Shown here: piece by piece, positions 1 to 48,783 of the stretch
How the letters are laid out: each line of letters opens with the position of its first letter
Numbering within the stretch: the stretch's first letter is position 1
Assembly: GCA_024278765.1 (NCBI GenBank)
Contig: JAJRSM010000068.1
Location: 1 to 48,783, forward strand
Direction: 5' to 3'
Length of the DNA stretch: 48,783 bases
Source: Deltaproteobacteria bacterium
GTDB lineage: Bacteria > Desulfobacterota > GWC2-55-46 > DRQE01
Notes under the pieces: model-generated
Seen by the model: the letters and a program-made list of their open reading frames with translations, nothing else
The model's database searches: none
Told to the model about the DNA's origin: nothing
Translations under genes and position numbers: made by a program

Positions 1-108
1 AGCAAGATATTTGATTACATAGAGGTCTTTTATAACAGACAGAGAAAACATTCTACTCTCGGCTACAAATCGCCTCTCGCATTTGAAGAACAGCGAAAAG
101 TAGCTTAA
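1..108 (+). pseudogene. C-terminal end of IS3-family transposase (OrfB, rve domain), truncated by the window edge
   Basis: Frame 1 reads [35 protein letters not shown], the typical IS3 OrfB C-terminus (YNxxRxHSxLGYxSPxxFE). The 5' part lies outside the window. Confidence 0.88.
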
Positions 109-111
109 CTC

Positions 112-138
112 TGTGTCTACTTTATCGGGGGAAGATCA
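112..138. mobile_element. Probable terminal inverted repeat of the IS3-family element
   Basis: tgtctactttatcgggggaagatca directly follows the transposase stop and resembles IS3-group ends; the partner end is outside the window. Confidence 0.6.
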
Positions 139-189
139 GTTGCTTTGAATATCTTTTCCACTTTTCTTTCTGGTAAACTTTTTTCATAC

Positions 190-903
190 CTACCGCTCAC
201 GCCTCCGTCCCTCACCCAGCCAGCCGAGGTCGCGCAGGCTCGTATGTTTTGTCTTACCTACTATGATGTGGTCGTGGACTTTGATATCAACGGTGCGGGC
301 CGCTTCGACGAGTTCATCGGTCAAGAGGCGGTCGGTCTTTGACGGCGTAGGATCGCCACTTGGATGGTTGTGTACAAAGATAATTGAGCGGGCATTATGC
401 TTAAAGGCCCGCTCAATTACCTTTCTCGGATAGACGACGGTCTGGTTGATCGTCCCCTCATGCAGGGTCTCGACGCCGAGTATTTCATTTTTAGAGTTAA
501 GATAAACTGCCAGAAATTTCTCGACCTTTTCGCCAGAGAGCGTCAGGTTTAGATAATTCAAGAGGTCTTTTGAAGAACTTACTACGTGCTTTTTTGCGAT
601 CTGTTCTTTTAAATACGCCCCTGCCATCTCTTTGATAAGGGCAATCAGGACAGCTGCATTCGTGCCTATCCCGTCTGTAGCAGAGAGTTCATCAGGGGTT
701 GCGTCAAGCAGGCCGCGAAGGCCCTTGAAATTAGCGATAAGTTTTTTGGCAAGCGGCTTTACGTCGCGCCTAGGAATGGCAAAGGTCAAAAGCAATTCCA
801 CAACCTCGTAGTCATGGAAGCCCTCTAGACCGGACTTCAGAAAGCGGTCTCTAAGGCGGGCTCTGTGCCCGGAGTTTTCATTGCTGCTAGTCATAGCCAT
901 CAC
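190..903 (-). CDS. radC: DNA repair protein RadC (JAB/MPN domain)
   Basis: Contains HNHPSGDPTPSKTDRLLTDEL and N-terminal HhH-like GLRGLLDATPDELSATDGIG. Confidence 0.93.
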   Translation of the reverse strand: MMAMTSSNENSGHRARLRDRFLKSGLEGFHDYEVVELLLTFAIPRRDVKPLAKKLIANFKGLRGLLDATPDELSATDGIGTNAAVLIALIKEMAGAYLKEQIAKKHVVSSSKDLLNYLNLTLSGEKVEKFLAVYLNSKNEILGVETLHEGTINQTVVYPRKVIERAFKHNARSIIFVHNHPSGDPTPSKTDRLLTDELVEAARTVDIKVHDHIIVGKTKHTSLRDLGWLGEGRRRER

Positions 904-1004
904 TCATAGATTATAGAAAATGTAAGGTTCTAGGTTGCTATATTTGCCGTAACGCAGTTACCCGGAGTTTTCGTTGCTGCTAGTCATTGCCATCACTCAA
1001 AGGT
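868..1004. repeat. Partial duplication of the radC 5' end
   Basis: 868-912 cccggagttttcattgctgctagtcatagccatcactcatag is near-identical to 961-1004 cccggagttttcgttgctgctagtcattgccatcactcaaag. Confidence 0.85.
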
Positions 1005-1007
1005 TGG

Positions 1008-1174
1008 TACTGCGTACAGCATATTCATTAATAAGATTATTTACTACGCACAGTAAGAATATCCTAATGAATTATGTTGCCCCGTATGGGGCTACTGCGT
1101 ACAGCATGTCCATTGATAAGATTATTTACTACACACAGTAAGAATATCCTAATGAATTATGTTGCCCCGCATGG
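1008..1174. repeat. 85-bp tandem duplication, two copies
   Basis: Copies at 1008-1092 and 1093-1174 share tactgcgtacagcat..ttgataagattatttactac.cacagtaagaatatcctaatgaattatgttgccccg.. Confidence 0.88.
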
Positions 1175-1195
1175 TTGCTTGCTGAATCTTTAAAA

Positions 1196-1289
1196 AGACA
1201 GATCCTGAATCAAGTTCAGGATAACAGATATCGTAGTTTTCTAATGTTAAATTAAATGTCATGCCAAGTTCAGTTCAGCATCTGTCTTT
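1196..1289. repeat. Pair of REP-like palindromic elements in inverted orientation
   Basis: agacagatcctgaatcaagttcaggataaca (1196-1226) and tgtcatgccaagttcagttcagcatctgtcttt (1257-1289); related copies near 23.9 kb and 29.5 kb. Confidence 0.75.
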
Positions 1290-1338
1290 GTACTTGCGTC
1301 AATATAACCATTTACTACGCACGGCATAGCAAAGACCA

Positions 1339-2037
1339 TTAGAGCAGGGCCATTACCTTCTTTAGATCTTCCCATGCCTCTCGCTTAAGAGCCAGGTCTT
1401 TGATAAGTGCCGAGGGATGGTGCGTTATCATAAGGGGTATATCGTCAAAGCTTCGCATAATGCCGCGCAGGTTTGCAAACTCTACAGCCGCTGCGATCAG
1501 ATACGGCGCAGCGCCGCCCATCGCAACAACGGCGACGGGATTGATTATTTCAAGCTCATCATTTAGAAAGTCCAGGCATGCCTGGACTTCATCGCCACTG
1601 GATTCTCCCTGGCCTACACACCTGACAAGGCTCGTCAGATAGACCTCATTCATACCAAGCCCCATAGCCTTTATCATCTTTGAAAGGAGTTCTGTCTCTG
1701 GCTTCGTAAAGACCTCTGGTTGCGAGACATCCAGGTTCGTATCTTGCCGCGAAGCGGCTTTGCTCGCCGCAGATGTGCTCGCCGCAGGTTTGCTCACCGC
1801 AGGTGCGCTGACAAAGACTACGCGTGCGTCTTCCGGGCCGATGCCAAGGGCGGCCTTCTTACGACCCTCGTGACATTCGCATTTTGTGCAACGCTGAATT
1901 TTTTCATTAAGGGTAGTTAGTGCACTGGACGGGGCTGCGACAGGAGGCGGAGCAACAGATATATATCTAATTCCCATAGATTCTAGATTCTTTAGTTTTT
2001 CTATCGTCTCTTCAAGTGCTGTCTCAAATTCATCCAT
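1339..2037 (-). CDS. Uracil-DNA glycosylase-like protein (family 4/5-like), divergent
   Basis: CTKCECHEGRKKAALGIG, TSLVRC, and HHPSALIKDLALKREAWEDLKKV at the C-terminus resemble family 4 UDGs. Confidence 0.75.
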   Translation of the reverse strand: MDEFETALEETIEKLKNLESMGIRYISVAPPPVAAPSSALTTLNEKIQRCTKCECHEGRKKAALGIGPEDARVVFVSAPAVSKPAASTSAASKAASRQDTNLDVSQPEVFTKPETELLSKMIKAMGLGMNEVYLTSLVRCVGQGESSGDEVQACLDFLNDELEIINPVAVVAMGGAAPYLIAAAVEFANLRGIMRSFDDIPLMITHHPSALIKDLALKREAWEDLKKVMALL

Positions 2038-3259
2038 TGGTTACGGTCTCTTGGTTGGTCTTTTTAATCGATAAGACTTTATCTAGAATAATATCAGCAA
2101 GCTCTGCCTTGGTCATCAACGGCAGGTCTTCGACTAACCCGTCCTTTGAGATTAAAAGAACCTTATTGGAATCGCTACCAACGGCCTCTGGCGAATTGGC
2201 AATGATCAGATCCAAGGCTTTGGCCTTGAGTTTAGCAAGGGCATTTGCTTTCAGGTTCTCTGTCTCCAGAGCAAAGCCTACAACAAGCCGATCTTGTTTC
2301 TTTGCAGCAAGGCCCGACAAAATATCAGGGGCCTTTACGAGTTCAAGGATCAGGCCGCTATTTCCTTTCTTAATCTTCTCCTTACGCTCCTGTGCCACCT
2401 GAAAATCCGCTACCGCTGCTGCCATTATCAAAGTAGTCGAATCCGCAAAGCGTGCCTCCAACTCTTTCTGCATCAGAGCTGTCGTCTCGGCCATTATGAC
2501 ATTTACGCCTATTGGTGGCACTACGTCCATAACACCCGCAACAAGCGTGACATCTGCGCCTCGGCGCACGGCAGCTGCTGCCAGGGCTACCCCCATCCTC
2601 CCGGACGATGCATTTGATATAAAACGTACCGGATCGATCACCGTACGTGTTGCTCCGGCACTAATCAGTACTCGCTCCCCGTCTAGATCCTTCTGAGATA
2701 GTGCCCGCTCTATCGCACTGAAGATCTCCGCAACCGGTGCGAGCCGCCCGTCCCCTTCCCAGCCACAGGCCAACTCGCCACGCTCAGGGCCGACAAATAT
2801 ATAACCAAGGGCTGTAAGCTTTTCGATATTGGCCTGTACTATCGGGTTGCGATACATTCGGTGGTTCATCGCAGGGGCGATTAATGCGCGGCCCCGTCCC
2901 AGACGGTTTGGTGCATCGGTAGCCATTATAACGGTCGATAGAAGGTCGTCTGCTATGCCGCCTGCGACCTTACCGATTATATTAGCAGTAGCAGGAACGA
3001 CGACCAAAAGATCGGCCCTGTCGGCGATATTAATATGGTTTACACCACGTTCTGCTGTGCGGTCGAAAGTACCTACCGAGACGGGGCTTCCGGCAAGCGT
3101 AGAGAAGCTAAGCGGTGTTACGAACTCAGCCGCTGCCTTGGTCATTACCGGGAAGACCTCAGCCCCTGCCTTTCTAAGAAGCCTCGTAAGCTCCAGAGCC
3201 TTATAGGCGGCTATGCCGCCGGTCACACCGAGGATTATATTTTTGCCTTGTAGACTCAC
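2030..3259 (-). CDS. coaBC: Bifunctional phosphopantothenoylcysteine decarboxylase/phosphopantothenate-cysteine ligase
   Basis: GVTGGIAAYKALELTRLLRKAG, APAMNHRMYRNP, ISAGATRTVIDPVRFISNASSGRMGVALA. Confidence 0.96.
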   Translation of the reverse strand: MSLQGKNIILGVTGGIAAYKALELTRLLRKAGAEVFPVMTKAAAEFVTPLSFSTLAGSPVSVGTFDRTAERGVNHINIADRADLLVVVPATANIIGKVAGGIADDLLSTVIMATDAPNRLGRGRALIAPAMNHRMYRNPIVQANIEKLTALGYIFVGPERGELACGWEGDGRLAPVAEIFSAIERALSQKDLDGERVLISAGATRTVIDPVRFISNASSGRMGVALAAAAVRRGADVTLVAGVMDVVPPIGVNVIMAETTALMQKELEARFADSTTLIMAAAVADFQVAQERKEKIKKGNSGLILELVKAPDILSGLAAKKQDRLVVGFALETENLKANALAKLKAKALDLIIANSPEAVGSDSNKVLLISKDGLVEDLPLMTKAELADIILDKVLSIKKTNQETVTNG

Positions 3260-3934
3260 CTATAGCATCTCCTGAAAATACGGATTCGAGTCCTTTTCTT
3301 CCCTTACGGTCGTATCCGGACCGTGACCCGGAAAGAGCCTCGTATCATTATCCATCGGCAAGATCTTATCACGCAGAGATCTCATGAGTTCTTCGTAAGA
3401 TCCGCCGGGCAGATCGGTCCGCCCGATACTTCCGGCAAAGAGAGAGTCGCCGGTTATAACTACCTTGCCATCACCAATAGATAACAGCACTCCGCCAAGA
3501 GAATGACCCGGGCTACCAAGGACATTTATTTTTACGTTACCAAAGCTTATCACCGAGCCGTCCTCGATAGTAATATCAGGTGGGGGCTGATTCTTTGCCA
3601 ATGCGCCGAAGGTCATGCTATAGGCCGCTGCATTTTCCAGCATCGGAGCGTCACCGCTATGGATCATAAGCTCGGCGCCAAAGGCCTCTTTGATATCAGC
3701 ATCCGCACCAACATGATCGAAATGACCATGGGTATTTATTACATACTTAACCTTAAGCTTTTCAGACTCTACGACAGCTACTATATTCTCAGGATCACCG
3801 CCCGGATCTATAACCACGGCCTCTCTGGTCTCTTTGTCCCATACGATATAACAATTAACATCAAGCATTCCCACTACGACCTTAATCATCTTAAAGCCAT
3901 CAAACTCGAAACTGTCTTTTGCAAATCCAACCAT
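3260..3934 (-). CDS. MBL-fold metallohydrolase (glyoxalase II-like)
   Basis: NTHGHFDHVGADADIK, SPGHSLGGV, TGDSLFAGSIGRTDLPGG, FPGHGPDTTV. Confidence 0.93.
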   Translation of the reverse strand: MVGFAKDSFEFDGFKMIKVVVGMLDVNCYIVWDKETREAVVIDPGGDPENIVAVVESEKLKVKYVINTHGHFDHVGADADIKEAFGAELMIHSGDAPMLENAAAYSMTFGALAKNQPPPDITIEDGSVISFGNVKINVLGSPGHSLGGVLLSIGDGKVVITGDSLFAGSIGRTDLPGGSYEELMRSLRDKILPMDNDTRLFPGHGPDTTVREEKDSNPYFQEML

Positions 3935-6523
3935 TTACTTCCTCCTTACCGGGGCAGCGGGCTTTACCGGCCTCTTTGGTTTTGCCACGCCACCTGAGAC
4001 CGAAGCCACACCTTCTTCCTGCCACTTTTTTATCTTTTCTTTATAGGTATCGACAAGCCCACGTGCTTTTTCTTCTGTCGAGGCCTCTGCCGTTATTATA
4101 AAATAAGAATGGCTCTGGCTCGGATACGCAATCAACCAGTCCATTCCAAAGCTTATCCTTATACCATCTAGCATCACCGTCTTCTTACCACGAGAATCCT
4201 CGGCAAGCCTGCGCATAATCATCCCCTTCTGCTCCCACGAGCACGATATGCGTTCTTTTATCATTATGCTCGGCGGAATCTCTCGCAAGAGCGTATGCAT
4301 GCGTTTACCCTCTATAGCAAGCATCTCAAGGAACTTGGCAACGGTAAAGATGCCGTCATATACCGGCTGAAAATCAGGAAATATAAAACCACCGCTCCCC
4401 TCACCGACAAAGAGTATATCTTTATTGGTAGCAGCCTCCATAAGTCCGCGCGATGTCGTCTTGGTCCTTACCACCTTAAAGCCGTAGGCCTTTGCCATAT
4501 GCTCGATAGCGCGAGAGGCCGTAACAGGTACGGCTATAGCGCCTTTTTTCTTCTGTACCTTGTTTGTCTTAAGCGCAAGCAAGGTCGTAAGGTTCAAGGC
4601 CGTATCACCGTCGAGAATATCTCCGGTGTCATCGACCATAAAGACCTTTTCGCCACCAGCGTCCAGCATAAAGCCGGCATCGGCCTTTAAAGAACGCACA
4701 ATGCTTGAGAGCTGCTCCAGTGAATTAACAAACTCCTCGGCTGTCTTTGTAGCGCGCGAGCTATCGACATTTGCGTTAAGTGCTATAACATCGCATTTAA
4801 GGCTACCCAGAATATCAGGGAAGATCCTCGATGAACTACCGAAGGAATAATCCAGGACTATCTTAAAGCGTGCCTTCTCGATTGCCTTTGTATTGATAGA
4901 TGCAAGAAAACCAGCGGCATAGGTATCAAGAGAGTGAATCGGAAAATACATCTCGCCGGTCTCTTCCATCGGAGAACGCCTGAAGTCCTCACGGAAGAAA
5001 AGTTTTTCTATACTTTTCTCTTCCCCCGGATGAAGGTCCAGACCAGACCTGTCAAAGAACTTAAGGTCTAATAATTCCTCGTCAAAAGGAGAACGCCTTG
5101 TATGCACCCCTGCGATCTCACTGCCGCCACGTGCCAGATACCTGACAACCGGCATCGGTGTTACGCCGTAGTCATTGACATTTACCCCGGTCGATAAGAT
5201 ACCCGTCATTATAGCCCTATTGATCATACGCGAGGTCTTATGGGCGTCACGACTGGTAGAGACAGTCACTCCCTTTTTAAGCGAGGCCCCGTAGGCAGCC
5301 CCGAGCTTTGCGGCGAACTCAGGGCTAAGCTCGATATTGGCAAGCCCTGTAACCCCGTAAGTGGAAAAGAGGTTCTTGCTCCATTTTTGTCCCCATATAA
5401 GGCTTGACGCTAAGGTTGCGTCATCATCAACCTCTTTATGAGGCCAAACCTTTACATCGGCCTTGACCGAGCTATTGCGCCCTATCCTGCAATGATCGCT
5501 GACAATAGCCCCATCACCCAGATGAGCACCGTCGCCTATCTCAGTCGCGTCCCCTACTATATTTTCATGCAGGTTAGCGCCTGCGCCTACGCTCACACCG
5601 TTCCACAGAACAGAGCTCTTTATAGCCGCGCCTTCTTTTATAACGCAGTCGTCACCTATGACGCAGTCTACGAGTCTGGCCCCACCCTCGACCGTGCAGT
5701 TACGACCAAGGACGACCTTACCCTCTATCTCTGCCGTATAGTCGATCTTTGTGCCTGCTCCGGCGTGAATCTCATCGCGACCAAGCTCAGTACCGGGTAT
5801 ATCGACTTGAACCTTTTTCTGTATGATATCCATATTGGCCTGTCTGTATTCCTGCAGGCTTCCTACGTCCTTCCAATAACCCTCGGCAATATAACCATAT
5901 ATGGGTTTCTTCTCTTTAAGTAGCATTGGGAAAAGATCATTGCTAAAATCAAACTCGCCTTCTTCCGGGACCAGATCCATGGCGGCAGGCTCTAGGATAT
6001 ATATGCCAGTATTTATCGTATCGCTAAAGACCTCGCCCCAGCTCGGTTTTTCCAGAAAACGGACTATCCGGCCGTTATCATCTGTAATAACTATGCCAAA
6101 GGCCAGAGGGTTCTCTACGCGGGTCAGCACAAGAGTAGCAAGTGCGCGTTTCTGTTTATGAAACCTTATGGCTGCTGTAAGGTCTATATCGGTTATAACG
6201 TCCCCGCTTATAACAAGCGTCGTACCCTTCTTCTTTTCTTTTCTGATTGCATAGGCGACACTACCTGCCGTACCCAGATCCGCGCTTGGCGAGGTATAGC
6301 CGATCTTGACATCAAATTCTGAGCCATCGCCCAGATAATTCTCTATGGACTCGGGCTGAAAATAAAGCAGTGCTGTCATCTCCGTAAGCTTATGCGACTT
6401 TAAAAGATCTACGATATGGCCGATTATGGGTTTATTGGCCATAAGTGCCATTGGTTTTGGAAGGTTATTTGTAAGTGGTCTAAGTCTTGTACCAAAGCCG
6501 CCTGCCATAATAATACACTTCAT
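3935..6523 (-). CDS. Nucleotidyltransferase / left-handed beta-helix / phosphomannomutase-like fusion protein
   Basis: N-terminal MAGGFGTRLRPLTNNLPKPM nucleotidyltransferase signature, hexapeptide-like middle region, C-terminal PMM-like alpha/beta domains. Confidence 0.9.
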   Translation of the reverse strand: MKCIIMAGGFGTRLRPLTNNLPKPMALMANKPIIGHIVDLLKSHKLTEMTALLYFQPESIENYLGDGSEFDVKIGYTSPSADLGTAGSVAYAIRKEKKKGTTLVISGDVITDIDLTAAIRFHKQKRALATLVLTRVENPLAFGIVITDDNGRIVRFLEKPSWGEVFSDTINTGIYILEPAAMDLVPEEGEFDFSNDLFPMLLKEKKPIYGYIAEGYWKDVGSLQEYRQANMDIIQKKVQVDIPGTELGRDEIHAGAGTKIDYTAEIEGKVVLGRNCTVEGGARLVDCVIGDDCVIKEGAAIKSSVLWNGVSVGAGANLHENIVGDATEIGDGAHLGDGAIVSDHCRIGRNSSVKADVKVWPHKEVDDDATLASSLIWGQKWSKNLFSTYGVTGLANIELSPEFAAKLGAAYGASLKKGVTVSTSRDAHKTSRMINRAIMTGILSTGVNVNDYGVTPMPVVRYLARGGSEIAGVHTRRSPFDEELLDLKFFDRSGLDLHPGEEKSIEKLFFREDFRRSPMEETGEMYFPIHSLDTYAAGFLASINTKAIEKARFKIVLDYSFGSSSRIFPDILGSLKCDVIALNANVDSSRATKTAEEFVNSLEQLSSIVRSLKADAGFMLDAGGEKVFMVDDTGDILDGDTALNLTTLLALKTNKVQKKKGAIAVPVTASRAIEHMAKAYGFKVVRTKTTSRGLMEAATNKDILFVGEGSGGFIFPDFQPVYDGIFTVAKFLEMLAIEGKRMHTLLREIPPSIMIKERISCSWEQKGMIMRRLAEDSRGKKTVMLDGIRISFGMDWLIAYPSQSHSYFIITAEASTEEKARGLVDTYKEKIKKWQEEGVASVSGGVAKPKRPVKPAAPVRRK

Positions 6524-6679
6524 ATATGCCTCCGACTAGTAGTGGAATAATATAAGGAAAAACACGCTAATAAGAAGCCGTTGTGAATATAAAATTTTAT
6601 CAGTAAAAGACAACCTCGTCAAGAAGAGGAATCTCGCAGAGTATCGGTGAGCCAGCCGTGAAATATAAAACAAAAACCC

Positions 6680-6708
6680 TTGACATTTCACAGTTAAAAA
6701 ACTATTAT
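6680..6708 (+). promoter_or_regulatory. Predicted sigma70-type promoter for the antiporter operon
   Basis: TTGACA (6680-6685), 17-bp spacer, TATTAT (6703-6708), upstream of the first antiporter gene. Confidence 0.6.
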
Positions 6709-6876
6709 CATCGAGATTATCTTTAGACGAATGAAAGCTTTTTTAATCGTAGTTAGTTGAAAAACTTCAGCTTAAAGATAAAGATACTAAAGAGACACAT
6801 AAATAATAATACGACTGGACAGATAACAGAACAGACACACGGGCGGTAAGCGGTCTTAGACCGAAGGAGCCACGAC

Positions 6877-7359
6877 GTGAGCTTTATCCTGACCTCGATT
6901 GTAATGTTTGTCTTTTGGATGCTCATCTCGGGAGAGACCGGAGTCATCTTTATAATATCCGCTATTGTAGCAAGCCTTTTTGTATCTTTCATTTCTCACG
7001 ACCTACTATTTCCAAATAAAAACACAACACTATCTCTAAAAAGGCTTCTTCGACTTCTCAAATATTCTCCGTGGCTTGTCTGGCAGATAGTTCTCGCTAA
7101 TCTAGATCTTATCTACCGCACCCTGCATCCGAGCCTGCCGATAGAGCCGCATATGATAGAGATAGAGACCGATCTTAAATCAGATACCGGAATAACCATT
7201 CTGGCAAATTCGATAACACTGACGCCAGGTACGGTTACGGTGCAGGCACGCAAGGACGGCTCGTTCCTGGTGCATGCGATAGCGCACGGCCCTGCAAACG
7301 GCCTTTTGAAAGGAACAATGCAGGCCAAGATAAAGGCCATCGAGGGGGACGAAGCGTAA
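6877..7359 (+). CDS. Na+/H+ antiporter subunit E (MnhE/MrpE-like)
   Basis: NSITLTPGTVTVQARKDGSFLVHAI motif; first gene of a Mrp-like operon; GTG start after aaggag. Confidence 0.9.
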   Translation: MSFILTSIVMFVFWMLISGETGVIFIISAIVASLFVSFISHDLLFPNKNTTLSLKRLLRLLKYSPWLVWQIVLANLDLIYRTLHPSLPIEPHMIEIETDLKSDTGITILANSITLTPGTVTVQARKDGSFLVHAIAHGPANGLLKGTMQAKIKAIEGDEA

Positions 7360-7363
7360 AGCT

Positions 7364-7618
7364 ATGTTCTACTGGGCGGCAATAATTATAATACTCTGCG
7401 CTATGCTGGTCTTGTACCGTGCCATTAAAGGCCCTATTATCTGCGACCGCGTCCTTGCGATAAATGCAATAGGTACAAAGGCCGTAATCCTTATAGCACT
7501 CTCAGGCTATATCTTTGAGCGTCCGCATTTCCTCGATATCGCCCTGACCTACGCCCTTATAAACTTTATCGCAACTATAGCCTTTCAAAAATACAGAGAA
7601 ATGGGGAGGCTTGACTAA
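7364..7618 (+). CDS. Monovalent cation/H+ antiporter subunit F (MrpF-like)
   Basis: LYRAIKGPIICDRVLAINAIGTKAVILIAL and operon context. Confidence 0.9.
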   Translation: MFYWAAIIIILCAMLVLYRAIKGPIICDRVLAINAIGTKAVILIALSGYIFERPHFLDIALTYALINFIATIAFQKYREMGRLD

Positions 7619-7941
7619 TGGATCACTCCTCAATAGCAATAATAATTGTCGGCATACTCCTGTTCCTCGGCTGCTTCCTTATATTTGTAGCCTCGGTAGG
7701 TATTGTCCGCTTTCCTGACTTTTACTCGCGTCTGCATCCGGCCGGTAAGACCGATTCAATGGGCCAAGCCATGATCCTCGTCTCTCTTATGATCTACGAG
7801 GGCTTTACGCTGGCGACGATAAAACTCATAATCATAGTCCTCTTTATCTTTATAGTAAACCCGACGGCTACGCACGCTCTGGCAAATGCCGCACATGCAG
7901 GCGGGGTAGTACCGTGGAGAAAAGGGGAGAAAAAGCGCTAA
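7618..7941 (+). CDS. Monovalent cation/H+ antiporter subunit G (MrpG-like)
   Basis: GIVRFPDFYSRLHPAGKTDSMGQAM; overlaps the preceding stop. Confidence 0.93.
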   Translation: MDHSSIAIIIVGILLFLGCFLIFVASVGIVRFPDFYSRLHPAGKTDSMGQAMILVSLMIYEGFTLATIKLIIIVLFIFIVNPTATHALANAAHAGGVVPWRKGEKKR

Positions 7942-7980
7942 CCAGTAAGAACATGACCGTCTAATAACGCAAGATAAAAT

Positions 7981-8583
7981 ATGATTGAATTACTCGACAT
8001 TTTACTACTTTTGTTCCTTGTTATCTGCGCCGTGGCTGCGATAAGTATGCGCGACCTCTTGAGCTCTACGATAGTTCTAGGGTCGTATAGCCTCTTTATG
8101 GCTGTGGTCTGGACACGCCTTAATGCCGTGGATGTTGCCTTTACAGAGGCCTCGGTCGGTGCCGGAATTACAACTATGCTAATGCTCGCGGCCCTTAGCC
8201 GTACAAAACGTTTTGAGTTTTTATATAGAAAGAAAGGCCAACAAGAAGACCCTAACAAAGAGACGAACCCGCTATTAAAGAACTGGAAACGTAAACGCTT
8301 TAGCGTAACAAAGGTATCGGGGCTTATCGTAGTCTTACTGACAGGGGCGATACTCATCTACGGCACGATGGATATGCCGGACTTCGGAGACCCTAACTCG
8401 CCGTCTTATACCCATGTTGCGACGATGTATATAGAAAGAGGCCAGCCCGAGGTCAACGTACCGAACCTTGTTACGGCAGTGCTGGCCTCTTACAGGGGTT
8501 ACGATACACTCGGCGAGACCATAGTTATCTTTACCGCAGGTATAGGCGTTATCCTCATGCTGAGGAAGCGAAAAAAGACATGA
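7981..8583 (+). CDS. MbhD/DUF4040-like antiporter subunit
   Basis: AAISMRDLLSSTIVLGSYSLFMAVVWTRLNAVDVAFTEASVGAGITTMLMLAAL plus a C-terminal MrpA-tail/MbhE-like region. Confidence 0.85.
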   Translation: MIELLDILLLLFLVICAVAAISMRDLLSSTIVLGSYSLFMAVVWTRLNAVDVAFTEASVGAGITTMLMLAALSRTKRFEFLYRKKGQQEDPNKETNPLLKNWKRKRFSVTKVSGLIVVLLTGAILIYGTMDMPDFGDPNSPSYTHVATMYIERGQPEVNVPNLVTAVLASYRGYDTLGETIVIFTAGIGVILMLRKRKKT

Positions 8584-9038
8584 GTGAACACATAGTCATA
8601 AAAAGGGTTAGTAATTTTATTATCCCCTTTATCCAGCTCTTCTCCCTCTACGTAATAGCCCACGGAGATATCAGCCCGGGCGGAGGCTTTCAGGGCGGCG
8701 TAATCTTTGGCGCGAGCATTATTCTATACGTCATTGCATTCGGCATGAAAGACGGCAGGACCAGAATATCAGAGATACTTACTGACTTTATGAACTCTAT
8801 CGGAGTGCTATTGTTCGCGGGGATAGGACTTGCCTGCGTGATAATGGGCGGCGCGTACCTGGAGTATACAAAGCTTGCCGGAAGTGCCGGAGAGGGGCAC
8901 GGCTCGCACGCAGAACACGCCCTGCATCTGGCAGGTCATCTCGGCATATACGGAATAGAGATAGGCATAGGCATAGTAGTCGCATCAGTTATGATAACCA
9001 TATTCTTTGAGACGGCCAACACACAAGACGATGATTGA
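8580..9038 (+). CDS. Na+/H+ antiporter subunit B (MnhB-like)
   Basis: YVIAHGDISPGGGFQGGVIFGASIILY. Confidence 0.93.
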   Translation: MSEHIVIKRVSNFIIPFIQLFSLYVIAHGDISPGGGFQGGVIFGASIILYVIAFGMKDGRTRISEILTDFMNSIGVLLFAGIGLACVIMGGAYLEYTKLAGSAGEGHGSHAEHALHLAGHLGIYGIEIGIGIVVASVMITIFFETANTQDDD

Positions 9039-9432
9039 AATAATACTAGGAAAATATAATTACTGGATATACATTGCGCTGATGATGATTGGCTTCTATG
9101 CGATGATCGCAAAGGAGAACCTCGTCAAAAAGATTCTGGGAATGAATATCTTCCAGACAGGCGTAATACTTCTCTACGTATCCATATCAAAGGTATCGGG
9201 CGGTACTGTCCCTATTATATGGGATAAGGGCGGTCCCTATGACAACCCTCTGCCGCATGTCCTTATGCTTACGGCAATCGTCGTCTCGGTCAGTACCACA
9301 GCCGTGGCTCTGGCCCTTATTGTTCGTATCTACAAATCATACGGCACTATTGAGGACGATCAGATAGTTGTCATAAACAGCCATGACGGCGACAAAGAAA
9401 TCCCTTCTGAAAAGGCGAGTACTATCATATGA
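9007..9432 (+). CDS. Cation:proton antiporter subunit C (MnhC/NuoK-like)
   Basis: NLVKKILGMNIFQTGVILLYVS, DPLPHVLMLTAIVVSVSTTAVALALIVRI-type sequence. Confidence 0.9.
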   Translation: MRRPTHKTMIEIILGKYNYWIYIALMMIGFYAMIAKENLVKKILGMNIFQTGVILLYVSISKVSGGTVPIIWDKGGPYDNPLPHVLMLTAIVVSVSTTAVALALIVRIYKSYGTIEDDQIVVINSHDGDKEIPSEKASTII

Positions 9433-10955
9433 GTTTCGGCCCAACTACATTTATAAGTGCAGCCGGCTCAACGCCGGTCCTGGTTATCGTCATCCCGCTT
9501 CTGGCCGCGATGCTCGCCCCTATTGTCAGTCGCATTCACAGATCGGTTGGCTGGTATCTGGCGACCACAGCGACCTTTATCGCATTCCTGCTATCTCTAT
9601 CTCTATTATATACCGTGATAGACGGCGGAACTGTCAGCTACCGCATGGGATCATGGGCCCCTCCGATGGGCATCGAATATGTCGTCAGCTACTTTAACGG
9701 CTTTGTCCTAGCTGTCATTGCCTTTATCTCCTTTATCATCACGCTCTACGGCAAAAAGAGTGTCGAGCAAGAAATCCCTGAGCAGAAGATACCGTTTTTC
9801 TACTCGGCCTACCTACTCTTTATCGCAGGCATTATGGGTATCGTCATCACAGGCGATATCTTCAACTTATACGTCTTTGTTGAGATAACAGCGCTCTCCG
9901 GATACGCCCTTATAGCTATGGGTAAGGACCGAAAGGCCCTTATGGCAAGCTATAACTACCTGATACTCGGCACTATCGGGGCGACATTCCTTGTCCTTGG
10001 CATAGGCTACCTATATATAGCAACAGGTACGCTCAATATGAACGACCTGATGCAGAGGCTACCCGAGATCTATGACTCTACGACGGTAATAACGGCCTTT
10101 GCCTTCATAATGGTCGGGCTTTGCTTAAAACTCGCGCTCTTCCCGCTGCATATATGGCTGCCCAATGTTTATACATACTCGCCGTCTATCGTATCGGCAC
10201 TAATGGCGGCGACCTCTACAAAGGTCATGGCCTTTGTTCTCTTGCGCATAATGTTTACGGTCTTCACACCGGAGTTTGTCCTGGAGGTCGTACCTGTTAC
10301 AAAGATCCTAATAGTAATGTCGTGCGTAGCTATCATAATGGGCTCGTTAATCGCTCTGGGCCAGACCAATATAAAACGTATGCTGGCTTACTCCAGTATC
10401 GGTCAGATCGGCTATATAACACTTGGTGCGGCAATCGCCACCGAGACGGCTATGACAGGAAGCCTTATACATATACTTAACCACGCCCTTATGAAGGGCA
10501 TGCTCTTTATGGTCGTAGGTGCTGTCGTCTATAAGACAGGAATAGTAAATATTAAAGACATGGAAGGCCTTGGCAAACGCATGCCATGGACAATGGCGGC
10601 CTTTACCATAGGCGCTATGTCAATGATCGGTTTTCCATTTACAGTTGGATTTATCAGTAAATGGTATCTGGCAACAGGTGCGATAGGGGCAGGAATGTGG
10701 TACCTCGTACCGGTCTTGCTGGTAAGTTCGATTATGACGGCCTTTTACTTCTGGCGCGTCGTCGAGTCAGTATACTTTAAGGGGCGGTCTGCCAGAATCG
10801 ATACACTTAAGTCGCCGCACCACAGCGATGAAGCACCGTTTGGCATGGTAGTGACGACACTATTTTTGGCAGGACTCTGCATATACTTTGGCCTCTGGGC
10901 CTCTGGGCCTGTGGAAGTTGCAAAGAATGCCGCTGCGTTCCTGCTCGGCAGTTAA
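9429..10955 (+). CDS. Proton-conducting membrane transporter, MrpD/NuoN-like (copy 1)
   Basis: VFVEITALSGYALIAMGKDRKALMASYNYLILG, LALFPLHIWLPNVYTYSPSIVSALMAATSTKV, IKRMLAYSSIGQIGYI. Confidence 0.93.
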   Translation: MSFGPTTFISAAGSTPVLVIVIPLLAAMLAPIVSRIHRSVGWYLATTATFIAFLLSLSLLYTVIDGGTVSYRMGSWAPPMGIEYVVSYFNGFVLAVIAFISFIITLYGKKSVEQEIPEQKIPFFYSAYLLFIAGIMGIVITGDIFNLYVFVEITALSGYALIAMGKDRKALMASYNYLILGTIGATFLVLGIGYLYIATGTLNMNDLMQRLPEIYDSTTVITAFAFIMVGLCLKLALFPLHIWLPNVYTYSPSIVSALMAATSTKVMAFVLLRIMFTVFTPEFVLEVVPVTKILIVMSCVAIIMGSLIALGQTNIKRMLAYSSIGQIGYITLGAAIATETAMTGSLIHILNHALMKGMLFMVVGAVVYKTGIVNIKDMEGLGKRMPWTMAAFTIGAMSMIGFPFTVGFISKWYLATGAIGAGMWYLVPVLLVSSIMTAFYFWRVVESVYFKGRSARIDTLKSPHHSDEAPFGMVVTTLFLAGLCIYFGLWASGPVEVAKNAAAFLLGS

Positions 10956-10993
10956 AGCTGCTTAGCAGTTAAACAAGAATGGAGATTTATTAA

Positions 10994-12487
10994 TTGGAAC
11001 TGGAAGCGATACAATCATTTAGACCTTTATACGCGATGCTTGCCTCAGCTATCGGCGTGCTTCTGATCGGTCTTTCGTGGGAAAAACCAAACCTTCGCGA
11101 GTTCTGGACGATCCTAGCTGCCGTTATTAAGTTCGGCCTAGTAGTCTCGATGATCCCGTTTGTCTTGGCTGGCGGGGTCTACGAATGCTCGCTCTTTACC
11201 GTCGTACCGGGTCTTGATATAGCCTTCAGGGTAGATGCGCTTGGCATGGTCTTTGCCATTATCGCCTCGTTGCTGTGGATAGTGACCTCTTTTTATTCTA
11301 TCGGTTATATGCGTGCTTGTAACGAGAAGAACCAGACCCGTTACTTCATGTGCTTCGCAATTACCATGACGGCTACCATCGGCGTTGCCTTCTCGGCCAA
11401 TATGTTTACGCTCTTTCTCTGTTACGAGGCTATCACGCTCGCTACCTTCCCGCTTGTCGGTCATAAGATGACGGCGGTCGCAAGACGCGGCGCGAGAATT
11501 TACATGGTATATCTCCTGGGTACTTCGCTTGCCTTCCAGCTCTTTGCAATCTTCTTGACCTATAACGCAGCCGGAACCCTTGACTTTGCTCAGGGCGGAA
11601 TACTAACAGGTACAGGTTCGACAGCTCTGCTGACTATAATCTTTATCCTATTTATGGCTGGAATCACCAAGGCCGGAATGATGCCGTTCCACAACTGGCT
11701 ACCTGCCGCTATGGTCGCACCAACGCCTGTCAGTGCGCTCCTGCATGCCGTTGCCGTTGTTAAGGCCGGTGTCTTTACAGTGCTCCGTGTTGTCTTCCAT
11801 ATCTTTGGCCCGGGGCTGCTGGACTCACTAGGGATTAGCTTCTTTGCGGCCTACTTCATCTGCTTTACTATTGTTATGGCCTCGGTCATAGCCCTTACAA
11901 AGGACAACCTCAAGGCAAGGCTCGCCTACTCTACGGTAAGCCAGCTTGCCTATATAGTGCTCGGTGCGGTAATGCTATCGCCAAGCTCGATGCTTGCGGC
12001 GATCATTCATATCGCAAACCATGCCTTCTCCAAGATCACGCTCTTTTTCTGCGCAGGTCACATCTACGCGGTAACGCATAAAACGAAAATCAGCGAACTC
12101 GGCGGAATAGGCAAGAAGATGCCATGGACGATGGTTGCTTTCTTCATAGCATCGCTAAGTATGATAGGTGTGCCGCCGGTCGCGGGCTTTGTAACCAAGT
12201 GGTATCTGGCCGTCGGCACGGTAGAGGCTGAAAATCCAATTATACTGATAGTAATTCTTGTTAGCACTATGCTTAATGCCGCATACTTCTTGCCGATAAG
12301 CTATAAGGCATTTTTCGGTAAGGAATCACCAGAGGATGCGGGCTCGCAACAAGGCAGCGGCCACCACAAGGTCCGTGAGCTTCCGATGATGACGATCCCT
12401 CTTGTATTTACGGCAATAGTCTCTGTATTTATTGGTATATACCCTGATTTCTTTATCTCTCTTGCTCAAGAGGTACTCAGACCATGA
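10994..12487 (+). CDS. Proton-conducting membrane transporter, MrpD/NuoL/M-like (copy 2)
   Basis: GMMPFHNWLPAAMVAPTPVSALLHAVAVVKAGVF, NLKARLAYSTVSQLAYI. Confidence 0.93.
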   Translation: MELEAIQSFRPLYAMLASAIGVLLIGLSWEKPNLREFWTILAAVIKFGLVVSMIPFVLAGGVYECSLFTVVPGLDIAFRVDALGMVFAIIASLLWIVTSFYSIGYMRACNEKNQTRYFMCFAITMTATIGVAFSANMFTLFLCYEAITLATFPLVGHKMTAVARRGARIYMVYLLGTSLAFQLFAIFLTYNAAGTLDFAQGGILTGTGSTALLTIIFILFMAGITKAGMMPFHNWLPAAMVAPTPVSALLHAVAVVKAGVFTVLRVVFHIFGPGLLDSLGISFFAAYFICFTIVMASVIALTKDNLKARLAYSTVSQLAYIVLGAVMLSPSSMLAAIIHIANHAFSKITLFFCAGHIYAVTHKTKISELGGIGKKMPWTMVAFFIASLSMIGVPPVAGFVTKWYLAVGTVEAENPIILIVILVSTMLNAAYFLPISYKAFFGKESPEDAGSQQGSGHHKVRELPMMTIPLVFTAIVSVFIGIYPDFFISLAQEVLRP

Positions 12488-12705
12488 AGCTATCCAGAAA
12501 GGTGAAAACTATATTTTTCATAATACTCGGCCTGATCGTCATCGCCGATTACTTTGCGCCGCGCGGCTATCCTATATTTCCGTGGGATACGATCCCGGCA
12601 TTCTGGGGGGCTTTTGCCTTTGTCGGCTGCCTGCTGTTAATTGGAATAAGCAAGTTTTTAGGGTACAAACTCAAAGTAATGAAAAAAGAGGACTTCTATG
12701 ACTGA
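12484..12705 (+). CDS. Small membrane protein of the antiporter operon
   Basis: 73 aa with two hydrophobic helices; overlaps both neighbouring genes by a few nt. Confidence 0.75.
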   Translation: MKLSRKVKTIFFIILGLIVIADYFAPRGYPIFPWDTIPAFWGAFAFVGCLLLIGISKFLGYKLKVMKKEDFYD

Positions 12706-14509
12706 GTGGGCGCATCCAGGCGTTATAATGCTTGTCGGCACTATCCTTATCCCGTTTCTTAAGGGTGGGGTAAAGAAGAGCTATATGCTGCTGATCCCGC
12801 TTGTGGCTCTGGCCGCTACCTATTACTCTACGCCCGGTACGACCGTCTGGGTCTATGACTATATGGGGCTTAAGCTAGTCTTTGGCCGCATCGATGCGCT
12901 ATCTATTGGTTTTTCATATGCATTCTGCATCATGACCTTTATCGGGGGGGTCTATTCTCTGCACCTTGACGACGACCGCCAGCATATCGCAGGGCTGCTC
13001 TACGCAGGAAGCTCTCTCGGAGCGGTCTTTGCCGGAGACCTCTTGACGCTCTTCCTCTTCTGGGAGATAATGGCATTCTCTTCTGCTTACCTAATATTTG
13101 CAGGTAAATTCAAAAATTCTACTAAAGCAGGGACGCGCTACTTGCTGGTACATATAGCAGGAGGGCTTTTCCTACTTGCCGGAATCCTTATGTACTACGC
13201 AGAGTCTCATTCGCTGGCCTTTAACGGCTTCACCCCGGACGGCCCGGGCGGAGCTACGGCATTTTACCTTATTTTAATAGGCTTCCTACTTAACGCCGCA
13301 GTGCCTCCGCTTAGTGCGTGGCTATCCGATGCTTACCCGGAAGGCTCTATCACAGGCTCTGTATTTCTCGCTACATTTACTACAAAGACGGCCATCTACG
13401 TCTTGATTCGAGGCTTTTCAGGGGCAGAAATCCTAATAGTACTCGGCATAATAATGACCCTCTACGGTATTCTCTATACGATAATCGAAAACGATTGCCG
13501 CCGCCTACTCTCTTATCATATCATCAGCCAGGTCGGCTATATGGTTGCGGCGGTCGGCATAGGTACGGAATTCGCCATTAACGGCTCGGCGGCCCATGCC
13601 TTTACCAATATATTCTTTAAAGGCCTGCTCTTTATGGGCGCAGGTGCAGTCATCTACGTCACCGGGACTCGAAAACTCACAGAGCTTGGCGGAATATATA
13701 AGAAGATGCCCAAAACAGTGGTCTTATTTATGGTCGGGGCCTTTGCCATCTCCGGCTTCCCGCTCTTTAGCGGCTTTGTCAGTAAAGCAATGATAATCGG
13801 CGCGGCCCATTACGAGCATATGGCCTGGACAACGATGCTCTTGAGTCTCACTGCCGTCGGTACCTTCCTGAGCGTCGGACTAAAGCTCGCCTATCATTTA
13901 TTCTTCCGTCCAAACGAACACAATGAACTGGCCATGCACAAGGCAAAAGAGCCGCCGACTAATATGCTCGTTGCGATGGCTATGGCTGCGGTAATATGTA
14001 TACTTTTCGGCGTATACCCGAAGGCACTCTTCAGCATGCTGCCCTTCCCGACCGACTATAACCCGTATACAATGGACCACGTAACGGCCTCGCTCTTGAT
14101 GCTCGGCTTTACGGCCCTTGCCTTCTATATAGTCCTTGGCAAGCTCAATCCGCACAAGACGCTCAGTATTGATACCGATTGGTTCTATCGTAAGACAGGC
14201 GGGATGTTTATCTACTTCATCAATAGTCCGCTCTTAAAGATCGGCGACCTGATAGCTGGCGTCGTCTTTACTGCCGTACCAAACGGCCTAATCTACTTTA
14301 TGCGTAACCCGCTAGGGGCATTTAAGATAGGGGCAGATACCTTCTCGCTGGCGATAAGTGGCTCAGATAGACGCGTAAAGCTCAGGAGCCGTATCAAGCG
14401 AGAAAAGGCAATCTATCCAGGCGACAACATCAAGCACTGGCCAATAGGATCAACCGTCGTATGGGTAGCGGTCTTCCTCTTGGCATGCCTACTGATCTAC
14501 TTCGTGTAG
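12698..14509 (+). CDS. Proton-conducting membrane transporter, MrpD/NuoL/M-like (copy 3)
   Basis: FLFWEIMAFSSAYLIFAGK, CRRLLSYHIISQVGYMVAAVGIG, HAFTNIFFKGLLFMGAGAVIY. Confidence 0.92.
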   Translation: MTEWAHPGVIMLVGTILIPFLKGGVKKSYMLLIPLVALAATYYSTPGTTVWVYDYMGLKLVFGRIDALSIGFSYAFCIMTFIGGVYSLHLDDDRQHIAGLLYAGSSLGAVFAGDLLTLFLFWEIMAFSSAYLIFAGKFKNSTKAGTRYLLVHIAGGLFLLAGILMYYAESHSLAFNGFTPDGPGGATAFYLILIGFLLNAAVPPLSAWLSDAYPEGSITGSVFLATFTTKTAIYVLIRGFSGAEILIVLGIIMTLYGILYTIIENDCRRLLSYHIISQVGYMVAAVGIGTEFAINGSAAHAFTNIFFKGLLFMGAGAVIYVTGTRKLTELGGIYKKMPKTVVLFMVGAFAISGFPLFSGFVSKAMIIGAAHYEHMAWTTMLLSLTAVGTFLSVGLKLAYHLFFRPNEHNELAMHKAKEPPTNMLVAMAMAAVICILFGVYPKALFSMLPFPTDYNPYTMDHVTASLLMLGFTALAFYIVLGKLNPHKTLSIDTDWFYRKTGGMFIYFINSPLLKIGDLIAGVVFTAVPNGLIYFMRNPLGAFKIGADTFSLAISGSDRRVKLRSRIKREKAIYPGDNIKHWPIGSTVVWVAVFLLACLLIYFV

Positions 14510-14645
14510 TAGGTCCGTAGCTAGCCGCTCTCCCCTTCATACCCGTCATATATAGCTGCTTGATCTCAACTGTAAGGCCTTGGCCGCTCAGGGTCACATT
14601 AAATGAGCGTTCGCCCTGCCAATCTGTTATAATAATAAGCTTAAT

Positions 14646-14683
14646 AAGTGTGGCAGACTGTCAATTAACCATCTGCCACACTT
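14646..14683. promoter_or_regulatory. Perfect 12-bp inverted repeat immediately upstream of hemW
   Basis: aagtgtggcaga (14646-14657) / tctgccacactt (14672-14683); could be operator, attenuator or terminator. Confidence 0.65.
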
Positions 14684-14693
14684 GACAATTACC

Positions 14694-15899
14694 ATGAACG
14701 TACCTAGATTAAATAGTAAGACTATCGGTCTTTACCTGCATATTCCGTATTGCAGGAAAAAGTGCCCGTATTGCAGCTTCGCAAGCACTGCGGGTGGTCT
14801 TTTCCCAGAGAAAGAATATACTGAGAGCCTGAAGTTGGAGCTTGAAAAGGTCTTAAAAAACGAGCGGCTAGATAAAGATACAAAGGTTGAATCAATATAC
14901 TTCGGTGGTGGGACGCCGTCTTTATTTACACCGTCGCTTATAGGCGAGCTAATAGACACAGCTCGCTCGCTCCTTACGACAAGTGCTGAGACCGAGATAA
15001 CACTTGAGATCAATCCCGATAGTGCGACCAAAGAAGGCCTTCGAGAGCTCAAAGGCTACGGAGTAAATCGCCTGAGTATCGGGCTACAGTCCCTAAATAA
15101 CCAAGAGCTTAAGACGCTTGGCCGCTTACACACGGCAGATCAGGCAACTGGGGCCTTTAAAGACGCAAGGGATCTGGGATTTACAAATATAGGGGTAGAT
15201 ATAATCTCTGGCGTACCTCAATCAAGCGTTTCCGAGTTCGCAGAGACGCTTGATAAAGTGATTGAGCTCGGACCGGAACATATCTCGGTCTACGGCCTGA
15301 CGATAGAGGACAAAACCCCTTTTGCCCGGGCTATGGATAACGGCAGTCTGATACTACCTGATGAAGAGACCGAGCGAGAACTGTTTTTAATGACGATAGA
15401 ACGGCTAGAGGCCGCAGACTTTGAGCACTATGAAATATCCAACTTTGCCCGCCCCAGCCGGCAAAGCCGCCACAACACTCGGTACTGGAGCGGCGGCGAC
15501 TATATAGGGCTTGGGGCATCGGCGCATTCCTTTATAAAGGGCCGGGCTTTAGAAAACACCACTGATCGGGACTTTGGCCGTCGCTGGTGGAACGTAACGG
15601 ATGCAGCGGATTATATAAGACTTATGGAGGCCAATAGTAGTTCTATATCAGACGAAGAAAGAATCACAAAGCAGCAGGTAATCTCCGAGGCGATTATGCT
15701 AGGACTCAGACAAACTAGGGGCATAGACGAGAGGGCCTTCAAAGAGGCATTTCAGGGTTCTGTGCAAGAGCATCTAGTACAAAAAGGACTTTTAAATGAG
15801 GCAGGTAATTTGGCAAGCGTAAAAAACCTAATCTACTCCAGCAACGGCAGGTTACGGCTAACCAAAGAAGGCATGCTTTTATCCAACGAGATATACTGA
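14694..15899 (+). CDS. hemW: Radical SAM family heme chaperone HemW
   Basis: GLYLHIPYCRKKCPYCSFAS, YFGGGTPS, GLQSLNNQELKTLGRLH. ATG at 14694 preferred over the TTG at 14682, which overlaps the hairpin. Confidence 0.93.
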   Translation: MNVPRLNSKTIGLYLHIPYCRKKCPYCSFASTAGGLFPEKEYTESLKLELEKVLKNERLDKDTKVESIYFGGGTPSLFTPSLIGELIDTARSLLTTSAETEITLEINPDSATKEGLRELKGYGVNRLSIGLQSLNNQELKTLGRLHTADQATGAFKDARDLGFTNIGVDIISGVPQSSVSEFAETLDKVIELGPEHISVYGLTIEDKTPFARAMDNGSLILPDEETERELFLMTIERLEAADFEHYEISNFARPSRQSRHNTRYWSGGDYIGLGASAHSFIKGRALENTTDRDFGRRWWNVTDAADYIRLMEANSSSISDEERITKQQVISEAIMLGLRQTRGIDERAFKEAFQGSVQEHLVQKGLLNEAGNLASVKNLIYSSNGRLRLTKEGMLLSNEIY

Positions 15900-15999
15900 A
15901 TAGCCCGTTAAAAGGGACGTCGCCCCTTGACAACACTGCTTGCCATTGGTATCTTTTAAAGACATTACCAACTATAAAAACAGCTATTTCTGTATAATA

Positions 16000-17109
16000 A
16001 TGACAGGTATAAACAAGACATATAAAGGCCCCGGACTGACCGGTAGATCACAGCGTATACTTGGTGTCGTGGTGCGTGAATATATCAGGAGCGTCCGCCC
16101 CGTCAGTTCAGCACTGATTGCCAGCAGTTGCGACCTGAATCTAGGTGCTGCCAGCATCCGTGCCATACTGTCTAAGCTCGAACAAAATGGCTATCTGGTT
16201 AAAGACCACAGCTCGTCTGGGCGCATACCTACGGATAAGAGCTTCAGGCTCTACGTCGATACCCTGAGTGAGCTACCGGAGCCAAAGCCCTCGGATATTG
16301 CCAGCCTAACGCTTTGCGATAACGGATCGGTGCCGATAAAGACGATTACACTAAGGACAACGCGCGCCCTATCTACGCTTACCAGTTGCGCTGCGTTGCT
16401 GCTTATGCCGGGCGTAAAAAACTTTATAATTAAAGATATAAAACTCCTTACGATAAACGACTCAAGGGTGCTTGTTATAATCGTATCAAATAGCGGAGTA
16501 GTCCATACCAGCACTGTAAGCCTTGAGGGCCCGGCTGGCGCACTGAACATGGAGCGAGCATCAAACTACCTCTGCTCTATTGGGCAGGGGCTTACGCTTA
16601 GAGGGCTTCGCAGAAGGCTCTTTACAGAACTTGACAAAGAAAAAAAGATCGCCGAGAGCCACCAGAGGCGTACCGATGCCATTGCACGTGAGGCACTGAG
16701 GGTTGGCAGCGTTGCCGCAGGAGAGCTGGAGCAAAAGGTCGAAGAAGATATCTTCCTTGAAGGTACGGCCCTTATCTTTGAACAGCCAGAGTTCAAAGAA
16801 GACGCAACACGCATCAAGAACGTCTTTGCGGCACTTGAGGAAAAGAGCCTTATCGTAAAGATTCTGGATGCGAGCATAACTGATATAAGAGCTAACGGAA
16901 TAAATATACATATGGGCTCAGAAGGCGCATCGCGCGTCTTTGATGGCCTGAGCTTTGTTACAGCACCATATGGAACAGGCGAAGACGCAACAGGTATGAT
17001 AGGCATTGTAGGTCCGGTCAGAATGGATTACCAGAAGATCATCCCGCTGGTTAACTGCGCGGCATCCCAACTGGGCAGAACCGCAAAGCTGCAAAGTATA
17101 GTCCTATAA
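16000..17109 (+). CDS. hrcA: Heat-inducible transcription repressor HrcA
   Basis: LSKLEQNGYLVKDHSSSGRIPTDKSFRLYVD; directly upstream of grpE and dnaJ. ATG at 16000 preferred. Confidence 0.93.
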   Translation: MTGINKTYKGPGLTGRSQRILGVVVREYIRSVRPVSSALIASSCDLNLGAASIRAILSKLEQNGYLVKDHSSSGRIPTDKSFRLYVDTLSELPEPKPSDIASLTLCDNGSVPIKTITLRTTRALSTLTSCAALLLMPGVKNFIIKDIKLLTINDSRVLVIIVSNSGVVHTSTVSLEGPAGALNMERASNYLCSIGQGLTLRGLRRRLFTELDKEKKIAESHQRRTDAIAREALRVGSVAAGELEQKVEEDIFLEGTALIFEQPEFKEDATRIKNVFAALEEKSLIVKILDASITDIRANGINIHMGSEGASRVFDGLSFVTAPYGTGEDATGMIGIVGPVRMDYQKIIPLVNCAASQLGRTAKLQSIVL

Positions 17110-17138
17110 AATAAAAATTACAGTAAACGGAGTAGCAG

Positions 17139-17786
17139 ATGTTTAAGACCAAAAACAAAAAATCATCCGGCGAGACAGAGCCGACCACGGCTGAAGAAAC
17201 TACCACGGCAAAAGAACTTACTCCAGAAGAAGAGATGATGGCGGCAATGATGGAAGAACCAGCAACGACCGCTAAGCCAACAATGGAGGGAGAAGCTACA
17301 GGCGACGGCGAAACAACGAATGAAGCCCCCATCTCCTTTGCAGATGAACTGGAGAAGAGGCTTGCAGATATCAACAAACTCAACGACAAGTTCCTGCGCA
17401 AATGCGCTGATGTAGAGAACTTTAAAAAACGTCTTGAAAAAGAAAAAATCGATGCCATTGCCTACGCCAACAGCAATATAGTCAAGGATATCCTGACCGT
17501 AACCGACAATCTGGAAAGGGCACTGGATCATTGCAAAGACGATGACAAAAGCTCTCTAAAGGACGGCGTCGAACTTACGCTTAAGAGCATGTATGAGACA
17601 CTAATCAGGCACGGCGTAACAGAGATACAGGCCAAAGGCGAAAAGTTCGACCCTAACCTGCACGAAGCAGTAAGCCACGAAGAAAAAGAAGGGATCGAGA
17701 GCGATACCGTTACAACGGTATTTCAAAAGGGCTTTATGCTCAAAGACAAGCTACTGCGCCCGGCCCTTGTAATAGTGGCAAAATAA
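17139..17786 (+). CDS. grpE: Nucleotide exchange factor GrpE
   Basis: KCADVENFKKRLEKEKIDAIAYANSNIVKDILTVTDNLERAL, GEKFDPNLHEAV, VFQKGFMLKDKLLRPALVIVAK. Confidence 0.96.
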   Translation: MFKTKNKKSSGETEPTTAEETTTAKELTPEEEMMAAMMEEPATTAKPTMEGEATGDGETTNEAPISFADELEKRLADINKLNDKFLRKCADVENFKKRLEKEKIDAIAYANSNIVKDILTVTDNLERALDHCKDDDKSSLKDGVELTLKSMYETLIRHGVTEIQAKGEKFDPNLHEAVSHEEKEGIESDTVTTVFQKGFMLKDKLLRPALVIVAK

Positions 17787-17866
17787 AGAACATAGCTGCG
17801 CACTAAAAAACCTGAAGCAAACGACTTTGGAAATTGTCTTCATTAAAAGGAGTATCAACGGATAAA

Positions 17867-18979
17867 ATGACTACAGATTACTACGAGATGCTTGGCGTTG
17901 AGCGCGACGCGTCTCAGACTGATATAAAAAAGGCCTTCAGAAAGATGGCCCACAAGTACCACCCTGCCAAACATCAGGGTGACAAAAAAGCAGAAGAAAA
18001 ATTCAAAGAACTCAACGGTGCTTACGAGGTCCTTAAAGACCCTAATAAACGTGCGCACTATGACAGGTTCGGCACCGACGGTCCTCCAGGAGGTCCAGGC
18101 GGGCCCGGTGGTCACGGAGACTCCGGCTTTGGCGGAGACTTTCAGGATCTCTTTGGCGACGTCTTCTCGGATTTTTTCGGTGGAAGACAACGCCGCCCTG
18201 GCCCGGAGCCCGGCAATGACCTTAGATACAACCTAGATATAAGCTTTGACGAGGCCGTCTTCGGTGCAGGTAAAGATATAAAAATACCAAAGACCGATAG
18301 GTGCGGCACCTGTGCCGGAAGCGGAGCAAAGACCGGGACCTCACCTGAGAGCTGCAAACGCTGCGGCGGAAGCGGTCAGGAACGCTTCCAGCAAGGCTTT
18401 ATGAATATGGCAAGGACCTGTCGAGGATGTCGTGGCACGGGTGCGGTAATAGCAACCCCCTGCTCCACCTGCGCAGGGGCCGGAGTCGTCCAGAGTTCAT
18501 CAACACTCTCGATAAATATCCCAGCCGGCATTGACTCCGGTTCTCGCCTGCGAGTAGCAGGCGAAGGAGAACCCGGACCAAGAGGCGGCCCCAACGGTGA
18601 TCTCTATGTATTCCTAACGGTAGACCCGCATCCAATCTTTAAAAGAGAAGATAACGATATTATATGCGAAGTACCGATAAGTTTCCCGCAGGCAAGTCTT
18701 GGCGCAGAGATTGAGGTACCGACGATCGAGGGCAACGTAAAGGTCAAAATCCCTGCAGGCACACAGCCGGGCAAGGTAATGCGCCTGCGTGGTAAGGGTA
18801 TCGTCTCACTTAGATCTAACAGAAGAGGCGATCAACTCGTGTACATAAGAGTCGAGACCCCGTCAAAACTCAACAAACGCCAACGCGAACTACTCGAAGA
18901 GTTCGCTCATATAAGCAATGACGATATATTCCCGAATAAAAAAGGCTTCTTTGATAAAGTTAAGGAGATCTTCGAATGA
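17867..18979 (+). CDS. dnaJ: Molecular chaperone DnaJ
   Basis: J-domain with HPD changed to HPA (KYHPAKHQGDKKAEEKFKELNGAYEVL), Gly/Phe region, four CxxCxGxG-type zinc motifs. ATG at 17867 preferred. Confidence 0.95.
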   Translation: MTTDYYEMLGVERDASQTDIKKAFRKMAHKYHPAKHQGDKKAEEKFKELNGAYEVLKDPNKRAHYDRFGTDGPPGGPGGPGGHGDSGFGGDFQDLFGDVFSDFFGGRQRRPGPEPGNDLRYNLDISFDEAVFGAGKDIKIPKTDRCGTCAGSGAKTGTSPESCKRCGGSGQERFQQGFMNMARTCRGCRGTGAVIATPCSTCAGAGVVQSSSTLSINIPAGIDSGSRLRVAGEGEPGPRGGPNGDLYVFLTVDPHPIFKREDNDIICEVPISFPQASLGAEIEVPTIEGNVKVKIPAGTQPGKVMRLRGKGIVSLRSNRRGDQLVYIRVETPSKLNKRQRELLEEFAHISNDDIFPNKKGFFDKVKEIFE

Positions 18980-20643
18980 GGACAAAAACAACCGTAATAC
19001 TGCTAATCTTATTGGCAGTACTAATCACGCCACACGCCGCAGACGCCCGGCTCTTCTGGAGCAACCATAGCGCAAGCGACCTTCTCTGGAGAATATTCGA
19101 AGAGATCGAAGAGACAGGCCCGTCAGAGGGTACTACGGCAAGACTCGAAGATTTTTTAAAGAGCTATCCATCCGCCGCTATTGCAGATGAAGCCGCCGCA
19201 AAGCTTGCCAAGTTATATATGCAAGGCAAAGACTTTGAAGGCGCGCAGTACCATTACCAAAAAATTCTCAAAGATTATCCAGCAAGCCGTCACCGCATGG
19301 AATCACTCTTTGGTCTAGCCTATAGCCAGTACAGAAACGGTTTTATCGTAGAGGCCAAAAGTAACCTTGAGTCTATAATAAGCAATACAGACTCAGAGCT
19401 TAGCTATAAGGTCAAGGCCGACCTCCTACTCAAAACCATCGATTCAATAATAAACTCTCTTGGCGAGGGCAGTGCCAGACCCGCTATCGGCGCGATCCTC
19501 CCGCTTAGTGGTCGCTACACCAAGTACGGAGAACAAGCCCTTAGAGGCATAGTCCTTGCCGTCGATGACTTTGTCAGTGAAACATCTATTGACATTGAAC
19601 TTCTGATAAAAGACAGCACAGATAAAAATAGCCGCATCAAAGACACGGTAAACCAACTCGTAAGAAACCAGCATGTCACCGGCATTATCGGCCCACTCTT
19701 GAGCCGTAATGCCACCGTGGTTGCCAAGGCCGCACAACGCGGAGAGCTGCCTACCATGGTTCTCTCGCAAAAGACAGGCATCCCGGAGATCGGCGACTAC
19801 GTCTTTAGAAACTTCCTGACACTCAAGCAACAGGCAGAGACCATTGCGCGTCACGCAATTGAGAACGAAGGGATAGAAAGCTTTGCGATTCTCTCGCCAA
19901 AAACACCATACGGCAGAGACTTGGCCCGCCACTTCAAATATGCCGTTACCGAGCTTGGCGCAGTCGTAGAGGCCGAGCTTGAATACGAAGCCGGAGAGAA
20001 AGACTTTGGTGAAGAACTCCAGACACTCTTTCAAATAGAAGCCGAAGAAGGACTTAAGGGGCGCAGGAACGTCGTAAAATATACTCGCAAAATAGAGGCG
20101 CAGGCACTCTACATACCAGACTACTACGCCTCTATTGCGCAGATAGCTCCGCATCTGGCATTTTACAATATCAAAGAGATTCGCCTTTTTGGATCAAACG
20201 GCTGGAACTCGCCAAAACTACTTGAGCTTGCCAGCGAATATATCGAGGGTGCTGTATTTGTAGACGGCTTTTTTGCTAAGAGCCAACGCCCGGGCACTGC
20301 CGCATTTGTCAGAAAATTCTATAGTTCATATGACTATGAACCAGGAATTATCGAGGCCGAGGCCTATGACTCGGCAATGATACTGCTAAGAGCAATAGAA
20401 GAGAACGAAGAAGAAGAGCCTATCATCGACCGTAACGCAATCAGGGACTCTATTATAAATACCGTAGAGACTCAAAGCGCTACCGGCAGCCTATCTTTTA
20501 CTCCAGAGGGTGAGGCCTTAAAAGAATTATTTCTCCTTACGATTGAAAAACGTAAAATCAGAGAGATCAGCATAGACAACAAAAAGGCTCACAATCAATT
20601 AGAATACGATGACAGCTTCTTTGATATAGACCAAATGGACTGA
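18976..20643 (+). CDS. Penicillin-binding protein activator / periplasmic ligand-binding (LpoA/Peripla_BP_6-like) protein with TPR-like N-terminus
   Basis: Signal peptide, tetratricopeptide-like N-terminus, PAIGAILPLSGRYTKYGEQALRGIVLAVDDF. Confidence 0.82.
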   Translation: MRTKTTVILLILLAVLITPHAADARLFWSNHSASDLLWRIFEEIEETGPSEGTTARLEDFLKSYPSAAIADEAAAKLAKLYMQGKDFEGAQYHYQKILKDYPASRHRMESLFGLAYSQYRNGFIVEAKSNLESIISNTDSELSYKVKADLLLKTIDSIINSLGEGSARPAIGAILPLSGRYTKYGEQALRGIVLAVDDFVSETSIDIELLIKDSTDKNSRIKDTVNQLVRNQHVTGIIGPLLSRNATVVAKAAQRGELPTMVLSQKTGIPEIGDYVFRNFLTLKQQAETIARHAIENEGIESFAILSPKTPYGRDLARHFKYAVTELGAVVEAELEYEAGEKDFGEELQTLFQIEAEEGLKGRRNVVKYTRKIEAQALYIPDYYASIAQIAPHLAFYNIKEIRLFGSNGWNSPKLLELASEYIEGAVFVDGFFAKSQRPGTAAFVRKFYSSYDYEPGIIEAEAYDSAMILLRAIEENEEEEPIIDRNAIRDSIINTVETQSATGSLSFTPEGEALKELFLLTIEKRKIREISIDNKKAHNQLEYDDSFFDIDQMD

Positions 20644-20688
20644 GATTTAACATTTGCACACAAAATTCATTTAGGTTATAATCATCAG

Positions 20689-21057
20689 ATGAATAAAGTA
20701 AAACTAGATCACTACAAAAAAATTCTCGACTTGAAGTTAACCGAGCTGTTAGCCGATGCGGAGAAGACCGTAAGCGGCATGAACCGTTCTGATGAAGAAC
20801 ACTTCGCCGACCCGGGCGATAGGGCTCTGCGTGAAACAGACCGTAACTTTACCCTGCGAGTTAAAGACAGAGAACGTAAGCTCGTCGCAAAGGTCAAAGA
20901 GGCAATTGAACGAATCGATGACGGCACGTACGGTGAGTGTGAAGAATGCGGAGAGCCGATATCAGAGAAAAGACTTGAGGCACGGCCGGTGACGACAAGC
21001 TGCATTGAATGCAAGACTGAAGAAGAAGAGACCGAGAAGCAACGGGGGCAACTTTAA
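20689..21057 (+). CDS. DksA/TraR-family zinc-finger protein
   Basis: IDDGTYGECEECGEPISEKRLEARPVTTSCIECK. Confidence 0.93.
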   Translation: MNKVKLDHYKKILDLKLTELLADAEKTVSGMNRSDEEHFADPGDRALRETDRNFTLRVKDRERKLVAKVKEAIERIDDGTYGECEECGEPISEKRLEARPVTTSCIECKTEEEETEKQRGQL

Positions 21058-21206
21058 GACTGCTAACACCGCCCACACCCAAAATAGGTGTCTTATGTAC
21101 CCCCTCATATCACTTACAACTAACGACCTCCATAATCAAAGACATACCCTAGCCCTATTGATAGAACTACCTCTTACTAACCTCAACAACCCGAAGCGCA
21201 AAGCCT

Positions 21207-22214
21207 ATGCCTGAACTAAGAAAAGACCCTATAATAGGACGCTGGGTAATCATATCCACAGACCGTGGCAAACGCCCGTCCGACTTCATCGTCCCCACCC
21301 CGCCTCCTAAGGGAGGGTCATGCCCTTTCTGCGGCGGCAACGAATCGATGACACCGCCCGAGATAATCTACTACCGTAACAATGAGGCCGAGAGTGACAA
21401 CAACTCCTACTGGTCAATACGTGTTGTGCCAAACAAGTACCCCGCCCTCAAGGTCGAAGGAAATCTGGACCGTTCAGGAGAAGGTGTCTACGATAAGATG
21501 AATGGCATCGGAGCACACGAGGTCATAATAGAATCACCTAACCACGACGACACACTCGCCACGCTCCCAGTTAAACACTTTGAAGAAGTCCTCTGGGCGT
21601 ACCGGGATAGAATCATAGACCTCAAACAGGATATAAGACTTCGCTACCTGGTAATATTTAAAAACCACGGAGAGGCCGCAGGAGCATCTCTTGAACATAC
21701 GCATTCTCAACTCATAGCACTCCCAATCGTACCAAAGAGAGTCGCCGAAGAACTCGACGGCAGCCTTGAGTATTATAACTATAAAGAACGCTGCATCTTC
21801 TGCGATATAATACGCCAAGAGATAGCCCAGGGCTCGCGACTTGTCACCGAGAATCAAGACTATATTGCCATTGCTCCATACGCCCCTAAATCACCGTTTG
21901 AGGTATGGATACTACCTAAATTTCACGAATCAAACTTTGAGAACTCTCAGAAACACCACTATGAAAACCTAGCGGCAATATTTTCAAATGTCCTGAAAAG
22001 AATAAATAAAGTCCTCGGTGCGCCTCCGTATAACTTCATTCTGCATAGCGCACCTATAAAGAACGGAACCTCTGCGCTCCCGCACTACCACTGGCACTTT
22101 GAGATAATGCCCAAGCTCACAAAGACAGCCGGCTTTGAGTGGGGCTCCGGCTTCTATATCAACCCAACCCCGCCGGAAGAATCGGCTAAGTTCCTGCGAG
22201 AGGCAAAGGTCTAA
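21207..22214 (+). CDS. galT: Galactose-1-phosphate uridylyltransferase-like HIT-superfamily protein
   Basis: ELRKDPIIGRWVIIS, CPFCGGNESMTPPEI, EHTHSQLIALPIVP, HYHWHFEIMPKL. Confidence 0.9.
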   Translation: MPELRKDPIIGRWVIISTDRGKRPSDFIVPTPPPKGGSCPFCGGNESMTPPEIIYYRNNEAESDNNSYWSIRVVPNKYPALKVEGNLDRSGEGVYDKMNGIGAHEVIIESPNHDDTLATLPVKHFEEVLWAYRDRIIDLKQDIRLRYLVIFKNHGEAAGASLEHTHSQLIALPIVPKRVAEELDGSLEYYNYKERCIFCDIIRQEIAQGSRLVTENQDYIAIAPYAPKSPFEVWILPKFHESNFENSQKHHYENLAAIFSNVLKRINKVLGAPPYNFILHSAPIKNGTSALPHYHWHFEIMPKLTKTAGFEWGSGFYINPTPPEESAKFLREAKV

Positions 22215-22229
22215 AACTAGATAAAAGAT

Positions 22230-23471
22230 ATGAGCAAAGACCTTATAACAAAGATCATAGATATAACGACCTCTGAGACAAGCCTTGGCGACAGGCTCGC
22301 AAAGAGCGCGTGTCTGCTCGCAAAAGAACTAGAAATGGAGGACTGCACCATATACAGGTGGAACGACTCGGAACGCCGCTTTATGGCTGCGGCCCATGCA
22401 GGCAGACGATCTGATCTTATAGCCAGCTACATGGACGGCGAAGGGTTTGCATTCGCCGTTGCCACAAGTCTTCGCCAGGCAACCATATACACACCAAAAC
22501 TCGAATCGTCCAAGGCACGTTCGGTCCATGACAACGGCCTGGTGGGCTTTAGAAGCACAATGGTCTATCCTCTAAGCGATGGTCGGTCCTGCTTCGGAGT
22601 CATATACCTGAAATCACGCATAAAAAAAACACTGTCTACCTTCAAGAAAAAACAACTTATCACCTCAACAAAGCAAATAACCTATACGATAAAGTCCAAT
22701 ATCAACTACATGCGCCTGCAAAGCACCTATAACGAGTTCCGTACCGTCCAGAAAAGGCTGGTAAATGCTGAAAAGCTCATGACGCTAGGTGAGCTATCGG
22801 CTACCCTTGCTCATGAGATTAAAAACCCTCTGCTCAGCATTGGAGGCTACGCCAAGGGACTGCGAAAAAACACAGAAAAAAACTCGAAAAACGCCCCATA
22901 CATCGACCAGATATGCTCGCAGGTCAAGCGACTGGAGACGATAATCGACGATATCTTCAACTACACCGAGGAACGCCCGCTTTGCCTCTGCTCAACTGAT
23001 ATAAATGAGGTCATCCGCACAACTCTTCACCTCTTCAAAGACAGGTGCAGCACCAATAAAATCAAGATAAAAGAAAGACTTACAAAGCTCCCGCTCCACG
23101 CGCAGCTCGATAAAGACCAGATTAAGATAGCCTTTGACAACCTCATAGCAAATGCGATACAGTCGATGAAAGACGGTGGCGAGCTCACGCTTGTCACCAA
23201 AAAACACAAAGAATGGGTCGTCGTAGAGATCAGCGACAACGGCGGTGGCGTCGACCCGAAGTATCTGTGTGAGATATTCGACCCGTTTTTCACGACTAAA
23301 AAAGGCAAAGGACCATCAGAGACAACAGGCACAGGCCTTGGGTTGCCAATTACCAATCGGATTGTGACTCGTCACCAGGGCATTATCGATATAAAGAATA
23401 GCTATGGCAAAGGAATTACCTTTGCTGTCAGAATACCTTCTTCCAAAGCAGGTCAGCCTGCAAAAACTTGA
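22230..23471 (+). CDS. GAF-domain sensor histidine kinase
   Basis: LSATLAHEIKNPLLSIGGYAKGL (H-box), DNLIANAIQSMKDGG, DNGGGVDPKYLCEIFDPFFTTKKGKG, TGTGLGLPIT. Confidence 0.94.
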   Translation: MSKDLITKIIDITTSETSLGDRLAKSACLLAKELEMEDCTIYRWNDSERRFMAAAHAGRRSDLIASYMDGEGFAFAVATSLRQATIYTPKLESSKARSVHDNGLVGFRSTMVYPLSDGRSCFGVIYLKSRIKKTLSTFKKKQLITSTKQITYTIKSNINYMRLQSTYNEFRTVQKRLVNAEKLMTLGELSATLAHEIKNPLLSIGGYAKGLRKNTEKNSKNAPYIDQICSQVKRLETIIDDIFNYTEERPLCLCSTDINEVIRTTLHLFKDRCSTNKIKIKERLTKLPLHAQLDKDQIKIAFDNLIANAIQSMKDGGELTLVTKKHKEWVVVEISDNGGGVDPKYLCEIFDPFFTTKKGKGPSETTGTGLGLPITNRIVTRHQGIIDIKNSYGKGITFAVRIPSSKAGQPAKT

Positions 23472-23502
23472 CATAGCGGTCGGAAGATCGAGGGAGCAAC
23501 GG

Positions 23503-23865
23503 ATGAGCAGCAGAGTACTTATCGTGGATGACGAGGAAGGAATCAGGCTTCTTTATAAAGAAGAGCTAGAGGAAGAAGGATACGAGGTAGAGCTGGCGTC
23601 GTCTGGCGAAGAAGCTCTTAAGAAACTCGACTCAGGCCAGATGGATATGGTACTGCTAGATATTAAGATGCCGGGAATGGACGGCGTTGAGGTCCTGCGT
23701 ATGCTAAAAGAAAAATATAAAGAACTGCCCGTCATACTCTGCACCGCATACCCGCACTATAAGCAAGAGTTCGGCACGTGGGCCTCAGATGCCTACGTCG
23801 TAAAGTCATCGGACCTACGAGAGCTAAAAGATAAGATCAAAGACGTCCTGCGCAAAGACCATTAA
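23503..23865 (+). CDS. Response regulator receiver protein
   Basis: RVLIVDDEEGIRLLYKEEL, MVLLDIKMPGMDGVEVL. ATG at 23503 preferred over the longer ORF. Confidence 0.94.
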   Translation: MSSRVLIVDDEEGIRLLYKEELEEEGYEVELASSGEEALKKLDSGQMDMVLLDIKMPGMDGVEVLRMLKEKYKELPVILCTAYPHYKQEFGTWASDAYVVKSSDLRELKDKIKDVLRKDH

Positions 23866-23896
23866 AGTTATTCAGGGAATTCATTCTCCCCCTGCT

Positions 23897-23976
23897 TGTC
23901 ACCCTGAATTTATTTCAGGGTCTGTCTTTTATTTGACGCAAAACAGAACAGATGCTGAAACAAGTTCAGCATGACA
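23897..23976. repeat. Head-to-head REP-like palindromic elements
   Basis: tgtcaccctgaatttatttcagggtctgtctttt (23897-23930) and acagatgctgaaacaagttcagcatgaca (23948-23976). Confidence 0.8.
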
Positions 23977-24001
23977 AATTTTACAGACTCAAACCGTACG
24001 G

Positions 24002-24077
24002 GGGGGGTTAGCTCAGCTGGGAGAGCATCTGGTTCGCAATCAGAAGGTTGGGAGTTCGATCCTCCTACCCTCCACCA
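24002..24077 (+). tRNA. tRNA-Ala (anticodon CGC), CCA encoded
   Basis: Full cloverleaf: acceptor GGGGGGU/ACCCUCC with G3-U70, D-stem GCUC/GAGC, anticodon loop UUCGCAA, T-arm GGGAG-UUCGAUC-CUCCU, A73 then CCA. Confidence 0.95.
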
Positions 24078-24084
24078 TATTTTC

Positions 24085-24232
24085 CAATGGGTTGCAGTGA
24101 TACCGCGACCCATTTCTTGACAGGCTGCGCCGCAATTATGCCTATCCTGTCCAGCACCTCAACATCATCGCGCAAATTCCCAGTATAGCAACGGAGATAA
24201 CACTGCGTCATACGGATATTCATATAACCCGA
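24085..24232 (-). pseudogene. Apparent remnant of a tyrosine-recombinase (integrase) C-terminus
   Basis: Minus strand reads GYMNIRMTQCYLRCYTGNLRDDVEVLDRIGIIAAQPVKKWVAVSLQPIG, resembling the (G)HxDIRMTQRYAHLxPxxLRDAVEVLDRI end of phage-type integrases; no intact upstream ORF and an upstream stop in this frame. Confidence 0.55.
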
Positions 24233-24504
24233 AGGTCTCTGATCTCATCTCCATTGCCATTCCTCCCTCCGTTCATAGAATATTTCGGGGCTTTTCAGTA
24301 CTCTCAAGGCTTACGTTCATTAAACTTACCTTCATTAACTTTGCAGGCCTGGGGCTTGCGCCTCTCAGATTGATGCCTCCCAAATCAGCGTTAAGCGCGG
24401 CACAAAACCCGGGCTGGAGGCACGGAGATAATAGGTCAGGGATAATTTTGCGCAGCAGGTATAAACCCAGACTATAGACCTGGGTTTACGCAAGTACGCC
24501 CGTA

Positions 24505-25191
24505 TTAGCGAAGTGCGAATACCACCGGTATGATAAACTCCAACTCCCGGCGTGGGTCGTTCTCCGGTATGGGCGGAAACGGGTCAGCCCGCTGCGCCAT
24601 ATCGAGTGCGGCTTCGTCGAGCAACCTGTTGCCGGTGCGCTGCTCCAGAGTTACCTGCTGTATGCGTCCTGTGCTGTCGATACGGATGCGCAACATCCCC
24701 CTACCTTCAATGCGTAGACGTTTGGCGCGTCGCGGATATTTTTTATGTTTTTCCAGCCAGGCAACCAGCAATTGTTCGTACTGCGCTGTGGCTACTGCGT
24801 CCAGCGGCTCCGCCGCGTCGGGCGCTGCTAAGGGCGGCTGTACAATCTCCTGCGCAGGTTCAGGGGGCTGTTCAATCTCAGGGAGCTCGTTGACCGGACC
24901 TGGCACCGGCGGTTGTGGTTCAGGTACTGGCTCTACCAACGGCTGCGGTTTAACTAACGCTTCTTGAACTACCGGCCTTGGCTGAGGGACAGGGACAGGC
25001 TCGACTATGGGTTGCGAAACGGCATTCACCGTCTGGTCTGCAACAACGGCCAGTAAACTGACACGTAGCGAGGGTGCCGGAGACGGTGGCGGCGGGGCGG
25101 GGGAGGACAGCACAAGCCACAAGACAACGCCGCCATGTATGGCCAGAGCTATCAACACGGTTATGCCAATGTGTAGGCGGGTGATCGTCAT
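24505..25191 (-). CDS. tonB: TonB-family energy transducer
   Basis: N-terminal TM, Pro/Glu/Val-rich linker, C-terminal YPRRAKRLRIEGRGMLRIRIDSTGRIQQVTLEQRTGNRLLDEAALDM. Confidence 0.93.
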   Translation of the reverse strand: MTITRLHIGITVLIALAIHGGVVLWLVLSSPAPPPPSPAPSLRVSLLAVVADQTVNAVSQPIVEPVPVPQPRPVVQEALVKPQPLVEPVPEPQPPVPGPVNELPEIEQPPEPAQEIVQPPLAAPDAAEPLDAVATAQYEQLLVAWLEKHKKYPRRAKRLRIEGRGMLRIRIDSTGRIQQVTLEQRTGNRLLDEAALDMAQRADPFPPIPENDPRRELEFIIPVVFALR

Positions 25192-25196
25192 GGGCG

Positions 25197-25595
25197 TTAC
25201 TTCTGCATAGTCGCCAACGCAACATTGCTAGCGCCGGCGGCACGGATCTCATCCATTACTTTGAGCAACTGCTGCACTTCGGTACGCGCGTCACTTTTCA
25301 AGGTAATGGGTGAATCGCTGTTCTGTTTAAGCAGTGGCTCAATAGCCTTGCGCAGCTGCGCCAACTCAACACGCTCACCGTTGATGGAAAGCTGACCCGT
25401 ACTATCTAGGGCCACAATAATGGGCGTTGCTTCGCTTGCAGTTGCGCTACTTGATTCGGGAAGCTCCAGTTCAAGAGCTTCCGGCACCAGAAAAGTGCTG
25501 GTGAGCATAAAAAAGACCAGCAGCAGGAATACGATATCGATAAGCGGCGCTATATCGAGATGCGCGTGAATGCGCGACCGGCCTTCAAATTCCAT
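25197..25595 (-). CDS. exbD: Biopolymer transport protein ExbD
   Basis: DIAPLIDIVFLLLVFFMLTSTF. Confidence 0.95.
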   Translation of the reverse strand: MEFEGRSRIHAHLDIAPLIDIVFLLLVFFMLTSTFLVPEALELELPESSSATASEATPIIVALDSTGQLSINGERVELAQLRKAIEPLLKQNSDSPITLKSDARTEVQQLLKVMDEIRAAGASNVALATMQK

Positions 25596-26265
25596 AGGTT
25601 TCGTCCTCTGCTAATTTATCGTCATCACTGCCTTCAACATGAGAGGGGCTTTTGCCAAAGTACAGCATAACCCTGATGGTGGCATCTTTCATTGCCGCAC
25701 GCACATTATCAACCTCGCCTTCCAGATAATAGAATGCCGCCATAGCGGGAATAGCCACCGTAAGCCCAAAGGCCGTGGTTAGCAGGGCTTCCCATATCCC
25801 GCCGGATAGAATAGACGGATCAACGCGGCTGCCCGCCTCTTCAAGGCGCATGAAGGCGGCAATCATACCCGTCACCGTGCCGAGCAAACCCAGCAACGGA
25901 CTTAAATGAGCAATGGCGGAAAGGCTCCGCAGCCAGGATTCAAGGTTACGAATCTGGGCCGAGCCTACCCTGCTCACCTCTGCTTCGGCATCTTTAGCCG
26001 TCATCCCGGGGTCTGCTCCACAGCGCAAGGCACTCTCCATCACTCTGGCGACCGGACTATTTTGCTGTTCTAATTGCCTCAACGCTTCACTATTCTGACC
26101 GCTGTGCAATGCTGACATTACCGACTCTACAAATTTAGAGCGGCGCATACCGCTGCTGAAGAATTGAAACAGTTTGACAAGAATGATGGCCGTGGCCAGC
26201 ACGGACATGGCCAGTAGAATGAACATCACAGGCCCGCCTTGTTGAAACATGCTTACTACATCCAT
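25585..26265 (-). CDS. exbB: MotA/TolQ/ExbB proton channel family protein
   Basis: LSAIAHLSPLLGLLGTVTGMIAAFMRLEEAG, GGIWEALLTTAFGLTVAIPAM. Confidence 0.95.
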   Translation of the reverse strand: MDVVSMFQQGGPVMFILLAMSVLATAIILVKLFQFFSSGMRRSKFVESVMSALHSGQNSEALRQLEQQNSPVARVMESALRCGADPGMTAKDAEAEVSRVGSAQIRNLESWLRSLSAIAHLSPLLGLLGTVTGMIAAFMRLEEAGSRVDPSILSGGIWEALLTTAFGLTVAIPAMAAFYYLEGEVDNVRAAMKDATIRVMLYFGKSPSHVEGSDDDKLAEDETYGI

Positions 26266-26329
26266 AAGTTTTAAACCTCAAGAAAGGGGTGGACGGCAAA
26301 CCACCGGCTTGCCGTCCACAGGGTTATAG

Positions 26330-28651
26330 TTAAATTATAAACTCAATACCGGCATAAAGAAACCGCGACATGCCGGGGCGCGGCCCGTAAGGTTGACGCG
26401 AGACAACGTATTCTTTATCAAATAGGTTTTGGACGCCGCCGAAAACTTTTACTGTATTGGATACCTGGTAAAAAACAGAGAGATCCGCCACAAAATAGCT
26501 GTCGGTCTTGCCGAAACGGGCATCGGGTTCGCCGCTACCGTTGACCTGGTTATCCACGTTGTTAGCACTGGTGTAGATCTCGCTTACGTAGTTGCCCGAT
26601 ATAAACGCACCCCAGTGCTCTGACTCTACCCCAGTGCCAAGATTGAATTGTAGCTCAGGAATATAAGGCACCTTATTGCCTTTCTTGCCGAAACTGAAAA
26701 TGGATTCGGCATCGGCAGACCGCGCGTCGTTTTGCTGTTCGGCATTGGTATAGGTCAAGTTGGCGTACCAGGGATTGCGCATCCTCCAGCTATTGGCAAT
26801 GCCCGGGTCATACTGAGCCGAAAGTTCAAGACCATAGGCCCTCGCCTCGCCAAAGTTTTCATCGTCACCGCTGCCGGCTCCGCCGATGTTGTCTACCACG
26901 ATCAGGTCCTTGAAGTCTGTGTAAAAGGCAACCGCCTCTACGGCCAGAGCCCTGTTACGGTTGGTGTAGCGGACGCCTGCTTCAAAGGATGTGCTTGTTT
27001 CCTCTTTCAGCCCGCTAACCGCGCCCTTCGGGCTTGGAGGCGAAAAACCGCGATGCATGCCGCCAAAACCTGTCCACAACTCGTTGAACTTATAGGCAAC
27101 GCCCAGGCCGCCGGCAGTCAGGTCCATCTTGTTATCGCCTTTAAAAGTGCCCTTGGGGCTTTCGTAAGTCTGATCCAGCATCTCGTAACGAATACCCGGC
27201 GTCATGGTCCATCGACCGACATTGACGGTGTCCTGTATGAACAGGGCCAGTGCATCGGTTTGTTGCAGACGATCACCGGCACCGCCCGGCGTACCGGGGG
27301 TCACGCCGGATATCGTCCCGTTAGATGCCTGGGCGTAGTCGTCATCCCACTGAAAGCGTCGCACCTCGTCCTGGTGGATACGAATGCCTGCCGTGACTTC
27401 GTGCTGCACCGACTCTGAGCCAAAGCGGTAGTAGCCGACGGACTCAATGCCTTCGGAGCTGTATTCGCGGTTGTTGGCGCGTACGCGCAAGGTACAATCA
27501 GAATCGCCTTTAAGGCAACTCAGGCCTTCCCCATTCTGCGCGCCGGCCAATGCTGCGGCTAGCCCAATCGTATTACCGCTTACATTGCGCAGGTCTTTGA
27601 GCTTATACCAATTACGTTTATAGTCAGTCGAATACAACGTAGTGATAAAGTCCAGATTATCCGTCGGACTAACGGCATAGCGCAGATAGAGGTTATTCTG
27701 CTCCGTGTCTATGTTATCAAAGCGTGTTGCCGAATAGCGGCGCAGCGGATCCGACTTAAAGTCTGCCTCGCTCAGTCCCAGATATGTCTCGTTTAAATCC
27801 AGCTCATTGCGGCCGTATTTAAACTCCAGACGCTGATAAATAGCAGTATCAGGCTCCCATGAGAGCTTGAACATCATGTCCTTTTTGGTAAAGCCGGTAT
27901 CGTCGCCGTTGCGAAAATCAGCGGTTTCATCAATACTCTTAAAGCCGTCGTTCTGGCGAAAATAACCCTCGAGCAGAAAACCGAACTGACCGGCTTTGGT
28001 ATCAAAGGTGTTACCCGCATAGGCGTGAGTGCGCTGCTCATTAAAACTGCCGGCCATGGTTTTCAGGTAAACGGTCTCCTTAAGCGGAATAGGCGTAGAC
28101 ATGTAGTTGATCACGCCGCCGGTGATATGAGGACCGTACTTGATCTGGCTTGATCCCTTCAGCACCTCCAGACCGGACATGCGCCCCACGGTAGGCGCAT
28201 AATAAGCTGCCGGCGCGGAATAAGGCGCCGGTGCCATCAGCACGCCGTCCTCCATAATGGTCACTTTAGCACTTCGGGTGGTATCCACGCCCCTCAGGCT
28301 GATGCTTGGAAACAGCCCAAAGCCGAACTCTCCACGGACGTAGACCCCCGGCACCTTTTGCAGTACACGGCTCACGTCGTCATAACTCTGTTGCCGGATC
28401 TCCTCTTTGGTAACCACCTGAGCGGAACCCGGTATCTTCTCAATATTGGCTGGATTGCCGATCACCATCACCTTATCAAGTACGTTGGCCCTAGGATCAG
28501 CAGCCCCATCTTCGGTGGACTCTACCTTCTTCTTCAACTCTCCTGCATTCTCTGTCTTATCTTGAGCCTCAGTTAGTTGGGTAAAAGTAAGTATTAGAGC
28601 TATCCCCAAAAGTAGTGAAAAAACCCTTTTCATAAAACCTCCTGTTTTCAA
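26330..28651 (-). CDS. TonB-dependent receptor, FecA-like
   Basis: Signal peptide; plug motifs IPGSAQVVTKEEI, GLFPSISLRGVDTTRSAKVTIMEDGVLMAPAPYSAP, LEVLKGSSQIKYGPHITGGVINY; C-terminal aromatic beta-strand. Confidence 0.93.
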   Translation of the reverse strand: MKTGGFMKRVFSLLLGIALILTFTQLTEAQDKTENAGELKKKVESTEDGAADPRANVLDKVMVIGNPANIEKIPGSAQVVTKEEIRQQSYDDVSRVLQKVPGVYVRGEFGFGLFPSISLRGVDTTRSAKVTIMEDGVLMAPAPYSAPAAYYAPTVGRMSGLEVLKGSSQIKYGPHITGGVINYMSTPIPLKETVYLKTMAGSFNEQRTHAYAGNTFDTKAGQFGFLLEGYFRQNDGFKSIDETADFRNGDDTGFTKKDMMFKLSWEPDTAIYQRLEFKYGRNELDLNETYLGLSEADFKSDPLRRYSATRFDNIDTEQNNLYLRYAVSPTDNLDFITTLYSTDYKRNWYKLKDLRNVSGNTIGLAAALAGAQNGEGLSCLKGDSDCTLRVRANNREYSSEGIESVGYYRFGSESVQHEVTAGIRIHQDEVRRFQWDDDYAQASNGTISGVTPGTPGGAGDRLQQTDALALFIQDTVNVGRWTMTPGIRYEMLDQTYESPKGTFKGDNKMDLTAGGLGVAYKFNELWTGFGGMHRGFSPPSPKGAVSGLKEETSTSFEAGVRYTNRNRALAVEAVAFYTDFKDLIVVDNIGGAGSGDDENFGEARAYGLELSAQYDPGIANSWRMRNPWYANLTYTNAEQQNDARSADAESIFSFGKKGNKVPYIPELQFNLGTGVESEHWGAFISGNYVSEIYTSANNVDNQVNGSGEPDARFGKTDSYFVADLSVFYQVSNTVKVFGGVQNLFDKEYVVSRQPYGPRPGMSRFLYAGIEFII

Positions 28652-28677
28652 ATGGGCCTCTTGGGTCTCTTTGTAAA

Positions 28678-28833
28678 TTATTGGTCCTCTTGGGACTCAT
28701 GGTCCTCGCAGGACTCATCTTTGAAACTTTGTATATATCCACACTTCGGGCATTTGATCTCAACTGCCCGCACCTCTCCTTTCATAAGGAGCCTTTTACA
28801 CTTTTTGCAGCGAATATCTCTTTCTAATTCCAT
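28678..28833 (-). CDS. Small zinc-ribbon protein, Mu Com-like (51 aa, below the ORF-track cutoff)
   Basis: Minus strand reads MELERDIRCKKCKRLLMKGEVRAVEIKCPKCGYIQSFKDESCEDHESQEDQ*, with two CxxC knuckles. Confidence 0.6.
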   Translation of the reverse strand: MELERDIRCKKCKRLLMKGEVRAVEIKCPKCGYIQSFKDESCEDHESQEDQ

Positions 28834-28843
28834 AATAGATCTT

Positions 28844-29011
28844 CTAAGTCCGTTCACAACTGCTCACTTTAAAAAGCGATACGTTCAAAGCCAGGGAGGC
28901 GCCAGACCGGCTATTGACAGGACATTTGCCGCAACAATCATCCATGCCGCCTCCGAGCTTACACGCAAGCTCCTCCGGGTATATGCTACTTTGAGCAAGC
29001 CCCTTTACCAT
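28844..29011 (-). CDS. Small cysteine-containing hypothetical protein at the head of the TonB-receptor operon
   Basis: MVKGLAQSSIYPEELACKLGGGMDDCCGKCPVNSRSG.... The ORF-track start at 29101 would place the Fur box inside the coding region, so the internal ATG at 29011 is preferred. Confidence 0.4.
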   Translation of the reverse strand: MVKGLAQSSIYPEELACKLGGGMDDCCGKCPVNSRSGASLALNVSLFKVSSCERT

Positions 29012-29064
29012 TAATTCCGTAGTCCCGTTACAAAGGCACCAATACAAACCGGCCCCTACTGAAC

Positions 29065-29083
29065 GAAAATGATAATCAATTTC
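29065..29083. promoter_or_regulatory. Candidate Fur box
   Basis: GAAAATGATAATCAATTTC matches the classical GATAATGATAATCATTATC at 16 of 19 positions (counted by hand). Confidence 0.75.
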
Positions 29084-29317
29084 ACTTAGCTTGTCAAGCA
29101 TTACTTTCTGGAGGTCAAGCGATTGTCTCAGCAGAGGGGTTCTCCTCTACCGACAAGTCGCAGCTTAAAGCAAACGCGCAGGCCCTTTGAAACTCCTTTA
29201 TCTACGCCATATCAAGCAAAAATCTAACGGCATTGCTCTCCGTAAAACCGAATCCAAGACTAACCACAAACTGGATCGGGCTGTGCCTGAACAATCTCGT
29301 CCTTATTCCTGATTTTT

Positions 29318-29402
29318 AACGTAGGGCAACCCTTTAGGGTTGCGTCTTTTATCAGCCATAAAGCCAATACAAAAAAGCAAGGCTAAAGCCTTGCCCTACG
29401 TT
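29318..29402. repeat. Inverted-repeat element with matching ends
   Basis: aacgtagggcaaccctttagggttgc ... gcaaggctaaagccttgccctacgtt; outer 12 bp AACGTAGGGCAA/TTGCCCTACGTT are perfect inverted repeats. Confidence 0.75.
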
Positions 29403-29435
29403 GTACCTACAATATGATATACCCTCACCACCAAT

Positions 29436-29474
29436 CGTCATTGCGAGGAACGCAGTGACGTGGCAATCTCGTCC
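29436..29474. repeat. REP-like element (cgtcattgcgagg...cgtggcaatctcgtcc)
   Basis: cgtcattgcgaggaacgcagtgacgtggcaatctcgtcc resembles dispersed repeats common in many bacterial genomes. Confidence 0.65.
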
Positions 29475-29493
29475 TTATTCCTTTTCTTTTATT

Positions 29494-29526
29494 TGTCATC
29501 CTGAATTTATTTCAGGATCTGTCTTT
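29494..29526. repeat. REP-like palindromic element
   Basis: tgtcatcctgaatttatttcaggatctgtcttt, same family as 1196-1289 and 23897-23976. Confidence 0.8.
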
Positions 29527-29573
29527 ATTCCTTCTTAGTCTGAGTAACCAACGACAAGGATGACAGACTCTAT

Positions 29574-29596
29574 GGTTCAGGTTACAAACCTGAACC
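29574..29596. repeat. Perfect 10-bp hairpin
   Basis: ggttcaggtt-aca-aacctgaacc. Confidence 0.8.
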
Positions 29597-29707
29597 AGCA
29601 CAAGACAGACCATTGCAACTTTCCCTAGAATGTTGTATATTGCTATTAATAATCAAAAAAAATATTAAGTTTCACTATAACATCCCACAACTGTAAGTTA
29701 TTAAACC

Positions 29708-29848
29708 TTGAGTGCTTGTGCCCAAAATTGAATTTCCGTTGACTATCTGCGACGGTCACCTAAAAGTTACTCTTCATGCTACTAGCCCAGCATATTCTAT
29801 TATTCTGGATGGTTAGGTATAAGGGAATTACAGGGCATAAGCACTCAA
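29708..29848 (+). ncRNA. Predicted retron msr-msd RNA
   Basis: a1 ttgagtgcttgtgccc (29708-29723) pairs with a2 gggcataagcactcaa (29833-29848) over 16 bp with one G-U. Inside: msr-like hairpin CCGUUG-ACUAUCUG-CGACGG (29736-29755) and msd-like stem ACCUAA/UUAGGU (29758-29763/29813-29818) enclosing AUGCU/AGCAU. Ends 35 nt before the retron RT. Confidence 0.87.
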
Positions 29849-29883
29849 CACTTACCTACAAATAAATCTTAAGCGACTTTATC

Positions 29884-31518
29884 TTGAAGAATGACTTCCT
29901 CAACATTTTATCACCAGATGAATTGGCCTCTGTGTTCTCTCTCAACTATGACCAACTCGCTAAAATAATTTACGGATATCCTCCAAATATTAAATATAAA
30001 ACAATTACAATAAAAAAAAGGACTGGTGACGATAGGGTTCTTAGCATACCCTGTCGTAAGCTAAAACATATTCAAAAGAAACTAAGTGAAATTCTATATA
30101 CGATTTACGTACAGAAGCCACCTGCTCACGGTTTTTGTAAAGAGAGGAATGTAGTTACAAATGCACAGCAGCACCTAGACAAGAAGTTTATACTTAACCT
30201 AGACCTTAAAGATTTCTTTAGTTCTATCCATTTCGGGCGCGTTAAAAACATGTTCGCAAAGATGCCATATCAACTTCCCAGTAACGTGGCAACAGTACTA
30301 GCACAAATTTGTTGTCATGACAATAAACTGCCACAAGGCGCGCCTACATCACCTATTATATCCAATATGATATCTAGAAAACTAGACTCTAATTTGTCAG
30401 CCCTAGCAAAAAGATATCATGCAACCTATACAAGATATGCAGATGACATAACATTTTCATACACATGCTCAAAGAATAAACTTCCAACTGGGATGTTAAC
30501 TTATACTGATAGTGAAGTTTCCATTGGTAAAGAACTAGAGCGTGTAATTGTTGATAATGGCTTTGTTATAAATCGTTCTAAAGTTAGACTATGCACACCT
30601 AATCAAAGGCATGAAGTGACAGGATTAACTATCAATAAATTCCCCAATGTCAAGAGGTTTTATATTCGTCATATACAATCTATGTTATATGCATGGGAAA
30701 AATTCGGAGAAGAACCAGCTAAAAAACACTACGAAAAGAAGTATGCAGACACTCACAGGTTAAGAGCATCTAACTCATTACCTTCATTCCGATATGTGCT
30801 GCAAGGTAAAATCAATTACCTCAAAATGGTTCGTGGCAAGGCTGATCCTATATATCGTAAACTCGCATATAGATACAGTATTTGCATTGGGAAACCAAAA
30901 AAGTTTTTACAAGAAGATGGTTACGACAAGATAACGAATGCCCTTTATGTTTTATATAACCATGTTGATGAGAATCATGGGACTGCTTTTATGTTAAAAG
31001 GAGTTGGTCTAGTTACATGCAACCATGTCGTAGAAAGCCTCAAAGTTGGTCAAGACATTAATGGTCTTCTAGATGTATATAGTGGAAACAACCCTGAAAA
31101 AACACTTACTCTAGAGATAGTGGAAAAATTCAGTAATGATGACATAGCAATTCTTAAAATAATCGATAAAGAAAAAAAAGAACATCTACAGTATAATTTA
31201 CAACTAAGCGATAATTTAAAATTTAAAACTGGCGACAAAATAACTATTTGGGGTTTTCCAGAGCATTTAAAAGGAGACTCACCTTATTATGAGTCCTGTG
31301 CAATTACACAAGAAAAAAAGAACTATTTAGAAATTAAAAATGTATATATGATTTCAGGGACTGTTGTTCACGGTATGAGTGGTGGCCCTGTGCTAAATCA
31401 AGCTAATGAGGTGATAGGAATTATTGCCTTTGGCAGAGAAAACATAAGTGAGGCAAAAAAAACAATTTTTAATGGCTTTATCCCATGGAGGATTCCTTTG
31501 AAAAAAACCAAAGTCTGA
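29884..31518 (+). CDS. Retron reverse transcriptase fused to a C-terminal trypsin-like serine protease
   Basis: RT motifs NAQQH (NAxxH), NLDLKDFFSSI, LPQGAPTSPIISN, YTRYADDITFS, RHEVTGLTIN (VTG). Protease motifs GTAFMLKGVGLVTCNHVVE (His), NDDIAILKI (Asp), HGMSGGPVLNQANEVIGIIAFG (Ser). TTG start as given in the ORF track. Confidence 0.95.
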   Translation: MKNDFLNILSPDELASVFSLNYDQLAKIIYGYPPNIKYKTITIKKRTGDDRVLSIPCRKLKHIQKKLSEILYTIYVQKPPAHGFCKERNVVTNAQQHLDKKFILNLDLKDFFSSIHFGRVKNMFAKMPYQLPSNVATVLAQICCHDNKLPQGAPTSPIISNMISRKLDSNLSALAKRYHATYTRYADDITFSYTCSKNKLPTGMLTYTDSEVSIGKELERVIVDNGFVINRSKVRLCTPNQRHEVTGLTINKFPNVKRFYIRHIQSMLYAWEKFGEEPAKKHYEKKYADTHRLRASNSLPSFRYVLQGKINYLKMVRGKADPIYRKLAYRYSICIGKPKKFLQEDGYDKITNALYVLYNHVDENHGTAFMLKGVGLVTCNHVVESLKVGQDINGLLDVYSGNNPEKTLTLEIVEKFSNDDIAILKIIDKEKKEHLQYNLQLSDNLKFKTGDKITIWGFPEHLKGDSPYYESCAITQEKKNYLEIKNVYMISGTVVHGMSGGPVLNQANEVIGIIAFGRENISEAKKTIFNGFIPWRIPLKKTKV

Positions 31519-31548
31519 CCTACCTAGCGAACATCCCCCAAAACAAAA

Positions 31549-31582
31549 AAAGGGCCGCGCATCCACCCATGCGCAGCCCTTT
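31549..31582. terminator. Bidirectional intrinsic-type terminator between the retron and hcp
   Basis: AAAGGGC-C-GCGCAT-ccaccc-ATGCGC-A-GCCCTTT, A/T-flanked on both sides. Confidence 0.75.
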
Positions 31583-31652
31583 CTCTTGAAGACCGTCTAA
31601 GACGGCTATAAATCTACAATATTCTTACTAAATCAATCTACCATCCTAGATG

Positions 31653-31732
31653 GCTTGAACACCAACTGGTGCTTGAACACCCTTGGTGCTTAGGGTGCTT
31701 AAACGCCGACTGGCGCTTACGCACTCGCAGGT
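31653..31732. repeat. Degenerate ~18-bp tandem repeats spanning the hcp stop codon
   Basis: Units gcttgaacaccaactggt / gcttgaacacccttggt / gcttagggt / gcttaaacgccgactggc / gcttacgcactcgcaggt. Confidence 0.7.
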
Positions 31733-33372
31733 GCGAGCATCTCGGCTATTGCCTCGTCAGGGGTGCTGTTGCCCTTGATACCGAAGCCATCGACAAGTAC
31801 CTTGGTGACACCCGGTGACAAGAAGGCCGGAAGGGTTGGGCCAAGACGTATGCCCTTAACGCCGAGCGAGAGAAGAGCGAGCAAGACGACTACTGCCTTC
31901 TGCTCATACCATGCGATCTCATATGATATAGGTAGCTGGTTGATGTCTTCCAGACCGAATGCCTCTTTCAGCTGAAGTGCTATATAGGCAAGTGAATAGG
32001 AGTCATTACATTGGCCTGCATCGAGTACTCTTGGTATGCCGCCGATATCTCCGAGATCCAACATATTGTAGCGATACTTCGCACAACCTGCCGTAAGGAT
32101 AACCATATCCTCTGGAAGCTTAAGCGCAAGCTCGGTATAATAATTTCTGGCATCTGAATGACCATCGCAGCCGGCCATTACGACAAAGCGTTTGATAGCA
32201 CCTGACTTTACGGCCTCTATTACCTTATCGGCAACTGCCATTACCTGATCCTTTGCAAAGCCAATAGTTATCTTCTTACCTGCAACCGGGGTAAGGCTGC
32301 CGGCGGCCTGTGCCTTCTTGATTACGACTGAAAAATCCTTAGTCTTTCCCTCTTCTCTGTCTGCTATATGAACAAGCCCCGGCCACTCAACAAGACCCGT
32401 AGTAAAGAGACGGTCCTTATAAGATTCCCTTGGCTTCTTTATGCAGTTGGTCGTCATAAGTATCGCACCCTTGAAGTTCTCAAAATCGATGTGCTGCTGA
32501 TGCCATGCCATGCCGTAGTTGCCTTTAAGGTGATCGTATTTATTTAACTCGCCATAGGCATGTGCCGGAAGCATCTCGCTATGTGTATAGATATTTATGC
32601 CGGTATCTTTGGTCTGCTCCAGAAGCTCGGCCAGATCTTTAAGGTCATGGCCACTTATTAGAATACCAGGGCCTTCTACCAAAGAGGTATCGACCTCACT
32701 TACGGCCTGAGTACCAAAGGTCTCGGTATTGGCCTTATCAAGCAAGGCCATCGTGGTTACGGCCTGTGCGCCGCACTCAAGAACCAGGGCAGTTAACTCG
32801 TCGCCCGTGACATCTTCTCTGGTCATCTCGGCAAGAGCCTTTTCAGTGAAGGCATATAGCTCTGGGTTTTCCGCGCCAAGGATATAGGCGTTATCAACAT
32901 AAGCAGCCATTCCTTTCAATCCGTACATAAGCAGCTCTTTGAGCGAGCGGAGGTCTTCGTTCGCTTCGGCGAGTACCCCGACGGTCTCGGACTTTGCGAG
33001 CATCTCTTCGCGTGTCGTTACTGTAAATGTCGCACTATCATGGGTAGGTGCTTCTGCGCCATCGGTTGCGAGATACTTGGCCTGTACGGCATCGCGAACC
33101 TTCTGACCCTCTGTTATACGTGCCTCGAACCAGTCGCCGTCAAAGTTGACATTGGTAACGGTAGCAAAAAGACCCTCTACGATAAAGAGATCCATCGCAG
33201 CGTCTGTTATGCCGACGCTACGTGCCTTTACCGCCCAGAGAGAGATCCCCTTTAGCTGATGAACAAGCAGGTCCTGAAGATTAGCCACATCGGCGTGCTT
33301 GCCGCAGACTCCGTTCTTTGTACAAGCCACATTCTTTGCGGCCTCCTGACACTGAAAACAAAACATACCCAT
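31717..33372 (-). CDS. hcp: Hydroxylamine reductase / hybrid cluster protein
   Basis: MGMFCFQCQEAAKNVACTKNGVCGK, GILISGHDLKDLAELLEQTKDTGINIYTHSEMLPAHAYGELNKYDHLKGNYG. Confidence 0.96.
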   Translation of the reverse strand: MGMFCFQCQEAAKNVACTKNGVCGKHADVANLQDLLVHQLKGISLWAVKARSVGITDAAMDLFIVEGLFATVTNVNFDGDWFEARITEGQKVRDAVQAKYLATDGAEAPTHDSATFTVTTREEMLAKSETVGVLAEANEDLRSLKELLMYGLKGMAAYVDNAYILGAENPELYAFTEKALAEMTREDVTGDELTALVLECGAQAVTTMALLDKANTETFGTQAVSEVDTSLVEGPGILISGHDLKDLAELLEQTKDTGINIYTHSEMLPAHAYGELNKYDHLKGNYGMAWHQQHIDFENFKGAILMTTNCIKKPRESYKDRLFTTGLVEWPGLVHIADREEGKTKDFSVVIKKAQAAGSLTPVAGKKITIGFAKDQVMAVADKVIEAVKSGAIKRFVVMAGCDGHSDARNYYTELALKLPEDMVILTAGCAKYRYNMLDLGDIGGIPRVLDAGQCNDSYSLAYIALQLKEAFGLEDINQLPISYEIAWYEQKAVVVLLALLSLGVKGIRLGPTLPAFLSPGVTKVLVDGFGIKGNSTPDEAIAEMLAPASA

Positions 33373-33453
33373 AGTTTGACTCCTTTATTTGAATTATTAT
33401 TTAAAGTCGATTAATTACTCCTTCTAATATAAACAATATTAGCCGCCTTATAC

Positions 33454-33467
33454 ATGACAAAAGTCAA
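33454..33467. promoter_or_regulatory. Candidate CRP/FNR-family operator upstream of hcp
   Basis: ATGAC-AAAA-GTCAA, a 14-bp dyad about 80 bp upstream of hcp. Confidence 0.45.
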
Positions 33468-33657
33468 CAAAAAGACAAAAAGAAGCTATAATCAGCATAA
33501 CATGCAGTTCTATATAAGATTTTTAGAGAGAAGACAGACCTGAAATTTGTACTCTATTTGCTTTTGTGCTATTGTCTATGCAGACTTACAGAATTTCACC
33601 GAATACGTCATACAAATGCACTCAAACAGATCAAAGTAAAGCTCATTGGAGGGATGT

Positions 33658-34089
33658 ATGAGCAGTATAGATAAACTGAAACAGCACCATATAGCTATAG
33701 AAAAGATAGCCGAGGATATGTACAGTCACCTGGACGCAGCGGCACTATCTAAGAACGCTACCGAGGTAAGGACTCTTATGACCTCGCTTGGCGGCAAACT
33801 CTTGGTCCACTTCTCTGGAGAAAACAGCCAGGTATATGCCCCTCTGATGGCAAGCGAGGACGCAACAATAAAGGCCACCGCAGAAAAGTTTCATAACGGA
33901 ATAGACGCAGTAAAGGCCGCCGTATCCGCCTATACCGCTAACTGGCCGACAGCAGCATCTATCGAAGGCAAACCCGCCGAGTTCATTACCGAGACAAAAA
34001 AAGTCTTTGGCATACTCACCGATAGAATGGCCAAAGAAGACAAAGAGTTATATTCACTTTTACCAAAAGAAGAAGCCCAACCACAATAA
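33658..34089 (+). CDS. Hemerythrin-like domain protein
   Basis: LKQHHIAIEKI, LVHFSGENSQVYAPL, MAKEDKELYSLLP; ATG at 33658 follows ggaggg. Confidence 0.72.
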   Translation: MSSIDKLKQHHIAIEKIAEDMYSHLDAAALSKNATEVRTLMTSLGGKLLVHFSGENSQVYAPLMASEDATIKATAEKFHNGIDAVKAAVSAYTANWPTAASIEGKPAEFITETKKVFGILTDRMAKEDKELYSLLPKEEAQPQ

Positions 34090-34230
34090 ATAATACGTAC
34101 CTGTAGAAAAGTTAAAAGCCTGTAAAGGTCAAGCCAAAGTCTTTTCAAAGCCTCGATTGAAAAATATATAGCTACTTACGTAAATAAAAAAAGATCGGAC
34201 TAGTCTTGTTACCACAACAACGGATAAGCC

Positions 34231-34830
34231 ATGAGAACAGACAATATAATCAAGAGCCCTGATATGACTCGCCCCGACCGGCTGCCACCGGGGCAGCATC
34301 TGCGCGAAGACTGGCCAATCCTTCATTACGGTGATGTTCAGGATACCGAGCTACCCAAGTGGATATTTAAGATAACCGGCCTTGTGGATCAGCAAAAAGA
34401 ACTCACACACGAAGAATTCTCAAACCTTCCACACGTTGATATATTAACCGATATCCACTGCGTCACAGGCTGGTCTAAGTACGACAACCTATGGAGAGGC
34501 GTGAGCACCGCCGTAATAAAAGACCTGGTAAAGATCCACGAGACAGCACGGTTTGTTACCATACACGCAGCAGGCGAGTTTACGACCAACCTGCCTATCG
34601 AAGAATTCTTTAAAGAAGACTGCCTCTTTGCCTCCAGACACAATGGCGAACTCCTGGATCTCGACCACGGCTACCCGCTGCGCCTGGTAATCCCGGCCCT
34701 ATACTTCTGGAAGAGTGCAAAGTGGGTAACAGGCGTAGAGTTTACGGAAAAAGACTCCCCCGGCTTCTGGGAGCGTAATGGATACCACAACCACGGCGAT
34801 CCGTGGAAAGAAGAACGATACAGCCAATAG
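34231..34830 (+). CDS. Sulfite oxidase-like (molybdopterin-binding) oxidoreductase
   Basis: RLPPGQHLREDWPILHYGDV, DIHCVTGWSKYDNLWRGV, LDLDHGYPLRLVIPALYFWKSAKWVTGVEF. Confidence 0.92.
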   Translation: MRTDNIIKSPDMTRPDRLPPGQHLREDWPILHYGDVQDTELPKWIFKITGLVDQQKELTHEEFSNLPHVDILTDIHCVTGWSKYDNLWRGVSTAVIKDLVKIHETARFVTIHAAGEFTTNLPIEEFFKEDCLFASRHNGELLDLDHGYPLRLVIPALYFWKSAKWVTGVEFTEKDSPGFWERNGYHNHGDPWKEERYSQ

Positions 34831-34984
34831 GCCTCGCCAGCCGGGGTCTATGCAGACAGCAAAGGCCTCGCCAGCCGGGCAAATAGGCCGACGCAAGCCA
34901 GACTATCAAAAGACTTGATTGAGATTAAGGAGAGTCCCTCATTATATTTACCTTTAAAAAGGCCTTACCTTTATATCGATATTA

Positions 34985-35620
34985 ATGCTAATGCTTGTAT
35001 TATCTACTGTAGATGCCAGGAGCGCAGGGCTTGAGATCTCAGAGACACGGGAATACAAGGAGGCCCTTACTAAGGCCCGGCTAACAGCGGATTCTTTGCT
35101 TCGCCAGTACAAACAGGCACTACTAAGTCAGGGTGGAATAAAACAGGCCTTTCTGGCAGAATGTGTCGAACTGTGGCAGGGTATAGCAGTAGAATATTCA
35201 TCAAAGACAGGCTATATAGTCAGAAGGACCAGCCTTAAATACAGAAACCCGATTAACAAGCCCACGCCAGATGAAAAACGCGTTTTAAAAGATCTAAACA
35301 GGCTTTACAAAAAAGGCGAATTAAAGGCTGGACATGAAAATCATAGCATTGTCGAGAAAAGTAAGGTAAAATATTTACTATACATAAGGCCTCTCATAAC
35401 CAATAGGATGTGCCTGAATTGTCACGGAACGAGCTCCGATATAACGCCGGAGATTGGCAGAATCATCAAAAAGCTTTATCCAAAGGACAAGGCAGTAGGA
35501 CACGAAGTAGGAGATATCAGAGGGGCCGTAAGTATAATGTATAATGATACCTATGGACGAGAAAGACTGAGAAGGACAAACCAGACAGATATACCAGAGA
35601 CAGGCAGGTATAATAAATGA
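34985..35620 (+). CDS. DUF3365-type heme-binding domain protein
   Basis: RRTSLKYRNPINKPTPDEK, LYIRPLITNRMCLNCHG (CxxCH). Confidence 0.82.
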   Translation: MLMLVLSTVDARSAGLEISETREYKEALTKARLTADSLLRQYKQALLSQGGIKQAFLAECVELWQGIAVEYSSKTGYIVRRTSLKYRNPINKPTPDEKRVLKDLNRLYKKGELKAGHENHSIVEKSKVKYLLYIRPLITNRMCLNCHGTSSDITPEIGRIIKKLYPKDKAVGHEVGDIRGAVSIMYNDTYGRERLRRTNQTDIPETGRYNK

Positions 35621-36138
35621 AAACCAATACCAGCGCAGCCATCCACGGACGGCTGACACTAGGCTTACTAATAATATTAATGGTAATTATGACGACAAAT
35701 GCAGAGGCTGCCCCTAATCCGCGCGGAGTAGATTCGATAGAGGCAAATAGCTGGGTCTTGAGTGATACCGAAGGGACATTTATCGTCGACGTAAGGACCA
35801 GAGCCGAATACGAGTTCGTTGGCCACCCCGACACGCCAAACGGGGTAGCCAATATCCCCTATATGTTCTATGAGGGTTGGACGCCCAATACAAACTTTGT
35901 CACTGACGTAGAGGCACAGTTCAAAAAGACAGACAGGCTCATAATAATGTGCCGAAGCGGTCAACGCGCCCATCACGCCGCACGCACGCTGATGCAGGCT
36001 GGCTTTACGGATATATATTACATGACCGATAGCTTTGAAGGACCAAAAGACAAAGACGGCTACAGGACTGTTAGCGGCTGGAAGGTACGCAAACTCCCCT
36101 ACACCTATAAACTTGAAGAAGACCTTATCTATAAATAA
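35617..36138 (+). CDS. Rhodanese-like domain protein, exported
   Basis: FIVDVRTRAEYEFVGHPDTPNGVANIPY, LIIMCRSGQRAHHAARTLMQAGFTDIYYM; N-terminal signal-like segment. Confidence 0.9.
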   Translation: MKTNTSAAIHGRLTLGLLIILMVIMTTNAEAAPNPRGVDSIEANSWVLSDTEGTFIVDVRTRAEYEFVGHPDTPNGVANIPYMFYEGWTPNTNFVTDVEAQFKKTDRLIIMCRSGQRAHHAARTLMQAGFTDIYYMTDSFEGPKDKDGYRTVSGWKVRKLPYTYKLEEDLIYK

Positions 36139-36147
36139 TCCAACCAG

Positions 36148-36801
36148 ATGACAATAATCAACCCGAAAATAATACTCGGCTCTGCCTCGCCTCGCAGGCG
36201 CGAACTACTCTGCGATATCATAACAGAGTTCACCGTCGTGACCGCAGATATAGACGAGACCCCGCTAGCCGGAGAGACCCCGCTTGACTATACCCTGAGG
36301 CTTGCCCACGGCAAGGCCGCAAAGGTCGCCGAAAAACTGGCCGCCAGAGCCCTTAAACCAGACCCGGACGATAGTAATAAAGAGCACGCCTCCTTCATCA
36401 TAATAGGGGCAGATACTACGGTCGAACTCGACGGTAAAATCTTTGGCAAACCAGCGTCCAGAGCAGAGGCCGAAGAGATGCTCGCCAGCCTCAGCAACAA
36501 TACGCACAGCGTGGTAACGGCCTTTGCAGTCCTTGATACTGCTACGGATAAATGCCTGATTCGTGCGGTGCGAAGCCTTGTGACGATGAGAGAGTTAAGC
36601 AAGGATGAAATATCTGAGTACGTGGCAACCGGTGAGTGTGACGATAAGGCCGGGGCATACGCCATCCAGGGCGGAGCAGCCGAATTCATTGAGACTATTC
36701 AGGGGTCATATACAAATATCGTGGGGCTACCAATCGAAGAAGTGCGAGACGCCCTGGCCGAGATAAGCCCACAACCAACGCCACCTCTGACAAACAACTA
36801 G
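36148..36801 (+). CDS. maf: Maf family nucleotide pyrophosphatase
   Basis: LGSASPRRRELL, IIGADTTVELDGKIFGKP, GGAAEFIETIQGSYTNIVGLPI. Confidence 0.95.
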   Translation: MTIINPKIILGSASPRRRELLCDIITEFTVVTADIDETPLAGETPLDYTLRLAHGKAAKVAEKLAARALKPDPDDSNKEHASFIIIGADTTVELDGKIFGKPASRAEAEEMLASLSNNTHSVVTAFAVLDTATDKCLIRAVRSLVTMRELSKDEISEYVATGECDDKAGAYAIQGGAAEFIETIQGSYTNIVGLPIEEVRDALAEISPQPTPPLTNN

Positions 36802-36829
36802 CGACGATATATTGCCGTTGTTAACTGCC

Positions 36830-37594
36830 TCATATAAGCAGGGCAAGACTCAGAGCCATCACCGCCATCCCGCTAACGACCCCGACTATCGCCATATGCT
36901 CCTCTCCATAAGAATGGGCTACGGGCAAGAGTTCGTCAAAGGATATAAAGACCATAAAGCCCGCTACCAGACAGAGCATCCAGCCAAGGACAATATCATT
37001 TAAAAACGGCATAAGGATAAGCCCTGCGAGCAGTGCCCCAACCGGCTCGCTCACTCCAGATAGAAACGACCACCAGAAGGCCTTTTTCGCACTCCCTGTC
37101 GCTGCATGGATAGGGACCGCAACAGCGATCCCCTCAGGAATATTATGAATGGCAATAGCAACGGCAAGAGCAATACCTGTATTCATATTGTTAAGAGCTC
37201 CGGCAAAGGTCACCATACCTTCGGGGAAGTTATGGATTGCGATACCGACAGCTACTAAGACAGCAGTCCTTCTAAGCTTCCTACCACCGCGCGGCTTTAT
37301 AGGTTCTTCAAGTATATAGGTATGGGGGAGCGTCAGATCTATTATGAACATAGCCAGAATACCGATAAAAAACGCCAGATGAGCCTGAGAAAAACCAAGG
37401 CTTACGATTCCTTGTCGAAGCAACTCGACAAAAGATACCAAGACCATCACGCCTGCCGAGAAACCAAGCGTAAAGGCCATGTACCGGGGGCCAGGATTCT
37501 TATAAAAGACAGCTATTAGGCTGCCTATCGTCGTAGATAATCCGGCAACGGTGGTAAGCATTATCGCCGCCCAGAAGGTCCCATCCTCACCCAT
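36830..37594 (-). CDS. ZIP family metal transporter
   Basis: AIHNFPEGMVTFAGAL, AIHNIPEGIAVAVPIHAATGS. Confidence 0.95.
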   Translation of the reverse strand: MGEDGTFWAAIMLTTVAGLSTTIGSLIAVFYKNPGPRYMAFTLGFSAGVMVLVSFVELLRQGIVSLGFSQAHLAFFIGILAMFIIDLTLPHTYILEEPIKPRGGRKLRRTAVLVAVGIAIHNFPEGMVTFAGALNNMNTGIALAVAIAIHNIPEGIAVAVPIHAATGSAKKAFWWSFLSGVSEPVGALLAGLILMPFLNDIVLGWMLCLVAGFMVFISFDELLPVAHSYGEEHMAIVGVVSGMAVMALSLALLI

Positions 37595-37671
37595 AGATAC
37601 CTCGCCCCCCCTCCATTAACAATGAAAGTATAGACCCGGCCCTCTGCGGCGTCAATAAGGCTTATTCCTGA

Positions 37672-41608
<3,937 letters not shown>

Positions 41609-41690
41609 TTAATCGTACCTTGCTGTACTGCAATAACAGCGATGATAGATACACTGCAAGATAGACAGAAAAATATAAGTCTTTACTTCC

Positions 41691-43292
41691 TCAACTGCCT
41701 ATTATGCAGTTCCTTCCTTTCTTCTTTGCGACATACAAAAGCTCATCTGCCTTCTGAAGCAGATCAAGATGAGACTTTCCGTCCTTTGGAAATGACGATA
41801 TGCCGCCACTCATAGTTACTACCCGGTTGGGCATAGGATGCTCTTCTATCTCCTTTAAAACCCTTTGCGCAAAGGCCTTTGCGCCTTCCTTGCTTATCTG
41901 TGGCATAATAACACAGAACTCTTCACCACCAAAACGGCCAACGGTATCGGTAACCCTGGAGTTCTTCTTGAGTATGCCGGATATTACCTTAAGGACTCTG
42001 TTGCCTTCAAGATGGCCGTAAGTGTCATTATATTTTTTAAAGTAATCTATATCAAACATTATAACAGCGAGCTTATGCTTATGTCTGGCAGAACGCTGAA
42101 TCTCCTTCTGCATCTGCTCCATCAGGTAGCGTTGATTATAAAGCCCGGTAAGGCCATCGGTGATACTAAGAAGCCTGGTCTCCTCAAGCGTCCGCACCCT
42201 CTCTAGCGTTAACCCTGCATATATGGTAAGCAGCGAGAAGAGCGAGACATCCTCGGCTCTGAAACGCCTCTTTTTAAAGTCATTTACATACAGCACGCCT
42301 ATTATCCTACCCTCTACCGTAAGAGGCGAGGCCAGCAGCGACTTTACCCCTTCCTTCAAAAGCAGAGGATTCGGGTTCTCGGTCTCCCTGATATCATGAA
42401 TATAAAGAGGGCCTTCGCGGTTAAGGACGTCATGCGTAAGCCCCCCTTCCCTTATCTCCCAACGCTCCATTTTCTTTAGGCTTGCGCCAAAACCCTTTAC
42501 CGCGATAAGCTTCATATTCCCATTTTCTTCATCATAAAGGGCAATAGAACCAGCCGGTGTGCCGGTAAGTTTTGTCGCATAATCCACTATCGCATATCCT
42601 GCGTCTTTTATGCTATCTATACTCTCAATCAAGAGCCCCAGATGATAAAGGGCCTCGTGCTCTTTAAGCACTCTTTCGCGTTCCTCTACCCTCTTGCGCC
42701 TCTCATCAAAGAGCTGCCACATTATCTTTGCCGAAGAACCACCCATAATCTCGGTCTTTAGCGGAAGCTTATTGCGTAGATCCTCTGCCACGGTCTCTGA
42801 GTCGGTAAGGTTTATAACTACATCTATCTCTTTTTTAAGGAAGATACGATAGTCTTCGGCTGTTGGTATATGCAGCTCCATTGCCATAAGAAGCCCATCG
42901 GCACTAGGGTCTCTGTCGGCTATCCACTCTACTTTTAAGAGCGGATTATCCTTAAAGAGCGAAAGCACCGCAGAGCCGCCCCTGCCTCCTCCGACAATGC
43001 CGATCCTCATACTGGACTCATCTACGTCATCAATGTAAGGATCAATCGGCGGCAACGCACCCATGCCTATAGCCTGACTTACGGCCTGCGCACGAGTGGT
43101 TACACCCATCTTCTGCATTATGTTTTTGAGGTGGTATTTGGCGGTCCACTTGGACCTGGCAAGAAGATCCCCTATCTCGTCATTGGTCTTTCCGTCCTGC
43201 ACCCAACGTAGTATCTCTATATCACGAGGAGTCAAAGTGACTATCTCAGCCGCTTTTCCTGATTTTCCACCTTGACTGTTCCTGTTAACCAT
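41691..43292 (-). CDS. LuxR-type HTH / Rossmann-like / GAF / GGDEF regulator
   Basis: LTPRDIEILRWVQDGKTNDEIGDLLARSKWTAKYHLKNIMQKMGV, MRIGIVGGGRGGSAVLSLF, DGLTGLYNQRYL, GRFGGEEFCVIMP. Confidence 0.9.
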   Translation of the reverse strand: MVNRNSQGGKSGKAAEIVTLTPRDIEILRWVQDGKTNDEIGDLLARSKWTAKYHLKNIMQKMGVTTRAQAVSQAIGMGALPPIDPYIDDVDESSMRIGIVGGGRGGSAVLSLFKDNPLLKVEWIADRDPSADGLLMAMELHIPTAEDYRIFLKKEIDVVINLTDSETVAEDLRNKLPLKTEIMGGSSAKIMWQLFDERRKRVEERERVLKEHEALYHLGLLIESIDSIKDAGYAIVDYATKLTGTPAGSIALYDEENGNMKLIAVKGFGASLKKMERWEIREGGLTHDVLNREGPLYIHDIRETENPNPLLLKEGVKSLLASPLTVEGRIIGVLYVNDFKKRRFRAEDVSLFSLLTIYAGLTLERVRTLEETRLLSITDGLTGLYNQRYLMEQMQKEIQRSARHKHKLAVIMFDIDYFKKYNDTYGHLEGNRVLKVISGILKKNSRVTDTVGRFGGEEFCVIMPQISKEGAKAFAQRVLKEIEEHPMPNRVVTMSGGISSFPKDGKSHLDLLQKADELLYVAKKKGRNCIIGS

Positions 43293-43611
43293 TGCTAAAT
43301 AAGTCCATGAGGATTAGGTGTTTAATAAATATAAACCGCTCAACAACCAATAAAACCTGAATTATCATAAGAAAAAGCAAGACTACTACTAAGGGTAGTA
43401 CTACCCGCTCATATACTACCCACCAGGCAAATTTATCACAATAATACAGCTTTTGTAAAGTAAAACTCTTGTTAATTTTAAAAAGATACAATATAAAATT
43501 TAACAATCTCTCTTGCAAATAGAATAGCTAGGGAAATCAACTACTTACCTCTAATTTTTTTATAGCAATAGTACCGCCCCTATGCTAAGATATCTTCAAT
43601 AAAAACCATGA

Positions 43612-46086
<2,475 letters not shown>

Positions 46087-46146
46087 TGATATACTAAAAT
46101 TGCTAGTCTAGAGCAAATCAAGGCATCAATAGGACTATCAATTTAA

Positions 46147-46581
46147 ATGGTAAAATATGGCAAGTATGGTGAGTCAGCAATATATGCAGTCAAGATATTA
46201 TTGCAGGGTAAAATAATATAGCCGACGGATGCTTTGGCTGAATCAACCGGAAAATTCTTTTCTAAAAGTATAACAGGTCAAAAAAAGGTATGTCCTAAAG
46301 GAACTTTTTTGGGTCTTTGTGAAGAAGGGTATGTAAAGGGTGTCCCTACCGGCAATTACACAAAATCAAAAAAGAATAAAAGTTATGCCACCAAAGCGGT
46401 AAGACTTCTTAAAGAAAAACCTAGTCGTGCTGATAATAAAAAACAGCTTTGGAATAAAGCCTGTGGAAGTAAAAATAAAAAACATAACTCTCAAATGGAT
46501 GTCGTTCTTGCTCTTATGCATAACGACTTCATAAACCAGCGATTTTTCGGTGCGTCCCTGCCCCGAAAGAAGTCACAATGA
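46147..46581 (+). pseudogene. Conserved small protein (DUF6979-like by recollection) interrupted by an in-frame TAG
   Basis: ATG at 46147 gives VKYGKYGESAIYAVKILLQGKII-TAG(46219-46221)-PTDALAESTGKFFSKSITGQKKVCPKGTFLGLCEEGYVKG..., all in one frame with the listed ORF 46234-46581. Confidence 0.65.
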
Positions 46582-46612
46582 AAACTTAAAAAACAAAAGG
46601 AACAAAATAACT

Positions 46613-47443
46613 ATGCGCACAGACTCATCACAAAAAGTCGGCCTCTACGTAGACGCCGCAAATATTACACGAAACGGCGGCTACGGAATGCGCTTTGATA
46701 TACTAAGGGACTTTGCATGCCGAGATAACGGCACGCCCGTTAGGCTAAACGCCTACGTCGCCTACGACGAATCACGGGCAAAGACCGACCGCGACTATAA
46801 AGAACGCACCCTTAATTTTTATTCGATCCTGCGCGACTACGGCTTTAAGGTAATTGAAAAAAAGGTCAGTTGGTACGTCGACGAGTCCGGCAACCGTTAC
46901 GGCAAGGCAAACGCTGATCTGGATATGGCGGTAGACGCCCTCCTGCAATCAGAAAATCTGGACCGGGTAATGCTCGCAACAGGCGACGGCGACTTTGTCC
47001 AGGTCGTACGCGCCCTGCAGAACAAGGGCTGCCGCGTAGAGGTCGTGGCCTTTGAGAACGTCTCGTCACAACTAAAACGCGAGGCCGACTTCTTTATGTC
47101 CGGCTACCTGATCCCTAACCTCCAACCTATAGACGATAGCAACACAGGAAAATGGGGCAAGGTCGGCGGCAAGGTCAGGGGCGTATGCTATACCTATTAT
47201 CACGCAAAGAACTACGGCTTTATGCGTTATATCGACCACATCGGCACAGGGCTCTGGATCACCGACTCAAGAAACAGCGAATCGCCTTATAACACCGCCT
47301 TTATCCACGACTCTGCCTTCAACGGCACGATAGAAAGATCAAGCCTACCGAACAGAGACCAGATCTTCGAGTTCGAACTGACCAAGGGAGATAAGGGCCT
47401 GCAAGCATCTAATATCGCAATGGTCTATCCGAGGAAGGACTGA
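46613..47443 (+). CDS. NYN/LabA (DUF88)-like PIN-fold RNase domain protein with a C-terminal extension
   Basis: VGLYVDAANITRNGGYGMRF, KANADLDMAVDALLQSENLDRVMLATGDGDFVQVVRALQNKGCRVEVVAF; ATG at 46613 preferred. Confidence 0.9.
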   Translation: MRTDSSQKVGLYVDAANITRNGGYGMRFDILRDFACRDNGTPVRLNAYVAYDESRAKTDRDYKERTLNFYSILRDYGFKVIEKKVSWYVDESGNRYGKANADLDMAVDALLQSENLDRVMLATGDGDFVQVVRALQNKGCRVEVVAFENVSSQLKREADFFMSGYLIPNLQPIDDSNTGKWGKVGGKVRGVCYTYYHAKNYGFMRYIDHIGTGLWITDSRNSESPYNTAFIHDSAFNGTIERSSLPNRDQIFEFELTKGDKGLQASNIAMVYPRKD

Positions 47444-47501
47444 GGGGGAGAGCACCTACCTATCAAGCAAAGACACAGGATTAATCAACTAATATTTTTA
47501 A

Positions 47502-47978
47502 TTATTTTTTTGTTTTCTTTGCTGGCTTTACCTTGACGGCCTTTTTCTTGACAGACTTTGCTTTTAACCTACCTTTTAACGCTTGTATATTAGTAGGTGG
47601 CAACAGTAATGGAGGAAAACCTGACTTAAGAGTAAGATTAGCAATTATTTCTCTTGCAAAAGGGAAAAGAAAAGCAGGAGCATTTATTTCAGAAAATTCT
47701 TCAAGATCTTTAATATCTTTCAAGTCCTTAACAGAAAAGTATCCGGCAAATAAAACATGAATATCAATCGGGGGATTCTCGACACCTTTAAAAATAACTG
47801 ACACATCAAGATTTGTTTTCAAATGTCCTTTTACTGCATCTATATTTTGATTAATTTGAATATCAAAATCAACAGGCACTCCACCTTCTGGAAAAGAGAA
47901 ATCTGAGTTAACGTTAAAATTTACTTTCTCTAGTATAAACTTATCAAAGTTTATACTAGGTTGATCTGCTTGATTCAT
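47502..47978 (-). CDS. SecB-like chaperone of a toxin-antitoxin-chaperone module
   Basis: INAPAFLFPFAREIIANLTLKSGFPPLLLPPTNIQAL matches the SecB signature FPFxRExIaxLTxrgGFPPLLLPPxNF; start directly abuts the antitoxin stop. Confidence 0.87.
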   Translation of the reverse strand: MNQADQPSINFDKFILEKVNFNVNSDFSFPEGGVPVDFDIQINQNIDAVKGHLKTNLDVSVIFKGVENPPIDIHVLFAGYFSVKDLKDIKDLEEFSEINAPAFLFPFAREIIANLTLKSGFPPLLLPPTNIQALKGRLKAKSVKKKAVKVKPAKKTKK

Positions 47979-48398
47979 TTATCCCACCTTTTTTTCATTA
48001 TCAGACTTAATTTCAGTGACATAAAAACGACCTTTTTTATTTTTCCAAACAGTTGACTCAACATGATAAATCGTAGACGCCACCGTACTATTTAAACTGA
48101 CTCCTTTCTCCCTGTATGTTACTACAAGTTCCAAATCAAAGGCATCGGCAATCTTACGTAACTGTTTTATTGAATACCCTTTATAGTTAGGGTCTTCCAG
48201 TCTTGCAATAGCAGACTGAGAAGTGCCTATCCTCTCAGCTAATTCCTGTTGAGTTAATCCGGCCTTTTCCCTATAAAAGGCTATTTCCACAGCAACACGT
48301 TCTACTTCAAGTTCCTTATAAAAAGCATCCTTAAAGCTCTTATCCTTAGATTCTTCCTTTAAAAAATCGCTAAACTTCATACTTTTCTCTCCTTCCAC
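47979..48398 (-). CDS. XRE-family HTH antitoxin (HigA-like) with C-terminal extension
   Basis: EIAFYREKAGLTQQELAERIGTSQSAIARLEDPNYKGYSIKQLRKIADAFDLEL plus ~45 extra residues. Confidence 0.92.
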   Translation of the reverse strand: MEGEKSMKFSDFLKEESKDKSFKDAFYKELEVERVAVEIAFYREKAGLTQQELAERIGTSQSAIARLEDPNYKGYSIKQLRKIADAFDLELVVTYREKGVSLNSTVASTIYHVESTVWKNKKGRFYVTEIKSDNEKKVG

Positions 48399-48730
48399 TC
48401 TACCATTCGCTTTTTAGCTAACTCTATTTCTCTAATCGGAGTTTTCTCAGTTTTCTTGAGAAATCCGTGCAATAAAATAATTGTTGTTCCAGAAAAGAAA
48501 TAAAATATCCTATACGCATTCTTACGATATTTATATATAAGCTCCAATAGACCCGGATGTCCTTTAAGCTTTTTACAATATCCTGACGGCATATCATAAC
48601 CTTTTTCTTGAAGTAAACTTATACGGATACTGATTTTAGGACAACGCGGGTTCAATGAGGAAGTGCAACACCTGGCAGGACTGTCCTTTTGCTGGTACTC
48701 TGGGTGGTTATGGGAAAAGGATACAGGCAT
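48377..48730 (-). CDS. RelE/HigB-like (Gp49-type) toxin
   Basis: LLQEKGYDMPSGYCKKLKGHPGLLELIYKYRKNAYRIFYFFSGTTIILLHGFLKKTEKTPIREIELAKKRMVEW; overlaps the antitoxin by 22 nt. Confidence 0.92.
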   Translation of the reverse strand: MPVSFSHNHPEYQQKDSPARCCTSSLNPRCPKISIRISLLQEKGYDMPSGYCKKLKGHPGLLELIYKYRKNAYRIFYFFSGTTIILLHGFLKKTEKTPIREIELAKKRMVEWKERKV

Positions 48731-48783
48731 CTTAGCCTTACGGAACGAGACAGGATAACGGATTTAAGGTTTCAGGGCAAGAG

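What the first reader, a model, noticed from the sequence alone, without database searches (positions are those of the whole stretch)
29708..29848. msr-msd architecture can be drawn from sequence
a1 UUGAGUGCUUGUGCCC pairs with a2 GGGCAUAAGCACUCAA over all 16 positions with one G-U wobble. Within it: hairpin CCGUUG/CGACGG with loop ACUAUCUG (msr-like), a second stem ACCUAA/UUAGGU enclosing AUGCU-ACUAGCCC-AGCAU (msd-like), and an alternative pairing AAUUUCC(29731-29737)/GGGAAUU(29823-29829). The first G after a1 (G29730, in AAAAUUG) is a candidate branching guanosine. The msd would be short, roughly 60-75 nt.
Basis: partly seen in the sequence, partly recalled or inferred. Interest (0 to 1): 0.8.

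Follow-up and report, generated by a model that had tools for sequence, protein, structure and literature searches.

The report
Type XI retron with supported msr-msd RNA
Just upstream of a gene fusing a reverse transcriptase to a protein-cutting enzyme lies a folded template RNA that evolution has conserved in relatives from many phyla, so this is a bacterial retron (a probable anti-phage alarm) of a known but little-studied class.

Summary
The a1/a2 repeat (29708-29723 / 29833-29848, 16 pairs, one G-U) is the only inverted repeat of 14 bp or more at spacing 90-400 in the window; chance gives none at 16 bp. It ends 35 nt upstream of a 544-aa ORF (29884-31518) that is a retron type XI RT-protease.

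On sequence-only alignments with relatives from many phyla, RNAalifold predicts a1/a2 plus the hairpin CCGUUG/CGACGG; 19 of 20 pairs show compensatory changes, and no shuffle reaches the covariation score. A covariance model built without the window finds exactly 29708-29848 (E 2.5e-4).

Corrections: the second stem ACCUAA/UUAGGU with AUGCU/AGCAU has pairing probability 0. Comparison supports instead an inner helix AAUU/AAUU that puts G29730 where Eco2's branch guanosine sits. G29730 is plausible, but well-supported sister clades have A there, some with no G between a1 and the hairpin.

Verdict: a genuine new member of a known class. msDNA, branch, cDNA ends and phage defence are untested. The non-G priming position in relatives is the most interesting loose end.

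The parts
29708..29723 (+). a1 arm of the msr-msd RNA (outer helix P1)
   Evidence: 16 pairs with a2, one G-U; pairing probability about 1 for 14 of 16 pairs; 13 of 13 aligned pairs with compensatory changes in relatives
29726..29729 (+). 5' strand of inner helix P1b (AAUU), pairs with 29826-29829 across a 2x3 internal loop
   Evidence: comparative: in 30 relatives anchored by hand, pairs 1-2 invariant U-A, pair 3 A-U/U-A/U-G, pair 4 A-U/G-C/U-A/C-G; not the minimum-energy pairing in the window itself (probability 0.02)
29730..29730 (+). candidate branch (priming) guanosine, directly 3' of P1b; the only G between a1 and the msr hairpin stem
   Evidence: same structural position as rG15 of Retron-Eco2 (PMC12405507); G in 36 of 54 relatives, A in 15, C in 2, U in 1 (manual calls shown on the tree)
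29736..29755 (+). msr hairpin HP1: CCGUUG - ACUAUCUG - CGACGG
   Evidence: RNAalifold on A2 and A4 predicts it from sequence-only alignments; all 6 pairs with compensatory changes in 26 sequences
29762..29774 (+). AAAAGUUACUCUU, matching the second conserved msr element of relatives (consensus AAGGUUAGCUUUA)
   Evidence: column conservation in A2/A4; short, no pair test made
29765..29824 (+). probable msd (cDNA template) region, about 50-70 nt; the 5' limit is not mapped
   Evidence: inferred from the position of P1b and from Eco2, where cDNA starts 2 nt 5' of a2; minimum-energy fold is one long imperfect hairpin 29765-29829
29821..29829 (+). 3' junction motif AAGGGAAUU (consensus in relatives AAGNAGAAUU); cDNA synthesis expected to start at about G29824
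   Evidence: conserved 3' junction in A2/A4; start point inferred from Eco2 rG15-dT1
29833..29848 (+). a2 arm
   Evidence: as a1
29884..31518 (+). retron type XI reverse transcriptase fused to a trypsin-like serine protease, 544 aa (TTG start, tentative)
   Evidence: PADLOC RT-Protease_XI PDLC02960 E 1.5e-178; Pfam RVT_1 E 3.9e-21 and Trypsin_2 E 3.3e-14
30010..30633 (+). RT domain (residues 43-250): NAxxH at 93-97, YADD 185-188, VTG 245-247
   Evidence: Pfam stretch; motifs conserved in A1; fold nearest to Retron-Eco2 9lm3, E 9.5e-27
30979..31422 (+). trypsin-like protease domain (residues 366-513) with H381, D420, S499
   Evidence: Pfam stretch; the three residues invariant in 20 RT-proteases; fold matches DegP/DegS proteases
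31552..31579 (.). GC-rich hairpin followed by TTTCTCTT, probable terminator
   Evidence: read by eye; not reported by the pattern scan

Best explanation
This is a type XI retron. The transcript of 29708-29848 folds with a1 paired to a2. The reverse transcriptase encoded 35 nt downstream binds it and primes cDNA synthesis from the 2'-OH of a nucleotide next to the end of the a1/a2 helix, most likely G29730. It copies the msd from about G29824 leftwards for some 50-70 nt and so makes a branched RNA-DNA (msDNA). The msDNA-RT complex holds the fused trypsin-like protease inactive. Phage infection disturbs the msDNA or the complex and releases the protease, which cuts host or phage proteins and stops the infected cell. 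Shown here: the RNA structure by covariation, its link to the gene, the RT and protease domains with their catalytic residues. Inferred from other retrons: priming, msDNA, silencing and activation, defence.
For: Gene class. Chance excluded. Covariation of a1/a2 and HP1 on sequence-only alignments: (covariation score 0.769 against 0.348 shuffled and 0.147-0.245 slid). The model built without the window finds 29708-29848 exactly, E 2.5e-4, next hit E 0.53, and finds held-out relatives upstream of their RTs. In the 55 loci compared with a detected hairpin, mostly RT-protease or close RT relatives, an a1/a2 stem of different sequence lies close upstream of the RT. A close pair, L101 and L182 (RT 68% identical), keeps the a1/a2 stem although both arms differ. 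Guard or silencing model: Retron-Eco2 assembles a self-inhibited RT-Toprim-msDNA complex (PMC12405507).
Against: No msDNA, transcript or phenotype was measured. Only one member of the host's class (63 genomes searched) carries it, so function in this host cannot be argued from conservation. No clear promoter: promoter-like matches are fewer than in shuffles. The start codon is TTG. The protease substrate is unknown and no partner gene is adjacent. In the window itself the inner helix P1b is not the minimum-energy pairing.
Confidence: 0.9

Rival explanations
1. The RNA is that of a decayed or silent retron: structure and gene are ancestral, but the copy makes no msDNA in this host.
For: Sporadic occurrence (1 of 63 genomes of the class), weak promoter, TTG start, departure of the 3' junction from consensus (AAGGG for AAGNAG).
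Against: The ORF is intact with all RT motifs and the protease triad; a1/a2 is perfect, which drift would have broken.
Confidence: 0.06
2. The RT acts like a defence-associated (DRT-type) RT on this RNA, without a 2'-5' branch, and the a1/a2 stem only positions a template or regulates the downstream gene.
For: Priming was not tested; sister RTs lack G at the expected priming position.
Against: The profile, sequence and fold matches are to retron RTs, Eco2 first; retron motifs NAxxH and VTG are present; the ncRNA has retron architecture.
Confidence: 0.06
3. The inverted repeat is an ordinary terminator, attenuator or mobile-element end.
For: Genome-wide repeats lie 300 nt upstream.
Against: The loop is 109 nt, no T run follows, the repeat is not among the genomic repeats, and it is conserved with covariation upstream of RT genes in many phyla.
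Confidence: 0.01

Closest known systems
Retron type XI (RT-Protease, PADLOC PDLC02959/PDLC02960; classification of Mestre et al. 2020, paper not held)
   Same: RT fused to a trypsin-like protease over the whole profile, E 1.5e-178; ncRNA directly upstream.
   Different: Nothing found that sets it apart from the class; a published ncRNA model for this type could not be checked.
Retron-Eco2 (Ec67), type I-C, RT-Toprim
   Same: Nearest solved relative by sequence (E 5e-52) and fold; single fused gene; a1/a2 stem, first G at its inner end (rG15), one msr hairpin soon after.
   Different: Effector is Toprim RNase, not protease; the inner helix and junction motifs differ (AAUUG and AAGNAG-AAUU against CAG-AUUU and GGAG-UGCC).
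Retron type XII (RT-TIR)
   Same: Second-best PADLOC type for the RT part (E 6e-121).
   Different: C-terminal TIR instead of protease.
Nuclease-protease pairs in Hachiman, Avs, Lamassu and DRT systems (PMC12799240)
   Same: Trypsin-like protease fused to a defence enzyme.
   Different: There the protease is N-terminal and paired with an adjacent metallo-beta-lactamase-fold pro-nuclease; no such neighbour here.

Membership tests
Retron type XI | Retron RT with NAxxH, YxDD and VTG motifs | tested here: met
   N93-H97, YADD 185-188, VTG 245-247
Retron type XI | RT fused to C-terminal trypsin-like protease with catalytic triad | tested here: met
   PDLC02960 E 1.5e-178; Trypsin_2 E 3.3e-14; H381, D420, S499 invariant in 20 sequences
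Retron type XI | Upstream ncRNA with a1/a2 inverted repeat and msr hairpin(s) | tested here: met
Retron type XI | Priming guanosine next to the inner end of the a1/a2 stem | tested here: inconclusive
   G29730 is present at the expected place, but the position is A in sister clades; no branch mapped
Retron type XI | Produces branched msDNA | not testable with these tools
   needs RT-DNA isolation and debranching
Retron type XI | Anti-phage activity through the effector | not testable with these tools
   needs plaque assays in a laboratory strain
Retron type I-C (Eco2-like) | C-terminal Toprim domain | tested here: not met
   C-terminus is Trypsin_2
Rfam RNA family | Match at gathering score | tested here: not met
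   no match in the region; only a chance-level snoRNA match elsewhere

The most novel reading that the evidence does not exclude
In two or more lineages of RT-protease retrons that surround the window's RT on the tree, the priming nucleotide is not G. L101, L013, L039 and L106 have no G between the a1 helix and the msr hairpin, and the position of the window's G29730 is A in clades supported 100/98 and 100/100. These retrons would start cDNA from the 2'-OH of an adenosine, or prime in another way; all 14 such RTs carry Phe at the residue five after the YADD motif (residue 193), where most G-type RTs have Thr or Ser and the window has Tyr.
Probability: 0.3. Interest if true: 0.6.

Novelty: new member of a known kind. 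Interest (0 to 1): 0.4.

Why it matters
It supplies a covariation-supported template RNA with coordinates for a retron class (RT-protease, type XI) for which I found no experimental study in the open library, so msDNA production, the effector's trigger and its protease substrate become directly testable. The comparison also shows that the supposedly fixed priming guanosine is replaced by A in related retrons, a point that bears on how retron RTs choose their branch nucleotide; the 2019 review names one earlier exception, Retron-Sen1, with no apparent priming guanosine (PMC6868368).

Tried and rejected
Single-protein scans of genome contigs and viral contigs found nothing because the patterns were drawn from unconserved stretches; alignment queries then worked. 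Rfam has no family for this RNA. RNAalifold on the 26-sequence alignment recovers only the msr hairpin, because a1/a2 lengths vary; a subset of 14 recovers both. Correlation of Phe193 with A at the priming position looked striking but is confounded with ancestry: only three independent pairs on supported branches, one informative, not significant. The promoter scan was uninformative. Papers by Mestre 2020 and Khan 2024 are not held, so whether a type XI ncRNA model is already published could not be checked. The pair counts use helices chosen because they pair, so they are illustration; searches are the test, with the caveat that their structure came from the same alignments.

Full report
What the sequence shows. 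The stretch 29708-29848 carries a1 and a2 exactly as described: 16 pairs with a single G-U. In 48.8 kb it is the only inverted repeat of at least 14 bp at spacing 90-400; simulations give 0.2 at 14 bp and none at 16 bp. The RNA is much more stable than shuffles (z -5.5). The element ends 35 nt before an ORF of 544 aa on the same strand.

The neighbour gene. The ORF matches PADLOC RT-Protease_XI over nearly its whole length (E 1.5e-178), Pfam RVT_1 and Trypsin_2, and in the PDB retron Eco2 first. Retron motifs NAxxH, YADD and VTG are present. H381, D420 and S499 are invariant in 20 RT-proteases. An AlphaFold2 model (mean pLDDT 86.7) matches retron Eco2 with its RT part (E 9.5e-27) and DegP/DegS proteases with its C-terminal part. 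So this is a type XI retron by gene content. Of 63 genomes of the class searched, only this one has it, which fits horizontal transfer.

Relatives and covariation. Relatives came from plasmids (L012-L019), genomes (L003-L011, L021-L100) and viral contigs (L101-L257). Most RT-protease relatives have a stem of 9-22 bp with different arm sequence, spanning about 110-165 nt and ending close upstream of the RT start, usually well above shuffled controls. On a subset of 14 with flanks it finds a1/a2 (29709-29721 / 29835-29847) and the hairpin (29736-29742 / 29749-29755); 94.6% of cells pair, 19 of 20 pairs have a change on both sides, covariation score 0.769 against 0.348 in shuffles and at most 0.245 when slid. 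A covariance model built from 23 relatives without the window finds 29708-29848 exactly as its best hit (E 2.5e-4; next 0.53); most of its information is sequence, since only 7 pairs were modelled. In held-out loci its matches lie upstream of the RT. A close pair of relatives, L101 and L182, keeps an a1/a2 stem while both arms change.

Corrections to the drawing. The second stem (ACCUAA/UUAGGU around AUGCU/AGCAU) has pairing probability 0 and the energy model prefers one long imperfect msd hairpin, 29765-29829. The pairing AAUUUCC/GGGAAUU is at about 0.01. Relatives point to a short inner helix next to a1/a2...AUU in the 5' strand with AAU... in the 3' strand, pair 3 varying A-U/U-A/U-G and pair 4 A-U/G-C/U-A/C-G (anchored by hand). 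In the window this is AAUU 29726-29729 with AAUU 29826-29829, and G29730 follows it directly. In Eco2 the branch guanosine rG15 is linked to dT1 (PMC12405507); [quoted passage not shown] By that analogy cDNA here would start at about G29824. After the hairpin relatives share AAGGUUAGCUUUA; the window has AAAAGUUACUCUU at 29762-29774.

The priming position. I assigned by eye the base directly 3' of the inner helix in 54 relatives and placed it on an RT tree: G 36, A 15, C 2, U 1. The A-type rows fall mostly in two well-supported clades, {L101, L012, L013, L022, L026, L102} (100/98) and {L145, L039, L043, L106, L045} (100/100), close to the window on the tree, though the forks joining them to the window are weaker (82-90). 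L101, L013, L039 and L106 have no G between a1 and the hairpin. So either A primes, or priming differs there, or the position is not the branch site in that branch of the family. The 2019 review calls the priming guanosine conserved but excludes Retron-Sen1 for lacking an apparent one. All 14 A-type RT-protease-clade RTs have Phe at residue 193; G-type RTs mostly Thr/Ser, the window Tyr, L029 (G) Phe. Shared ancestry explains this as well as function does.

Mechanism. Best reading: a self-contained retron in which the msDNA-bound RT keeps the fused protease silent until infection. The RNA fold and gene identity are shown; branch, msDNA, silencing, trigger and defence are inferred from Eco2 and other retrons. 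No adjacent partner gene was seen: neighbours are TonB-system genes, a TonB-dependent receptor, a hybrid-cluster (Prismane) protein, a hemerythrin-like protein and a molybdopterin oxidoreductase, so the protease substrate is probably a host or phage protein encoded elsewhere.

Verdict. Observation confirmed; interpretation right in kind and partly wrong in detail. A new member of a known class; the non-G priming position in relatives is worth an experiment.

Noticed in passing
window 29318-29402 and about 29490-29533: An 85-bp palindromic element and a short repeat (about 37 bp, CATTGCGAGGAACGCAGTGACGTGGCAATCT) upstream of the retron are interspersed repeats: 55 matching places in the host genome.
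   Followed up: partly
L101 2272-2412, L013 1191-1325, L039, L106: msr-msd RNAs of RT-protease retrons with no G between the a1 helix and the msr hairpin; A stands at the expected priming position.
   Followed up: partly
L101, L012, L013, L022, L026, L102, L039, L043, L045, L103, L105, L106, L110, L145 (RT residue 193 of the window's numbering): Phe directly after YADD[I/L]TFS in every A-type RT of the clade; Thr or Ser in most G-type RTs, Tyr in the window.
   Followed up: partly
L004 1411-2985: An RT of a neighbouring clade whose C-terminal part is not a protease but looks like a restriction-endonuclease-type domain.
   Followed up: no
L016, L017, L025, L027, L028, L030: Cyanobacterial relatives with close ncRNAs but no protease: a shorter RT gene (350-405 aa); in two annotated plasmids (L016, L017) a hypothetical protein and an ATPase gene follow.
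   Followed up: no
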